A stretch of 52,488 nt of DNA. It comes from a virus. The translations under genes and the position numbers were made by a program. Location of the stretch: positions 1 through 52,488 of the IMG/VR virus record IMGVR_UViG_3300007513_000055, one strand, 5' to 3'. Numbering within the stretch: position 1 is the first letter of the stretch; each line of letters opens with the position of its first letter. The notes beneath the pieces are model-generated. The model was not told the origin of the DNA. It made no database searches and saw nothing but the letters and a program-made list of their open reading frames with translations. Below, piece after piece: positions 1 to 52,488 of this stretch.

Positions 1-2
1 AT

Positions 3-1454
3 GATCAGGGCGTAGTCCAAATTGGCGTCGTTCAAACTGCTGCCGATCTTATTGCCACTTCCGACCCTGGCGACTTAATTATCAACAATGTCGATGGTAA
101 TGATATCAAGTTCGCCACTGCCGACACTCAACGAATGATCATCGACCAGGCCGGCAACGTCGGAATCGGCACGATGGATCCCCCGATTTACCTGCTTGAA
201 ATTAACGGGACAACTGATCACGGCGACACCACAACCTTCAAGAACGGCACCGCCGGAATGATTAGTTGGAACAATCCCGACCACTACTTCTTCATCCGCG
301 GCGCAACCAATTTCGATCTAGGCCTCGGCGGCAATAATGATGAACAGCAAGTGTATATTTCCGGTTCAACTGGACACGTTGGCATTGGGACGACCACCCC
401 CGGCACAATGTTACAGATAGAAAGCGCAGAGCCCTACCTCACACTCAAAAATAGCACCAACGAACATACCGATGGCGGCGCCGAGACTCGCATTATCTTC
501 GAGGATCATAGCAATGCGGCCTTGGCTCAAATTCAAGCTAGCCACGATGGAGCCGCTGACGATACCAAAGGCGACCTGATCTTTTCGACCCACAACGGCA
601 CCTCGCTGGGGGAGAAAATGCGGATTGATTCCAATGGCGATGTTGGCATCGGAACTACTGCACCAGAGGCGGCGCTTCATGTACACAGCGGGGATCCCGG
701 TGTTGCGCCACACGCCGGCGCCCTTGATTTTCTTATAGAAAGCAATGGCACTGTGGGGATGTCCATCCTTGGCGGCGCAGCCAACTCCGCTAGAATTTAT
801 TTTGGAAGCTCGGGCGGAAACCGCGACGGTAAAATTGACTATAATCTGAATGACGACATTATGCAATTCGGCACGGCCGACGCGACGCGAATGAGCCTTA
901 GTGCCGATGGTTTAGACTTGGATTATGCCACTGCTACCGCCCCGGGCGCCGGGTGGAACCCAACTACCGGAAGCGTGGTTGGCGTTAGCAAGATTAATGG
1001 TGAGATTGTCACAACAATGCTCGTTGATGTGGGGAATCTTGCCGGTACCGGCTCTGCGAGTTCGATCCTCGGCGCCTTCGCCGGCGGCGCCGCATATCTC
1101 ACGCAGATCACCACAGCGAAAAACGGCATCATTTATAAGGCAGAGGTGTCGTGTGTTAAGGCTCCCGCTAAGAACCCCACCGGCGGCAACGTTCCAGAGG
1201 ACATCGACGTTGTTGTTAACGCGGACGGCACTTTAGGCTTCGGGCACACCGCGCACACCTCGGGATCGACTACGGTGGTCGCCCCCGGCGCGACTTGGAC
1301 TGCAGGCCTGCGAAAAGAGTCGGCTGACATGGCGGACTTATCGCCCTTGGTTAATGGCTATGTGTACTTGACTAATGGCGGCGCAGGCTTCGATCAGCAG
1401 GGCTCCTATTTGGACGGCAAGTTCGTTATCAAGCTATACGGAGCCGACTTCTAG
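3..1454 (+). CDS. Tail-fibre-like structural protein, C-terminal part
   Basis: The reading frame is already open at the window edge, so the true start lies upstream and at least 483 residues are present. Three copies of a G-(N/H/D)-VGIGT motif followed by a proline occur near nt 155, 375 and 635. Such VGIGT units are common in trimeric phage fibres and host-contact adhesins. The rest is rich in Gly, Ala, Ser and Thr, as expected for beta-structured fibres. It lies just before the head scaffold gene and ends at a TAG stop. No enzymatic or self-cleaving chaperone domain was recognised at the C-terminus. A role in host recognition is inferred from the repeats alone. Confidence 0.6.
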   Translation, partial: DQGVVQIGVVQTAADLIATSDPGDLIINNVDGNDIKFATADTQRMIIDQAGNVGIGTMDPPIYLLEINGTTDHGDTTTFKNGTAGMISWNNPDHYFFIRGATNFDLGLGGNNDEQQVYISGSTGHVGIGTTTPGTMLQIESAEPYLTLKNSTNEHTDGGAETRIIFEDHSNAALAQIQASHDGAADDTKGDLIFSTHNGTSLGEKMRIDSNGDVGIGTTAPEAALHVHSGDPGVAPHAGALDFLIESNGTVGMSILGGAANSARIYFGSSGGNRDGKIDYNLNDDIMQFGTADATRMSLSADGLDLDYATATAPGAGWNPTTGSVVGVSKINGEIVTTMLVDVGNLAGTGSASSILGAFAGGAAYLTQITTAKNGIIYKAEVSCVKAPAKNPTGGNVPEDIDVVVNADGTLGFGHTAHTSGSTTVVAPGATWTAGLRKESADMADLSPLVNGYVYLTNGGAGFDQQGSYLDGKFVIKLYGADF

Positions 1455-1501
1455 CCCCCATCCAGCACTATAATAATTTTATGCTTTTCCGAAAAATATA
1501 G

Positions 1502-1510
1502 ACTATTTAT
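1502..1510 (+). promoter_or_regulatory. Candidate late promoter motif ACTATTTAT upstream of the scaffold gene
   Basis: GACTATTTAT starts 48 bases before the scaffold ATG. Nearly the same word occurs 49, 48 and 47 bases before three other gene starts in this window (7370, 36485, 49714). No matching -35 element is visible. The surrounding gap of 95 bases is AT-rich and ends in a TTTAGGAGAG ribosome-binding site. Confidence 0.4.
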
Positions 1511-1549
1511 TTTTGACGAAAAATACTATAATTTTAGGAGAGTACGTAT

Positions 1550-2662
1550 ATGTCATCTATGCTAGAACAAGCCATTGTAGACGCTGAGGCTTTGAAAGAG
1601 GCAGCAATGAAAAACGCTGAATCACTTATCATTGATAAGTACTCGGAAGAAGTGAAGAAGGCCGTGCAAAATCTTTTGGAGCAGGAAGAAGACGAAATGG
1701 CCCTCGATGCCGAAATTGAGGAGCCCGTCGACGATCTGCCCCCCGAAGATGACGTTAGCGACGTCGCTGGCGACGTTCCGCCCGCTCACTCAGTTGGCGG
1801 TTCTGGCGATGATGAAGTAGGCGCTCTCCGTGACGCAGTTGATACTGCCGAAGATGCTCTTGAAGACATATCTGACAAACTTGACGCACTTGAGAATGTT
1901 GCCGATGCTGGTTCCGATTCTGACGTCGAGATCGATTTACATCAGCTTCGTGCTGAGTTAGAGGGTGAGGATGATCTTGATCCCAACGACATGGTCGACC
2001 GTGAAGAGGTTGCTGCCGATCTGGAAGAGGAGCCCCCATTGGAGGAGGCTATCGAAGAGTTCGACATTGATCCCGAAATGCTTGAAGCCATTGTACAGGA
2101 GTTACGCGTGGACATCGATCCCAAGGCCGACGGATGGCTGAACTCCTCAGACGAGAAGCTCCATCACGCTGCCGAGCAAAAGCTTGCCGCAGCCCAGGAC
2201 GATGCCGTTGCTGAGGAGAACGAAGAACTCCGAAAGGCAATGAAGAGCGTTCAACTGGAAAACAAGAATCTAGAGACACAAAACAACACTACACAAGAAA
2301 AAAATAAGAAATTAGAGCAAACAATTATGCATCTCAAAGAGAAGTTTGATGAAATAAACCTCTCGAATGCTAGATTGCTGTATACTAATAAGGTTTTGAA
2401 CAGCGCCTCCTTAAATGAGCGACAAAAAAATAAGATTGTCGATGCTATTTCCAAGGCCGATACTATCGAAGAAGCGAAAGTTATTTATGAAACACTCGAA
2501 AGCGCAACGGGCGAAACCCAAACAAGGGCTATGCCAAAATCGTTGAGTGAGATGGTTCAACGTAGTAGCTCTTCGATGTTGGTTTCTCGCAACAGAAAAC
2601 GAGAAGAAACAATTTCTGAATCTTTCTCTGATCGAATGCAGAAATTAGCTGGAATAAAGTAA
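1550..2662 (+). CDS. Prohead core scaffolding protein, T4 gp22-like
   Basis: This 370-residue, strongly acidic protein probably forms the internal scaffold around which the capsid shell assembles. The N-terminus (SSMLEQAIVDAEALKEAAMK) matches the style of gp22-type proteins of marine T4-like phages. Residues about 25-200 are dominated by Glu and Asp, a Lys/Glu/Asn-rich coiled-coil stretch follows near 225-270, and the C-terminus contains LNERQKNKIVDAISKA. The gene lies directly before the major capsid gene, the conserved 22-23 order. A TAGGAG ribosome-binding site precedes the ATG. In T4 the scaffold is degraded by the prohead protease. No gp21-type protease gene is in this window. Confidence 0.75.
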   Translation: MSSMLEQAIVDAEALKEAAMKNAESLIIDKYSEEVKKAVQNLLEQEEDEMALDAEIEEPVDDLPPEDDVSDVAGDVPPAHSVGGSGDDEVGALRDAVDTAEDALEDISDKLDALENVADAGSDSDVEIDLHQLRAELEGEDDLDPNDMVDREEVAADLEEEPPLEEAIEEFDIDPEMLEAIVQELRVDIDPKADGWLNSSDEKLHHAAEQKLAAAQDDAVAEENEELRKAMKSVQLENKNLETQNNTTQEKNKKLEQTIMHLKEKFDEINLSNARLLYTNKVLNSASLNERQKNKIVDAISKADTIEEAKVIYETLESATGETQTRAMPKSLSEMVQRSSSSMLVSRNRKREETISESFSDRMQKLAGIK

Positions 2663-2691
2663 GATAAAAGATATTAAGGAGGAAATACACA

Positions 2692-4464
2692 ATGTCTATT
2701 CTTAACAAATTGACAGAAGGTATTGTGAATCGTGATTTACAAAAGGAAGGTGCCGCTCTTCGTTCGAAGTGGGAGCGCACTGGCCTTCTGGAGGGTCTCG
2801 GTGACGAGCGCACAAAGGACAGCATGTCTGTTCTGCTTGAGAACCAGGCCAAGGAACTACTTCGTGAAGCTAGCGCTATGGCTAGCGGTGATGTCGAGGG
2901 CTTTGCTGCCGTCGCATTCCCAATCGTCCGCCGTGTTTTCGGTGGTCTAATCGCTAATGACCTCGTTTCGGTACAGCCAATGAGCTTGCCTTCGGGTCTC
3001 ATTTTCTTCCTGGACTTCCAGGCGGATCCCCGCGTCGCTCAGCGCCTAGGTATGGATCGTAATGATTCCCTCTTCGGCGGCGGCGTTGTCGGCCAGCAAC
3101 TTACTGGTGGTGTCGACTTGGGCGGCGTTAACGCTGAGAAGAGCTTCTATGCTCTTAACAATGGTTACTCCTCCCCAACGGGCAGCATGACCGCGACAGT
3201 CAACGTTATCGCATCCGGTACGTTCGGCGGCTCCGGTCTCCCAGCCGCCATCGGCGCTGGCCTTACGCAGGATCAGTTTAACCGCATCCTGCGCTATGAT
3301 GCTGACTTGACGTCGGGTACGTCTACTGCTGCTATCGGTACTCTGGCTTTGACCGGTACCGCCGCTCAGTTGGCCGGCCTCAACAAGGACGACCTTGTCG
3401 CACTCACCATTCTTGATGGTACACTGGACGCCAACGGTCCCCAGCTTCGTCGTCTGACGCAGTTCTCTGGTACGGACGCCGGCCTTTTGAAGGCAGGTGA
3501 GCCCAAGAACACTGCGCTGATCATTGTTGCTGACGCCGATGGTAACCTCACTGCTGATGAGCTTGAGGCTGACCTCAACGCTAACCACACAGTCGGCTTC
3601 CCAGTTAAGGACGAGTTTGGTAATGTTTCTCGTTCTGGCGCCGAAGGTGCTGTCGTTGGTGCAACCCCGTGGAACTTGGAGAACGAGACTGAGATTCCTG
3701 AGATCGACATCAAGGTCGATTCTGTGAGTGTCACGGCCGTCACCAAGAAGCTCAAGGCCAAGTGGACACCTGAGTTAGGTCAGGACCTTAACGCCTACCA
3801 CAACCTCGACGCTGAGGTGGAGCTTACTTCGATTCTCTCCGAGCAGATTGCTCTTGAGATCGACCGCGAGATCCTTGAGGATCTCATCAAGGGCGCCCGC
3901 GCGGGCACCTTCTACTGGAGCCGTTCCCCCGGCCTGTTCGTTAACCGCGAGACAGGTGCCGAGATCGGTGCCAACACTCAGGCCCCCGACTTCACGGGTA
4001 CTGTGAGTGAGTGGTATGAGACTCTGATCGAGACAGTCAATGACATCTCGGCTCAGATTCACCGCAAGACGCTCCGCGGCGGCGCGAACTTCATCGTTTG
4101 CTCCCCCGAGGTTGCTTCCGTGCTTGAGATGACCGCTGGTTATCGTGCCAATGTGACCGTCGATTCCGATCGCGGTACCGTCGGTGCGGTGAAGGTTGGC
4201 AACCTCTCGAAGAAGTGGGATGTTATGGTTGACCCTTACTTCCCACGTAACGTCGTTCTGGTTGGCCGTAAGGGCAATAGCTTCCTTGAGAGTGGCTATG
4301 TGTACGCTCCTTACGTACCTCTCCAGGTGACTCCCACGATCTTCGGTGTTGAGGACTTCGTGCCCCGTAAGGGCGTGATGACCCGCTACGCCAAGAAGAT
4401 GGTCCGACCCGATATGTACGGTCTGGTTGTCGTTCGTGGTCTGCTTGGTGAGGATGGCGCTTAA
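2692..4464 (+). CDS. Major capsid protein, T4 gp23-like
   Basis: 590 residues, somewhat longer than T4 gp23 (521). Hallmarks are FPIVRRVFGGLIANDLVSVQ near residue 80, a central block with KAKWTPELGQDL, and the C-terminal stretch from RKTLRGGANFIVCSPEVAS to RKGVMTRYAKKMVRPDMYG. T4-type capsid proteins are trimmed at the N-terminus by the prohead protease. VLLE followed by NQAKELL near residue 45-55 is a plausible cleavage site, by analogy only. The extra length sits mainly at residues about 145-310 and may be a surface-exposed insertion. A strong AAGGAGG site precedes the ATG and a terminator follows the stop, as expected for a very highly expressed late gene. Confidence 0.92.
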   Translation: MSILNKLTEGIVNRDLQKEGAALRSKWERTGLLEGLGDERTKDSMSVLLENQAKELLREASAMASGDVEGFAAVAFPIVRRVFGGLIANDLVSVQPMSLPSGLIFFLDFQADPRVAQRLGMDRNDSLFGGGVVGQQLTGGVDLGGVNAEKSFYALNNGYSSPTGSMTATVNVIASGTFGGSGLPAAIGAGLTQDQFNRILRYDADLTSGTSTAAIGTLALTGTAAQLAGLNKDDLVALTILDGTLDANGPQLRRLTQFSGTDAGLLKAGEPKNTALIIVADADGNLTADELEADLNANHTVGFPVKDEFGNVSRSGAEGAVVGATPWNLENETEIPEIDIKVDSVSVTAVTKKLKAKWTPELGQDLNAYHNLDAEVELTSILSEQIALEIDREILEDLIKGARAGTFYWSRSPGLFVNRETGAEIGANTQAPDFTGTVSEWYETLIETVNDISAQIHRKTLRGGANFIVCSPEVASVLEMTAGYRANVTVDSDRGTVGAVKVGNLSKKWDVMVDPYFPRNVVLVGRKGNSFLESGYVYAPYVPLQVTPTIFGVEDFVPRKGVMTRYAKKMVRPDMYGLVVVRGLLGEDGA

Positions 4465-4489
4465 GCCATAGCTTAAAAAGCAAAACCGA

Positions 4490-4526
4490 AGCCCCGTTCT
4501 CTTAGCTGAGGGCGGGGCTTTTTTTA
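4490..4526 (+). terminator. Rho-independent terminator after the major capsid gene
   Basis: A 7-bp GC-rich stem, AGCCCCG (4490-4496) with CGGGGCT (4513-4519), encloses a loop with three more pairs (CTC/GAG). It is followed directly by a run of seven T. It lies 26 bases after the capsid stop and separates head from neck genes. Confidence 0.88.
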
Positions 4527-4587
4527 TTAAAAATGAGATTATGACCATTGGAAACTACTTACCATTAGTCATAGGAGTTTTTAATGC

Positions 4588-5874
4588 ATGGCGATACCAA
4601 CATTAAGACCAAGTAGTCAAGTAAGCAAGTCAATTTTAACGTCTACTGGCTCCCACGCAGACGTGGTCGGGAGCCTACCCTTTGGAATATACACGTCCAA
4701 CGCCTTTGTATCTGGCGCCGTTGATCAGGTGGCATACACCTACAACAAGCTTGGTGGTGAAGTATTAGACATTGAATTAAAGACTTCCCAAGTATACGCT
4801 GCCTACGAAGAGGCAGTTTTAGAATATTCCTATATTGTTAACATCCATCAGGCCAAGAACTCCATTGGTAGTTTGCTTGGAGCGCCCACCGGGTCTTTCG
4901 ATCAGGACGGGCAGTTGGAAGCTGGCCATGCACTTTCTGGCTCAAACTTGGCCCTCAGGTATCCCAAGTTTAAGTTCGGATATGCTCAAAGAGTTTCCGA
5001 TTCCTCAATCGCCCAAGTTGGCCTAGGCCCAAATGACACGCTATATTCGGCTTCTTTTGATATTTCCAGTGGAAATCAGGATTATGATTTGCAGGCGATT
5101 ATCTCAGGAAGCTCCAACACAAACGAGGATAACGGAACGGGCAATACAGTTAAATTTGCTGGCTTGGTCGGAGATAAAAAGATTTTAATTAAAAGAGTTT
5201 ATTACAAAACAGCGCGCGCCATGTGGAGGTTCTTTGGTTATTATGGTGGTATCAACGTTTTAGGGAATCTCACCACTTATGGCCAGTACGCTGATGATTC
5301 TACGTTTCAGGTTGTTCCTGTTTGGCAAAATAAACAACAGGCAATGGCGTACGAGGATGCAATTTATACCAGAATCTCTCATTATTCGTACGAGATTTCA
5401 AACAACAAGATAAGGCTTTACCCACCTCCACCAGAATCAGACCCTGGGTTCGATACGATGTGGATAGACTTTGTAATTCCACAAGATGCATGGGAATCCG
5501 ATTCCGGAGTTGATGATGGAACTGAAGGCATCAACAACATGAATACTCTGCCCTTTGAGAATGTTCCGTATAACAACATTAACAGCATTGGCAAGCAGTG
5601 GATTCGCAGATTCGCCCTCGCCTTGTCAAAGGAGACCTTGGGACAGATCCGCGGCAAGTTTACGACCATACCCATTCCAGGTGAGTCAGTCACTCTGAAT
5701 GCTGACGCACTAATAACCCAGGCAAAGGAAGAGCAAACGGCTCTGAGAGATGAGCTGAAGGCAACGTTGGATGAAATGACCTATAAACAACTCGTGGAAG
5801 ATACTGCGGCAATTTCCGAGAATACGATCATTGTTAACAAAGACATTCCAGTTCTTTCAATATACGCGGGGTAA
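4588..5874 (+). CDS. Neck protein, T4 gp13-like
   Basis: 428 residues. The N-terminal part has the LGGEVLDIELKTSQVYAAYE pattern followed by a helix, as in gp13-type head-completion proteins. The C-terminus, WIRRFALALSKETLGQIRGK followed by IPIPGESVTLNADALITQAK, resembles the gp13 ending WhRryttALhKkqwG...PGGVxLNGxxhhxEA. The phage protein is longer than T4 gp13 (309), mainly through an insert around residues 90-190. It would close the portal vertex and join head to tail. Position between capsid and gp14/15-like genes fits. A CATAGGAG site lies before the ATG, with a slightly long spacer. The family call rests on local pattern similarity. Confidence 0.6.
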   Translation: MAIPTLRPSSQVSKSILTSTGSHADVVGSLPFGIYTSNAFVSGAVDQVAYTYNKLGGEVLDIELKTSQVYAAYEEAVLEYSYIVNIHQAKNSIGSLLGAPTGSFDQDGQLEAGHALSGSNLALRYPKFKFGYAQRVSDSSIAQVGLGPNDTLYSASFDISSGNQDYDLQAIISGSSNTNEDNGTGNTVKFAGLVGDKKILIKRVYYKTARAMWRFFGYYGGINVLGNLTTYGQYADDSTFQVVPVWQNKQQAMAYEDAIYTRISHYSYEISNNKIRLYPPPPESDPGFDTMWIDFVIPQDAWESDSGVDDGTEGINNMNTLPFENVPYNNINSIGKQWIRRFALALSKETLGQIRGKFTTIPIPGESVTLNADALITQAKEEQTALRDELKATLDEMTYKQLVEDTAAISENTIIVNKDIPVLSIYAG

Positions 5875-5880
5875 CAGAGT

Positions 5881-6366
5881 ATGGCAAACGAATGGTCACA
5901 GCCTGGTAACCCCCCTCCTCCTCTTTTTTTAGGAAAGAAGGAAAGAGACCTAGTAAAGCAAGTTAATGACGAACTTATTGAGAGAGTCATCGGGCAGCCC
6001 ATACTTTATTTTCCAATTGACTTATCTCGCACAAACTTCCATTCACTGTATGGGGAGGCAATAAGGAAGACCTTTTTGCCCCCTATCCGTGTATACGCCC
6101 TCGTTGATTGGGAAGGGCAGACAACTCAAACGGGCCGCTATGGCGTTGACAAGAGATCCTCTTTGACTGTGCATTTCCATAAAAGAAGACTGACTGAGGA
6201 TCAAGATCTTTTTGTGAGAGAGGGCGATTTTATTCAGTTCGATAAACTTTACTATGAGATTGCTACCCTCAACGAGCCACGACTCTTGTTTGGGCAAGAG
6301 AACCACAAGCTTGAAATAAGCGCAAAATGCATAAGAGCCAGAGAGGAGGTGTTCAATGCCAAGTAA
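5881..6366 (+). CDS. Neck protein, T4 gp14-like
   Basis: 161 residues, compared with 256 for T4 gp14. It has the pattern expected of gp14-like head-closure proteins: an N-terminal helix, a segment ending in LPPIRVYALVDWEG, then a beta-rich core with GDFIQFDKLYYEI and EPRLLFGQENHKLEI, resembling the gp14 'Y-E-I ... F-Q-L-G' region. It starts seven bases after the gp13-like gene and overlaps the next gene by 11 bases, so the three are probably co-translated. The N-terminus is proline-rich (NPPPPLF). Assignment depends partly on gene order. Confidence 0.55.
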   Translation: MANEWSQPGNPPPPLFLGKKERDLVKQVNDELIERVIGQPILYFPIDLSRTNFHSLYGEAIRKTFLPPIRVYALVDWEGQTTQTGRYGVDKRSSLTVHFHKRRLTEDQDLFVREGDFIQFDKLYYEIATLNEPRLLFGQENHKLEISAKCIRAREEVFNAK

Positions 6367-7294
6367 GAAGCCCCGGTATTTCTCTACGAGGAACAAGACG
6401 CAGAAAGATTATTCTTACACTGATGTGGAAGATACTTCCATTATTAAAGAGGTGATACCATTTCAGGAATCCACCCTAGAAACGATCGATACAGCGATGT
6501 TCCGGTGGATAGACGAGGAGATGAATGTTTCCGCAAGAGGCAACACAGGGTTTAAGAAAGTTCCAGTATTATGGGTTTCTGCCGAAAGAGCTTACCAGAT
6601 TAAGAAAGATAAGGGATTGAGAGACCAGGATGGTACTCTTATTTTCCCCTTGATAACTGTTGAAAGGACGAGTGTTGTAAAGAGTCTTAGTAAGAAAGGG
6701 GCAATCTTCAATTCTTTTGCCGTCAACGATGTTCGCGGCGGATCTATAACAATTGCAAGACAAATTAATCAAGATAAGACTTCTAATTTTGCAAACGCTG
6801 ATGCATACAAGAAGCGGGGCACGCCAGAGAGTCCTGATTCGGGCATCAATCAAAGGAATTTTCCTCGTAAAAATAAGAAAGTTGTTTACGAAACCATTAC
6901 AATTCCGGTCCCGGTTTATTTGGACATCCAATACGACATCTACGTTAGGACTGAATACCAACAGCAAATGAACGAAATTATAGCCCCATTTCTCGTTAAG
7001 ACGGGTAGTCTAAGCTACTTCCACATTTACAACGAAGGTCACGGCTTTGAAGCATTCATACAAGAAGACTATGCTCAGGAAAACAACGTTTCTTCGCTGG
7101 ATGAGGAAGAGAGACAATACCAGACCAAGATAACCATCAAGGTTCTGGGGTATGTTATTGGTGCTGACACCAACCAAGAACAACCAAGGATAGTAAGGCG
7201 CCAAAACGCTGTTGAAGTCAAGATCCCTCGCGAGAGGGTAATCGTTGGTGACATCCCCGATCATATTGATAAGAGGGGGTTTTATCGGGATTAA
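6356..7294 (+). CDS. Tail terminator / sheath-stabilising protein, T4 gp15-like
   Basis: 312 residues. The core resembles gp15: VPVLWVSAERAYQIKKDKGL, then LIFPLITVERTSV, and YDIYVRTEYQQQMNEIIAPF, which parallels the T4 segment with 'IFTRYEDDMFQIVEQILPYF'. gp15 caps the finished tail and forms the surface that binds the neck. The gene lies between the gp14-like gene and the sheath gene, and its start lies inside the upstream gene. A GAGAGGAGG site precedes the ATG. A 75-base AT-rich gap with promoter-like motifs follows. Confidence 0.6.
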   Translation: MPSKKPRYFSTRNKTQKDYSYTDVEDTSIIKEVIPFQESTLETIDTAMFRWIDEEMNVSARGNTGFKKVPVLWVSAERAYQIKKDKGLRDQDGTLIFPLITVERTSVVKSLSKKGAIFNSFAVNDVRGGSITIARQINQDKTSNFANADAYKKRGTPESPDSGINQRNFPRKNKKVVYETITIPVPVYLDIQYDIYVRTEYQQQMNEIIAPFLVKTGSLSYFHIYNEGHGFEAFIQEDYAQENNVSSLDEEERQYQTKITIKVLGYVIGADTNQEQPRIVRRQNAVEVKIPRERVIVGDIPDHIDKRGFYRD

Positions 7295-7320
7295 TTTTTC
7301 TTCTTTTCACAGTAACCCGC

Positions 7321-7344
7321 ACTATTTATAGAAGAAATAAATAC
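7321..7344 (+). promoter_or_regulatory. Candidate late promoter motifs upstream of tail sheath
   Basis: ACTATTTATAG starts 49 bases before the sheath ATG, matching the spacing seen at three other genes. It is followed by AATAAATAC (7336-7344), which resembles the T4-type late -10 element TATAAATA. Either could drive the sheath gene. An AAGGAG ribosome-binding site follows at 7352-7357. Confidence 0.4.
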
Positions 7345-7369
7345 ACTTATGTAAGGAGAATTTATTAGC

Positions 7370-10336
7370 ATGGCAAGAAAGTTTAAGTTTATATCCCCTG
7401 GAATTTTTCTCCGTGAAGTAGACGAATCCGTTCTGCCCGACGAGCCCGGCGCCGTTGGCCCTGTAATCATCGGAAGGACGCGAAAGGGACCCTCTTTCAT
7501 ACCTACAAAGGTTAGGTCTTATTCGGAGTTTGTTGAGGTCTTTGGTACGCCCGTCGCTGGTATTGAGACCAACGGCGACGTTTGGCGTTCGGCCGAAGCC
7601 GGCACGGCTCCGACTTATGCTTCTTTTGCCGCACAAGCGTGGCTAACGAACAACTCTCCTTGCACTGTTATTCGCCTTGCGGGCGCACAAAATCCTAGCG
7701 CCACGGACGCCGGCAAAGCTGGCTGGAAGACAGCCGGCTCCGCCTCGACCACTCTTGCAGATAACGGCGGCGCCTACGGTCTGTTCATTTGGAATTCTGG
7801 TAGTGCAAATGCTAACGATACGGTTAGTACAGGCACTCTCGCTGCTGTGTGGTACTTGGAGTCGGGCGCGATAACGCTAAGTGGTACCACATCGACCATC
7901 AGCGCCTCGGCCGCCGGCGTCGCGACGTCTTCTGCCGGCGACTTAATTGTTTCAACTGGCAATCAGACAACTGGCGGCCAATGGAAGGTGGATATTCGTA
8001 ACGCCGCTGGCACTGTAACAGAAACCAAATCTTTTGGATTTAATAAGCAGAACGGCTCATTCATCCGTTCCGTCTTTAATACAAACCCGGTCACGACAAA
8101 CACCACTTTGACAACGACAACAAAGTCCTACTGGCTTGGCGAGACTTTCGAGTCCAACATTCTTCGGTCTACCACCCTGTCACAGTCAAATGGCACCTTG
8201 ATTGGTGCTGTGCTGGCCCTCAAGGACGGTACGGGCGATGGGTCGGTTTTCCAGAATGAGGTTACTCAAGCAGAGAGTGGCTGGGTTATTTCACAGGATA
8301 CCAGTGATGATACAGCCGCCTACGAGCCCGGCAACATGCAAAAGCTCTTCAAGATTAAGAGCCGCCCTTCCGGAGGCGAGTGGGATCAGGCAAGTATTAA
8401 GATTTCTATTAAGAACATCAAGTACAACCTCGATACTGAGCTAGAGCCGTACGGCTCGTTCACCGTGGAAGTCCGCCGCGTATCCGACAACGACCAAGAG
8501 GTGGAGGTGCTGGAATCCTTTGGCAACCTAGACCTAAATCCAAACTCTCTCAACTACGTTGGTAGAATGATTGGAGACAAGGACATTGTTTGGGATTACG
8601 ATAAGAGAAGGTTCACAGAGGTTGGCAATTATCCGAACCGCTCTCGTTACATTACAGTAGAGATGCACCCGGATGTTGATGACGGAGACGCTGACCCAAT
8701 GCTGCTTCCTTTCGGGTTCTTCGGTCCACCGAGGTTTAAGAGCGCAACATTGACTGCGAATTCGAACGCCGCCGGCGACGACCCCGCCGGTCTTACGTTT
8801 ATCACGGCCGGCAGTGCGAGCATTCCGCTTGCTCCGGCCAACATCGGTGCGCCAGGGGCGTTCCTATCGCAGACGGGAAGCCTCTCGCAGCTTAAGCTGC
8901 CTACCGTGTTCCCAAGCTTGGTCGACTGGGTGAGGGTTAGCGCATCTGCCGGATTTGGCACCAATGCAGCCGGCGAAACCCTGGCCAGCCCCAACGACAT
9001 TAGGAACTCCTATTTTGGACTTCAGACGAATGGTGGCACCGACGCTGAGCCCGGCGCAACCCTTGGGTATGATAATGGTTATGTTGACTTGGTTCGCCAA
9101 AAGCCGACCGGCATTGATTCGTTCACTGCTGGAGGCAACACTGAGGCTTCGTTCGTCTTCAGCTTGGACAATGTCCGCGCACAGCTATCCCCCGCTTGGG
9201 ATGGTACATACGACAAGTTGACCGACGCCGTTTGGATTGACGGCTCCAGAGCCGCCGGAACTTCCATGTCGGCTGTGTCGGCTAGCGCTGATAACTGGAA
9301 GACTGTTTTGGACATGGGCATCAACAAGTTTACAATGCCCCTGTTCGGAGGCACTGACGGTGTGGATGTTGCCGAGATGGACCCCTTCAACAATGCTTCG
9401 ATCGGCGCTTCGGAGACAGTTTCTTACGAGTATAACTCGATCCGACGGGCCATCGACAGCGTCGCAGATCCCGAGAGCTTGGAGATGAATCTCCTGACAG
9501 CCCCCGGCGTCGACACAAACAGCCTTACGAAGCACATGATTGATGTCTGCGAAGGCCGCGGCGACGCCTTGGCCGTCATTGACTTGGTCGGTGGGTACAC
9601 ACCCCGTGCAGAGTCTAAGGATTCTCGCTCCGACCGAATCGGTAATGTGAGAACAGTTATTGACGAGATGAGGAGCCGCAAGCTCAACTCAAGTTATGGT
9701 TGCGCTTACTACCCCTGGGTACAGATCCTCGACAGCAACTCTGAGGCTGTCTTATGGATTCCGCCTTCGATTGCGGCACTTGGCACATTTGCTAGCTCTG
9801 AGACAGAGTCGGCTCTGTGGTTCGCTCCCGCCGGCTTTAACAGAGGTGGCCTAACGCAGGGCTCTTCTGGTCTGACGGTTATCAACACTGATGGCCACCT
9901 CACCGCAAGAGACCGCGATAACCTCTACGAGGTTAATGTTAACCCGATTGCGAAGTTCCCCGCTGAGGGCATCGTGATCTTCGGACAGAAGACTCTACAA
10001 ATCAAGGCTTCTGCTCTAGATAGAATTAACGTCAGAAGGTTGCTTATTTTCCTCAAGAGAGAGATCAGCAAGATCGCTTCTGGCATCTTGTTCGAGCAGA
10101 ATGTTAGCGCGACTTGGACTAAGTTCTCCGACAGTGCTAACCAGCTTCTTGAGGGTGTTAAGATTGGCGGCGGTTTGACTGACTACAAGGTGGTTTTGGA
10201 CGAAACCACGACCACACCAGATTTGGTTGATAGAAACACTCTGTACGCCAAGGTTTTCTTGAAGCCTGCCCGTGCTATTGAATTCATCGCTCTCGACTTC
10301 ATTATAACGAGAAGTGGGGCTTCTTTTGATGATTAA
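7370..10336 (+). CDS. Contractile tail sheath protein, T4 gp18-like
   Basis: The N-terminus has the sheath signature SPGIFLREVDESVLP and GPVIIGRTRKGP, continuing with PTKVRSYSEFVEVFG. The C-terminal domain has the conserved RDRDNLYEVNVNPIAKFP and LQIKASALDRINVRRLLIFL blocks that form the sheath core. At 988 residues it is much longer than T4 gp18 (659). The additional mass is in a Thr/Ser/Gly/Ala-rich middle region, roughly residues 110-330, and further insert-like stretches up to residue 600, probably on the outer surface. It would polymerise around the tube and contract on infection. The tube gene follows, the conserved sheath-tube order. Confidence 0.93.
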   Translation: MARKFKFISPGIFLREVDESVLPDEPGAVGPVIIGRTRKGPSFIPTKVRSYSEFVEVFGTPVAGIETNGDVWRSAEAGTAPTYASFAAQAWLTNNSPCTVIRLAGAQNPSATDAGKAGWKTAGSASTTLADNGGAYGLFIWNSGSANANDTVSTGTLAAVWYLESGAITLSGTTSTISASAAGVATSSAGDLIVSTGNQTTGGQWKVDIRNAAGTVTETKSFGFNKQNGSFIRSVFNTNPVTTNTTLTTTTKSYWLGETFESNILRSTTLSQSNGTLIGAVLALKDGTGDGSVFQNEVTQAESGWVISQDTSDDTAAYEPGNMQKLFKIKSRPSGGEWDQASIKISIKNIKYNLDTELEPYGSFTVEVRRVSDNDQEVEVLESFGNLDLNPNSLNYVGRMIGDKDIVWDYDKRRFTEVGNYPNRSRYITVEMHPDVDDGDADPMLLPFGFFGPPRFKSATLTANSNAAGDDPAGLTFITAGSASIPLAPANIGAPGAFLSQTGSLSQLKLPTVFPSLVDWVRVSASAGFGTNAAGETLASPNDIRNSYFGLQTNGGTDAEPGATLGYDNGYVDLVRQKPTGIDSFTAGGNTEASFVFSLDNVRAQLSPAWDGTYDKLTDAVWIDGSRAAGTSMSAVSASADNWKTVLDMGINKFTMPLFGGTDGVDVAEMDPFNNASIGASETVSYEYNSIRRAIDSVADPESLEMNLLTAPGVDTNSLTKHMIDVCEGRGDALAVIDLVGGYTPRAESKDSRSDRIGNVRTVIDEMRSRKLNSSYGCAYYPWVQILDSNSEAVLWIPPSIAALGTFASSETESALWFAPAGFNRGGLTQGSSGLTVINTDGHLTARDRDNLYEVNVNPIAKFPAEGIVIFGQKTLQIKASALDRINVRRLLIFLKREISKIASGILFEQNVSATWTKFSDSANQLLEGVKIGGGLTDYKVVLDETTTTPDLVDRNTLYAKVFLKPARAIEFIALDFIITRSGASFDD

Positions 10337-10394
10337 AATAGAAAAAGGAATGCTAAGACTAGTTAATAAGAATCGACAAGAGGAGAGATTATAA

Positions 10395-11012
10395 ATGGCA
10401 ACAGGTAACATTTGGGCCCAACCTAACGTAGATCCAAAGAGGTCGTTTAGGTGGCTATTGACGGTCGGAACCACCGGGATGCCTTCATGGGTTGTGACAA
10501 AGGTGTCTCAACCGAGCTTTGAGGTTTCCGAGCATGAGCACCAGTTCATTAATCACAAGTTCTATTACCCAGGCCGAGTTACTTGGTCGGATGTGAGCTT
10601 CACTCTTGTCGATCCCGTGTCGCCTGACGCTGCGTTAGAATTCCAGCAGCTCTTGTCAAAATCCGGATATGCTTTCCCGAACGATGGTGTTCTCGACCGG
10701 AACACTGACACTCCTTCGAAAGCCCGCGCAAGGAATGCCTTAGGGGTCATAACTTTGGAATTGTATGGAGAGTCCGATGCCTCGTCCGACGACATCAACC
10801 ACGCCGCGGCCGGTACCAAGTTGGGATCTTGGAAGTTAAGCAATGGCTGGGTGAAGTCTGTGACTCACAGTGAGCTAAGCTATGAGTCTGAGGAGTTCGT
10901 CAATGCCGAGGTGACTGTCAGGTATGACTGGGCCCAGTACACACAGGTGGACGGCGGCCGCGCGGCAGCCCTCCGCGGCCGCGTAGTTAAGAGCGGGGCA
11001 AAAAAGCCGTAA
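10395..11012 (+). CDS. Tail tube protein, T4 gp19-like
   Basis: 205 residues, close to the usual length for a contractile tail tube (T4 gp19, 163). It begins with an FRWLLTV strand, followed by WVVTKVSQPSFEVSEHEHQF, FYYPGRVTWSDVSFTLVDP and LQQLLSKSGY-type segments (here FQQLLSKSGYAF). These are typical of the tube beta-barrel family. The C-terminus GGRAAALRGRVVKSGAKKP is basic. The gene directly follows the sheath gene and has a GAGGAGAG ribosome-binding site. It would stack as hexameric rings to form the DNA channel. Confidence 0.85.
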   Translation: MATGNIWAQPNVDPKRSFRWLLTVGTTGMPSWVVTKVSQPSFEVSEHEHQFINHKFYYPGRVTWSDVSFTLVDPVSPDAALEFQQLLSKSGYAFPNDGVLDRNTDTPSKARARNALGVITLELYGESDASSDDINHAAAGTKLGSWKLSNGWVKSVTHSELSYESEEFVNAEVTVRYDWAQYTQVDGGRAAALRGRVVKSGAKKP

Positions 11013-11090
11013 CTAAGGCCGACGCCTAACAAAGTACTTAACATACTTTACTCCTTTTATTATAATTATTAATAACACCCGAGGTTAATA

Positions 11091-11945
11091 ATGAGTCCAC
11101 GCAATAATGAAGCCCGCGTCTCTTCTGGAGATGCTGAGCCGGCTTCCACACCTGTGCCGCAAGCTCCGGCAACAGACCCTCTTTCGTTCGTAACACCAAC
11201 AGAGTTTGTTGATCTTCCTTCGAAAGGGGAGTTTTACCCACAAGGTCACCCATTGCACATGCAAGACACGGTTGAGATTCGCTTTATGACGGCGAAGGAT
11301 GAAGACATTCTGACTTCTCGAACATTGCTGAAGAAAGGCTTGGCAATCGAAAGGTTACTGCAAAACATCATCGTTAACAAGACGATCAAGCCGGCCGACT
11401 TGCTTATTGGGGATAGAAACGCAATCTTGGTCGCAGCCAGAGCTACTGGTTATGGCTCAGAGTATACAACCAACATAAACTGCCCATCTTGTGGACAGTT
11501 TGTTGAGTACACTTTCGATCTAGACCAGGCCGAGGTTAACCATCCTGCCGACCAGGAATCTAGCGACATCACTAGAACAGGTGATGGCACGTTTGTTATT
11601 CGCATTCCTAAGATGGGCCTGGATGTTGAGGCGAGACTCTTAACAGGGCGCGACGAGATGAACATGTCTAAGCTAGCTTCTTCCAAGAAGAAGAATAAGC
11701 TAGAAGACTCGCTGCTTACCGACCAGTTTAGACAATTCATTGTTTCAGTGAATGGGGAAACTGGCAGGGACATTATTAACTCTTTCATTGAGAACATGCC
11801 CGCTTATGATTCCCGCTTTCTGCGGCACCACTACCAGGCAGTTGTCCCAAACGTCGATTTGACACAAAACTTTGAATGCTCCAATTGTGAACTGGAACAA
11901 AAAATGGAGGTTCCGTTCACAGCGGACTTCTTTTGGGTTAAGTGA
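11091..11945 (+). CDS. Baseplate hub / tail assembly protein, T4 gp26-family-like
   Basis: 284 residues. FVDLPSKGEFYPQGHPL followed by EIRFMTAKDEDILTSRTLLK is the signature of the T4 baseplate (gp26-like) family. Two Cys pairs, NCPSCG near residue 130 and CSNCEL near 265, probably bind one zinc ion. The gene lies between tube and tape measure, where long-tailed phages usually encode tail assembly chaperones. Its 3' end is overlapped by an open frame in +1 that lacks an ATG, suggesting a programmed frameshift as in G/GT chaperones. The ribosome-binding site is CCGAGG. Family membership is fairly secure; the chaperone role is inferred. Confidence 0.65.
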   Translation: MSPRNNEARVSSGDAEPASTPVPQAPATDPLSFVTPTEFVDLPSKGEFYPQGHPLHMQDTVEIRFMTAKDEDILTSRTLLKKGLAIERLLQNIIVNKTIKPADLLIGDRNAILVAARATGYGSEYTTNINCPSCGQFVEYTFDLDQAEVNHPADQESSDITRTGDGTFVIRIPKMGLDVEARLLTGRDEMNMSKLASSKKKNKLEDSLLTDQFRQFIVSVNGETGRDIINSFIENMPAYDSRFLRHHYQAVVPNVDLTQNFECSNCELEQKMEVPFTADFFWVK

Positions 11946-12132
11946 CGATTATATCAGGGGTGTTTACGAAGAGTTCTTTCTTCTAAAGTATCACGGTAAT
12001 TGGGATTTCACTGAAGCATACAACCTCCCTGTTGTTATTCGTAGGTGGTTTCTGGAAAGGTTGCGACAACAAATCCAGGACGAAAACGAACAAGAAAAGG
12101 AAGCAATCAAGAAAGCGAGCGGCCGCAGATAA
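11872..12132 (+). CDS. Overlapping +1-frame ORF, possible frameshift extension of the gp26-like protein
   Basis: This frame is open for 86 codons but contains no ATG. Its only upstream starts are a TTG (11872) and a GTG, neither with a ribosome-binding site. The protein-like part begins at LSDDYIRGVYEEFFLLKYHG, right where the gp26-like frame stops, and continues with AYNLPVVIRRWFLERLRQQI. At 11931-11937 the upstream frame reads TTT TGG G, and a tRNA-Phe slip by +1 onto TTT would join the two frames. I list the open frame but consider it likely to be made as a C-terminal fusion. Independent low-level initiation at TTG remains possible. Confidence 0.55.
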   Translation: MNAPIVNWNKKWRFRSQRTSFGLSDDYIRGVYEEFFLLKYHGNWDFTEAYNLPVVIRRWFLERLRQQIQDENEQEKEAIKKASGRR

Positions 12133-12171
12133 TTCTGCCTCTTGCGCATGCGCTTCTTCTACATTTATTTT

Positions 12172-12180
12172 TATAAATAC
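12172..12180 (+). promoter_or_regulatory. T4-type late promoter-like element TATAAATAC
   Basis: An exact match to the T4 late -10 octamer TATAAATA lies in the 96-base gap before the 12229 gene. No -35 element is seen, as is normal for this promoter class. The same gap holds a perfect palindrome GCGCATGCGC (12144-12153) of unknown role. Confidence 0.4.
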
Positions 12181-12228
12181 TAATTATTTCGAAGCTTTGT
12201 ATATAAGGTGTTTTGGAGACCTGTACTT

Positions 12229-12564
12229 ATGGACGATACTAACAAGGATTTGGCACCAATCGAAATTGACCTAAGTGTCGCCAAGAAAGGCGAGATTAAT
12301 GAAGATTACCTGGGTCAGTTCGGAGCAGCAGTCGGTATGTTGCTTAAGGCGATAACTCAAGGGTATGAGGTTCCAGTTAGTGTTCGCGGTAGAGATACCG
12401 ATGTCAGAAAGTTTGTCAGAGCACTCAGTGGAGAAAAGAAATACATGTCCGACTTTAACCGGCATGGCCTCAATCACGAATCAACTTATGCTAGCAAGTA
12501 CAAGTTAGATAGGGCCGTGAGAGATTTTGAAAGATCCACAGGCTTGAAGTGGCCCTTTAAATAG
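12229..12564 (+). CDS. Hypothetical protein between chaperone-like and tape-measure genes
   Basis: 111 residues, not recognised. The ATG at 12229 is preferred over an upstream GTG because a TTTTGGAGAC ribosome-binding site lies just before it. The protein is charged and mostly helical, with IEIDLSVAKKGEINEDYLGQ near the start, a short hydrophobic helix (FGAAVGMLLKAI) and a basic C-terminus ending in STGLKWPFK. Its place between tube and tape measure suggests a part in tail assembly, but nothing in the sequence shows a function. It ends 11 bases before the tape-measure gene. Confidence 0.55.
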   Translation: MDDTNKDLAPIEIDLSVAKKGEINEDYLGQFGAAVGMLLKAITQGYEVPVSVRGRDTDVRKFVRALSGEKKYMSDFNRHGLNHESTYASKYKLDRAVRDFERSTGLKWPFK

Positions 12565-12575
12565 GAAACTAGCTT

Positions 12576-15029
12576 ATGGCTGATGGCGATAACAACAATA
12601 ACGATCCCGGCACGCTCGACCCAGAGTCCGCCGCAGCCCTCAAAGACATCCTCGAATTAGCGAAAAAGACAACAGAAGAGAGAGCAAAAGAGCTAAAGAT
12701 AAAAATCGAAGGCTTGAAGGTCGAGAAGGAAGCGGCGGAGGGTGCTAACGAGAAGTTAAGAGCGTCTTTTTTATCTAATGAACAGAGGCGACTAGAGGTC
12801 GAACTCGGGGAAAAGCTCCTCGACATTGAAAGAAAGAAAGTCCAAACTCAAGCTGAAGGCGATAAGCTGGGGATCAAGGAACTAGTCAAGCTTGAGAAAG
12901 GTCTAAAACTACAAAAAGAAGCTGTCCGTGCAGTCGAGGCTGCAGGCGCCCAGACTAGAAACATGGTCAAAGCCTTAACTGGCGTCGGTGACCAGTGGAA
13001 GGAGACGCTCGTCGGTGGCTTTACCGTGGCTGGAATAAGTGCTGACGGCGCCACAGACAGAATGAGGCAATTCACGGGTGCGTTATCGGACGCAACCAAC
13101 TCCATGAACATCTTTGGCTCAATGCTCCAGAAGGTTGGGCAGTCCATGGTCCTACTAGCCCGCGAGCAGGATGAGGCAATTGCATCATTCAACAAAGCAA
13201 CTTCGACAATGGGCGAATACAGTGAACAGTTGGTTGGCATTGAAAGAGATCACATTGGGCTTGGTATCAGCACACAAGAGGCCGGCGCAGCATTCGGAGC
13301 ACTCCTCACAAACGTGACAACGTTTCGAGACGCTGCTCCTAGCTTGCAGACGAGATTGGCCAACACTGCTGCTCGAATGCAAGAGCTGGGTGTTTCGGTT
13401 CAATTGACTGCGCAGACCATGGAAAATGCCATGCTGGTCTTGGGGATGACCGAAGAGCAGTCAATGGGATTGACGAGTTCCCTTGCTGATATGGCCATCC
13501 AAATGAGCTTACCAATTGAGCAGGTCACGGAAAATTTCAACGCCGCAATGCCAGTCTTGGCCAAGTTTGGGAAAGATGCTCCTGACATCTTTAAGAAAGT
13601 TCAAGTCGCTTCCCGCTCCTTAGGTGTCGAGGTTGGACAATTGCTTCAAACAATGGGGCAGTTTGATACATTTGAAGGCGCCGCGCAAGCTGCCGGCAAA
13701 CTCAACACAATACTTGGCGGTGATTTACTCAACAGTACAGAGTTGCTGATGGCTGATGAGGCAGAGCGCCTCCGGATGGTGCGTGAGGCAATTGCTCTCT
13801 CTGGACGCCAGTTTGATGTAATGAACCGTTTCGAAAAGCTAGCAGTCGCTAACGCTCTTGGGGTCAGCGACATAGCGACTGCAACAAAGATGCTTACCGG
13901 GGACATGGATAGGTTTGGAGGCGCCCTTGGTGCTTCTGGCTTGACCAAGGAAGAGACTGAGGAAAGAATCAGAGCAACGCAGACTATTGTTGAAAAGTTG
14001 TCTCACACCTTTAGAATGTTCACTACATCGATGAGGGTGCCACTGGAGATGTTTCATTCTTTTATTAATTTTATCTTCAGGGCGAACGAGGCGATGTTTG
14101 GTCTTCTAGTTCCAGCGATCCTGGCCGTCTCCGGCGCGTTCGCTGTTAAAAAGGTCAAGGCCCTCAAGGCCGTCGCCCTCTCCGCACTGGAGATGACTCG
14201 CAACATCGCCACGGCCACAACTTCTATGGCCGCCATGAATACTCAGGCGAACATCACTGCAGGTAGCCTAGGAAGGCTCACTGCGGCACAGACCGTGGCC
14301 TCGCGAGCAGGCGGAGGCCGTGCAGGTGCCGAGGCCGCTTGGACAGCGCTGACTGCCGCCCCCTCGCCCCGGCCCACCGCCCCAGTGTCGCCCCTCGCAC
14401 CTGCTGCGCCCGCAACCATTGGAAGAAGCACAGCCGCCCTCGCCAAGTTTGCCAAGGTCCTCACCCCGGTAGTGATCGCCACCGCCGGCCTAGGCGCCGG
14501 CGTGGCCATCGTGAACCAGATAGGGGAATCTTTTGACAGCGCTACGGCTCAGGCGCTCGGCCTCGTCGCGGGTCTTAGTGCAATCTGCGTCATTATAGGA
14601 AAGGTTGCAGCGCTCGCCAAAACCATGAGTATCGTGGCCGCTCTTGCCGCTCTTGGTCCTGTCGGTTGGGCCATCGGCGGCCTGGGATTGGGCCTCGCCG
14701 GAGCCGGAGCCTACAGTGTATTCAATTCAGGCCCTGATGATGATTTGCTTGGTGGGCCCACTGCAGTCGTGTCCCCCAGGCGCGCCAGCCCCGGGCCAAG
14801 CCCCTTCGACACGGACCGTCCCACCAGTTCTGACAAAATCCAAAGACTTCCAAGGGCCGCCGCAGCCGCCGCCCTCGGCGGATCCGCAACCGGCCGCGCC
14901 CTCGCCGCTCAGGATAGAGATAGGGATTTGCACGTGACCCTCCAGGTTAATGAAAGACAACTCGCGAAGACCACAATTGCCGCCGTCAACCGTGTGAAAA
15001 ACGTTAGATCAGATTTCGTAGCAAGCTGA
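12576..15029 (+). CDS. Tail tape measure-like protein
   Basis: 817 residues. The N-terminal 160 residues form a highly charged coiled coil rich in Glu, Lys and Ala. A long helical middle follows. Several hydrophobic stretches occur between about residues 495 and 720 (FGLLVPAILAVSGAFAV, TPVVIATAGLGAGVAIV, GPVGWAIGGLGLGLAGAGAY), separated by Ala/Pro-rich linkers. This long-helix plus membrane-segment design, and the place after the tube gene, are typical of tape measure proteins. By the usual rule of about 0.15 nm per residue, the tail would be roughly 120 nm. No peptidoglycan hydrolase motif was seen. The ATG has only a weak ribosome-binding site. Confidence 0.7.
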   Translation: MADGDNNNNDPGTLDPESAAALKDILELAKKTTEERAKELKIKIEGLKVEKEAAEGANEKLRASFLSNEQRRLEVELGEKLLDIERKKVQTQAEGDKLGIKELVKLEKGLKLQKEAVRAVEAAGAQTRNMVKALTGVGDQWKETLVGGFTVAGISADGATDRMRQFTGALSDATNSMNIFGSMLQKVGQSMVLLAREQDEAIASFNKATSTMGEYSEQLVGIERDHIGLGISTQEAGAAFGALLTNVTTFRDAAPSLQTRLANTAARMQELGVSVQLTAQTMENAMLVLGMTEEQSMGLTSSLADMAIQMSLPIEQVTENFNAAMPVLAKFGKDAPDIFKKVQVASRSLGVEVGQLLQTMGQFDTFEGAAQAAGKLNTILGGDLLNSTELLMADEAERLRMVREAIALSGRQFDVMNRFEKLAVANALGVSDIATATKMLTGDMDRFGGALGASGLTKEETEERIRATQTIVEKLSHTFRMFTTSMRVPLEMFHSFINFIFRANEAMFGLLVPAILAVSGAFAVKKVKALKAVALSALEMTRNIATATTSMAAMNTQANITAGSLGRLTAAQTVASRAGGGRAGAEAAWTALTAAPSPRPTAPVSPLAPAAPATIGRSTAALAKFAKVLTPVVIATAGLGAGVAIVNQIGESFDSATAQALGLVAGLSAICVIIGKVAALAKTMSIVAALAALGPVGWAIGGLGLGLAGAGAYSVFNSGPDDDLLGGPTAVVSPRRASPGPSPFDTDRPTSSDKIQRLPRAAAAAALGGSATGRALAAQDRDRDLHVTLQVNERQLAKTTIAAVNRVKNVRSDFVAS

Positions 15030-15041
15030 AGGAGATAAGTA

Positions 15042-15743
15042 ATGGCAGATGTTACAACAGGATACGCTGACAAAAACAATCTGTGGATTTACATTCAGCA
15101 CGTTCCATCTGGCAAGTCTGTGCGTTTTAAGGGGATGTTGAATTCCTTTTCTGACAATTTTGAATCCAATTGGAGCAGCGAGGAGGTTTATGGTAGGATG
15201 GATCCCATTGAGACTTTTCAAGGCACCAAGAGAATCATAGAGATGGAATGGGACGTTGTTTCATTTTCCTTGGAGGATGCCAAAGAGAATCTCGCCAGGG
15301 CAGGCAGGTTGGCTAATTTTCTTTACCCCGTTTATGGAGACTACGGTAACGCTAACTCTATTACAAGCGCTCCGATTCTTCGAATGAGGTTTTCTAATCT
15401 GGTTTCACAACCCACCGCCCACGGCGCGGAGGCCTCGAAAGGTGCCGCAGAAGGACTTGTTGGTCGCTTGGCGGGTTACAGATACACGCCCGATCTTGAC
15501 TCTGGCGTGCACCTTCAAGACGGCAAGATGTATCCGCAGACAATCTCCATTCAGGCCACTTTTCATGTTTTCCACACTCATGATCTTGGGTGGAGATCTG
15601 CACCCGATGGCGAGGCCGAATTGCGAGCAGAGGGCTTCCCAGATGGCGCTGATCTTAACATAGGGGAGCCCGACCCTACCAATGTTAGCAACAACATAAA
15701 GGTCAGCGAGGCGCTCACGACCGCCGTGACGGGAGGTAGTTAA
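15042..15743 (+). CDS. Putative baseplate or tail-tube-associated structural protein
   Basis: 233 residues. Core elements are FKGMLNSFSDNFESNWSSEE and VYGRMDPIETFQGTKRIIEM, followed by ARAGRLANFLYPVYGDY and IQATFHVFHTHDLGWR. I recognise this GRMDPI-type pattern as recurrent in phages with a LysM/gp53-like neighbour, where it belongs to the tail tip or baseplate. No enzyme motif is visible. It has a GAAGGAGAT ribosome-binding site, begins 12 bases after the tape measure stop and ends 5 bases before the gp53-like gene. The fold may relate to tube-initiator proteins, but that is inference. Confidence 0.5.
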   Translation: MADVTTGYADKNNLWIYIQHVPSGKSVRFKGMLNSFSDNFESNWSSEEVYGRMDPIETFQGTKRIIEMEWDVVSFSLEDAKENLARAGRLANFLYPVYGDYGNANSITSAPILRMRFSNLVSQPTAHGAEASKGAAEGLVGRLAGYRYTPDLDSGVHLQDGKMYPQTISIQATFHVFHTHDLGWRSAPDGEAELRAEGFPDGADLNIGEPDPTNVSNNIKVSEALTTAVTGGS

Positions 15744-15748
15744 CGGAG

Positions 15749-16090
15749 ATGCCAATAACGAGATACGATAATAGAAAGATAGCCAGAAACGATAATGAAC
15801 TTTATGAAGATTTCTTTATAAAAAGGAACATCAATTTCATAAAACAATACAGGACTGGTACATTAAAACACCCGACCACAGAACAAATAATGACCTTGGA
15901 AATGATCGGCCATGTTTGGAAGACGGGAGATAGGTTTTACAAGTTAGCTCAGCAGCACTATGGTGATCCAAGGCTTTGGTGGGTTATTGCTTGGTTCAAT
16001 CAGACGCCCACAGAACATCACTTAAAGTTAGGCGATGGTTTACAGATCCCATTACCTCTCGAAAGAGTGCTTGGGATGCTGGGAGTATGA
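15749..16090 (+). CDS. Baseplate wedge protein, gp53-like with LysM fold
   Basis: 113 residues. The C-terminal half, GDRFYKLAQQHYGDPRLWWV followed by IAWFNQTP and LKLGDGLQIPLPLE, is a LysM-like module as found in T4 gp53. The N-terminal half is basic and polar. gp53 helps join wedges around the hub in T4, and LysM folds may also contact peptidoglycan. The protein is shorter than T4 gp53 (196). It sits inside the baseplate gene run with an ACGGAGATG-type start context. Confidence 0.65.
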   Translation: MPITRYDNRKIARNDNELYEDFFIKRNINFIKQYRTGTLKHPTTEQIMTLEMIGHVWKTGDRFYKLAQQHYGDPRLWWVIAWFNQTPTEHHLKLGDGLQIPLPLERVLGMLGV

Positions 16091-16100
16091 GGTAATACCA

Positions 16101-18569
16101 ATGGTGATGCCTTTTACTCCCAGTCACGAACAACTCGAAGCCGCCAAGCGCCACGAAGCTGACATCGCAGCTAAGCGCTCCCTCTCCCGTCGCACCGCCG
16201 TTCAAAACTTTCTCCTCCAAAACTTGGAGTTTTTTGCGAATGAGAATAGTGGCATTGATTATGAAAGTATCAAGAGAGTCAAAACCAATGAACCGGCAGT
16301 TTTATTAAACAAACTGTTGAGGCGCTCCACAAGGGATGAGGTTGACCAATTTTTACAAATTAAACCGTACCAAATTGCCGCCCTTGTTCCAACCATTAGA
16401 TTATTTTTGGTTTATTCTGGGAGTGACAAATCAAAAAAAGACAAAGTAGTTGAGCTGAAGTTTGAAGATAAGACCAATTCTGATATCGGATCTATCTCTG
16501 AAAGTCGCTTGGGCCGCGGCGATGGCGTTGGAATAAGAAGTTTTTCTGTGGAGACCCAGGGGACAAACCCGGCTGAGGGAGCCCTGGTTAAGTGTGACTT
16601 GGAGATCTTCTTTCAAAATATAGAAATGCTGGCCTCCCAGTCAATACAAGAGGACCCCTCACACCATGACTACATAGAGTTGATTTTAAGAAGAACGAAG
16701 AACCCGGCTAAAACACACGATAGTAGAGGAGATGAAATTCCCTACTCTAGAATAACAAATCGTTTTGGTTTCAGGTTGATGGCACAAGTCGGCTGGGCAG
16801 TTCCAGAGGGGAAGCTTGTTGATAAAAAGTTGAAAGATGTTTTAAGGGAAAGTCAAGAATTTATTTATCTACATCTCCTTGATCATCGTATTGATTTTAA
16901 TCAAGATGGTACTGGTGTGCTTTTGTGTAATTACCAGGGCGCCCTTGAAAGAGCGTTTTCTGACACCCGGGCGTATGACCTTTTAAAAGTAACGGAGGAA
17001 AACAAATTTCAAGAGCGCATCAATAGTCTGGAGGAGGCAGTTGAGGCAAGATCAGAAGAAGGCGAAAGTCTCGATGAAGACGATAAAGAGGCCAAGGAGA
17101 AGGTCCAAAAATCAATAACAGAACTTAAAGAAAGGGTTGAAAAATTAAAAAAGCCACTGAGAGCCCAAAAGTATGCCCAGATAATAAACAGACTTTATCT
17201 TCCCCGCTCCGGCGAAAGCAGAATTCGTATAATTGACTTAACGCCTGACCAAGTTGAGAAATTTGCAAGAGGAGAGGAGTTTAGTATCTCCACTACAGTG
17301 CCTACTTCAGACACCCCCACGACGCGCGCAGCAAGCGCCGCCACTGCTAGTGGGCTTGCAAGTTCGTTTGGCGCCACTGCTAGGAGGATGAATCTGGCAG
17401 ACCCGAAGCCCTTGGCTAAAGGCAACACAAGAATGACCTATGTTTATTTTGGAGATCTTGTGCAGGTTGCAAAAGAAATTATAGAGTCTAACTTTGAAGA
17501 GACCGGCCAAGCCCAGAGGGAGGGGCTTGATGATTTTGAGGTCATTCTCGGGCCCCTCACATACAAGAAGAAGGTTGGTGATAAGTATGAATCGGGGATT
17601 ATTAATCTGGCGGACGTTCCGATATCTTTGAAGTCTTTTGAGGTTTGGTTTGAGAGGAATATTAGAAAAAGGAATCTGGATTCATATTCTTTCATGAGCT
17701 TTCTGAATTCCACAACGTCCGAGCTAGTCCTCGCTGCGCTTGGGGAGTTCATGGGTGTTGATAAAAAACTAAAATTCAGAAATCGGGTAGGAATTCAAAC
17801 TTTCTTGGCTAGTCCGCTCTCCTCGACGACTAAGACGATTGATCTAGATTCTGGCGACAGGTTGAAGTTAGTTAGGTCTCTCGACGGAAAGAAAGAAATA
17901 ACGGGGTTGAAACCATACGTTGTGGTCTTTGCCTCGGTTGAGATACCCGTCTCCCGAGACCCAACCCTCGTTGGGAAAGACATGGAAGATGGTATTTACC
18001 AGTTTCATTTGGGGTCGGACCGCGGTATTTTAAAGTCAATCAATTTTTCTAAAACAGACATTCCTCACCTGCGGGCAGCCAGGATGACTTCGCAAGATGC
18101 AGAAGAAGGTCAGTTAAGGGACAAATACGACGCCACTATCAATTTGATTGGCTCTTCTTTCTTGTTTCGCCCCGGCCAAAAACTTTACCTTAACCCAACT
18201 TTGATTGGGTTTGGGAGTCTTAGGAGTCGTACGTCCACGGCCAGACTGCTTGGCCTGGGAGGTTATTACGATATAATAACAGTCACCTCAGAATTTGGTG
18301 TAGATAGGGGATACACAACCACTTTGAAGTGTGCTTGGCAGACCTTCGGCAAGACCGAGGACGCGTCGGAGGAGGCCTCCCCGACTGTTGTGGGCTTCCG
18401 CGAGGCCAGGGCGGCCGGCGGAGGGATGATGACAGTACCACTTGAAGTCGGGCATATGCCATTGGAGAGTTCTATCGATCCCGATGAGGACTTGATGTCC
18501 ACGGATTATAGGATCGCCAGGCCGTTCAGAGACCGCATGGCAGATGTTGTCGAAGATGAAGGTGAATAA
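16101..18569 (+). CDS. Large baseplate-region structural protein
   Basis: 822 residues from the ATG at 16101, chosen over in-frame starts inside the gp53-like gene because GAGG lies 10 bases upstream. Residues about 305-365 form a charged coiled coil (Glu/Lys-rich, ending TELKERVEKLKKPL). A low-complexity Thr/Ala linker follows near 405-430. Near residue 695-775, FLFRPGQKLYLNPTLIGFG and LLGLGGYYDIITVTSEFG resemble beta-rich C-terminal domains of tail proteins that end in a tube- or hub-like fold. I do not recognise a named family. The position suggests a baseplate hub or wedge role. Confidence 0.55.
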   Translation: MVMPFTPSHEQLEAAKRHEADIAAKRSLSRRTAVQNFLLQNLEFFANENSGIDYESIKRVKTNEPAVLLNKLLRRSTRDEVDQFLQIKPYQIAALVPTIRLFLVYSGSDKSKKDKVVELKFEDKTNSDIGSISESRLGRGDGVGIRSFSVETQGTNPAEGALVKCDLEIFFQNIEMLASQSIQEDPSHHDYIELILRRTKNPAKTHDSRGDEIPYSRITNRFGFRLMAQVGWAVPEGKLVDKKLKDVLRESQEFIYLHLLDHRIDFNQDGTGVLLCNYQGALERAFSDTRAYDLLKVTEENKFQERINSLEEAVEARSEEGESLDEDDKEAKEKVQKSITELKERVEKLKKPLRAQKYAQIINRLYLPRSGESRIRIIDLTPDQVEKFARGEEFSISTTVPTSDTPTTRAASAATASGLASSFGATARRMNLADPKPLAKGNTRMTYVYFGDLVQVAKEIIESNFEETGQAQREGLDDFEVILGPLTYKKKVGDKYESGIINLADVPISLKSFEVWFERNIRKRNLDSYSFMSFLNSTTSELVLAALGEFMGVDKKLKFRNRVGIQTFLASPLSSTTKTIDLDSGDRLKLVRSLDGKKEITGLKPYVVVFASVEIPVSRDPTLVGKDMEDGIYQFHLGSDRGILKSINFSKTDIPHLRAARMTSQDAEEGQLRDKYDATINLIGSSFLFRPGQKLYLNPTLIGFGSLRSRTSTARLLGLGGYYDIITVTSEFGVDRGYTTTLKCAWQTFGKTEDASEEASPTVVGFREARAAGGGMMTVPLEVGHMPLESSIDPDEDLMSTDYRIARPFRDRMADVVEDEGE

Positions 18570-18571
18570 TT

Positions 18572-19780
18572 ATGGCAGAAATTTTGACAACCGCCACAAA
18601 CGACCTTGGAACTGAAGAAACATTCATTCTTCGTAAGTTGTACAAGGATAAGGCATTTCCAACCACCGGCCCAAGGAGTTTGGATCTGTGGTATGACAAG
18701 CCCCTGTACGGCAAGATAGACAGGGTGGAGAATGCTGCAACACCAAAACCGTCAGTGATGACACAATTGCCATCGTTGAACGGCACCTACTTTGCTGTGA
18801 ATTTTGTAACTGATGCTTTTGTCGCTATGAGTGATGCACTACGCAGAGGTGTCGCCTATGGCAATGTTGATACTCGTGGTTCTGTCTATGCACCCATGCA
18901 AATAACAAGAGCCGCAGAGAGTGCGACGAATACTTATTATCAATATTTGGAAATCCTTGATAAGACTTTTGTTGAAACCTACATCTTGGCAAAGAATAGG
19001 GCGGATGAGATAATGAACTTCGATTTGTATATGAAGAATTACCTGAGGTACTTGTATGAGAGAGTTCCTTTTGTGCCAATAAACAAGAGTTCTTTCGTGC
19101 TATCCAAGTATGCCATTCCGAACATCGGAGGTCTGATGATAGAGGTGGATATCGAAAGCCATGCTGACGACAAGACCAAAAAGCGCTCTTGGATAGATGA
19201 TCCGAACTTCGAATTGATTCGCAAAACTGCGCAAGAGTATGGTTTTATGATAGACAAGAATGCGCCATGGCGCTTCGTCGCGGACTTATCCAGCCCCTTT
19301 ATGCAAAAGTATGCAACTAGCTACGGAGTTCATTTTAAGCCCGGGTCTGCTTCGAATATATTTGACACACACTACGATCTTGTGTATAATAGTGACATAA
19401 ATTTGTTGAAAAAGTTCTTCAAAGTTTCTTACGAGGCCTTTTATGACAGGTATCCGAGGTATACTAGGAAGACTACACAGTTTTGTAAAAATAGTCCAAC
19501 AATCGATACACAATTATTACCGAGAGAAATGTTGGACGCACAACACTACAACAACAAGTATACTGATTCTTATTGGGTCCAAACTTATTTCAACCTAAGG
19601 CTCAGGGAGGTAGGAATTCCCTTGACAGAGCCTAGAAGAAAGGTTATGATTAGACAGATGCTCAAGCTACTTCCGACATTGGGGCAACGAGAAGTCGTCA
19701 AGAGGATAAACAAGAAGGTCATAGATCTAACCCCTAACCGATGGTGGTCCTGGGAACCGAATCTAACGGAAGAGCCCTGA
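18572..19780 (+). CDS. Hypothetical structural protein, last gene of the tail module
   Basis: 402 residues, not recognised. It starts two bases after the previous stop, so it belongs to the same operon. The middle has a Tyr-rich helical segment (LDKTFVETYILAKNRADEIM, then YMKNYLRYLYERVPFVP). The C-terminus has KVMIRQMLKLLPTLGQREVV and ends WWSWEPNLTEEP. There is no signal peptide, membrane helix or enzyme motif. Size, composition and context suggest a virion protein, perhaps of the baseplate, but the sequence alone does not decide this. The next gene starts the replication block. Confidence 0.55.
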   Translation: MAEILTTATNDLGTEETFILRKLYKDKAFPTTGPRSLDLWYDKPLYGKIDRVENAATPKPSVMTQLPSLNGTYFAVNFVTDAFVAMSDALRRGVAYGNVDTRGSVYAPMQITRAAESATNTYYQYLEILDKTFVETYILAKNRADEIMNFDLYMKNYLRYLYERVPFVPINKSSFVLSKYAIPNIGGLMIEVDIESHADDKTKKRSWIDDPNFELIRKTAQEYGFMIDKNAPWRFVADLSSPFMQKYATSYGVHFKPGSASNIFDTHYDLVYNSDINLLKKFFKVSYEAFYDRYPRYTRKTTQFCKNSPTIDTQLLPREMLDAQHYNNKYTDSYWVQTYFNLRLREVGIPLTEPRRKVMIRQMLKLLPTLGQREVVKRINKKVIDLTPNRWWSWEPNLTEEP

Positions 19781-19796
19781 GTATAAGAACGTATTA

Positions 19797-20984
19797 ATGA
19801 TTTTTCAATCCTTAGACGATAAAGGTGCCTGTGTGGGTGTGTATGTCGATGGCAAGTTGCACTTTGATAGCTTGCCCGAGGACCTTACACGCACTTGGGA
19901 CTACGCGTCCTTCCTGAGAGATTGCGAAATTGAGTATGCTAGGCTGTATTGTAACGGCCAGACGCTTGATCAGGCGTGCCCAGAACATCTGCTGGACGGT
20001 TGGCATGAGAAAAGTGCCAAGTTAAAGGCTTTCCTGGTCTCCTTCAGGGAATCGAAGGTCTCTTTGAGCGACAATTGCTTCTTCGACCTTGTTCCACAGC
20101 GATTTTTGTTGGATTTTTGCGAAATCAAGAACGAAATAACGAAATATGTGCTGAAAACTTACGAAAAGCCCAAAAATTACGACTTTTTGAGGGATGTGAG
20201 CGCTATTTTGGCCCAAATCCGTCAAAATGAGCTTGATATTGATGAAGATGCCCTAAAAGATCGCCTATATGAGTTTAAAGTGCGTCAATTCGTCAATAAA
20301 TTGACACGGACAAACAATTATATTGATTTTAACCTCTTCGGGACCAAAACAGGCCGACTTTCAACCAAGAAGAACAGTTTTCCCATCATGACGATGGATA
20401 AGACGTATAGAAAGATCCTGAAACCGAAGAATGATTGCTTTGTTGAGCTAGATTTCAATGCGGCAGAGTTGCGCACCCTCTTGGCCCTCTCGGGAATAGA
20501 ACAGCCGCAAGAAGACTTACACGATTGGAACATCCAAAACGTTTTCCGAGGCATGGGGACCCGAGAGGAGGCGAAGAAGAGAGTCTTTGCGTGGTTGTAC
20601 AATCCAGCAGCAAAAGATTGCCTATTGGATCGCACTTATGACCGTGAGTCGGTGGTGGAGAAGTATTTCACTGGCGATGAAGTGACAACCTTCTTTGGTA
20701 GGACGATTCCGTGCGACAAACACCACGCGTTGAATTATATTATTCAGAGCACAACAAGTGATTTATTGCTTAAACAAATGGTAAAAGTTGATAAAATACT
20801 AAAAGAAGTGCAAACATTTATTTCCTTTCCAATGCACGACAGTTTGGTTTTGGACATGTCGCTGGATGATCGCGGTTTGTTACACGAACTGGTATCGGTG
20901 TTCGCGTCGACCGAACTTGGCGAGTACAGAACAAATGTTAGCATTGGAAAGAACTTCGGAGAAATGAAAAGATATGAAGTATAA
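19797..20984 (+). CDS. Short family-A DNA polymerase
   Basis: 395 residues, far shorter than Pol I (about 930) or T7 polymerase (704). The C-terminal half carries polymerase landmarks: FGTKTGRLS (181-189), motif A VELDFNAAELR with D219, a shortened motif B around KKRVFAWLYNP (260-270), NYIIQSTTSDLLL (313-325) and motif C MHDSLVLD (346-353). Both catalytic Asp are present, although motif C is HDS rather than HDE. The N-terminal 170 residues show no DEDD exonuclease motifs. Much of the fingers region is missing. It may serve in gap filling or specialised synthesis, with the DnaE encoded at 41.9-46.7 kb as main replicase. Confidence 0.82.
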   Translation: MIFQSLDDKGACVGVYVDGKLHFDSLPEDLTRTWDYASFLRDCEIEYARLYCNGQTLDQACPEHLLDGWHEKSAKLKAFLVSFRESKVSLSDNCFFDLVPQRFLLDFCEIKNEITKYVLKTYEKPKNYDFLRDVSAILAQIRQNELDIDEDALKDRLYEFKVRQFVNKLTRTNNYIDFNLFGTKTGRLSTKKNSFPIMTMDKTYRKILKPKNDCFVELDFNAAELRTLLALSGIEQPQEDLHDWNIQNVFRGMGTREEAKKRVFAWLYNPAAKDCLLDRTYDRESVVEKYFTGDEVTTFFGRTIPCDKHHALNYIIQSTTSDLLLKQMVKVDKILKEVQTFISFPMHDSLVLDMSLDDRGLLHELVSVFASTELGEYRTNVSIGKNFGEMKRYEV

Positions 20985-21285
20985 CAAGCTCGTCAGAGAC
21001 AAGATTCCAACAATTATTCGTAAATCGGGAAAGAAGTTCTCGATGCATGTTGCAACGGAACAAGAGTACGAAGAGGCTCTCTGGAGCAAGTTGGACGAGG
21101 AAATCGCCGAGTTCAAGAAAGATGTTTGCGAGGAAGAGGCGGCCGATGTTTTGGAGGTTGTGGATGCAATCGTTCAATTCTACGGTTACAGCTTGTATGA
21201 TGTGGAGACCGCCAAGCAGATTAAGGCCGATAGCCGCGGCAGGTTTGAGGACCGCATTATTCTAGAAGAAGTGTTTGATAAATGA
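20974..21285 (+). CDS. MazG-like nucleotide pyrophosphohydrolase
   Basis: 103 residues. The N-terminus KYNKLVRDKIPTII is the signature of small all-alpha NTP pyrophosphohydrolases related to phosphoribosyl-ATP pyrophosphohydrolase. The metal-binding pattern follows: KLDEEIAEF, then EEEAADVLEVVDAI, the ExxE...ExxD arrangement. Such enzymes hydrolyse (d)NTPs to NMPs and may clean pools or alter host signalling. The start overlaps the polymerase gene by 11 bases, and the stop overlaps the next gene in ATGA style. The exact substrate cannot be read from the sequence. Confidence 0.72.
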   Translation: MKYNKLVRDKIPTIIRKSGKKFSMHVATEQEYEEALWSKLDEEIAEFKKDVCEEEAADVLEVVDAIVQFYGYSLYDVETAKQIKADSRGRFEDRIILEEVFDK

Positions 21286-22133
21286 ACGTAGTAGGTCTAG
21301 GTGGGGCAGGTTGTAGCTTGGCGTCTCGCTTCGGGGAGCACGAAGAATATAAGGTTTACAAAATCGATAGTAGTAACTATGAGGGTCAACTCAACTATTA
21401 TCAACTTAAGGCAAGAGAGACCTTTAGGGAATACGAAGAAAACTCTCAGGATTTAACAGAGTATTTCAAGAACGTCAAAGATGAGGTGATGTTTGCTACT
21501 GCCGGCTCGGGCGATACGCCCGGGGCTTCTTTGTGGATCCTTGAGCACCTCAAGAGACGTCCGGTTAACGTTTTATACGTACGTCCCGATTTGGAATTGT
21601 TAGCACAGGCCGCCCGGGCCCAGGAGCGCGCCCTCCGCGGCGTGCTGCAAGAGTATGGTAGATCGGGCGTGTTTAAAAAGGTCTATTTAGTGGATAATAC
21701 AGTTATTGAAAACTTTTTGGATGACATTTCTATTGCCAAATACTATGATTCACTAAACGACATTATTGTCTCTACCATGCACATGATTAACGTTTTTGAC
21801 AATTCATCGCCAATAATTAGCACCACGCAAAAGCCGCTTGATGTCAACAGAATCGCGACTATCGGGGCGCTGAACTTCGAAACAGGCGAAGAAAACCTGT
21901 TTTACCCCCTTGACTTGGTGCGAGAAAAGACTTATTATTATGCTATCAACCGAAGCAAACTTGAAACGGACGGATCTCTCATTAAGAAGATAAAGAATCA
22001 GGTGAAATCAAAAATCACCGAACACACACGCGTCTCATACGCAGTCTATCCCTCAGACTACGAAGACGACTATGTCTTTTGCAAGGCATACACATCCAAA
22101 GTACAACTAGAAAATAATGAAAATAATCCTTGA
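21282..22133 (+). CDS. FtsZ/tubulin-like protein, divergent
   Basis: 283 residues. The layout follows the FtsZ/tubulin GTPase domain: a glycine loop VVGLGGAGCS (3-12), a strand ending in YKIDSS (26-31), then DEVMFATAGSGDTPGASLWI (67-86), paralleling FtsZ '[20 protein letters not shown]'. A strand VNVLYVRPD (95-103) follows, then a helix with RAQERALRGVL, VYLVDNTVI (FtsZ 'ITIPNDKLL') and NDIIVSTMHMI. The usual GGGTGTG loop is changed to GSGDTPG, so nucleotide binding may differ. It could form filaments for DNA positioning like phage PhuZ, or have lost GTPase activity. The similarity is my own motif comparison. It lies between MazG-like and SSB genes. Confidence 0.6.
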   Translation: MNVVGLGGAGCSLASRFGEHEEYKVYKIDSSNYEGQLNYYQLKARETFREYEENSQDLTEYFKNVKDEVMFATAGSGDTPGASLWILEHLKRRPVNVLYVRPDLELLAQAARAQERALRGVLQEYGRSGVFKKVYLVDNTVIENFLDDISIAKYYDSLNDIIVSTMHMINVFDNSSPIISTTQKPLDVNRIATIGALNFETGEENLFYPLDLVREKTYYYAINRSKLETDGSLIKKIKNQVKSKITEHTRVSYAVYPSDYEDDYVFCKAYTSKVQLENNENNP

Positions 22134-22158
22134 CAGTGGGGATTTTGTTTGATACACT
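22130..22158 (+). promoter_or_regulatory. Sigma70-like promoter for the SSB gene
   Basis: TTGACA (22130-22135), a 17-base spacer and TACACT (22153-22158) lie just upstream of the ssb leader. Predicted transcription starts near 22165, giving a leader of about 57 bases. The -35 hexamer is consensus and overlaps the end of the FtsZ-like gene. Confidence 0.65.
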
Positions 22159-22166
22159 GTATTCAG

Positions 22167-22190
22167 ATGGTTGGGATATTGACCAACCAT
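22167..22190 (+). promoter_or_regulatory. Leader hairpin before the SSB gene
   Basis: A perfect 8-bp inverted repeat, ATGGTTGG (22167-22174) and CCAACCAT (22183-22190), has an 8-base loop. It would fold at the very 5' end of the ssb mRNA. It has no T-run, so it is not a terminator. In T4 the SSB gene is autoregulated through a leader structure, so an operator or mRNA-stability role is plausible. Confidence 0.5.
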
Positions 22191-22221
22191 ACTATAGCTA
22201 AGCGCACAAAGGAGGCAAAAC

Positions 22222-22980
22222 ATGGCTATTGATATGAGCAAGATGGCAGCTAAGAAGGCTGCAATTGAAAACCGCGGCAACGGAAAGGGCAACTTCTGGC
22301 GCCCGGACGATGGTGAAACCACCATTCGTATTCTACCCACCGCAGATGGTGACCCCTTTAAGGAGTTCTTTTTCCACTACAACGTTGGTAAGAACCCCGG
22401 GTTCCTTTCTCCGAAGAAGAACTTCGGCGAGGATGATCCGTTGGATTCGTTCGTTCGCCAACTCTTCAACGAGGGTGACGAGGAGTCCATCAAGATGGCC
22501 AAGAACCTCATGGCGCGCCAGCGCTTCTTCTCTCCCGTCATCGTTCGCGGAGAGGAGGACAAGGGTGTCCAGATCTGGGGCTACGGCAAGATGGTTTATC
22601 AGAACCTCTTGAACCTCGTCCTGAATCCGGATTACGGTGACATCACTGACCCTGAGAGTGGCACCGATTTGGTGATCCACTACGGTAAGCCTGCCGGCGC
22701 TCAGTTCCCGCAGACCAAGATCACCCCCCGTCGCAAGTCTTCTGCGCTTACAGAGGGCGATGGCCAGACCACCGAGTGGTTGGAATCCATCCCGGTGTTT
22801 GACGATCTCTTCGAGCGTAAGACGCCCGCTGAGGTGGGCCAAATGCTGGACGAGTTCCTCTCTACGGACGCGTCCGCTGAGGCTGCTTCGACCGAGACTA
22901 CACAGTACAGCACCGGCCCGCAGGCCTCTGGTGGTGCTACTTCGGTAGACGATGCCTTCAACGAGTTGTTGGGGCAGTAA
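22222..22980 (+). CDS. Single-stranded DNA-binding protein, gp32-like
   Basis: 252 residues. The N-terminus (MAIDMSKMAAKKAAIENRG) and the OB-fold region with FWRPDDGETTIRILPTADGD and RQRFFSPVIVRGEEDKGVQI match gp32-type SSBs of T4-like phages. The tail is acidic and ends in DDAFNELLGQ, the usual partner-binding tail. It coats ssDNA during replication and recombination. Strong expression is expected: its own promoter, a leader hairpin, an AAGGAGG site and a codon choice resembling that of the capsid gene. UvsX follows one gene later. Confidence 0.85.
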   Translation: MAIDMSKMAAKKAAIENRGNGKGNFWRPDDGETTIRILPTADGDPFKEFFFHYNVGKNPGFLSPKKNFGEDDPLDSFVRQLFNEGDEESIKMAKNLMARQRFFSPVIVRGEEDKGVQIWGYGKMVYQNLLNLVLNPDYGDITDPESGTDLVIHYGKPAGAQFPQTKITPRRKSSALTEGDGQTTEWLESIPVFDDLFERKTPAEVGQMLDEFLSTDASAEAASTETTQYSTGPQASGGATSVDDAFNELLGQ

Positions 22981-23052
22981 TCGGTAATCCCCGCAGGGAG
23001 GCATGGGGTTATAGATGTCTCAACCTTTAAACTTTCAAAACAAGGAGATAAA

Positions 23053-23511
23053 GTGAGTTTACAAAGCAAGCTACGAGAGGCTAATTTGCCTGACGACAAG
23101 ACACTTACACTAACTTATTCTGTTGGTGGGGATGTTATCCACGCCCGGGATGGGTATGTCGATGACGTTTTGGCTAATACTGATTTCGCTGATACTGTGG
23201 CTGGTGTAATTACCACACCCGGTTTCAGGAACGAGGCCCTGGAAGACCTGCGTGATCGTGGGGAACTGGATGGCTATGATCGTGACGGCTGGTTTGATGG
23301 GTACGTCGCAGAGGTTATTAGTGATAACATCTACGAGTTTGATTTCATTGACCGGACCGTGGAACAGTACGACTACAAGCGAGGGTTCTTGACTTTGGAG
23401 GCGAATATTCGTGCCACTGTCGCGGACATTATGGAGGCTCCCGATAACCTCTTTACCGGGTGGTCAACGAACGTAAAGACTAACGTTGGAACTTTGAGGA
23501 TTGACGGATGA
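23053..23511 (+). CDS. Hypothetical protein between SSB and UvsX
   Basis: 152 residues, not recognised. The start is GTG at 23053, supported by an AAGGAGAT site six bases upstream. The protein is acidic, with repeated short Asp-rich segments (RDRGELDGYDRDGWFDGYVA). A C-terminal half, TLEANIRATVADIMEA onward, looks folded and mixed alpha/beta. It overlaps uvsX by four bases (ATGA) and so is co-translated with the recombinase, which suggests a recombination- or replication-related role by context only. Confidence 0.6.
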   Translation: MSLQSKLREANLPDDKTLTLTYSVGGDVIHARDGYVDDVLANTDFADTVAGVITTPGFRNEALEDLRDRGELDGYDRDGWFDGYVAEVISDNIYEFDFIDRTVEQYDYKRGFLTLEANIRATVADIMEAPDNLFTGWSTNVKTNVGTLRIDG

Positions 23512-24629
23512 CAAAAGCAGGGAAGGTCAGCATCGCAGAAATGCGAAAGTTGCTTAACAAGAAGGCAGGCGGCAGTGTCGCCTATAACCTAAACGAAGAC
23601 AACCCAACAGATGTGAAGGAGTGGATCCCCACTGGTTCGCGTTGGCTTGATTCGATTATTTGCCGAGGTAAGTCTGCTGGCATTCCCATGGGGAAGATCG
23701 CAGAGATCGCCGGCTTGGAATCAACGGGTAAGTCCTACATGGCATCGCAGATCGCAGCCAACGCTCAAAAGATGGGCATTGATGTGGTCTATTTTGATTC
23801 TGAGTCGGCCCTAGACTCTTCTTTCCTGGAGAAGGCAGGCTGTGACGTTGATAGCGTCCTTTACGTTCAAGCCACGAGCGTAGAGTCCGTACTGGAATAC
23901 GTTGAGGAACTCCTTGGGACTGGTAATCAGTTCCTCTTTATTTGGGACAGCCTCGCCTTTACTCCGAGCAAATCCGATATTGAGGGCGACTTTAACCCTC
24001 TTTCCAGTATGGCCGTGAAGCCGAGGATCTTATCCAAGGGTCTCTCCAAGTTGGTGCAACCAATCGCCAATAGTTCTTCAACGCTCTTGATTCTAAATCA
24101 GTTGAAGACAAACATTACCTCCAACATTGCGGAGGCGATGACCACGCCTTATTTCACCCCCGGCGGCAAGGCTCTTAACTACTCGTATTCATTACGTATT
24201 TGGCTCACAGGACGAAAGGCAAAGGCCAGTTTCATTACTGATGAGAATGGGTTCCGTGTCGGTTCGGAGGTTAAAGCCAAGATTGAGAAGTCTCGTTTCG
24301 GGACGCAGGGTCGAGTCTGTACCTTCAAGATTGTCTGGGGAGGCGAGGAAGTAGCAATCCGCGACGAGGAGTCGTGGTTTGAAGCAATCAAATCCTCCGA
24401 GCAATTGACAAACGCTGGTGCCTGGTTTAGCCTTCACTATGAGGATGGGAGTGTTGATAAGTTTCAGAAGGCCGGTTGGCTTGAGAAGCTTCAAGATGAT
24501 AAGTTCCGCAAGCGTGTGCTCCAATTGATGGATGAGGAAGTCATCCTCAAGTTTGAGAGTAAGACTGGAAAGGCTGATGACTTCTATGCTCTTGAAGAGG
24601 AACAGGCTGAAACCGAGGCAACTGCTTAG
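23508..24629 (+). CDS. uvsX: Recombinase UvsX/RecA
   Basis: 373 residues, the usual length for UvsX (391 in T4). Key elements are WIPTGSRWLDSI near residue 39, the Walker A loop GLESTGKS (69-76), FDSESALDSSFLEKAG containing the catalytic glutamate region, a Walker B strand FLFIWDSLAF, and LLILNQLKTN, the RecA-like sensor and DNA-binding region. The acidic tail ends EEEQAETEATA. It forms filaments on ssDNA coated by the gp32-like protein and drives strand exchange in recombination-dependent replication and repair. Confidence 0.92.
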   Translation: MTKAGKVSIAEMRKLLNKKAGGSVAYNLNEDNPTDVKEWIPTGSRWLDSIICRGKSAGIPMGKIAEIAGLESTGKSYMASQIAANAQKMGIDVVYFDSESALDSSFLEKAGCDVDSVLYVQATSVESVLEYVEELLGTGNQFLFIWDSLAFTPSKSDIEGDFNPLSSMAVKPRILSKGLSKLVQPIANSSSTLLILNQLKTNITSNIAEAMTTPYFTPGGKALNYSYSLRIWLTGRKAKASFITDENGFRVGSEVKAKIEKSRFGTQGRVCTFKIVWGGEEVAIRDEESWFEAIKSSEQLTNAGAWFSLHYEDGSVDKFQKAGWLEKLQDDKFRKRVLQLMDEEVILKFESKTGKADDFYALEEEQAETEATA

Positions 24630-24636
24630 AAATTTC

Positions 24637-24665
24637 TTGACTTTTTAGTCTTTTCTTGGTATTCT
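24637..24665 (+). promoter_or_regulatory. Sigma70-like promoter abutting a start codon
   Basis: TTGACT (24637-24642), a 17-base spacer and TATTCT (24660-24665). The expected transcription start, about seven bases downstream, falls on the ATG at 24672. No ribosome-binding site lies between, so the mRNA would be leaderless or nearly so. Confidence 0.6.
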
Positions 24666-24671
24666 TGTTGT

Positions 24672-25070
24672 ATGAAGATATCGAACAAGATTAGAAATTA
24701 TCTCAACTTGGCCCGCCGCGTATCTCAACAAAGCGCCCACGATACCTTTAAGCACGGAGCCGTCCTAGTGAAGGGCGGCTCCGTTATTAATACAGCCTTC
24801 AACAAGGACCAACACAAGAGATTTGGGAACAGGTTTCGCAACGTGAAGGACTGTGGCCACGCCACTCATCACGCCGAACTAGGAGCCATTCTTGGTCTGG
24901 ATCGCTCAATAACTACTGGAGCGACGATGTATGTTTGTAGAACAAATCGTATGGGAGAGTTCAGGATGTCCAAGCCGTGCGCTATGTGTGAGGAGGTTCT
25001 TCGCTTTTGTGGAGTGAAGAAGGTGGTATATACTGAGGGTGGAGAGAAGATTTCCAGGATTAAACTGTGA
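24672..25070 (+). CDS. Cytidine/deoxycytidylate deaminase-like protein
   Basis: 132 residues. It has the zinc-deaminase motifs THHAELGAI (catalytic Glu with a zinc-binding His) and KPCAMCEEVLRFCGVKKVVY, the PCxxC zinc ligands. dCMP deaminase would supply dUMP for the phage ThyX. The protein is shorter than T4 dCMP deaminase (193), and a cytidine/deoxycytidine or base-modifying role is also possible. No ribosome-binding site is visible, and a promoter sits so close that translation probably starts on a leaderless transcript. Confidence 0.75.
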   Translation: MKISNKIRNYLNLARRVSQQSAHDTFKHGAVLVKGGSVINTAFNKDQHKRFGNRFRNVKDCGHATHHAELGAILGLDRSITTGATMYVCRTNRMGEFRMSKPCAMCEEVLRFCGVKKVVYTEGGEKISRIKL

Positions 25071-25106
25071 TTCCTGCTCTATTTAAGGGGAAGAGAGGTT
25101 CTATGA

Positions 25107-25322
25107 ATGAGCGACGACGATATAGGGTCCAGAAAGATTCCCGCTTTTTTAAGGAAAGTCTTCCTATCAAAGAGGGAACTGCGCCTTATTTTGGAGTTGC
25201 TACGCGCCTCCGTTGGTGACGAAGAACTACCCCCCTGGAAGCAGAAACTTATCAACAAGATAGACAACCATTTACAAAAAGCCAAGTCACACCGAAGGAA
25301 GAAGAGGGACGATGATTGTTAA
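25107..25322 (+). CDS. Small hypothetical protein
   Basis: 71 residues, not recognised. It is basic at the C-terminus (HRRKKRDDDC) and helical throughout (ELRLILELLRASVGDEELPP in the middle). An AGAGG ribosome-binding site precedes ATG 25107. An alternative ATG four bases upstream is out of frame. A CTCTATTTAAGG element, a weaker form of the motif seen before late genes, lies 29 bases upstream. It overlaps the next ORF by seven bases. Confidence 0.5.
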   Translation: MSDDDIGSRKIPAFLRKVFLSKRELRLILELLRASVGDEELPPWKQKLINKIDNHLQKAKSHRRKKRDDDC

Positions 25323-25516
25323 ACATCGGCGACCTTGTGAAAGCTGAGGAGTTCCTGAAGGTACCTTACGATCCTATCGAGGGCCTAGGCATTGTAGTCG
25401 ATGTTGAACAGTGGGGTGGACATTACATTTGCGTGGTTTACTTCTTTGAGAACGCCGCGGTCAGGTGGCTTGAGGAAGAAGATCTAATCTTAGTTAACTC
25501 TATACAAGAAAAATAA
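25316..25516 (+). CDS. Small hypothetical protein, beta-rich
   Basis: 66 residues, not recognised. The frame opens with TTG at 25316, overlapping the stop region of the upstream gene, with AGAGGGA as a possible ribosome-binding site. NIGDLVKAEEF and GLGIVVDVEQWGGHYICVVY suggest a small SH3-like beta barrel with a start typical of KOW-like or adaptor domains. The function is unknown. Confidence 0.5.
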   Translation: MLNIGDLVKAEEFLKVPYDPIEGLGIVVDVEQWGGHYICVVYFFENAAVRWLEEEDLILVNSIQEK

Positions 25517-25537
25517 AAAACATTATAATAAGGAAAC

Positions 25538-26512
25538 ATGAAAGCGAAAAGACTTCTCGTTCTTGATGCTGTGAATCAGTTTATCAGGGCGTACATCGTT
25601 GACCCTAGCCTGTCCTCAAACGGACAACCTATTGGTGGCTTGAAGGGTTTTTTGAAGATTACCAACCGTCTCGTAAGGGAGATTAAGCCAGACAAAATAG
25701 TTGTCTGCTGGGACGGTGCTGGTGGTTCTCAGAAGAGGAAGAGCACCAACAAGGGCTACAAGGAAGGCCGCAAGCCCATCCGCCTCAATCGCACCATCAG
25801 GAATCTCTCTGAGAACGAGGAGATCGCCAACAAGATCTGGCAACAGACGAGGCTGTTTGAATACCTCAATGAAATGCCGATGATTCAGTTTGTTTCGGAT
25901 CACGTAGAGGCAGATGACATCATTTCTTATGTCGTCAACCATCCGGAGCACAAGGGCTGGCAGAAGGTCATCGTCAGTTCCGATAAGGATTTCATCCAAC
26001 TACTGGACGATGAAACCGTCCTTTATCGCCCTATCCAAAAGGAAATGTTGAACAAGACGCGAGTTGTTGAGAAGTTTGGTATTCACCCCACCAACTTTGC
26101 TTTGGCTCGCGCCATCGCCGGCGACACCAGTGATAACTTGCCCGGGGTTGGCCGCGTCGGAATCCCTACCGTAGCCAAGCGTCTTTCGTTTTTGGCTGAG
26201 GAGAAGGACTATTCTATTGATGAGGTGATTGAGTATTGTGAGGGCGTTGAAAAGAAGGTGGGTGCGCACACGAACATTATTGAAGGCGAAAGTCTTATTC
26301 GTGAGAACTACAAGTTAATGCAGCTTTACGCACCATCAATCTCCATTCAACAAAAGCAGAACATTAACAGTGTTCTTGGAAGTTTTGTGCCGATGCTGAA
26401 CAAGACGCAAGTGCGAAAGATGATGATTGAAGACGGCATCGGGGAAATTTCTTTGAACGATCTGTTCCAGAACTTTAAGAGGAATATTTCAGACTTCAAT
26501 GCCAAGGCGTAA
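25538..26512 (+). CDS. 5'-3' exonuclease / flap endonuclease (RNase H-like)
   Basis: 324 residues, close to T4 RNase H (305). It carries the FEN/PIN-type motifs: RLLVLDAVNQFIRAY at the start, IVVCWDGAGGSQKRK near 55, HVEADDIISYVV near 125, VIVSSDKDFIQLL near 145 and GDTSDNLPGVGRVG near 200, the helix-hairpin-helix approach to DNA. The conserved Asp residues for two metals are present. It would remove RNA primers and flaps during lagging-strand synthesis. AAGGAAAC precedes the ATG. The stop overlaps the Smr gene. Confidence 0.87.
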   Translation: MKAKRLLVLDAVNQFIRAYIVDPSLSSNGQPIGGLKGFLKITNRLVREIKPDKIVVCWDGAGGSQKRKSTNKGYKEGRKPIRLNRTIRNLSENEEIANKIWQQTRLFEYLNEMPMIQFVSDHVEADDIISYVVNHPEHKGWQKVIVSSDKDFIQLLDDETVLYRPIQKEMLNKTRVVEKFGIHPTNFALARAIAGDTSDNLPGVGRVGIPTVAKRLSFLAEEKDYSIDEVIEYCEGVEKKVGAHTNIIEGESLIRENYKLMQLYAPSISIQQKQNINSVLGSFVPMLNKTQVRKMMIEDGIGEISLNDLFQNFKRNISDFNAKA

Positions 26513-26759
26513 GCGATTCCAAAGAAACGCGTATCAAGACATACCTAAACTAGATTTACATTCTATGAGGCACGAAGACGTTAGAAGCGCCAGCATACGA
26601 TTCATAGAGTCACACTGGGGTGACGAAACAGAGATTCACATTGTTACTGGCTTTTCAGAAAAGATGCGTGAAATTGTAATCAAAGTTCTTGGAGAATACG
26701 AGTTATCTTATGAGATTGGGAATAGTTATAATAAAGGCTTTATTTCCACTTGGGTTTAA
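26499..26759 (+). CDS. Smr-domain protein
   Basis: 86 residues. PKLDLHSMRHEDVRSASIRF opens with the LDLH motif of Smr domains, and EIHIVTGFSEKMREIVIKVL matches the second motif (usually HGKG or TGxG). Smr domains nick or bind branched nucleic acids and occur alone or fused to MutS2. The position directly after the flap endonuclease, with a 14-base overlap, suggests a role in DNA processing. Because TGFS replaces TGxG, catalytic ability is uncertain. Confidence 0.68.
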   Translation: MPRRKRFQRNAYQDIPKLDLHSMRHEDVRSASIRFIESHWGDETEIHIVTGFSEKMREIVIKVLGEYELSYEIGNSYNKGFISTWV

Positions 26760-26781
26760 TTTTCAGAGGTAAAAAATAATA

Positions 26782-27123
26782 GTGATAGTTGGTTGCCCAG
26801 TTTGCCCTAATAGGAAGGAAGCAGATAGGACTGCCGAAATAAACCAGCTTTTAATTGAGCAACATAAGAAATTTAAAAAGCGTATTCTCGCTTTTGTTGT
26901 GTTGTTTTCGTTATTTGAAGTGGGCGCCCTCTACTCTTACAGGTGGGTAACTACACAAACAGAACGTCACTCTAGAGAAATTTGTTATCAATTAACGAAC
27001 TCGGATAAAGTTGTTTATTACGATGATAAATGTTATTTGCCCAACATCGAAGGAAATCTAGATTTTGTTGTTGATCTGGGCCAGTTGGGTTACGAGAGGA
27101 TGAGAATAAGGCTTTTGGACTGA
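26782..27123 (+). CDS. Hypothetical membrane protein with N-terminal Cys motif
   Basis: 113 residues from a GTG start. CPVCPNRKEA at the N-terminus could bind metal. One clear membrane helix, RILAFVVLFSLFEVGALYSY, lies near 34-53. The C-terminal 60 residues, probably exported, contain two Cys (EICYQL, DDKCYL) that could pair. No family is recognised. It lies in a group of small membrane-protein genes often used by phages to modify the host envelope or block superinfection; that is inference from context. Confidence 0.5.
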   Translation: MIVGCPVCPNRKEADRTAEINQLLIEQHKKFKKRILAFVVLFSLFEVGALYSYRWVTTQTERHSREICYQLTNSDKVVYYDDKCYLPNIEGNLDFVVDLGQLGYERMRIRLLD

Positions 27124-27126
27124 AAG

Positions 27127-27414
27127 ATGTTTCGCTGGTTAAAGAAGAAGTGGAACCACATTTCTCCACAACGTTTAAAAAAGACATTCAAGGAACACGG
27201 CTTAGCGTTCCTGGTTATCTTTTTGATCTGGGAAGTTATTGAGGACATAGGGTTTCCAATTCTTTTTTACTGGCTGGGGAACAATGTTAATCCCTGGTTT
27301 CATACTGCCACCCCCATCAGTTGGCTTTTGTGCTTACACGGGATTATGGTGCCCTTGACTTGGGCTGTTTGGGTGAGGATCAAAAAAAACACCTTGACTA
27401 AACAAGAAAATTAA
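27127..27414 (+). CDS. Small two-helix membrane protein
   Basis: 95 residues. A basic N-terminus (MFRWLKKKWNHIS) is followed by two hydrophobic segments, GLAFLVIFLIWEVIEDIGFP and ISWLLCLHGIMVPLTWAVWV, and a short basic end. The inner-membrane topology is clear; the function is unknown. It begins three bases after the previous stop, so the two are probably co-expressed. The promoter for the next gene lies inside its 3' end. Confidence 0.55.
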   Translation: MFRWLKKKWNHISPQRLKKTFKEHGLAFLVIFLIWEVIEDIGFPILFYWLGNNVNPWFHTATPISWLLCLHGIMVPLTWAVWVRIKKNTLTKQEN

Positions 27415-27422
27415 GGTATAGT
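27394..27422 (+). promoter_or_regulatory. Sigma70-like promoter
   Basis: TTGACT (27394-27399), 17-base spacer, TATAGT (27417-27422). It precedes the 27452 ORF by about 30 bases and could also serve the thrombospondin-repeat gene after it. Confidence 0.65.
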
Positions 27423-27451
27423 AGTAATACAAACTTTGGAGAGGCCGAGCG

Positions 27452-27673
27452 GTGCAGAAAAACAAGTCTTGCGAGTTTGTCGTAACCAAACTGGGTACCA
27501 TTGTCGTCCCCAGGCCGCTTAGTGTTAGTTCTGGCATTGCGAGACACAAGTGGTTAAAAGCTTATTTCAAAAACGATGTTACGATCGCAAGCCCGGCTTA
27601 TTGGAAGATGCTGTGCGCCCAGAATGAAGTCAAGACCCTCACTGAGGGACCACAGGGTTTCGAAGTTGTCTGA
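27452..27673 (+). CDS. Small hypothetical protein
   Basis: 73 residues from GTG 27452, with a GGAGAGG ribosome-binding site 7-13 bases upstream. CEFVVTKLGTIVVPRPLSVS and IASPAYWKMLCAQNEVKTLT suggest a small folded, cytoplasmic domain. No family is recognised. The gene directly follows a good promoter and precedes a secreted-protein gene. Confidence 0.5.
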   Translation: MQKNKSCEFVVTKLGTIVVPRPLSVSSGIARHKWLKAYFKNDVTIASPAYWKMLCAQNEVKTLTEGPQGFEVV

Positions 27674-27700
27674 CAAACAAAACTAAACTAGGAGTCAAGA

Positions 27701-28570
27701 ATGTTGAAGAATGTGATTATGATTAGCGCACTGATGCTGAGCACCGCTCACGCAGACGAGGAGGGAGAGTGTGCCGGTGGCCTGTGTGGGACCCCTGAGG
27801 AATCCGGAGGGGGTGGAGGAGGCGGAGGAAGCGTTCTAATCGCCAATACCGACCAGGGCGACACTTATCAATACGCTGATGACTATGACGAGGATGGAGT
27901 GGAGGATGATTCGGACAACTGCCCATGGGCCTCGAACCCAGATCAGATGGACATAGACTCAGATGGGTGGGGAGATGCCTGCGACACTTGTCGAACCAGT
28001 TGGAATCCAAATCAATTTGATAGAGACGCTGACGGATTGGGTGATTATTGTGACGAGGACTTGGATAACGATTCGGTAAATAATCCTGACGATAATTGCT
28101 CCGATGTTAGTAATCCTAGCCAGATAGACACAGACGGGGATGGTTGGGGCGACGCCTGCGATTCCGATGATGATAACGATAGCGTTCCAGATATCACGGA
28201 TGAGTGTCCGCTCCTGCATAGGCGCGACTATACCAGAAACATGCAATGTGTTACTGACCGTGACCGCGACGGGGTCAGCGACCACGTCGATAACTGTATT
28301 GCCGTATATAATTTCCACCAGATTGACTCCGATCGTGATGGAATAGGGGACGAGTGCGACTTTGACATGGATGGCAATGGAATTTCAGACGTATCTGAGT
28401 GGAGTCCGGACGATTATTGTGCGAACGGCCCCGCCGGCCTCGTCAATACCTCAGAGTGTGAGGAAGAGGTGGGAAAGACTGACATGGTGGGCTCTGGCGA
28501 GACCATGACGGGATGTAACGTAGTACTGCCGCTGGATGCCCCTCTTCCCGCTCTTTTGCGCCGCCGCTAA
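27701..28570 (+). CDS. Secreted thrombospondin type 3 repeat protein
   Basis: 289 residues. A signal peptide-like N-terminus (MLKNVIMISALMLSTAHA) is followed by a Gly-rich linker and about five calcium-binding repeats of the DxDxDGxxDxxDNC form, such as DEDGVEDDSDNCP and DGDGWGDACDSD, spanning residues 65-240. The tail ends GCNVVLPLDAPLPALLRRR. A Cys followed by a weakly hydrophobic stretch and a triple Arg recalls bacterial sorting tails of the MYXO-CTERM kind. Such proteins are typical of bacterial surfaces and unusual in phages. It may be a host-derived gene altering the infected cell surface. An AGGAG site precedes the ATG. Confidence 0.78.
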   Translation: MLKNVIMISALMLSTAHADEEGECAGGLCGTPEESGGGGGGGGSVLIANTDQGDTYQYADDYDEDGVEDDSDNCPWASNPDQMDIDSDGWGDACDTCRTSWNPNQFDRDADGLGDYCDEDLDNDSVNNPDDNCSDVSNPSQIDTDGDGWGDACDSDDDNDSVPDITDECPLLHRRDYTRNMQCVTDRDRDGVSDHVDNCIAVYNFHQIDSDRDGIGDECDFDMDGNGISDVSEWSPDDYCANGPAGLVNTSECEEEVGKTDMVGSGETMTGCNVVLPLDAPLPALLRRR

Positions 28571-28574
28571 ATAA

Positions 28575-28841
28575 ATGTTTCAAGCCTTTTTAGAGGGATC
28601 GCTGCGCATACAGGTAGCGGCTGTAAGCTTTATCTTGGCAAAACTCACCTTTGTGATGACTGCTATTTGTATGGCAATCAGCGACACAGCGGCGACCGTA
28701 TCAATGTCTGTGTATAGTCTGCTGGTTCTTAACGCAATCGTGCTATCTTTGTGGGAAGGCTTCAGCAAGCGTAAGAGGCCCTACGCAGAACTGGAAGAAG
28801 AGATCCGTATGTTGAAGAAAACTCTTGACACGATGTCCTAA
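28575..28841 (+). CDS. Small membrane protein with C-terminal coiled coil
   Basis: 88 residues. Two hydrophobic segments (AAVSFILAKLTFVMTAICMA and VYSLLVLNAIVLSLWEGF) precede a charged helix (AELEEEIRMLKKTLDTM). It starts four bases after the upstream stop and lacks an obvious ribosome-binding site, so it may be translated by coupling. The function is unknown. A promoter for the tRNA overlaps its 3' end. Confidence 0.5.
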   Translation: MFQAFLEGSLRIQVAAVSFILAKLTFVMTAICMAISDTAATVSMSVYSLLVLNAIVLSLWEGFSKRKRPYAELEEEIRMLKKTLDTMS

Positions 28842-28856
28842 ATGAGGTATTATAAT
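28825..28856 (+). promoter_or_regulatory. Sigma70-like promoter for tRNA-Leu
   Basis: TTGACA (28825-28830) is followed after 17 bases by TATTAT (28848-28853), or after 20 bases by a perfect TATAAT (28851-28856). The tRNA begins 10-14 bases downstream. Confidence 0.65.
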
Positions 28857-28866
28857 CACACAGTTC

Positions 28867-28948
28867 GGGAAAGTGGTGGAACGGCATACACAGGAGACTT
28901 AAAATCTCCCGCCCTTCGGGCTTGCGGGTTCGAGTCCCGCCTTTCCTA
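28867..28948 (+). tRNA. tRNA-Leu (anticodon TAA)
   Basis: Acceptor arms GGGAAAG and CTTTCCT pair over seven positions (one G-T). The anticodon stem GGAGA/TCTCC holds loop CTTAAAA. A long variable arm (GCCC/GGGC) confirms a class II tRNA, and the T arm is GCGGG-TTCGAGT-CCCGC. The 3' CCA is not fully encoded (ACCG). Confidence 0.93.
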
Positions 28949-28962
28949 CCGAGGAGTGTGCG

Positions 28963-29196
28963 ATGAGTGAAGACACCGTGCCGAAGAAAAGGGAGATGGT
29001 GTTCCACCCAGAGCACTACAACAAGGGGATTGAAGTTATTGATTTCATCGAGTCTTGGGATTTAGATTTTAATGAGGGTAATGTAGTAAAGTATGTTACA
29101 AGGCACAAGCATAAAGACAAACCACTTGAAGACTTGAAAAAAGCACGATTTTACATAGACAGGCTTATCTCATTGAGAGAGGGGAGTGATGAATAA
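28963..29196 (+). CDS. DUF3310-family protein
   Basis: 77 residues. HYNKGIEVIDFIESWDLDF followed by EGNVVKYVTRHKHKDKPLED and ARFYIDRLI is the DUF3310 (SaV-like) pattern, common in phage genomes and of unknown biochemical role, sometimes annotated as nucleotide-metabolism related. A GAGGAG ribosome-binding site precedes the ATG. The end overlaps the next gene by eight bases. Confidence 0.8.
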   Translation: MSEDTVPKKREMVFHPEHYNKGIEVIDFIESWDLDFNEGNVVKYVTRHKHKDKPLEDLKKARFYIDRLISLREGSDE

Positions 29197-29662
29197 AGGA
29201 TTTACTTGCGGCGCCTTTGACTTGCTTCACGCAGGCCACGTCCTGATGCTTCAAGAGGCGCGCTCTGTTTGTGACTATCTGATTGTCGGACTTCAAACGG
29301 ATCCGACCATTGATAGGCCGGCCAAGAACAAGCCTGTTCAGAGTCTAGACGAGCGCCGCATCCAATTGCGAGCAGTTAGGCACGTGGATGAGGTTGTTGA
29401 GTACAGCACCGAGGAGGAATTGTACGAACTCCTCCGGTTCATCAATCCGGAAGTTCGCATTATAGGCGCCGACCATAAGGGTAAAGATTTTACTGGACAC
29501 GACCTACCAATTAAGGTATACTTCAACAGTAGAGACCACGGTTGGTCAACGACAGAGTTAAGAGAAAGAATTTACCAGGGCGAGTTAGAGAAGATTAGGG
29601 CTAATGAGGAAAAGCAGTCACGAGAGTCTTTTGAACTCCTGGCTGCTTACGAAAATAACTAA
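29189..29662 (+). CDS. Cytidylyltransferase-like nucleotidyltransferase
   Basis: 157 residues. GAFDLLHAGHVLML carries the HxGH nucleotide-binding motif of the TagD/RfaE-type cytidylyltransferases, and WSTTELRERIY matches the C-terminal ISTT-like motif that binds phosphate (WSTT here). The enzyme would join CTP or ATP to a phosphorylated alcohol or sugar, for envelope or cofactor metabolism. ATG 29189 is preferred over the adjacent GTG because GAGGGGAG lies just upstream. The substrate cannot be told from the sequence. Confidence 0.78.
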   Translation: MNKGFTCGAFDLLHAGHVLMLQEARSVCDYLIVGLQTDPTIDRPAKNKPVQSLDERRIQLRAVRHVDEVVEYSTEEELYELLRFINPEVRIIGADHKGKDFTGHDLPIKVYFNSRDHGWSTTELRERIYQGELEKIRANEEKQSRESFELLAAYENN

Positions 29663-29672
29663 GGAGGTTAGT

Positions 29673-29867
29673 ATGTTTAAGACAAAAAATAGTAGAAGAG
29701 TGGTGGCGAACCTGTTGTGGGTACTCGTATCGTTTACGAGTCTTTGGGTCGCCACTGATGACGCTGCCGCAGCAGCAAAGTTCGTTTTGGGCCTGTACCT
29801 TGTTGGTGGGGCTTTCGCACTGTCGATGATTTCCATTGACGATTGGATTAGTAAAGGAGAAGAATAA
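29673..29867 (+). CDS. Small two-helix membrane protein
   Basis: 64 residues from ATG 29673, chosen because AAGGAGG lies eight bases upstream. The longer frame would begin inside the upstream gene. Two hydrophobic helices, VVANLLWVLVSFTSLWVA and FVLGLYLVGGAFALSMISI, are separated by a short Asp/Ala loop. The C-terminus is DDWISKGEE. The function is unknown; a small inner-membrane modifier of the host is possible. Confidence 0.6.
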   Translation: MFKTKNSRRVVANLLWVLVSFTSLWVATDDAAAAAKFVLGLYLVGGAFALSMISIDDWISKGEE

Positions 29868-30158
29868 ATGAGTAACGTAGTGCACATTGAGCCTTATCAG
29901 GATGATGAGGAAGAGGGTGTTGTCCTTTCAAAGGAGGAGCACGTCAAGAACTATTTGAAGGACCTAGCGGAAACCGAGGCCGCTATGGAGCCCTTCAAGG
30001 AGCACAAGCGCGACATGCGCAAGTCTTACATTGAGGAGGGGTACCTCACCAAGGATGAGATTTGGGCCGCCGTCAAGGCTTATCGGATGATCAAGAACGA
30101 GAAGGACATGGATGCTCTTATCGACGCTTACGACCAAGTAAAGAAGATGATCCTGTGA
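29868..30158 (+). CDS. Hypothetical helical protein
   Basis: 96 residues, acidic and almost entirely helical, with a likely coiled-coil segment EHKRDMRKSYIEEGYLTKDE and a second helix IWAAVKAYRMIKNEKDMDAL. It begins right after the upstream stop (TAA-ATG) and overlaps the next gene by four bases. No family is recognised. Codon use is like that of the SSB gene, suggesting good expression. Confidence 0.55.
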   Translation: MSNVVHIEPYQDDEEEGVVLSKEEHVKNYLKDLAETEAAMEPFKEHKRDMRKSYIEEGYLTKDEIWAAVKAYRMIKNEKDMDALIDAYDQVKKMIL

Positions 30159-30670
30159 ACATTTTCGCCATTGAAAGCAATAACGATGGCGACGTTGATT
30201 GGGTCAAGTCTGCACAGTCGCTAGATAACTTGCGCGTCGTCAAGATGATTTTGGAGTCTTGTCAGATCCTTTCCACGGTCTTGAACGAGCAGGGGATCCA
30301 AGCACCCTATAAATCTTTTAATCCTAAACACCCATCGTGTTTATGGGCCGCTGAATCTTCAGCAAACTTTAGGGCGCTTGTTGTTCACTGCGCCGCGATG
30401 CTAGAGGAGTATACCGAGAGATTCGGTAAGACACATAAGTGCGATGCCGTGCTAGATCAGGTCGTCTCCTTGTATGACCGCGACAACTTTGATTGTCACT
30501 TTTCAACTCCGTTGAAGATGGCAATGCCTGATTATTTCAAAGGCGACAACATCGTGGAGTCATACCGTCGTTATTATGCCAACAAGAGTAATATGCGATA
30601 CCCGAAGAGTAAGGTCCCCGACTGGTTTGTCAAGTATCGCGGAGATAAAGAATACCAAATTGTTGCTTGA
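30155..30670 (+). CDS. Conserved phage protein, possible pyrimidine-dimer glycosylase-like family
   Basis: 171 residues from GTG 30155, which overlaps the upstream stop (GTGA). The longer frame upstream is out-of-frame overlap with a real gene. NLRVVKMILESCQILSTVLN, HPSCLWAAESSANFRALVVH and LEEYTERFGKTHKC form a pattern I know from many phage proteins beginning NIFALDxDPxxAA, sometimes listed as pyrimidine-dimer DNA glycosylase-like. I cannot confirm catalytic residues, so a DNA-repair role is tentative. Confidence 0.55.
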   Translation: MNIFAIESNNDGDVDWVKSAQSLDNLRVVKMILESCQILSTVLNEQGIQAPYKSFNPKHPSCLWAAESSANFRALVVHCAAMLEEYTERFGKTHKCDAVLDQVVSLYDRDNFDCHFSTPLKMAMPDYFKGDNIVESYRRYYANKSNMRYPKSKVPDWFVKYRGDKEYQIVA

Positions 30671-30782
30671 GACAATTCGTAATCTGTTCTTGACTTTGTC
30701 AATCATCGGTGGTATTATAGTATTTGTGGTCGCAAACCTCAACTATTTGCCCAAGGAAGAAGACGAGAGCAAAGAAGAATAA
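30660..30782 (+). CDS. Possible tiny membrane protein
   Basis: An open frame starting with TTG (30660 or 30663) encodes about 40 residues: LLETIRNLFLTLSIIGGIIV continues to one membrane helix and an acidic tail KEEDESKEE. GGAG lies about 20 bases upstream. The frame also contains a sigma70-like promoter. It could be either a real small membrane gene or an intergenic promoter region with a chance frame. Confidence 0.4.
   Translation: MLLETIRNLFLTLSIIGGIIVFVVANLNYLPKEEDESKEE
30690..30718 (+). promoter_or_regulatory. Sigma70-like promoter
   Basis: TTGACT (30690-30695), 17-base spacer, TATTAT (30713-30718). It would transcribe the DUF3293-like gene at 30801 and the basic small protein. An ACTATTTATAG element lies further down at 30786-30796, 15 bases before the ATG. 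Confidence 0.6.
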
Positions 30783-30800
30783 GCAACTATTTATAGGACA

Positions 30801-31496
30801 ATGATAATGAGAGAAATTATGGAAAGTTGGCGAAAGACCTTGATTACAGAGTCGGGGTTTCCTCGCATCGCCAACATGCTCATGGGCTCCGTCCCTAACG
30901 TCCATACAGTTGGATTCATCACCGCAGAGAACCCTGACGGCAACCAACTGAATCCACAAGAGAATCAAGAGCGTAACAAGCTTCTCCAAGAACGTCTGCG
31001 CGAGAGGAATCTGGGCTACATCAGGATCAAGGGAAAGTTCGGCAATCTTGAAAACTCTTTTCTTGTTCCCAACATCACAAAGTCCGAGATTATGAACCTT
31101 GGCAAGGACTTCGGACAAGAGTCTGTAATCTGGGGGATCAAGAGGGATGATGAATCAATGCGCTTTCAGTACATTGAAGGTTACAAGGTGGTCCAGGAAA
31201 GGGACGTTGCTCTTGTTGGTTCTGACGTCCAGGACCGTGAAGACTTCTACTCTCAGGAGAGGCACTCCTCTGGCCGCAAGTTCATCATCCCCTTCTTCGA
31301 CGAAGATTACGAAATCGTTGAAGAGTCCAACCAGCCAGTTATCAACGGTGACATCAACGAAGAAGATGCTCTCGTAAGGGAGATTCGCATTCGCGAAGAA
31401 AAGTTACAAGTTGAAAACAAGACGCCGAAGTATTACTGGCACCACAGAGGAGTACTCAACTCCTTTCTTACAAAACTAAAGAAGAATTCAGACTAA
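30801..31496 (+). CDS. DUF3293-like protein
   Basis: 231 residues. VGFITAENPDGNQLNPQENQ, then RNKLLQERLRERNLGYIRIK and MNLGKDFGQESVIWGIK match the layout of DUF3293 proteins: a T-A-x-N-P motif, an E-N-x-x-R helix and a late G-Q-x-x-h strand. The C-terminal 100 residues are an extension with FIIPFFDEDYEIVEES. The function of the family is unknown. Two further in-frame ATGs (30807, 30822) are possible starts. Confidence 0.6.
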   Translation: MIMREIMESWRKTLITESGFPRIANMLMGSVPNVHTVGFITAENPDGNQLNPQENQERNKLLQERLRERNLGYIRIKGKFGNLENSFLVPNITKSEIMNLGKDFGQESVIWGIKRDDESMRFQYIEGYKVVQERDVALVGSDVQDREDFYSQERHSSGRKFIIPFFDEDYEIVEESNQPVINGDINEEDALVREIRIREEKLQVENKTPKYYWHHRGVLNSFLTKLKKNSD

Positions 31497-31508
31497 AAAA
31501 GGAAAACA

Positions 31509-31634
31509 ATGAAGAATCGAGGACAAAAGAAGAAGGTCCGACAGGGCTGCAGTGTGTTCACAAAGTGGGGCCGCCCCGGTCCCAAAGGTCAGTCCAAGCA
31601 CTACAGGAAGAAGTATCGAGGTCAAGGAAAGTAA
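31509..31634 (+). CDS. Very small, highly basic protein
   Basis: 41 residues read directly: starts MKNRGQKKKVRQGCSVFTKW and continues with a Gly/Lys/Arg/Tyr-rich tail ending KKYRGQGK. About one third of residues are Lys or Arg. AAAAAGGAAAACA before the ATG gives a ribosome-binding site. Composition suggests nucleic-acid or ribosome binding. No family is recognised. It lies 13 bases after the previous gene, and a promoter follows. Confidence 0.55.
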   Translation: MKNRGQKKKVRQGCSVFTKWGRPGPKGQSKHYRKKYRGQGK

Positions 31635-31655
31635 TATGTAAAGTGCACTTTTCTC

Positions 31656-31684
31656 TTGACTTAGAGAAGGTACTTTGATATATT
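31656..31684 (+). promoter_or_regulatory. Sigma70-like promoter before the tRNA-Ile
   Basis: TTGACT (31656-31661), 17-base spacer, TATATT (31679-31684). Transcription would start near 31691, at the foot of a strong hairpin. Confidence 0.65.
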
Positions 31685-31692
31685 AGTAACAT

Positions 31693-31731
31693 AAACGGGG
31701 TCGGGAGCGAGACAGTTGTCGGCCCCGTTTT
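31693..31731 (+). terminator. Hairpin with short T-run between promoter and tRNA-Ile
   Basis: AAACGGGG (31693-31700) pairs with CCCCGTTT (31723-31730), and TC/GG adds two weaker pairs. It is followed by only four T in total. It would form immediately at the RNA 5' end. It could be an attenuator, a processing signal or a small stable RNA. True terminator strength is doubtful. Confidence 0.5.
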
Positions 31732-31738
31732 CCGATAC

Positions 31739-31811
31739 TGGCCCATAGCTCAAGGGTTAGAGCACCCGTCTTATAAGCGGGCGGTTCCGGGTTCAAGTCC
31801 CGGTGGGCCAA
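31739..31811 (+). tRNA. tRNA-Ile (anticodon TAT)
   Basis: Acceptor arms TGGCCCA and TGGGCCA pair perfectly. The D arm is GCTC/GAGC, the anticodon stem CCCGT/GCGGG (one T-G) with loop CTTATAA, and the T arm CCGGG-TTCAAGT-CCCGG. The TAT anticodon reads AUA. CCA is not encoded. Confidence 0.92.
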
Positions 31812-31864
31812 CTTGGAAGTTGAAAATTTAATTGGTGCGCAAAGAACTTGGTGAGGTCTAGTTA

Positions 31865-32212
31865 ATGGAGAAGGAAACACTTTTTATGGCGACACGAGCG
31901 GATCTTAAGGCAAGAGAGAAGCACAAGAGTTTTGTACAAAAGGTAGCTCTAGCAGAGGTTATTTGCGGAGAGGAAAGTGCTAGACTATTTGAAAAGGAGG
32001 GTGTAAAATACAAGTTCCTTGAGCTCGACGCAGAAGTGAAGCTGGTCATTATTCAACAAGAGCCCCCATTCAACACCAGGCTGACGCACACAATGGCCGT
32101 GCCGCTGAAGGAGAGGATCGCTTCAGAAGTTCATAAACGATGGCATGTGACCATTAAGGTCAAGAATAGTATCTGGGAAGGTAAGACGAAGACGGCGATG
32201 TCGTCAAGATAG
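31865..32212 (+). CDS. Hypothetical protein within the tRNA cluster
   Basis: 115 residues, not recognised. The N-terminal half is helical and charged (LKAREKHKSFVQKVALAEVI). The C-terminal half is mixed (AEVKLVIIQQEPPFNTRLTH) and basic at the end (WEGKTKTAMSSR). A weak upstream GAGG (about 13 bases before the ATG) could serve as ribosome-binding site. It lies between tRNA-Ile and tRNA-Lys and may share their transcript. Confidence 0.5.
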   Translation: MEKETLFMATRADLKAREKHKSFVQKVALAEVICGEESARLFEKEGVKYKFLELDAEVKLVIIQQEPPFNTRLTHTMAVPLKERIASEVHKRWHVTIKVKNSIWEGKTKTAMSSR

Positions 32213-32223
32213 TTGGGGAGTAA

Positions 32224-32297
32224 GCGCTCGTAGCTCAACCAGGCAGAGCACTGGGCTTTTAACCCATCGGTTGTAGGTTCGATTCCTACCGGGCGTA
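32224..32297 (+). tRNA. tRNA-Lys (anticodon TTT)
   Basis: Acceptor GCGCTCG with CGGGCGT (two G-T pairs), D arm GCTC/GAGC, anticodon stem CTGGG/CCCAT with loop CTTTTAA, T arm GTAGG-TTCGATT-CCTAC. The discriminator is A and CCA is not encoded. Confidence 0.92.
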
Positions 32298-32325
32298 CTT
32301 TTGAAAAACATGAATTCTGGCTTAT

Positions 32326-32413
32326 AGAGAAGTGACCGAGAGGCCGAAGGTGCACGACTGGAAATCGTGTGTGCGTCAAAAGCGTACCGAGGGTTCGAAT
32401 CCCTCCTTCTCTG
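32326..32413 (+). tRNA. tRNA-Ser (anticodon GGA)
   Basis: Acceptor AGAGAAG pairs with CTTCTCT. The anticodon stem CACGA/TCGTG holds loop CTGGAAA. A long variable arm lies between anticodon and T arms, the T arm is GAGGG-TTCGAAT-CCCTC, and the discriminator is G, all typical of tRNA-Ser. Confidence 0.93.
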
Positions 32414-32469
32414 CCGCAATCATACAATTAAGGAACCTTTAAAAGGGGCCGACTATTTAAGGGTGAAAA

Positions 32470-32542
32470 GGGGCCGTAGCTCAGTTGGGAGAGCGTCACG
32501 CTGGCAGCGTGAATGTCGTGGGTTCAAGTCCCTCCGGCTCCA
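32470..32542 (+). tRNA. tRNA-Ala (anticodon GGC)
   Basis: Acceptor GGGGCCG pairs with CGGCTCC (one G-T). D arm GCTC/GAGC, anticodon stem with loop CTGGCAG. The T arm GTGGG-TTCAAGT-CCCTC has one T-T mismatch. Flanking AAGGGTG (32459-32465) can pair with CACCCTT (32541-32547), followed by further T, so a competing terminator-like fold is possible. Confidence 0.9.
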
Positions 32543-32554
32543 CCCTTTTTGTCC

Positions 32555-32583
32555 TTGACACATCTTTAAACTTGTGATACTTT
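32555..32583 (+). promoter_or_regulatory. Sigma70-like promoter for the helicase operon
   Basis: TTGACA (32555-32560), 17-base spacer, TACTTT (32578-32583). It directly follows the tRNA-Ala T-run and precedes the helicase ATG by about 70 bases. The rest of this 109-base gap shows no other recognisable element apart from a second TTGACA at 32636 without a matching -10. Confidence 0.6.
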
Positions 32584-32651
32584 ATTCTAAGTAAAGATCT
32601 AAACTAAAACAGTCCAGACCTGTACAATACTAGTATTGACAAAGAGGGTTG

Positions 32652-34043
32652 ATGAAACACGAAAAAGCAGATTTCTCAAAGTTCGGTAAGTCTTTCCAGG
32701 AGAAACTGGCCCACCTTATCCTGCAGGAGAGAGCCTTTTGTGACCAAATGCAAGAGGTCCTTTCTACCAGTTTTTTTGAATTAAAATACCTTCAAGCGTT
32801 TGTGCGTCGCATCTTTGAGTACAGAGACAAGTACGAGACGCACCCAACATACGAAATTATGGCTACAATCCTCCGTTCCCAAATGGAGGATGAGAGTGAT
32901 GCCGTTTGTAAGCAAACCCGCGACTTCCTGGCCCGGGCCCTCTCCTCAAAGGAAATCAGGGAGGCAGAATACATTAAGGACGTGTCTCTTGACTTCTGTA
33001 AGAAGCAGAAGCTCAAGGAAGCGATGATTCAGTCCGTTGACCTCCTCCATCACTCGTCTTTTGATGAAATCAGCACAATCATCAACAACGCAATCAAGCT
33101 TGGATCCGATAACAATTTTGGGTATGAGTACATCGCTGACTTTGAGGACCGCTATGTTCCAAAGATGCGACACCCAGTCACAACAGGGTGGAAGCTTATT
33201 GACGACATCACCAATGGAGGTCTAGGCAACAGCGAGCTTGGCGTTGTGATCGCCCCAACTGGCGCAGGGAAGTCGATGGTCCTGGTCCACTTAGGCGCCC
33301 AGGCGATCAAGGAGGGCAAGACTGTTGTCCACTATACTCTGGAACTACAAGACATGTCCATCGGCCTGCGTTATGACAGTTGCTTAACTGGAGTACCAAT
33401 CAACGATCTTCCAGTTTTCAAGGAAGAAGTATACGAAAAAGTGTCCAATTTCGGTGGCAGACTGATAATTAAAGAGTACCCGTCGAAAACGGCGAGTACG
33501 AATACGATTAAGACGCATCTGGAGAAGCTTAAGACACGAGGCATTGACGTTGACATGGTCATCGTCGATTATGCCGATCTTTTGCGTCCAAAGCGTGTAG
33601 AGAGGGAAAAGAGGCACGAATTGGAATCAATGTATGAAGAATTGCGCGGCCTTGCGCAAGAGTTTAAGTGCCTTTTCTGGACTGCCTCACAAACAAACCG
33701 CTCAGGACTCAACGCCGAAGTCATTACGATGGAGGCTATTAGCGAGGCGTTCAACAAGTGCTTTGTGGCCGACTTCATCTGCACCGTTTCTAGAACAATT
33801 GAAGATAAAACCGCCAATACCGGAAGAATGTTTGTTGCTAAAAACAGACAAGGGTATGATGGTATGATATATCCTATTTTTATGGATACGAGCAACGTAA
33901 AAATAAAAGTCTTTGAACCTACTAACGAAACAGTGGAAGAAATTAATGTTAAGGCTGCTGAAAAGCAGATGAGTAACATTAAAAAGAAGTACATGTCATG
34001 GAAGGAAGAAGGAAAGCAAGATGCACAACGAACAAGAAGTTAG
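32652..34043 (+). CDS. Replicative DNA helicase, DnaB/gp41-like
   Basis: 463 residues, the length of DnaB and T4 gp41. The N-terminal domain is helical. The RecA-like motor has Walker A APTGAGKS (201-208), HYTLELQDMSIGLRYDSCLTG (motif 1a), a Walker B strand VDMVIVDYADLL and WTASQTNRSGL (motif 3), followed by the arginine-finger region. It unwinds DNA ahead of the phage replicase. The ATG at 32652 follows an AGAGGG site closely; an adjacent TTG is the alternative. It overlaps nrdJ by 23 bases. No intein is present here, although gp41 genes are known intein sites. Confidence 0.9.
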   Translation: MKHEKADFSKFGKSFQEKLAHLILQERAFCDQMQEVLSTSFFELKYLQAFVRRIFEYRDKYETHPTYEIMATILRSQMEDESDAVCKQTRDFLARALSSKEIREAEYIKDVSLDFCKKQKLKEAMIQSVDLLHHSSFDEISTIINNAIKLGSDNNFGYEYIADFEDRYVPKMRHPVTTGWKLIDDITNGGLGNSELGVVIAPTGAGKSMVLVHLGAQAIKEGKTVVHYTLELQDMSIGLRYDSCLTGVPINDLPVFKEEVYEKVSNFGGRLIIKEYPSKTASTNTIKTHLEKLKTRGIDVDMVIVDYADLLRPKRVEREKRHELESMYEELRGLAQEFKCLFWTASQTNRSGLNAEVITMEAISEAFNKCFVADFICTVSRTIEDKTANTGRMFVAKNRQGYDGMIYPIFMDTSNVKIKVFEPTNETVEEINVKAAEKQMSNIKKKYMSWKEEGKQDAQRTRS

Positions 34044-36435
34044 GGCCGCGACTCTAAAATACTTTGACGGTGATGAATTGGCCACCAATGTGTGGATGAC
34101 CAAGTACTGCCTAAAAGATCAGGAGGGCAATTTTATGGAATTGACCCCCGATGACATGCATCGTAGATTGGCCAGAGAATTTGCTCGTGTTGAAGATAAG
34201 TTTTCCAACCCTCTTGGTGAAGATGAAATTTATAACTTTTTGAAGGGCTTTGAGAGCATCGTTCCTCAGGGCTCGCCTATGTATGGAATAGGAAACGATT
34301 ATGTCAATGTCTCTCTCTCTAATTGTGTTGTCGTTGATTCTCCTGCTGACAATGTTTCTTCAATTATTGACAGTGGCAAGGAATTGGCTAATCTATTCAA
34401 GCGCCGCTGCGGTGTTGGCTTGGATATTAGTAACTTACGGCCAGAAAATGCCCCTGTAAACAATGCTGCCCGCACCACCACCGGTGCTTGGAGTTTCGCA
34501 GACTTTTATTCATACGTTTGTCGTATGATTGGCCAAAATGGCCGTCGTGGCGCACTTATGATTTCTATGGATGTTCGCCATCCGGACATTGATAAATTTG
34601 TGACGATGAAGCACGATCTAACGAAGGTAACAGGGGCGAATGTTTCCGTCAAGATAAGCGACGACTTTATGAGGGCTGTTGAGAACGAGGAAACGTTCAC
34701 TTTACAGTTCCCAATTGATTCTGATGAACCCACGCACACCCGTGAAATTGAAGCAACCGAGTTATGGACTCAAATTGTAGAATCTGCTACTCAAACTGCT
34801 GAGCCGGGTCTTCTGATGTGGGACAACATTACGAGCCGTCTGCCCGCAAACGAATACGATGGATTTAAGACTATCTGTGTGAATCCTTGTGCTGAGATTG
34901 CTCTTTCTGCCTATGACTCGTGCCGTTTAATTTCGGTAAATTTAAAAAACTTAGTCAAGAACCCCTTTACCAAGAAGGCTTCCTTTGATCTGAAGAAGTT
35001 CAGCGATGTAATTCGTGTTGCGACTAGGCTTTCTGACGACCTTGTTGAGTTGGAAAACGAGAAGCTCCTTAGGATCAAGGAAACTTGTGATACTGACGAC
35101 GAAAAGGCGCTTTGGACGAAGATGATTGACGCCTGTATGAATGGCCGACGCACGGGCTTAGGCACCCACGGACTAGCCGACGCGATTGCTCGCCTGGACC
35201 TCTCTTACGACAGCGACGTCGCCATCGCTATTGTTGACGACATTTATCGTATTATGAAGGTCAGCGCTTACGAGGAGAGCGTCAAGATGGCCCAAGAGCG
35301 AGGCGCATTTCCCGTGTTTGACTGGGAGGTTGAGAAGGACAATTCTTTTATCAAGGATCTCCCACAAGTTCTACAAGCGAAGATTCGCGCTCACGGCAGA
35401 AGGAACATTTCTATCCTAACGAATGCTCCTACTGGTTCTGTATCGCTTCTTTCACAGACGAGCACCGGTATTGAGCCTGTATTTAGGAACTCTTACATTC
35501 GCCGTCGTAAGTTGTCGCATAACGAGCAGCACATTAAGGCTGATTTTGTAGATGATCTTGGAGATCGCTGGATGGAGTATGAAGTCTTCCATCACAACGT
35601 ACAAGAATTTTTGGATACTCAGGGAAAGAAGAAAGTTCCAAACTTTTTCACAACCTCTGACCAAATTGATTGGGCGAAGCGAGTGGAGATCCAGGCCGCA
35701 ATTCAGCAGCACATTGACCACTCCATTTCTTCAACGATTAATCTGCCTAAGGGTACTCTGCCCTCCTTGGTAGGAGAGCTATACTTGGAGGGATGGAAGA
35801 AGGGCTTGAAGGGCATCACTGTCTACGTTGACGGGTCGCGCACTGGCGTCCTGGTGACGAATGAGACATCTGAGGAACAGACCGAGGAATTTCCCCAGAG
35901 TTGCGCTCCAAAGCGTCCCCAAGAACTAGACTGCGACATCCACCACACCACAATTAAGGGTGAAAAGTGGGTTGTTTTGGTCGGACTTTTGGACGGCAAG
36001 CCATACGAGGTTCTAGGTGGTGAAGCGAGTTTGATTGAGATTCCCAAGAAGTACGACAAGGGGAAGTTGGCCAAGCATTGCTTCAAGACGAAAAATAACC
36101 GTTATGACCTTTCATTTGGCTATAATGGAGATACTATCCACATCAAGGATGTAGTCAAAGTCTTTGATAATCCTAACAATTCTGCGTTTACTCGAATGAT
36201 TTCGCTTGGCCTTCGTCACGGCGCCAAAGTAAAGTTTATGGTGGAGCAACTTCAAAAGGACAAGGACTCTGACATGTTCAGTTTCGCTCGTTGTATCGCG
36301 AGAATCCTGAAAAACTACATTGAAGACGGGGAAGAGCCCAGCGACCGGGTCTGTACAGAGTGTAACGCGGAAGCGCTTCTTTATCAAGATGGGTGCATAA
36401 CTTGTACTTCTTGTGGGTACGCTAAGTGTGGATGA
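34021..36435 (+). CDS. nrdJ: Ribonucleotide reductase, class II (B12-dependent)
   Basis: 804 residues. It has the NrdJ pattern: SLSNCVVVDSP with the first redox Cys, RRCGVGLDISNLRP, GQNGRRGALMISMDVRHPDI, NPCAEIALSAYDSC with the radical-forming Cys-Glu-Cys region, and RTGLGTHGLADA. The C-terminus is a zinc-ribbon-like tail with CTECNAEA and TCTSCGYAKCG, which carries the shuttle Cys. It reduces ribonucleotides using adenosylcobalamin, so no small NrdB subunit is needed and none is seen in the window. The host must make or import B12. It is continuous, without an intein. Confidence 0.9.
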   Translation: MHNEQEVRAATLKYFDGDELATNVWMTKYCLKDQEGNFMELTPDDMHRRLAREFARVEDKFSNPLGEDEIYNFLKGFESIVPQGSPMYGIGNDYVNVSLSNCVVVDSPADNVSSIIDSGKELANLFKRRCGVGLDISNLRPENAPVNNAARTTTGAWSFADFYSYVCRMIGQNGRRGALMISMDVRHPDIDKFVTMKHDLTKVTGANVSVKISDDFMRAVENEETFTLQFPIDSDEPTHTREIEATELWTQIVESATQTAEPGLLMWDNITSRLPANEYDGFKTICVNPCAEIALSAYDSCRLISVNLKNLVKNPFTKKASFDLKKFSDVIRVATRLSDDLVELENEKLLRIKETCDTDDEKALWTKMIDACMNGRRTGLGTHGLADAIARLDLSYDSDVAIAIVDDIYRIMKVSAYEESVKMAQERGAFPVFDWEVEKDNSFIKDLPQVLQAKIRAHGRRNISILTNAPTGSVSLLSQTSTGIEPVFRNSYIRRRKLSHNEQHIKADFVDDLGDRWMEYEVFHHNVQEFLDTQGKKKVPNFFTTSDQIDWAKRVEIQAAIQQHIDHSISSTINLPKGTLPSLVGELYLEGWKKGLKGITVYVDGSRTGVLVTNETSEEQTEEFPQSCAPKRPQELDCDIHHTTIKGEKWVVLVGLLDGKPYEVLGGEASLIEIPKKYDKGKLAKHCFKTKNNRYDLSFGYNGDTIHIKDVVKVFDNPNNSAFTRMISLGLRHGAKVKFMVEQLQKDKDSDMFSFARCIARILKNYIEDGEEPSDRVCTECNAEALLYQDGCITCTSCGYAKCG

Positions 36436-36436
36436 G

Positions 36437-36444
36437 ACTATTTA
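36437..36444 (+). promoter_or_regulatory. Candidate late promoter motif ACTATTTA upstream of the protease gene
   Basis: GACTATTTAATG overlaps the end of nrdJ and lies 48 bases before the protease ATG, the same spacing as before the scaffold gene. No -35 element is seen. Confidence 0.35.
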
Positions 36445-36484
36445 ATGTAAGGCTGCGCCCAGCGCACTAACTTAGGAGACGATT

Positions 36485-37330
36485 ATGCCTGTATCACCAA
36501 AAATTATTAAAAAGCACGAAGAGATGTTCTACCCTACCGTCCGCGTTAGAGCAAAGGGCTCTGGTGGTTCGGGTACCGTTGTCTATTCAGAGAAGCACGG
36601 AGACGAGTTTCACACCTATGTCATTACCAACCACCACGTAGTCGCAAAGTGTATTAAGGTTGAGAAAAGATGGAATCCAGTAAAGAAAAAGAAGATGGAT
36701 ACCGAGATCCTTGATACAGTATACGTGGAATATTTTAAATACAACAATTATTCACACTGTATTGGTAGTTTTGCTATTGAGGCGGACATCGTCGCCTATT
36801 CAGAGGTGGAAGGCGGCCAGGACTGGGCCCTCCTGCGTGTCCGCGACAAGGAGACCCGTGCTCCTTATGTCGCAAATCTGTTCCCAGAGAGCGACATCGA
36901 AAACATTCACATTTTTGATCCCTGCTATGCTGTCGGTGCGTCCTTAGGCCACGCCCCAATCGCCACAAGCGGTCACATTTGTTACATGGATGATGAGATC
37001 AGCCATTACCGCTATTGGATGTCGACTGCCCAGACTATTTTTGGAAACTCCGGAGGAGCCCTCTATCGTTACTCGGACGAGAGGAAGAAATACGAATACA
37101 TTGGAATCCCTTCCAGGATCACAGTACAACCCATGGGCTTCAGCAGCGACCCCATCACGCACATGGGTTACTTCATTCCCATCGAGAGGGTTTACAACCT
37201 GCTCAGGGACAACGATTATCACTTTATTTTCGACAATAACATGACATTCGAAGAGTGCGCGCGCCTTCGTGGCGAAGAGGTACCCGAGGACGTCGATATC
37301 GCCGATGACGATGAGTGCGAGGACGAATAA
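36485..37330 (+). CDS. Trypsin-like serine protease
   Basis: 281 residues. The catalytic triad of the chymotrypsin fold is visible: His51 in ITNHHVV, Asp113 in QDWALLRV and Ser189 in FGNSGGAL. The oxyanion-hole glycine sits in GNSGG, and GSGGSGTVVYS opens the fold as in HtrA-type proteases. No signal peptide, membrane helix or PDZ domain is present. The C-terminus is acidic (EDVDIADDDECEDE). It may process phage or host proteins in the cytoplasm. Its own candidate promoter and TTAGGAG site suggest timed expression. An 82-base AT-rich gap follows. Confidence 0.82.
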   Translation: MPVSPKIIKKHEEMFYPTVRVRAKGSGGSGTVVYSEKHGDEFHTYVITNHHVVAKCIKVEKRWNPVKKKKMDTEILDTVYVEYFKYNNYSHCIGSFAIEADIVAYSEVEGGQDWALLRVRDKETRAPYVANLFPESDIENIHIFDPCYAVGASLGHAPIATSGHICYMDDEISHYRYWMSTAQTIFGNSGGALYRYSDERKKYEYIGIPSRITVQPMGFSSDPITHMGYFIPIERVYNLLRDNDYHFIFDNNMTFEECARLRGEEVPEDVDIADDDECEDE

Positions 37331-37421
37331 AATTGCATAATTGCCAATTGCGTGATTAACAAATACCTCGTTTGGCGTTACAATTAGACCATATCGTTTT
37401 TGAATCACATTATTGGAGAAA

Positions 37422-37703
37422 ATGGTGAATTTCAAGCCTGTTAACCGACACCTTCAAGTTGAGCTTATTCAACTTCCGAAGGATAAGAGTAAATCAAGCG
37501 TTTTACTTCCGGAGAATTATAATCCACGAAGCGAGCAATACAAGCTTTGCCGGGTGGTGGCCGTCGCTGATGACTGTGCTAAGCATTTTGTTAAAAAGAC
37601 GCTAATTGCGGTCAATGCACCAATGATAGAGAAGGTCAGGATCTTGGACGAAGAAGTACACCTGATCCTTGAGAACCACGTTGTTGGCATTGTAAATGAA
37701 TGA
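37422..37703 (+). CDS. GroES/gp31-like cochaperonin
   Basis: 93 residues from ATG 37422. GTG 37425, giving NFKPVNRHL as N-terminus, has better spacing from the GGAG site. The pattern matches GroES: FKPVNRHLQVELIQLPKD, a mobile-loop region with SSVLLPENYNP, YKLCRVVAVADD and the C-terminal strand LILENHVVGIVNE. T4 gp31 replaces GroES to allow folding of the capsid protein by GroEL, and a similar role is likely here. It overlaps thyX by eight bases. Confidence 0.62.
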   Translation: MVNFKPVNRHLQVELIQLPKDKSKSSVLLPENYNPRSEQYKLCRVVAVADDCAKHFVKKTLIAVNAPMIEKVRILDEEVHLILENHVVGIVNE

Positions 37704-38409
37704 CGAATCAAAGGAGATTTCAGTTGATCTTTACGGTGACGACATTGGAAAGGTTCAATTAATCCAGCATTATGGTGACGACAAGATGGTGGTCAACTCT
37801 GCCCGTGTAAGTTTCGGCAAGTATAAGGAAGAGTTGGATGAAAAAGATAAGAAATTAATAAAGTATCTTATTAAGAATCGCCACACATCTACTTTGGAGC
37901 ATTGTGGGGCAACATTCAAGTTTGTCGTACCATTGTTCATCAGGAGTCAGCACCATAGGCACCGAACTTGGTCCTACAATGAGGTTTCCCGCAGGTACAC
38001 TGATGAGAACCTTCAATTCTACGAGCCAGAGGCTTTTAGGACACAACACAAGTCTAACAGGCAGGCTTCAAATGAGGAAGAATTGATAAATCCCGAGCTG
38101 CCCGAGTATTATTATCTTTTGGCTAGCGAGAAGGTAAAAGCCCATCACGCGACTTCTGTATCTGTGTATGAAGAGTTGCTTGCTGCCGGTGTGTGTCGCG
38201 AACAAGCCCGTGGAGTCCTTCCGCAGAATCTCTACACGGAATATTACGGAACAGCCAACTTGTCTAATCTTCTCAAATTCATTGACCTACGTTTAGACGC
38301 TCACGCACAGTGGGAAATTCAAAGAGTTGCGCAAGCCTGCCTGGACATCGCCACAGAACTGTGGCCAACGACCGTCTCTGCGTATAGAGAGTTGCGAGGG
38401 CACGTATGA
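37696..38409 (+). CDS. thyX: Flavin-dependent thymidylate synthase
   Basis: 237 residues. The ThyX signature RHRTWSYNEVSRRY is at 88-101, preceded by HTSTLEHCGATFKFVVPLFI and followed by VCREQARGVLPQNLYTEYY, which binds dUMP and FAD. It makes dTMP from dUMP with methylene-tetrahydrofolate and NADPH, using dUMP supplied by the dUTPase and possibly the deaminase of this phage. The stop overlaps the transglycosylase start (ATGA). Confidence 0.95.
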   Translation: MNDESKEISVDLYGDDIGKVQLIQHYGDDKMVVNSARVSFGKYKEELDEKDKKLIKYLIKNRHTSTLEHCGATFKFVVPLFIRSQHHRHRTWSYNEVSRRYTDENLQFYEPEAFRTQHKSNRQASNEEELINPELPEYYYLLASEKVKAHHATSVSVYEELLAAGVCREQARGVLPQNLYTEYYGTANLSNLLKFIDLRLDAHAQWEIQRVAQACLDIATELWPTTVSAYRELRGHV

Positions 38410-38879
38410 CTCTGGCACAACTATTATGTATGTCTGTGATTTCCATCCAACTTCCAAATTCGGCAGTTGCGTGTGAACACATGGATTATCTTGTGGAACA
38501 GGCACAGAAGAACAAGGTAAGGTCGAGAGTTTTGGTGGCCCTGATAAATGAGGAGAGCAGGTGGAAGCCAGAAGCAGTCAGTAGAAGTGGTGCTTGTGGA
38601 CTAACACAGGTACTGCCCAAGTACACAAGACCGAAAGTAACCTGTAACCAGTTGAAGGACCCCAGGAAGTCAATAGAGGTGGGGGCAAAGACGCTGGCGT
38701 TTTGGGTGTATGATTATGGTAAGGGAAGGTATAAGAGGGGCTTGTGCGGGTACAATGGTGGATACAGATGTAAGAAATTGAAGTCTTCCAAGAGGTACGC
38801 CAATAGAGTCCTTAAATTGGCGAAAAGAATAGAAAATAAAATTAAGTCAATTAAAGAATATCACAAGCTAATAAATTAA
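38406..38879 (+). CDS. Lytic transglycosylase-like protein with signal peptide
   Basis: 157 residues. A hydrophobic N-terminus ends AVAC, a likely signal-peptide cleavage region but a poor lipobox. The SLT/lysozyme-like domain has VALINEESRWKPEAVSRSG with catalytic Glu near 50, CGLTQVLP and the late motif GYNGGYRC. It would cleave glycan strands in the periplasm, either for release or for entry. An acidic Glu-Ser pair is typical for this fold. A second lytic enzyme, an amidase, lies at the end of the window. It overlaps thyX by four bases. Confidence 0.75.
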   Translation: MTLAQLLCMSVISIQLPNSAVACEHMDYLVEQAQKNKVRSRVLVALINEESRWKPEAVSRSGACGLTQVLPKYTRPKVTCNQLKDPRKSIEVGAKTLAFWVYDYGKGRYKRGLCGYNGGYRCKKLKSSKRYANRVLKLAKRIENKIKSIKEYHKLIN

Positions 38880-38889
38880 CAAAGGAGAA

Positions 38890-39882
38890 ATGATGATCGC
38901 AGATGTGGTGGTGGATTTACAGTATGGAGACTGTGGAAAGGGTAAAGTAACAAACCATTTGTGTAAGAACGGGGACTACACACATGTCATAAGGTACAAT
39001 GGTGGTCAAAACGCTGGCCACACTATTTACCATAATGGACAAAAGCTCGTCACTCACCACGTACCTTGCGGAGTTTTGCACGGCGTCAAGTCTATTATTG
39101 GGCCTGGGTGCGTTGTTTATCCTGATCAGTTTTTCGCTGAAATCAAGGAACTCGAAGAAGCAGGAATACCCGCTAGACGATTTGTACGTATTGCACGCAA
39201 TACACATGTCATCACACGAGACCACCTCCGTGAAGATGGAAGGGACACTGCTATCGGAACAACGAAACGAGGAAATGGGCCCGCCTATCGCGATAAGTAC
39301 GCAAGAAAGGGAGTAAGAGCCGAAAACGTTGAAGTACTTCAAGAATTTATTGTCGATCTTTACGAAGAACTTCATGAAAGTGGCGAAGACGTGCGGATAC
39401 TTTTTGAGGGCGCCCAGGGATTTGGACTGGACGTTGATTGGGGTGATTATCCTTTTGTTACTTCATCTCACTGCACGACTGCTTCAGCATTTCTTAACGG
39501 AGTACCCCCACGTTCTTTAAGAAACGTCTATGGCGTAGCGAAGATGTACGAAACCTACGTCGGGGCCAAGAAGTTCCAACCTAAGGACGCTATTTTCAAT
39601 GCTATTCGTGACGCAGGCGAAGAATACGGTGCTACTACCGGTCGTCCAAGGCAATGTAATTGGATGGATTTAAATCTCCTCCAAAAGGCCTCTAACATCA
39701 ATGGAGTAACAAACCTGATCATCAACAAGGTTGATGTCCTGGAAGAGGTTGGTGAATACCGCTTAATCCTAGATCAGCAAATTCTTGATTTTGATAATTC
39801 AAACGAAATGAAGGAATTTATTACTCAAAACATTAATGATGAGGTGGAGGTCGTTTTTAGTTCGAATAAAGAGGCCATCTAG
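38890..39882 (+). CDS. Short (archaeal-type) adenylosuccinate synthetase, PurA/PurZ-like
   Basis: 330 residues, about 100 shorter than bacterial PurA and close to archaeal and phage forms. It has QYGDCGKGKVTNHL (11-24; the P-loop and Asp14, matching catalytic Asp13 of E. coli PurA), YNGGQNAGHTIYHNG, GTTKRGNGPAYRDK, FEGAQGFGLDVDWGDYPFVT, and TGRPRQCNWMD. Cys15 replaces the usual Glu. The enzyme joins aspartate to IMP, or in PurZ to a 2-aminated purine. Retention of the Asp argues against a classical PurZ, where to my knowledge it is replaced. AAGGAGAA precedes the ATG. Confidence 0.78.
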   Translation: MMIADVVVDLQYGDCGKGKVTNHLCKNGDYTHVIRYNGGQNAGHTIYHNGQKLVTHHVPCGVLHGVKSIIGPGCVVYPDQFFAEIKELEEAGIPARRFVRIARNTHVITRDHLREDGRDTAIGTTKRGNGPAYRDKYARKGVRAENVEVLQEFIVDLYEELHESGEDVRILFEGAQGFGLDVDWGDYPFVTSSHCTTASAFLNGVPPRSLRNVYGVAKMYETYVGAKKFQPKDAIFNAIRDAGEEYGATTGRPRQCNWMDLNLLQKASNINGVTNLIINKVDVLEEVGEYRLILDQQILDFDNSNEMKEFITQNINDEVEVVFSSNKEAI

Positions 39883-39889
39883 AAGTATA

Positions 39890-40636
39890 TTGAATAACCA
39901 CATTTATAAGTTTGAAGGCGTTGTTATAGGGGGCAATACGGACGCTGTACGGTACAGTTACGAGAACAAGTATCCCCTTATTTTAAACCATTTGGAGAAG
40001 TCTCGTCCGTTTGATTTGGTTGAAGGCCACCAGAATTCCACAGCCCTGCGAGACAAACTACTAGCAGACTTGAGCTTGCGAGGACTCAGTATGTTCGCTG
40101 ATAAGGTTTCCAACGTTCGTATTGAAGAAGATAATTTGGTTAAAGTTGTGACGCAGAACTCTCGCGTGTTCCGGGTACAATACGACAAGTTGTATGTCTT
40201 TGATGACCAAAACGTTGAAGGAATACAGGCTTCCTATCAAAAAGATACTTTGGGCTACAAGGTGTTAGACTGGTATGACATACCGTCTTGCGCTCCACAC
40301 GATATAAAGAAACTTACCTCAGATGAAGACTTTGTGAGAGAAGTTCATTTTATTAATGACGAAGAGTACCTAAAAGATCGTAATTTAGTGGCCATTTCCT
40401 ACTTTGGTCCCGAGGGAATTAAAGAAAACGAAGCGTTAGAGATCTATGTCCGGTACAAGGTGTTGGACATGATGAAAGAGGCTGGTATTCAGGGTCGCAA
40501 GAACGGCATAAATAAGGAAACAGGCGAACATTACCGTATTTCAATAAAACTAGCATACGACCGAAGAGAGATTATTGAAACAAAGGACTTGATTCCTGAT
40601 GAATACGATGATATAATCATAAATCCGTATGGGTAA
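39890..40636 (+). CDS. Hypothetical protein between purA-like and nucleotidyltransferase-like genes
   Basis: 248 residues from TTG 39890, which opens with NNHIYKFEGVVIGGNTDAVR, a plausible beta-alpha nucleotide-binding start. Upstream ATGs (39836, 39839) would overlap purA and give a basic tail unlike the rest. No ribosome-binding site is clear for any start. The C-terminal half has GYKVLDWYDIPSCAPHDIKK and RDLVAISYFGPEGI-like segments (here RNLVAISYFGPEGI). I do not recognise the family. It overlaps the next gene by eight bases, so the two are probably co-translated. Confidence 0.5.
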   Translation: MNNHIYKFEGVVIGGNTDAVRYSYENKYPLILNHLEKSRPFDLVEGHQNSTALRDKLLADLSLRGLSMFADKVSNVRIEEDNLVKVVTQNSRVFRVQYDKLYVFDDQNVEGIQASYQKDTLGYKVLDWYDIPSCAPHDIKKLTSDEDFVREVHFINDEEYLKDRNLVAISYFGPEGIKENEALEIYVRYKVLDMMKEAGIQGRKNGINKETGEHYRISIKLAYDRREIIETKDLIPDEYDDIIINPYG

Positions 40637-41519
40637 GGGACACGACCATCTAGTAGGCGTCATTCCTGTCGCTGGCTTTGAGGGGGACTTTGGTTTTCCT
40701 TGGCACGACTGCCTACAACCAATAGCGCAGAACTATCTCGCCATTGAGAGGTCTGTGGTGGAGTGTGCCTTTGCGGGAGCGGATACAATTTGGATTGTTT
40801 GTAATGATGACATGCAGCCCCTCATCCGACATCGGATCGGTGACTACGTCCAGGATCCTGTGTGGCTCTATAGGGCATTTGATAGAAACGCTTTTGAGAA
40901 CCAAAGGTCGATCCCCATTTACTATGTCCCCATCCACCCAAAGTATCGTGATAAGATAGATTGTTACGGGTGGAGCGTGATGCAAGGCGCCCTTATGGCG
41001 TGGTGGGTTGCTCATCGTATAAGCAAGTGGGCCGTCCCCAAGAAATACTATGTTTCTTACCCTTATGGCGTGTATGACCCCAAGATTCTGCGCCCCCATC
41101 GCAGGGACATTTCAGGCAAGGACTTATTTTGCTTGTCCTATGAAGGAAAGACTTTTAAGGACGGAGAATACCTTGGTTTTTCTTTCCGTGAGGAAGAATA
41201 CAAAACAATCCTCAGAACAATGAAAAGTGGCACCGGCACGTTTGACCCGGAGACGTATGTTTATAATGAAAATTACGACAAGCTCCCATTAGAAGAAAGA
41301 AATTCAGCCCGAAAATTTTCTCTTGACAAGGTCTATGAATCTGTTATAATGGATGGAGCAAAAGAGGTGGAATTGCCGTGGTATTACCGAATAGACAGTT
41401 GGGACAACTTGACCAACTTTTTAGGCTCGGAAGAGGCGAATTTACTTGCGCGGCCATCTAAAAAGATGCTATACTATAGAGAACTTAACCCAATAGGAAT
41501 CGATGACGAAGAAGAATAA
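40629..41519 (+). CDS. Nucleotidyltransferase-like protein (GT-A-like N-terminus)
   Basis: 296 residues. VGVIPVAGFEGDFGFPWHDC, then LQPIAQNYLAIERSVVECAF and AGADTIWIVCNDDMQPLI, follows the order of nucleotidyltransferase folds (I-P-A-A-G, a pyrophosphorylase-like loop, L-x-P-I, helix, A-G-h-x-x-I-x-I-V). The rest is rich in Tyr and Trp and is not recognised. The usual GxGxR signature is not intact, so activity is uncertain. A consensus promoter lies inside the 3' end, and the HNH gene overlaps by 17 bases. Confidence 0.42.
   Translation: MGKGHDHLVGVIPVAGFEGDFGFPWHDCLQPIAQNYLAIERSVVECAFAGADTIWIVCNDDMQPLIRHRIGDYVQDPVWLYRAFDRNAFENQRSIPIYYVPIHPKYRDKIDCYGWSVMQGALMAWWVAHRISKWAVPKKYYVSYPYGVYDPKILRPHRRDISGKDLFCLSYEGKTFKDGEYLGFSFREEEYKTILRTMKSGTGTFDPETYVYNENYDKLPLEERNSARKFSLDKVYESVIMDGAKEVELPWYYRIDSWDNLTNFLGSEEANLLARPSKKMLYYRELNPIGIDDEEE
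41323..41350 (+). promoter_or_regulatory. Consensus sigma70-like promoter inside the 40629 gene
   Basis: TTGACA (41323-41328), a 16-base spacer and TATAAT (41345-41350): both hexamers are perfect. Transcription would begin near 41357, 146 bases before the HNH gene and about 600 before dnaE. Confidence 0.6.
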
Positions 41520-41952
41520 ATCAAATGCGCGCACATCGTGCTTTGAGTGCGGTTCGCGCGATGACTTGCATGATCATCATGTGGTGCCCCGAAGCTTAGG
41601 AGGTAAAAGGACAGTCTCCCTCTGTCAAGATTGCCATTGGGCGGTACATAGCAAAGGTTCAGGACCGTCGATCAGGAAATTGACAAAGCAGGCCTTGGCG
41701 CAAAAGCAGGCTCGTGGAGAGTGGGTGGGAGGTGCTCCGTTTGGCTACAAGGTTGAAAACGGGAAGCTGGCGAAGGGGGATAAGTGGTTTATGGCTTCAA
41801 CCGTCGTGGATTATCGCAACTCTGGTTGGAAGCTGCGTGAAATCGTGGAGAGAATGGAAACGATGTTTCCCGGAGAGAAGTGGAGCATTACCAAGGTGAG
41901 CCGCATCCTAAGTCGCGAAGGTGTAACTAAGTCGCGAAGGCTTAAAAGGTAA
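41503..41952 (+). CDS. HNH endonuclease fused to a recombinase-like domain
   Basis: 149 residues. The N-terminal 50 residues form an HNH/zinc module: CFECG, LHDHHVVPRSLGG, CQDCHWAVH. The C-terminal 85 residues resemble the DNA-binding 'Recombinase' domain of large serine recombinases: GGAPFGYKVENGKL, STVVDYRNSGWKLREIVERM and WSITKVSRILSREGV. No serine catalytic domain is present. This is probably a homing-type endonuclease. It sits just upstream of the intein-split dnaE. A 14-bp direct repeat lies at its 3' end. The start overlaps the upstream gene and lacks a strong ribosome-binding site. Confidence 0.72.
   Translation: MTKKNKSNARTSCFECGSRDDLHDHHVVPRSLGGKRTVSLCQDCHWAVHSKGSGPSIRKLTKQALAQKQARGEWVGGAPFGYKVENGKLAKGDKWFMASTVVDYRNSGWKLREIVERMETMFPGEKWSITKVSRILSREGVTKSRRLKR
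41908..41940 (+). repeat. 14-bp tandem-spaced direct repeat at the end of the HNH gene
   Basis: CTAAGTCGCGAAGG occurs at 41908-41921 and again, identical, at 41927-41940, with 5 bases between. The coding effect is LSREGVTKSRRLKR at the C-terminus. It may be a target-site or slippage duplication. Confidence 0.75.
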
Positions 41953-41960
41953 GTATTGGA

Positions 41961-44786
41961 ATGAGCAAGAAGAGAATTAAATCACACGTCAAGTTCGTGG
42001 GCCTGCATGCCCACTCGAATGCGAGCATTTTCGACGGCCTCGGTTATCCCGGTGAGCACATGGATTATGCTTGGGAGACCGGTCAGGATGCTTTGGCACT
42101 CACGGACCACGGAAACGCCAACGGGCTAGTCTATCAAGCCCAGCACGCCAAGAAGATGCAGAAGGACGGCAAGGACTTTAAGCCGATCTTCGGTTGCGAA
42201 GCCTACTTCCTTCCCTCCATTTCAAAGTGGAAGCAGGAGGTTGAGGCTCTAAAGGAGAAGCGTAACGAGGAGATCGGGACTTTCGTTGAAGAGGAAACTC
42301 GCGGCGAGAAGAAGGACTTGCTACGCCGTCGTAGCCACTTGATTCTCTTGGCCCAAAACCAAACCGGGCTTAATAATCTTTTTAAGTTGGTTTCGGAAAG
42401 TTTCAAGGAAGGTAACTTCTATCGCTATCCGCGTATGGATTATCGCCTTCTTAAAGAGTATGGTGAAGGCATCATTGCGAGTAGTGCCTGTCTTGGCGGC
42501 GTATACGCTCAAGATTATTGGAGAAATCGCGACGACGGCCCCGATGCCGTTATGCAAGCGATGTATAAGACCACACAGCAAATGCAGGAGGTCTTCGGCG
42601 ATCGTTGGTACGGCGAGATTCAATGGAATCGCATCCCCGAGCAGCACGAACTAAACCAATACATCATTAAGACGTGTCAAAAAATGGGCGTCGATCTCAT
42701 TTCGACGGCCGATAGCCATTTCCCGTCGCAAGACACGTTCAAGGACCGCGAACTTTATCGTCGGCTTGGTTGGATTGGGAAGGCTCGTCGGCCCGAGTGG
42801 CTCGACATTGACCTCCCCGCGTCTCTTGATGACATGGACTACGAACTCTACCCAAAGAATGGCGATGCTATGTGGGAGTCCTACAAGAGGTTCGCCAGCG
42901 AGTTGAATGTCTCTTATAACGATGACTTGGTGATGGATTCTATTGTTCGCACACACCAAATCGCCCACGATCGGGTGGAATCGTTCTTCCCCGACACGGA
43001 GGTTCGCCTTCCTGACTTTGTTGTGCCGGATGGCGTGAGTGCTGACCAAGCGCTTGTCCAGTATTGTGTTGATGGCCTGAAAGCCAATGGCCTGGAAGAC
43101 AACAAGGAGTATGTTGATCGCTTGAAGGGCGAAATCAAGGTAATCCAGAAGCGTGGGTTCTCCAAGTATTTCCTAACAATGAAGGCGATTGCTGATAGGG
43201 CCGTTCAGGACCAACTTGTTGGGGCTGGGCGTGGAAGCGCTGCTGGTTCGCTGATTTCGTATGTCATGGGGATTACGCAAGTTGATCCTTTGAAGTATAA
43301 GCTTCAATTTTCGCGATTCCTGACGGAAGAAGGTGCGGGATACCCGGATATTGACTACGACGTAAGCGACCCGATGTCTTTGAAGGAGGATCTGATTCAG
43401 GAGTGGGGCGACACGACTGTTGTTCCCATTTCTAACTGGAATACTCTTCAACTTCGCAGCCTTATTAAGGACATTTCAAAGTTCTACGACATTCCCTTTA
43501 CGGAGGTCAATTTCGTAACTGGCCGAATGCTCTATGAGGCAACACCGGAGGCCAAGAAGGCACACGGCATCAAGGCTGGTGTCTATACGCCTACTTTTGA
43601 AGAAGTGATGTTGTATAGTAAGTCGCTTCAAGACTTCCTCAGGAAGTATCCGCAAGTCAAGACTCACATTAATGTTCTTTACGGACAGATTCGGTCTTGT
43701 TCTAGGCACGCTGGTGGGGTGGTGATTGGCGAGGATCTTGATACCCGTATGCCGCTCATTAACAGCAAGGGTGTTAGGCAAACTCCTTGGACGGAGGGTC
43801 AAAACGTCAGGCATTTGGAGCCAATGGGCTTTATTAAGTTTGACATTCTTGGCCTCGCATCACTTCGTATGATGGAGGGAGCAATCCGTCACATTTTGAA
43901 GCGCCACGAAGGCATCGCAGATCCCACATTTGACGATGTGCGTGAGTTTTATAATAAGAATCTCCACCCGGAGGTGATTGACTTTAACGATCAAGATGTC
44001 TATGAAAACATCTTTCACGATGGAAGTTGGGCTGGAATCTTTCAATTCACCGAAAGTGGTGCGCAAAAACTATGCCAACGGGTAATGCCGACGAACTTGG
44101 TTGATTTGGCTGCTATCACCTCCATCTACCGACCTGGGCCGTTGAGTGCGGGCGTAGATAAGAGTTATGTGGAAGCCCGTCGCGACCCTGATAGTGTTGA
44201 ATACCCCCATCAAGTCTTTAAGGACATAACCAAAGACACTGCTGGCTTCTTGATCTTCCAAGAGCAGATTGCTGAGTTGGCCCACAAGTTGGGTCGCAAC
44301 ATTTCTTTGGACGAGGGCAACAAACTTCGCAAGTTGCTGACCAAGAAGGGTGTTGCGGAGGTGGAGAAGGAAAAGAATAAGATTAAGAAGAAGTTCATTG
44401 ACGGTTGCGAACAAAAGAAGATTGATTACGCAACATCCCAACAGATTTGGGACCTGTTTGAATACTTCTCTGGCTACGGCTTCAACAAATGTTTGTCTTT
44501 TTCTGAAAAGGTTACTATTTATAATAAAGACAAGGGAAAGGTTGCTGATAAGCAAATTGGCGACGTTGTAGTAGGAGACATTGTCCGCTCCCGAGACGAA
44601 GACACCGGTGAAGACATCTTCATTCCGGTCGAGCAAGTTCATCACAACGGAGTGAAAAAGGTTTTCGAATTTACCCTTGATGATGGGAGAAAAGTAAGAT
44701 GCACGATGGACCACAAGTTCAGGACGAAGTGCGGTCAGATGCTGCCGATCAAGGAGATCTTGGAGAGAGAGTTAGAGATTGTATAG
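41961..44786 (+). CDS. dnaE: DNA polymerase III alpha subunit, N-terminal fragment with N-intein
   Basis: 941 residues. Residues 1-843 are a DnaE: PHP domain (GLHAHSNASIFDGLGYPGEH; ALTDHGNANGL), palm with PDIDYDV and KFDILGLASL carrying the three catalytic Asp, and fingers up to FSGYGFNK. At residue 844 (Cys codon at 44490) the sequence switches to a split intein: CLSFSEKVTIYNKDKG (block A), GDVVVGDIV, and GRKVRCTMDHKFRT (block B with T-x-x-H). The intein piece is 98 residues and ends at TAG. The matching C-part is encoded at 45684. Trans-splicing would restore GYGFNK-SHAISY. The start ATG has a weak ribosome-binding site (GGAATG). Confidence 0.93.
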   Translation: MSKKRIKSHVKFVGLHAHSNASIFDGLGYPGEHMDYAWETGQDALALTDHGNANGLVYQAQHAKKMQKDGKDFKPIFGCEAYFLPSISKWKQEVEALKEKRNEEIGTFVEEETRGEKKDLLRRRSHLILLAQNQTGLNNLFKLVSESFKEGNFYRYPRMDYRLLKEYGEGIIASSACLGGVYAQDYWRNRDDGPDAVMQAMYKTTQQMQEVFGDRWYGEIQWNRIPEQHELNQYIIKTCQKMGVDLISTADSHFPSQDTFKDRELYRRLGWIGKARRPEWLDIDLPASLDDMDYELYPKNGDAMWESYKRFASELNVSYNDDLVMDSIVRTHQIAHDRVESFFPDTEVRLPDFVVPDGVSADQALVQYCVDGLKANGLEDNKEYVDRLKGEIKVIQKRGFSKYFLTMKAIADRAVQDQLVGAGRGSAAGSLISYVMGITQVDPLKYKLQFSRFLTEEGAGYPDIDYDVSDPMSLKEDLIQEWGDTTVVPISNWNTLQLRSLIKDISKFYDIPFTEVNFVTGRMLYEATPEAKKAHGIKAGVYTPTFEEVMLYSKSLQDFLRKYPQVKTHINVLYGQIRSCSRHAGGVVIGEDLDTRMPLINSKGVRQTPWTEGQNVRHLEPMGFIKFDILGLASLRMMEGAIRHILKRHEGIADPTFDDVREFYNKNLHPEVIDFNDQDVYENIFHDGSWAGIFQFTESGAQKLCQRVMPTNLVDLAAITSIYRPGPLSAGVDKSYVEARRDPDSVEYPHQVFKDITKDTAGFLIFQEQIAELAHKLGRNISLDEGNKLRKLLTKKGVAEVEKEKNKIKKKFIDGCEQKKIDYATSQQIWDLFEYFSGYGFNKCLSFSEKVTIYNKDKGKVADKQIGDVVVGDIVRSRDEDTGEDIFIPVEQVHHNGVKKVFEFTLDDGRKVRCTMDHKFRTKCGQMLPIKEILERELEIV
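44490..44783 (+). other. Split intein, N-terminal half
   Basis: 98 residues fused to the end of the DnaE N-part. Cys1 is the predicted nucleophile. Block B (CTMDHKF) contains the Thr and His that activate the N-junction. The length is typical of naturally split N-inteins of about 90-105 residues. There is no internal homing domain. The last 85 or so bases overlap the endonuclease ORF in another frame. Confidence 0.92.
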
Positions 44787-45706
44787 TATGTGGCTATGAA
44801 CCTCCGTCAATGGCCTCTTTTCACCTCCATCGGAGAAACTGCGAGAAATGTTCCTCGAAAGCCTTGGAGATTGGTGATTTTGTAAAGTGCCCCTACTGCG
44901 AGTATGCATCGGCTTCTCTTTACAGTCATTTAAACAAACTTCACCAAATCAACAAACGGAGAGCAAAGGAATTGGGGATTGAGGCGTGCTCTCTGAATTA
45001 CAAGAGGCGACAGCGACGCGCCGTTTCCGCAAGCATTATGGCTTCTCCGGAAGAGCGCCAGCGCCGTGCGCGCTTGCTTGGAGAATTAAACAAGACCAAG
45101 GGATTTAGGGAGAGAGCATCGCGAACAGCGATTAAGACTTCTGCAAGAAAGGACATACAAGAGCAGCGCGCCGAACAACTGGCCAAATGGAGGAGGGAGA
45201 ACCCTGGGAAATTCCGAAAACGATGCACCGAAAGGATGCTGGCGGCGCCAAAACAATGGAAGAAGACAAAGCCGGAAAAGTTCTTGTTAGAATGGCTGGA
45301 AGAAGAGTATTCAGGTGTTTTTGAGTGGGGAAAGATGTTGCGCTCCGTTCGATTTGAAGAGGCCGGCCACAGCGACAGGAAACAAATTGATTTTCGCTCC
45401 AAAGATCGCCTTATCTACATTGAAGTAGATGGACCCTTCCATTTTGAGAACCTGGGAAGAGAAGAAAAAGTAGGCAGCATTAGGATTGAAGAAAGCATTG
45501 CAAGAACGCGCAGTCGCGATAAACTTGTTGAGCAGATTGTTGTTGGTAAAAACAAGTGTTTGATAAGAGTCGGATACGTGTGCTGGGCTAATTCGACTGG
45601 CAGAATTAGGCAGGAAGTTCTTGACAAAATTAGAGAAATAGTAGATAATAAACAAACTGGCGTATTCAAATTGGGAGAATGTTATGGCGAAGATAATTGC
45701 CTTTGA
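44699..45706 (+). CDS. Homing endonuclease, Vsr/EDxHD-like, within the fractured dnaE
   Basis: 335 residues. Two Cys/His groups at the N-terminus (CIVCGYEPP...HLHRRNCEKC and KCPYCEYASASLYSHLNKLH) look like zinc fingers. A long basic helical linker follows (110-190). The C-terminal 140 residues fit a Vsr-like PD-(D/E)xK fold: KPEKFLLEWLEEEY, KQIDFRSKDRLIYIEVDGPF and an HF pair (D231, E242, D244, H248), then SRDKLVEQIVVGKNKCLIRV. A GGGAG site nine bases before ATG 44699 supports this start, although it overlaps the intein half by 88 bases. The stop overlaps the C-part start by 23 bases. It probably spreads the split intein. Confidence 0.85.
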   Translation: MHDGPQVQDEVRSDAADQGDLGERVRDCIVCGYEPPSMASFHLHRRNCEKCSSKALEIGDFVKCPYCEYASASLYSHLNKLHQINKRRAKELGIEACSLNYKRRQRRAVSASIMASPEERQRRARLLGELNKTKGFRERASRTAIKTSARKDIQEQRAEQLAKWRRENPGKFRKRCTERMLAAPKQWKKTKPEKFLLEWLEEEYSGVFEWGKMLRSVRFEEAGHSDRKQIDFRSKDRLIYIEVDGPFHFENLGREEKVGSIRIEESIARTRSRDKLVEQIVVGKNKCLIRVGYVCWANSTGRIRQEVLDKIREIVDNKQTGVFKLGECYGEDNCL

Positions 45707-45794
45707 AGAAGTAGGGGAAATGGATGTTTGCGATCTAGAAGTCGCACACAAAGACCACCAATTTTACTTGGCGAATGGGATGCTGACGAGCAAT
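45684..45794 (+). other. Split intein, C-terminal half
   Basis: 37 residues. MDVCDLEVAHKDHQFYLANG is block F, with the catalytic Asp/His-type core. The terminal Asn37 before Ser38 is standard. The penultimate residue is Ser rather than the usual His. Confidence 0.92.
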
Positions 45795-46676
45795 AGTCAC
45801 GCCATTTCTTATTCAATGCTGTCGTTCCAGTGTGCTTGGTTGTTTAACTCTTATCCTGCTGAATGGATGGCGGCTTTCTTGGATAAGGAGCCTGAGGGAA
45901 GGAAGGAGAAGGCCATTAACTTGGCGCGGAAGTACGGGTTTGAGCTACAACCGCTTGACGTCAATTCCTCAGGAAGAGTTTGGGAGATTGCGTCCGACAA
46001 CAAGACGCTCATTCAGCCTCTCACTTCAATCAAGGGCTTGGGTGATGCCGCAATTGATCAAATCATTGCGAATAGGCCTTTCAACACTGTTGAAGAATTT
46101 ATCTTTAATGAGGGTATTGTTTATAGTAAACTGAATAAGAAGGCTTTGGACGCATTGACGAGAGCAGGCGCCTTGTCCTCTCTCATCGACGAGAGGTTTA
46201 GTGGGGCGAAGCATTTTTGGACTGCCGTAGCGGTTGATCGTCCAAGAAAGGAAAAGAACCTCACTGAAAACATCAAGAAGTATGCGAGCGAAGGAGAGTT
46301 TACAGACGAGGAGAAGATCCAGTATCTTGTTGATTTGACTGGGGTTTTTCCCTTTGAGTTGGTGATGGACGAACACATTCTCCGCAAGTTGGAAGAACAC
46401 ATGGTTCCTCCGCTTGGCGAGTGGGACGATAACTTGGGGGTTGCCTGGTTTATCCCGAGAGAGGTGATTCAGAAGAAGACGAGGAATGGAAAGAACTTCT
46501 TGATTATCAAGACTATTGATTCAACGAGTAGCGCTGAGACTATTAAGTGCTGGAATGCCAATTTGGCGAGAGATAAGATTATTTTGAACCACCCCTACAT
46601 GGCTAAGCTGGATTACAGCGACCAATGGGGATTTAGTACGCGATCTATTAGACACACATTTAGGATGTTGGGATGA
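45684..46676 (+). CDS. dnaE: DNA polymerase III alpha subunit, C-terminal fragment with C-intein
   Basis: 330 residues. Residues 1-37 are the C-intein, ending GMLTSN, and residue 38 (Ser, codon at 45795) begins the C-extein SHAISYSMLSFQCAWLFNSY, which continues the DnaE fingers exactly (E. coli GYGFNKSHSAAYALVSYQ). Then come a helix-hairpin-helix (LTSIKGLGDAAIDQIIANRP) and an OB-type tail. N-part (843) plus C-part (293) gives 1136 residues, a normal DnaE length. GGGAGAATGTT provides a ribosome-binding site within the endonuclease gene. Neither fragment alone should polymerise DNA. Confidence 0.93.
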   Translation: MAKIIAFEEVGEMDVCDLEVAHKDHQFYLANGMLTSNSHAISYSMLSFQCAWLFNSYPAEWMAAFLDKEPEGRKEKAINLARKYGFELQPLDVNSSGRVWEIASDNKTLIQPLTSIKGLGDAAIDQIIANRPFNTVEEFIFNEGIVYSKLNKKALDALTRAGALSSLIDERFSGAKHFWTAVAVDRPRKEKNLTENIKKYASEGEFTDEEKIQYLVDLTGVFPFELVMDEHILRKLEEHMVPPLGEWDDNLGVAWFIPREVIQKKTRNGKNFLIIKTIDSTSSAETIKCWNANLARDKIILNHPYMAKLDYSDQWGFSTRSIRHTFRMLG

Positions 46677-47374
46677 ACAACAAGGTAGTAATCGTAGAAG
46701 GTTTGATTGGGGCCGGCAAGAGTTCTCTTTCGAGGGAACTTGGTGAGGCTCTTGGCGAAAACACCCTCACCCTGATGGAGCCGGATGAGAAGGACAATGC
46801 TAATCCTTACCTCGCCTCCTTCTATCAGAACCAGGAGAGGTGGGCGTTCACAATGCAAGTTCATTTGCTTCAAGCACGCTATATGATGCACTTACAGGCT
46901 CAGTGGTATGCGATGAACAAACAAGGTCACGCCGTTCTTGACCGAAGTTACTTTGGCGATACCTCGTTTGCGCGCCTACAAGTCAAGACTGGTGCGATGA
47001 GTGAGAATGAGTTTGAGACTTACCGTAGTATCTATCACGCTATGACTGCGAGCGTCCTGCTACCTAGCGTATGTGTGCGTCTCGTGGTGAGCCCAGAGGT
47101 CGCAGCGGAGAGGATCCGTCGCAGGATGGAGTCGCAGACCGGCCGCAAGTGTGAGAATGTTATTGACATCAATTACTTGCGAGAGTTAGATCGAGAAATT
47201 AATCACATGGTTGGTGTGCTAACTGGACAAGGGGTACACACCATTCACGTTCCGTGGGATGCTGACCGAGGAACGACCGAGGCAAGAAAGGACGCAGTAA
47301 ATGAGATTGCTGCGCAGATTGTAGAAACACAACAAAAAGATTTGTTTTTGGACCTTCATAGGAGAACATTGTAA
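46673..47374 (+). CDS. Deoxynucleoside kinase
   Basis: 233 residues. P-loop GLIGAGKSS (near 10-18), LDRSYFGDTSFARLQ (the D-R-S substrate and magnesium motif near 80), and a lid region ERIRRRMESQTGRKCEN identify the dCK/dGK/TK2-type kinases. It phosphorylates deoxynucleosides with ATP to salvage dNMPs from degraded host DNA. It overlaps the dnaE C-part by four bases (ATGA) and ends overlapping dut by one base. Which nucleoside it prefers is not clear. Confidence 0.82.
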   Translation: MNNKVVIVEGLIGAGKSSLSRELGEALGENTLTLMEPDEKDNANPYLASFYQNQERWAFTMQVHLLQARYMMHLQAQWYAMNKQGHAVLDRSYFGDTSFARLQVKTGAMSENEFETYRSIYHAMTASVLLPSVCVRLVVSPEVAAERIRRRMESQTGRKCENVIDINYLRELDREINHMVGVLTGQGVHTIHVPWDADRGTTEARKDAVNEIAAQIVETQQKDLFLDLHRRTL

Positions 47375-47823
47375 TGAGAGTTTATAGGATTAGAGAAAAC
47401 GCAAGACTACCACACCGAGCCCACCCGACTGATGCGGGGATGGACTTGTTTTACTGTCCAGATGGGAAGGAGACGGATCGTGGTATCACCATCCACCCCG
47501 GTGAGACGAGGTTAGTCCCGACAGGAATTAAAGTGGAGGTGCCAGACAACCACATGCTAGAGGTCAAGAACAAGTCAGGCATTGCCTTTAGGCAGCAGCT
47601 TGTGGTTGGTGCATGCGTGGTCGATGCCGGGTATGACGGAGAAGTGTTCGTCAATTTGCACAATATTGGAACGACCTGCCGCCGAGTCGAGATAAACCAG
47701 AAAGTCGCCCAGGCTGTTTTAGTTCCGATCATCACCTGCGAGATCGAAGAGGTGACGGAGGATTGTTTGAACCAGAAGACTGAAAGAGGGGACGGCGGCT
47801 TTGGGTCAACGGGATTACGATGA
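47374..47823 (+). CDS. dut: dUTPase, trimeric
   Basis: 149 residues, a typical length. All five motifs are present: HPTDAGMDLF (1), NKSGIAFRQQ (2), GACVVDAGYDGEVFVNLHN (3), INQKVAQAVLVP (4) and ERGDGGFGSTG (5). It converts dUTP to dUMP, both avoiding uracil in DNA and feeding ThyX. The gene overlaps both neighbours by one to four bases. The start is ATG with GGAGAAC upstream. Confidence 0.95.
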   Translation: MRVYRIRENARLPHRAHPTDAGMDLFYCPDGKETDRGITIHPGETRLVPTGIKVEVPDNHMLEVKNKSGIAFRQQLVVGACVVDAGYDGEVFVNLHNIGTTCRRVEINQKVAQAVLVPIITCEIEEVTEDCLNQKTERGDGGFGSTGLR

Positions 47824-48056
47824 ACTTAGGAAGAAGGATAAGACGCCGGAAGGCTAGAGAGCAGGAGAAGGACGCTATTAAAAGAATGTCTAAACAGTTG
47901 GAACACATGCAGAACATGCCCTCCAATTGTACGGTTTGTGACGCTCCCTTTGAGCGAACTCGCGAGACAGTTAATAGTTGGAGAGTGGAGTGTGATTTTG
48001 AGACTGGAAACATTCGCCTCCTATGCCCCGAACACGGCCCGGAGGAACAACAATGA
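47820..48056 (+). CDS. Small Cys-rich hypothetical protein
   Basis: 78 residues. A basic N-terminus (NLGRRIRRRKAREQEKDAIK) is followed by a possible zinc site made of CTVC, a later Cys (WRVECDF) and LLCPEHGPEE. It could bind nucleic acid. No family is recognised. It overlaps dut by four bases and the IMPDH-like gene by four, so it is in the same translationally coupled string. Confidence 0.6.
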   Translation: MNLGRRIRRRKAREQEKDAIKRMSKQLEHMQNMPSNCTVCDAPFERTRETVNSWRVECDFETGNIRLLCPEHGPEEQQ

Positions 48057-49078
48057 CCATACCAGCACTCACTTATGACGATGTTTTGCTCGTCCCAAAG
48101 TACAGCGAGATTAAGAGTCGCACAGAGATAAACATTGGGAATGATTTGGACGACTTTATTCGTCTGAGCCTGCCTATTATCGCTAGCCCGATGGATACGG
48201 TATGTGGTTCCAGAATGGCGACTGCTATGTCGGATGCTGGTGGCCTAGGTATCATACACCGATACAATACCGTACAGGAACAGGCAGAGTTAGTCAAGAA
48301 TGCTAGGGAAAATGCTACTGCCCCTTTCCACATTGGGGCAGCGGTCGGTGTTACAGGGGATTACATTCTACGAGCCAAGGCCTTGGTGGAGGCAGGAGCC
48401 GAAGTCATTTGTATTGATGTAGCGCACGGCCATCACGTGATGGTGCGTGACGCTATTGAGTCCTTGAAGAAAGAGTTTCAAGGAAACGTACATCTGATGG
48501 CCGGCAACGTGGCCACGGTAGATGCTTATCGGGCTCTTAGTGAGTGGGGTGCCGATAGTGTTCGTGTCGGAATCGGTGGAGGTAGCATCTGTTCTACGCG
48601 CCTCCAAACAGGGCACGGCGTTCCCAACATCACAGCCATTGCTGAGTGTGCCGCACTGGAATACGATGTCCCCATCATAGCCGATGGAGGGATCAAGAAC
48701 TCAGGCGACATTGTTAAGGCCTTGGCTGCTGGTGCCGACTTTGCTATGGTTGGTTCGCTGCTGGCTGGTACAGAGGAGGCGCCTGGCGAGTATGTTAGGG
48801 TGAATGGGCACCAACAAAAGGTGTATCGTGGGATGGCTTCCTCTGAGGCTCAGACTGAATGGCGGGGAAGTTGTACTTTTGCTGAGGGTGTCTCAACAAC
48901 AGTCCCGTGCGTAGGTGCGGCTTCTGGTATTTTGGAGGGTCTCCGAGCCGGCATTCTGTCGGGCTTCTCTTACAGTGGGGCGGCTACAATTCAGCAATTG
49001 TGGATGAAGTCGGAACTGATCCGTCAGACGGCCGCTGGCCAGTTTGAGAGTTCAACGCACATCTTGGATAGACGGTGA
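48053..49078 (+). CDS. IMP dehydrogenase / GMP reductase-like enzyme
   Basis: 341 residues from ATG 48053, with GGAGGAA upstream. [20 protein letters not shown] opens the barrel. [37 protein letters not shown] and the active-site loop [19 protein letters not shown] (catalytic Cys) follow, then [20 protein letters not shown] binding phosphate. The CBS pair found in most IMPDH is absent, as in GMP reductase and some short IMPDH. It would convert IMP to XMP (or GMP to IMP). With the PurA-like enzyme, both branches from IMP are phage-encoded. No intein is present. Confidence 0.85.
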
Positions 49079-49404
49079 ATAGATACCCTGAGGACCATAA
49101 GAATTTAACCTTCGTAATTGAAGAGAAGAAGCACGTAGATCTTCGTATCCGTCTTCGGCACGATGATCTTTCGCAGGTTAAGTTTTTTAAGGCGATGGTC
49201 GATGGGTATTTAGAGAACAATGATTTAATTCTTCAATACATCAAAGATTATAAAGAGAAGAATAAGATTCAGAGTCGTATTAAGAGAGAGAAGACATTAA
49301 AGTTAATTGAAAAAGGAAAGGAAGAGGCTCATAAATTCGCCTTTTCCGACGATGAATTAGAAAATATATTTGATTTAATAGAATCAGGAGAAGATACATT
49401 TTGA
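49075..49404 (+). CDS. Hypothetical protein, ribbon-helix-helix-like
   Basis: 109 residues from GTG 49075, overlapping the upstream stop (GTGA). VDLRIRLRHDDLSQVKFFKA followed by MVDGYLENNDLILQYIKDYK resembles a beta strand plus two helices of Arc/MetJ-type repressors. The C-terminal half is a charged helix with an acidic end (DELENIFDLIESGEDTF). It could bind DNA. I do not recognise a named family. It overlaps the next gene by four bases. Confidence 0.55.
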   Translation: MNRYPEDHKNLTFVIEEKKHVDLRIRLRHDDLSQVKFFKAMVDGYLENNDLILQYIKDYKEKNKIQSRIKREKTLKLIEKGKEEAHKFAFSDDELENIFDLIESGEDTF

Positions 49405-49661
49405 GAGAATGCGCAAAGACGTGCGTAAAGCACGAAGTTAGTTGTCCGAACGAAGAGTGTCGTTTATGGATAGAGTTTGAGGAAGATTTAAATTGTACCG
49501 ACATTGCCGTCGCGAAACACGGCCGAATGACATTACGACAAGTCTCGGAAAGACTAGGCATAAGTTTCGTCCGCGTCAAGCAGATTGAGGATTCTTTAAA
49601 GGTTAAGATGAGGAAGAGATTGAAGAATCAGGGCATAATAAATAACGGCCGTTTAGACTAA
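49401..49661 (+). CDS. Sigma-70 region 4-like helix-turn-helix protein with Cys cluster
   Basis: 86 residues from TTG 49401, which overlaps the upstream TGA. The start must be at or before this TTG to keep the Cys cluster (CAKTC, SCPNEECRLW). MTLRQVSERLGISFVRVKQI is close to sigma region 4.2 (MTLxEVxxxLGxSxERVRQI). It lacks regions 2 and 3. Proteins of this build occur in other marine T4-like phages. It may steer RNA polymerase to phage promoters or act as a small repressor. Confidence 0.68.
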   Translation: MRECAKTCVKHEVSCPNEECRLWIEFEEDLNCTDIAVAKHGRMTLRQVSERLGISFVRVKQIEDSLKVKMRKRLKNQGIINNGRLD

Positions 49662-49666
49662 CTTAG

Positions 49667-49680
49667 ACTACTTATAAATG
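49667..49680 (+). promoter_or_regulatory. Candidate late promoter ACTACTTATAAATG
   Basis: A variant of the ACTATTTA motif that runs directly into TATAAATG, a T4-type late -10-like octamer. It starts 47 bases before the ATG at 49714. Confidence 0.45.
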
Positions 49681-49713
49681 ACAACTTGCTATTGTTTTAA
49701 GGAGAAATAACAC

Positions 49714-50250
49714 ATGAGCAGCCGCAAATCACCACTACTTTCCGAGGGCACCGTTCGACGCTTTATGAAGCTCGCTACCCTGGATAACCTCACGGAGAAT
49801 TTTGTTGATACTCTGGATGAAGAAGAGGAAGAGGTTGACCCCCTAGCGGCTCTCGCTGATGAAGCCCCGGAAGTCGACGATCTCGAAGCCACCGGTGACG
49901 TTGCTCCCCTGGAAGTCGAGGGTCCTGCTGTTGATGTAGATCCTGAGACCGTCGAGGCGCTCGTCGGCGCCATTGCCGATGCTATCGGTGATGTGACTGG
50001 CGTAGATGTCAGTGTTGAGGGCGGCGAGCCCCCCGCCGAGGAAGTTCCAATGGACGCCGGCGCCGAACTTGAGGCTGAGCTTGGCTCTGATGTTGAGCCT
50101 CTCGAAGGGGCCGACGAGTTGGAAGAGGGCGATTATGCCGCCAAGCAAGAGGACGACGACCTAGAGGAAGGTCGCCAGATCCCCGCAGATCTCGTCGAGG
50201 AACTGACTCGTCGCGTCGCTGCCCGTCTTGTCCGCGAAGCAAAAAAGTAA
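49714..50250 (+). CDS. Acidic prohead-core-like protein
   Basis: 178 residues, extremely acidic. The N-terminus, LSEGTVRRFMKLATLDNLTE, is a helix found in internal head or prohead core proteins of T4-like phages. Residues 30-150 are Glu, Asp, Ala, Val and Gly-rich low complexity. The C-terminal helix PADLVEELTRRVAARLVREA is amphipathic. It could be a scaffold companion of the gp22-like protein. A TAAGGAG site and a candidate late promoter support high late expression. Confidence 0.55.
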   Translation: MSSRKSPLLSEGTVRRFMKLATLDNLTENFVDTLDEEEEEVDPLAALADEAPEVDDLEATGDVAPLEVEGPAVDVDPETVEALVGAIADAIGDVTGVDVSVEGGEPPAEEVPMDAGAELEAELGSDVEPLEGADELEEGDYAAKQEDDDLEEGRQIPADLVEELTRRVAARLVREAKK

Positions 50251-50268
50251 GATAATTTCATTTTTTAC

Positions 50269-50297
50269 TTGACGACCCACCCTCTCTGTGTTATTCT
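50269..50297 (+). promoter_or_regulatory. Sigma70-like promoter abutting a start codon
   Basis: TTGACG (50269-50274), 17-base spacer, TATTCT (50292-50297). The expected start falls at 50304-50305, on the ATG of the next gene. The same arrangement occurs at 24637. Confidence 0.6.
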
Positions 50298-50304
50298 TTA
50301 GAAC

Positions 50305-50703
50305 ATGGAGATTAGCACACAACTTGTTCATAGCCTTCTATGGTTCGTAGGGGGCGCAGTCACTTACAAATTCCTACACAATCTGATTAATTTTGGTCAA
50401 ATGAACATCGTGTTTGATGAACTAAATAAGCGCATCATTACGCTCGCTTATAGCATGAACACTGATATCGAGTTTCTTTGCAAGAAGAAGTATGAATATC
50501 TTGAAGAAGCTGGAATGACCAAGAAGGAGATTGATTTCGTAAGGTCGGTCGATGATCGCACGCTACATACCTGGCGACAAAATGTAATCCGGCAATTCTT
50601 TGCCTCCTATCCGCGACAAATGCACGGCCTTTTGCCGTTTAGCGATTGGGCAAGTGCTCAGAGATACGTGCTTGGATCGTTCGACGAGGAGAATAGGCAA
50701 TAA
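50305..50703 (+). CDS. Hypothetical membrane-anchored protein
   Basis: 132 residues. One N-terminal membrane segment (LVHSLLWFVGGAVTYKFL) precedes a soluble helical domain with ELNKRIITLAYSMNTDIEFL and DRTLHTWRQNVIRQFFASYP. No ribosome-binding site precedes the ATG, and the upstream promoter implies a leaderless transcript. No family is recognised. It is joined to the next gene by TAATG. Confidence 0.55.
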   Translation: MEISTQLVHSLLWFVGGAVTYKFLHNLINFGQMNIVFDELNKRIITLAYSMNTDIEFLCKKKYEYLEEAGMTKKEIDFVRSVDDRTLHTWRQNVIRQFFASYPRQMHGLLPFSDWASAQRYVLGSFDEENRQ

Positions 50704-51026
50704 TGATACTATATAAGAGTATAGGTGATAAAATGATTGAAGCATACGCCTGGAAGGATTCGCGAGAAGAAGAGGAATCAGCCTACAAGGTTCAATTGGA
50801 ACTGATTGGCATCCCAAAGAGAAAACAAAACAAGATCATCAAGTTGTTTCAGGATTGGAAGCAGTTTGTCGAGGGAGGCTCCCCGAAGAATAAGAGAGTT
50901 ATTCTCGGCTACCGCAAGGAGTTCGGTTCTGAAAGAGAGTGGAATGCGTGGGTAAGAGAGTTCCCTCATACGTTCTATCAGTTGAAGAAGAACGGCACTT
51001 TTCGTCTAATCAAGAAAGGAAACTAA
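50703..51026 (+). CDS. Hypothetical protein
   Basis: 107 residues, basic, soluble. AYAWKDSREEEESAYKVQLE and IGIPKRKQNKIIKLFQDWKQ suggest helices; the end TFRLIKKGN is basic. Translation is probably coupled to the upstream gene (TAATG overlap); a second ATG at 50733 is possible. The function is unknown. Confidence 0.5.
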   Translation: MILYKSIGDKMIEAYAWKDSREEEESAYKVQLELIGIPKRKQNKIIKLFQDWKQFVEGGSPKNKRVILGYRKEFGSEREWNAWVREFPHTFYQLKKNGTFRLIKKGN

Positions 51027-51671
51027 ATGAAATCCAGAAAATGTGTCTCGGGCCACTGCCATCACTGCGCAGAGCCCGATCCAGAGGAGGACTTTTCGCT
51101 TCCTCCTATCATCATCCCCCCGGGACCTCCACAGATCCGCACTATCGGCCTCTATGGAGACATTGGTCCTGAAAAGGGTATGGAGACGGTCTATTCTCTT
51201 TTTGCGATGAGAGAGACCGGCAGAGAAATTGATCCGGAGACCGAAGAGGAGTTCATTGAACCGATTGAATTCATCATCTGCACAGGTGGTGGATCTGCGG
51301 CCGATATGTTCGCGATCTACGACTCAATGCGCGTGGTCAGAGAGGACTGTGAAATCGGCACTCTCGGCCTAGGCGAGGTGATGTCTGCCGGCGTGCTACT
51401 TCTGGCTTCCGGAACTAAGGGACGCCGGCGCATCGGCGCCAATTGTCGTCTGATGCTCCACAGCGTCTCAGCAGGTCATCACGGCTCCATTTATAGTTTG
51501 GAGAATGAGTTTGATGAGTTCAAATGGATGCAGGATAGATACTTCGCAGCCCTGGCGAGAGAGAGCAAGTTGAAGAAGAGGCAGATAAAGAAGATTCTAG
51601 ACCAGAAGATGAACGTCTATTTTGACGCTGAGCAGGCTTTAAAGTATGGGATTGTGGACGAAATTATTTAG
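51027..51671 (+). CDS. ClpP-like serine protease
   Basis: 214 residues. After an N-terminal Cys/His segment (CVSGHCHHCAEPDPEED) comes a ClpP/crotonase-fold domain: FIICTGGGSAADMFAIYDSM, GLGEVMSAGVLLLASG with Ser120, and RLMLHSVSAG with His145. In the usual place of the triad Asp (before FLSAPEA in ClpP) this protein has Asn196 in MNVYFDAEQALKYGIVDE. Activity may rely on a neighbouring Asp (D200) or be altered. It could be a prohead protease substitute or a regulator of host Clp. It starts right after the previous stop and has AAGGAAAC upstream. Confidence 0.75.
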   Translation: MKSRKCVSGHCHHCAEPDPEEDFSLPPIIIPPGPPQIRTIGLYGDIGPEKGMETVYSLFAMRETGREIDPETEEEFIEPIEFIICTGGGSAADMFAIYDSMRVVREDCEIGTLGLGEVMSAGVLLLASGTKGRRRIGANCRLMLHSVSAGHHGSIYSLENEFDEFKWMQDRYFAALARESKLKKRQIKKILDQKMNVYFDAEQALKYGIVDEII

Positions 51672-51681
51672 TTGTTTAAAA

Positions 51682-52488
51682 ATGAAGTTCGTAGATATTA
51701 TTAAATACAACCAAAAATCAGCGGAGAAGAACGGCTGGGATCCATCCTGGTTCGGGGTCGACACTTTTGACTCTGAACTGGTGCGACAGGTTAAGATTTT
51801 CCAGAATCAGCACAAGTTGGCTGTGGATGGTTTGGTAGGCCCAACTACATACAGAAGGGCTATGACCAAGCGCGAATCAGAAGACATTGAGGTGGTGGAG
51901 ACACCTGCCCCAGAGACGGTGACTGTTGATCACATCGTTTGTGATGGCGTCCAAGTCCCCATCAACTGTAATGTTGTGACGATGACCGAGGAGGGTGCTC
52001 TTGTGCTCCCCGAGGCGTGTTACAAACAGGCTCCCGCCGGCCGCACACCGACGATGATTGTAACCCATTGGGATGCTGCGTTATCAGCACATTCTTGTTT
52101 TAAGATTTTGAAGAAGAGAGAAATCTCTTCCCACTTTGTGATTGATAATGACGGCACCATCTACCAGATGATGGACACCAACGACATTGCGTGGCACGCC
52201 CGCGGAGCCAATAACATCAGTATTGGGATAGATTTCAGCAACGCCTATTATGCGAAGTACCAGAAGTGGTATACCAGAAAGGGCTTTGGGCGACGACCCA
52301 TCCTTGATGAGTCCTACACCCACGGACGCAAGCACCCTCCGCACCTAGGGTACTACCCAAAGCAATTGGAGGCGTATCAAGAATTGTTGCGTGTTTTATG
52401 CGCGCATTACAACATTCCCGTTGCTTGTCCGCGAGATTCCAAGGGCGACTACATTACGCGATACCACGTAGATTCGGCGAAGGGGCTC
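51682..52488 (+). CDS. N-acetylmuramoyl-L-alanine amidase endolysin, truncated by the window end
   Basis: 269 codons are present and the frame is still open. The N-terminal region has a peptidoglycan-binding repeat (VRQVKIFQNQHKLAVDGLVG). The amidase_2/PGRP-type domain follows: TPTMIVTHWDAALSAHSCFK with the first zinc His, SSHFVIDNDGTIYQMMD, AWHARGANNISIGIDFSNA and, at the very end, YHVDSAKGL, which should hold the second His. It would cut the peptide from the glycan at the end of infection. The final zinc ligand lies beyond the window. The ATG at 51682 has no good ribosome-binding site. Confidence 0.85.
   Translation, partial: MKFVDIIKYNQKSAEKNGWDPSWFGVDTFDSELVRQVKIFQNQHKLAVDGLVGPTTYRRAMTKRESEDIEVVETPAPETVTVDHIVCDGVQVPINCNVVTMTEEGALVLPEACYKQAPAGRTPTMIVTHWDAALSAHSCFKILKKREISSHFVIDNDGTIYQMMDTNDIAWHARGANNISIGIDFSNAYYAKYQKWYTRKGFGRRPILDESYTHGRKHPPHLGYYPKQLEAYQELLRVLCAHYNIPVACPRDSKGDYITRYHVDSAKGL

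What the first reader, a model, noticed from the sequence alone, without database searches (positions are those of the whole stretch)
41961..46676. Fractured phage dnaE: split intein halves with an endonuclease gene lodged between them
Seen: a DnaE N-part ending in a complete N-intein (Cys844, T-x-x-H block, TAG), a separate 335-residue endonuclease ORF, then a gene starting with a complete C-intein (ending SN) and the remainder of DnaE. Extein lengths 843 and 293 add up to a normal polymerase. Known: naturally split inteins with a free-standing endonuclease in the gap ('fractured genes') were reported from marine metagenomes, and split DnaE inteins are known in cyanobacteria. A phage PolIII alpha carrying this arrangement would be a strong natural trans-splicing candidate.
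Basis: partly seen in the sequence, partly recalled or inferred. Interest (0 to 1): 0.9.

Follow-up and report, generated by a model that had tools for sequence, protein, structure and literature searches.

The report
Phage polymerase gene split by intein
A phage's DNA polymerase gene has been broken in two by a selfish DNA-cutting gene sitting inside a split intein, which should weld the two protein halves back together; the same kind of element sits at the same spot in many distantly related phages.

Summary
dnaE is split into an N-part (41961-44786; extein 843 aa, N-intein 98 aa) and a C-part (45684-46676; C-intein 37 aa, extein 293 aa) with a 335-aa endonuclease ORF (44699-45706) overlapping both. 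The closest relative (L003) has the empty site at GFNK|SHA; of 80 relatives 77 are uninterrupted, 2 carry the same split, 1 is cut off. Both exteins are under strong purifying selection. The endonuclease model has a Vsr/I-Bth0305I fold. Sixteen further distinct loci have both halves of this split intein at the same dnaE site, 14 with a related endonuclease. Best explanation: a 'fractured gene', a mobile split intein with a free-standing homing endonuclease, DnaE restored by protein trans-splicing. That arrangement is a known kind (Dassa 2009, recalled, not held). The dnaE-site family, its similarity to cyanobacterial DnaE split inteins, a relative with dnaE in three or four pieces (L099) and one with the endonuclease overprinted on a contiguous intein (L109) go beyond what my searches found in print. 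Splicing and cleavage are inferred, not shown.

The parts
41961..44786 (+). dnaE N-part: Pol III alpha residues 1-843 (41961-44489) plus N-intein, stop TAG 44784-44786
   Evidence: Pfam DNA_pol3_alpha, finger, PHP; TIGR00594 E 1e-142
44490..44783 (+). N-intein, 98 aa, Cys1, block B CTMDH
   Evidence: DnaE split inteins, E 6e-15; family profile, E 3e-14; TIGR01445 E 8.5e-5, 23.5 bits, just under its cut-off of 24.5
44685..44690 (+). gggaga, Shine-Dalgarno-like sequence for the endonuclease, inside the N-intein gene
   Evidence: GG(A/G)GA at this place in the 12 loci printed
44699..45706 (+). free-standing endonuclease ORF, 335 aa: zinc-finger-like N-part, helical middle, Vsr-like (EDxHD) catalytic domain (about 187-335)
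45621..45649 (+). sigma-70-like promoter TTGACA-17-GATAAT just upstream of the C-part
   Evidence: 11 of 12; six sites of 11/12 or better on the + strand, none on the -, mean 0.6 in 20 simulated strands
45673..45678 (+). gggaga, Shine-Dalgarno-like sequence for the C-part
45684..45794 (+). C-intein, 37 aa, ending LTSN
45684..46676 (+). dnaE C-part: C-intein plus Pol III alpha C-terminal 293 aa (45795-46673), +1 residue Ser
   Evidence: (HHH_6 E 2e-13)
41503..41952 (+). HNH endonuclease ORF inserted at the 5' end of dnaE (second mobile element; its first codons take the place of the dnaE start seen in L003)

Best explanation
A 'fractured gene'. A mobile element made of a naturally split intein and a free-standing Vsr-like homing endonuclease has inserted into the phage DNA polymerase III alpha gene between FNK and SHA. 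Three overlapping ORFs are translated from one region: DnaE-N with N-intein, the endonuclease from a start inside the N-intein gene, and C-intein with DnaE-C, for which a second promoter-like site also exists. The two intein halves associate and splice DnaE together in trans (Cys1, block B T-x-x-H, terminal Asn, +1 Ser). The endonuclease cuts intein-free dnaE alleles and recombination copies the whole 1305-nt module in. Shown: anatomy, precise empty site, selection on both halves, homology of intein and nuclease, recurrence at one site, gain of the insert within an intein-free lineage. Inferred: trans-splicing, use of the internal start, cleavage of the empty site, homing.
For: Exact 1305-nt insertion against the empty site of L003; 77 of 80 relatives uninterrupted, 2 the same split, 1 (L064) cut off. 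Window-branch codon changes polarised by L006: N-extein 109 synonymous to 16 nonsynonymous, C-extein 32 to 4, like the uninterrupted L003 branch (80 to 10, 32 to 4). With the family profiles, the 14 best N-intein and 8 best C-intein matches in PDB are DnaE-intein chains, Nostoc and Synechocystis among them (organisms from titles). Endonuclease model (mean pLDDT 76.5, pTM 0.44) matches Vsr (1cw0, Z 13.0, 130 aligned, 2.9 A) and homing endonuclease I-Bth0305I (3r3p, Z 10.1, 97 aligned), with the family's invariant acidic and His residues present. 16 further distinct loci (14 viral contigs, 2 MAG contigs) show both intein halves split at this site. In 12 of 12 loci checked, of 15 with the split and a related endonuclease, that ORF starts at the same ATG inside the N-intein gene with no stop in the overlap. 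The window's DnaE groups with intein-free L003, L006 and L010 (ultrafast bootstrap 99-100), its intein with L083 and L107 (91/95); the extein data reject window+L083 and window+L083+L107 (p-AU 3.6e-48, 2.5e-4; groups named after seeing the intein tree).
Against: No experiment shows splicing or cleavage. The intein tree has no starred branch and does not reject extein-like groupings (p-AU 0.11 for window+L111; 0.051 for L083+L086+L093+L099). No raised identity next to the insertion that would mark a conversion tract. The time of insertion on the window branch is unknown, so the selection test also covers time before the split, and synonymous sites are near saturation (dS about 2.5). Pfam's intein model scores below its cut-off for the N-part (16.8 against 35.8 bits). 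Three of the 15 split loci with a related endonuclease (L097, L107, L108) have another start, and five (L083, L087, L094, L095, L100) have no overlap between endonuclease and C-part. The strong promoter-like site before the C-part is not seen in relatives (best 7-9 of 12).
Confidence: 0.93

Rival explanations
1. The two DnaE parts work as a non-covalent two-subunit polymerase; the intein halves are relics that no longer splice.
For: A reductase split by an endonuclease gene into two peptides that still work is mentioned in PMC10448857 (passage).
Against: Catalytic residues are present. The intein halves stay conserved across distant loci: C-intein 43-70% identity to the window against 31-39% for the adjoining 120 extein residues, which a relic would not.
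Confidence: 0.04
2. The insert is a self-splicing RNA intron, or the frames are joined by frameshifting.
For: A 1305-nt insert with an endonuclease ORF is also typical of group I introns (recall).
Against: Rfam search of 41000-47500 finds no intron, only one chance-level hit on the other strand (E 0.27, 20.1 bits against a threshold of 86). Both ends of the insert encode conserved intein halves in frame with the exteins.
Confidence: 0.01
3. dnaE is broken in this phage and the C-part is a pseudogene; another polymerase does the work.
For: Two endonuclease genes have invaded this dnaE.
Against: No stop or frameshift in either part; dN/dS about 0.03 in both; same arrangement in three contigs, the window's included.
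Confidence: 0.02

Closest known systems
Fractured genes (Dassa et al. 2009, NAR 37:2560; abstract recalled, text not held)
   Same: DNA-synthesis gene broken by a split intein with a free-standing, often Vsr-like endonuclease gene in the gap, mainly in phage
   Different: Here Pol III alpha, with one site family traced through distant loci. Whether DnaE was among the eight enzyme types of that paper I could not check
Cyanobacterial DnaE split inteins (Ssp, Npu)
   Same: Among the best PDB matches of both halves, same gene, same split point in the intein, 37- against 36-aa C-intein
   Different: Insertion lies four residues downstream (phage GFNK|SHA; cyanobacterial |CFNK: native +2 Phe and +3 Asn from a passage of PMC11766414, rest recalled); endonuclease still present; halves adjacent
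gp41-1, NrdJ-1 and other metagenomic split inteins
   Same: Fractured phage-type split inteins (recall; names in PMC11766414, passages)
   Different: gp41-1 scores far lower than DnaE inteins (E 5e-5 against 3e-14); NrdJ-1 is not among the 60 of 65 matches shown
I-Bth0305I and other Vsr-like (EDxHD) homing endonucleases
   Same: Catalytic fold (Z 10.1, 97 aligned)
   Different: 18% identity; zinc-finger-like N-part; start codon inside an intein gene
ShiLan hidden HNH element (PMC11855218; abstract, section 4.3 and a passage seen)
   Same: Precedent for L109: endonuclease in another frame of an open phage gene
   Different: ShiLan has no splicing domain by its abstract; L109 models with a Hint domain

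Membership tests
Fractured gene (Dassa 2009, features recalled) | enzyme gene interrupted at a conserved site by both halves of a split intein | tested here: met
Fractured gene (Dassa 2009, features recalled) | free-standing endonuclease gene between the halves | tested here: met
Fractured gene (Dassa 2009, features recalled) | intact uninterrupted relatives (empty site) | tested here: met
   77 of 80 loci; L003
Fractured gene (Dassa 2009, features recalled) | protein trans-splicing of the host enzyme | not testable with these tools
   needs expression or proteomics
Split intein (Hint domain) | Cys/Ser1, block B T-x-x-H, terminal Asn, +1 Ser/Thr/Cys | tested here: met
Split intein (Hint domain) | Hint fold of the assembled halves | tested here: inconclusive
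   the window's halves were not folded together; the contiguous relative L109 models as Hint, best 4kl5 NpuDnaE Z 13.3, 117 aligned, 3.1 A (mean pLDDT 57.4, most of the linker under 50)
Cyanobacterial DnaE split intein | closest sequence kin and same split point | tested here: met
   only PDB and NCBIfam were compared, so kinship is not exclusive
Cyanobacterial DnaE split intein | same insertion site in DnaE | tested here: not met
   window C-extein starts SHA; NpuDnaE has native +2 Phe and +3 Asn (PMC11766414 passage); the four-residue distance uses recall of CFNKSH
Cyanobacterial DnaE split intein | no endonuclease, halves far apart in the genome | tested here: not met
   far-apart genes in cyanobacteria: PMC7765530, passage
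Vsr-like (EDxHD) homing endonuclease | Vsr-like catalytic fold and conserved acidic/His residues | tested here: met
   Foldseek alone gives E 0.018
Vsr-like (EDxHD) homing endonuclease | cuts its empty target site | not testable with these tools
   needs an in vitro assay
Group I or II intron | intron RNA structure | tested here: not met
   no Rfam intron match up to E 1 in 41000-47500

The most novel reading that the evidence does not exclude
Phage dnaE is a hub for a mobile, already split intein family that homes between distant phages at GFN(K/R)|SH, with the endonuclease's start and ribosome site written into the N-intein gene. The family shows a whole life cycle: empty site, endonuclease overprinted on a contiguous intein (L109), fractured with endonuclease (window), endonuclease broken (L094) or mostly deleted with the split kept (L112), and pile-up to a polymerase in three or four pieces needing tandem natural trans-splicing (L099). 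The cyanobacterial DnaE split inteins would be an endonuclease-less sister or descendant.
Probability: 0.3. Interest if true: 0.82.

Novelty: new member of a known kind. Interest (0 to 1): 0.62.

Why it matters
It gives a phage replicative polymerase whose activity should depend on trans-splicing, a family at one insertion site that makes the homing of split inteins testable, and a candidate relative or source for the cyanobacterial DnaE split inteins that are used throughout protein engineering. The family would also supply new split inteins with Cys1 or Ser1.

Tried and rejected
RNA intron: no Rfam match. Pseudogene or assembly artefact: rejected by dN/dS and by other contigs; YN00 failed for the C-extein, so only NG86 is given there. 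Conversion tract: DNA identity to L003 shows no rise next to the site. The +1 Ser codon is AGT in the window against TCG in L003 and L006, as in the intein's nearest kin L083, but 9 of the 78 other loci also have AGY, so this is weak. Promoter before the C-part as a shared trait: not seen in relatives. Named phage records: no DNA match for 44490-46676 and no relative of the endonuclease protein at E 0.01; the N-intein matches 86 records at under 60% identity, none over 80% of its length; DnaE itself matches 1359 records. Two of these have dnaE in two coding regions with a small ORF between (phage phiT1, Jayan); read by eye, neither shows intein halves at the break, so no isolate with this split was found. 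Folding L109 with alignment A7: block B was misaligned with block F, so A8 with shortened N-inteins was used. No cyanobacterial dnaE locus was fetched; the comparison rests on PDB and NCBIfam. Dassa 2009 is not held. Statements on what I did not find in print rest, in a library that lacks most subscription journals. A regular expression for C-inteins failed and was mended. L104 was dropped from tables and trees as a copy of L103 (100% over 9135 nt); L113 lacks the C-half and was left out of the trees; L112 lacks enough N-extein for the extein tree. L110 has only a weak nuclease match and no intein and was dropped.
Full report
What is there. The window is a virus record with major head, tail sheath and tape measure matches. 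dnaE is in two parts: 41961-44786 and 45684-46676, with an endonuclease ORF 44699-45706. The N-part matches the PHP, alpha NTPase and finger domains of Pol III alpha and the C-part its HHH region. NCBIfam's PRK09532 aligns with N-part residues 11-940 and PRK07373 with C-part residues 1-171; I take these to be the halves of the cyanobacterial split DnaE (recall). The N-intein has Cys1 and CTMDH, the C-intein ends LTSN and the next residue is Ser.

Empty site. Of 80 loci fetched with the C-part (the best 80 of 581), 77 have an uninterrupted dnaE at this point, two (L001, L002) have the same 1305-nt insert, and L064 is cut off before it. L003, with about 79.5% identical DNA in dnaE and 89-90% identical exteins, reads straight through GFNK-SHA. 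L001 and L002 differ from the window by 16 and 14 bases in 10.9 and 12.8 kb, none inside the insert.

Function kept. dN and dS between window and L003 are 0.070 and 2.54 (N-extein) and 0.078 and 2.52 (C-extein) by NG86. Codon changes polarised by L006 give 109 synonymous to 16 nonsynonymous (N) and 32 to 4 (C) on the window branch, against 80 to 10 and 32 to 4 on the L003 branch; 220 and 77 codons could not be polarised.

The endonuclease. A model from 15 aligned relatives (mean pLDDT 76.5, pTM 0.44) has a C-terminal domain matching Vsr (Z 13.0) and I-Bth0305I (Z 10.1); Foldseek alone gives E 0.018 for Vsr. Glu193, Asp231, Glu242, Asp244, His248, Asp274 and Arg290 are invariant in the alignment. 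The N-terminal part resembles zinc fingers (best PDB match Ros, E 1e-4). Pfam has no significant match for it.

A family at one site. Profile scans of viral contigs with N-intein and endonuclease alignments, and one of genome contigs, gave further loci. Both intein halves split at Y(G/A)FN(K/R/S/H/E/A)|SH are seen in 16 distinct loci besides the window: L083, L086, L087, L093, L094, L095, L096, L097, L098, L099, L100, L103, L107, L108 (viral contigs) and L111, L112 (contigs of a Paracaedibacteraceae and a Thioploca MAG). L113 (an archaeal MAG contig) shows the N-half only; L109 is contiguous. 14 of the 16 have a relative of the window's endonuclease, in L094 broken over two frames; L098 has a different 661-aa ORF without a Pfam match, and L112 has pieces of an L098-type ORF. 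Over the 18 other loci (L109 and L113 included) identity to the window is 43-70% for C-inteins (17 loci) but 31-39% for the adjoining 120 extein residues (17 loci), and 41-59% for N-inteins (18 loci) against 28-47% for the last 300 N-extein residues (17 loci).

Mobility. In the extein tree the window sits with intein-free L003, L006 and L010; in the intein tree with L083 and L107 (91/95, not starred). L109 and L111 are long branches and L099 is under half filled. Extein data reject window+L083 (p-AU 3.6e-48) and window+L083+L107 (2.5e-4), groups named after seeing the intein tree; intein data do not clearly reject extein-like groups (0.11 and 0.051). So gain within the window's lineage is firm, while the donor is not known.

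Expression. In 12 loci checked (window, L083, L086, L087, L093, L094, L095, L096, L099, L100, L103, L111) the endonuclease ORF starts at the same ATG formed by the block B codons, preceded by GG(A/G)GA from the Gly-Glu codons, overlapping the N-part by 88-145 nt without a stop in its frame. Synonymous shuffles of the intein codons leave the frame open in 1.7-100% of draws per locus; the product is 3e-11, but the loci are related, so this is not a probability. L097, L107, L108 and L109 start differently and were not in that test. The end of the endonuclease overlaps the C-part start by 4-23 nt in 10 of the 15 split loci with a related endonuclease, the window included; L083, L087, L094, L095 and L100 have no overlap.

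Kinship with cyanobacterial inteins. With the family profiles the 14 best N-intein and 8 best C-intein matches in PDB are DnaE-intein chains (E from 3e-14 and 3e-7), ahead of gp41-1 (5e-5) and DnaX (0.0015). The split point is the same, but the insertion site is four residues away. Contiguous DnaE inteins related to the cyanobacterial ones are known (PMC6390638, passages), so direct descent is not shown.

Odd relatives. L109: the intein frame stays open through the whole 315-codon endonuclease gene; 0 of 20000 synonymous shuffles of that gene do so (mean 17.8 stops), so both frames appear to be kept. Its endonuclease lies in a different relative frame from the window's, so it is not simply the ancestor. 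The L109 intein models as Hint, best NpuDnaE, Z 13.3 (mean pLDDT 57.4). L099: dnaE has two clear breaks and probably a third, each with a nuclease-like ORF in the gap; only the one at the window's site matches the window's endonuclease, while the other two are nuclease-like by eye (Pfam gives zinc fingers and DUF7487). Its piece 5623-6351 has a C-intein in front and an N-intein behind. L004, a close relative, is split at another site (RS|CSRHAGG) with another nuclease-like ORF (weak Pfam MTES_1575 and DUF559), and L116/L117 (one virus, 99.95% identical) are split there with about 104 nt between the open frames and no endonuclease.

Literature. Fractured genes are known; I recall the abstract of Dassa 2009 but its text is not held. 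Passages citing it were seen in PMC7090010, PMC12350094, PMC10448857 and PMC11766414. Natural split inteins in phage PolB polymerases are known and three-segment splicing has been engineered (PMC12707363, passages). An out-of-frame endonuclease in an open phage gene is known without an intein (PMC11855218, abstract and one section). I found no paper on a fractured phage dnaE, a naturally three-piece dnaE or an intein with an overprinted endonuclease in the searches listed under Tried and rejected.

Verdict. The finding is real and functionally interpretable: a new member of a known kind, in a new setting, with a family that makes split-intein homing and the origin of the cyanobacterial DnaE split inteins testable.

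Noticed in passing
window 41503-41952: HNH ORF inserted at the 5' end of dnaE: its first codons take the place of the dnaE start seen in L003, and dnaE begins anew at 41961. Absent from L003 and L004.
   Followed up: partly
window 38890-39882 and 48023-49078: A gene matching PHROG 1211 ('2-aminooxy adenylosuccinate synthetase'; Pfam Adenylsucc_synt), PurZ-like, and an IMP dehydrogenase: the phage may carry 2-aminoadenine DNA, here with a DnaE-type polymerase.
   Followed up: no
L099:606-8290: dnaE in three, probably four pieces, each break with intein parts and a nuclease-like ORF; the first break looks atypical (C-intein of about 20 aa).
   Followed up: partly
L109:4236-8294: Contiguous dnaE intein with a Vsr-like endonuclease overprinted in another frame (5932-6876).
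   Followed up: partly
L004:2105-6915; L116/L117:4246-8222: dnaE split at a second site (RS|CSRHAGG); in L116/L117 about 104 nt lie between the open frames and there is no endonuclease.
   Followed up: partly
L086:5992; L109:5640: The first intein residue is Thr instead of Cys or Ser; unexplained.
   Followed up: no
L108:1746-5738: The same dnaE also holds a contiguous insert that looks like an intein (GEGRG|C...HN|SVGGS) besides the split one.
   Followed up: partly
window 11038, 19362, 19622, 28825, 41323, 45621: Strong sigma-70-like sites (11-12 of 12) all on the + strand, none on the - strand.
   Followed up: no
window 30801-31496: Matches DUF3293 and, below its cut-off, a phage S-adenosylmethionine lyase family.
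   Followed up: no
L119 (phage phiT1), L120 (phage Jayan): Isolated phages with dnaE in two coding regions and a small ORF between; no intein halves seen at the break, perhaps other inserts.
   Followed up: partly
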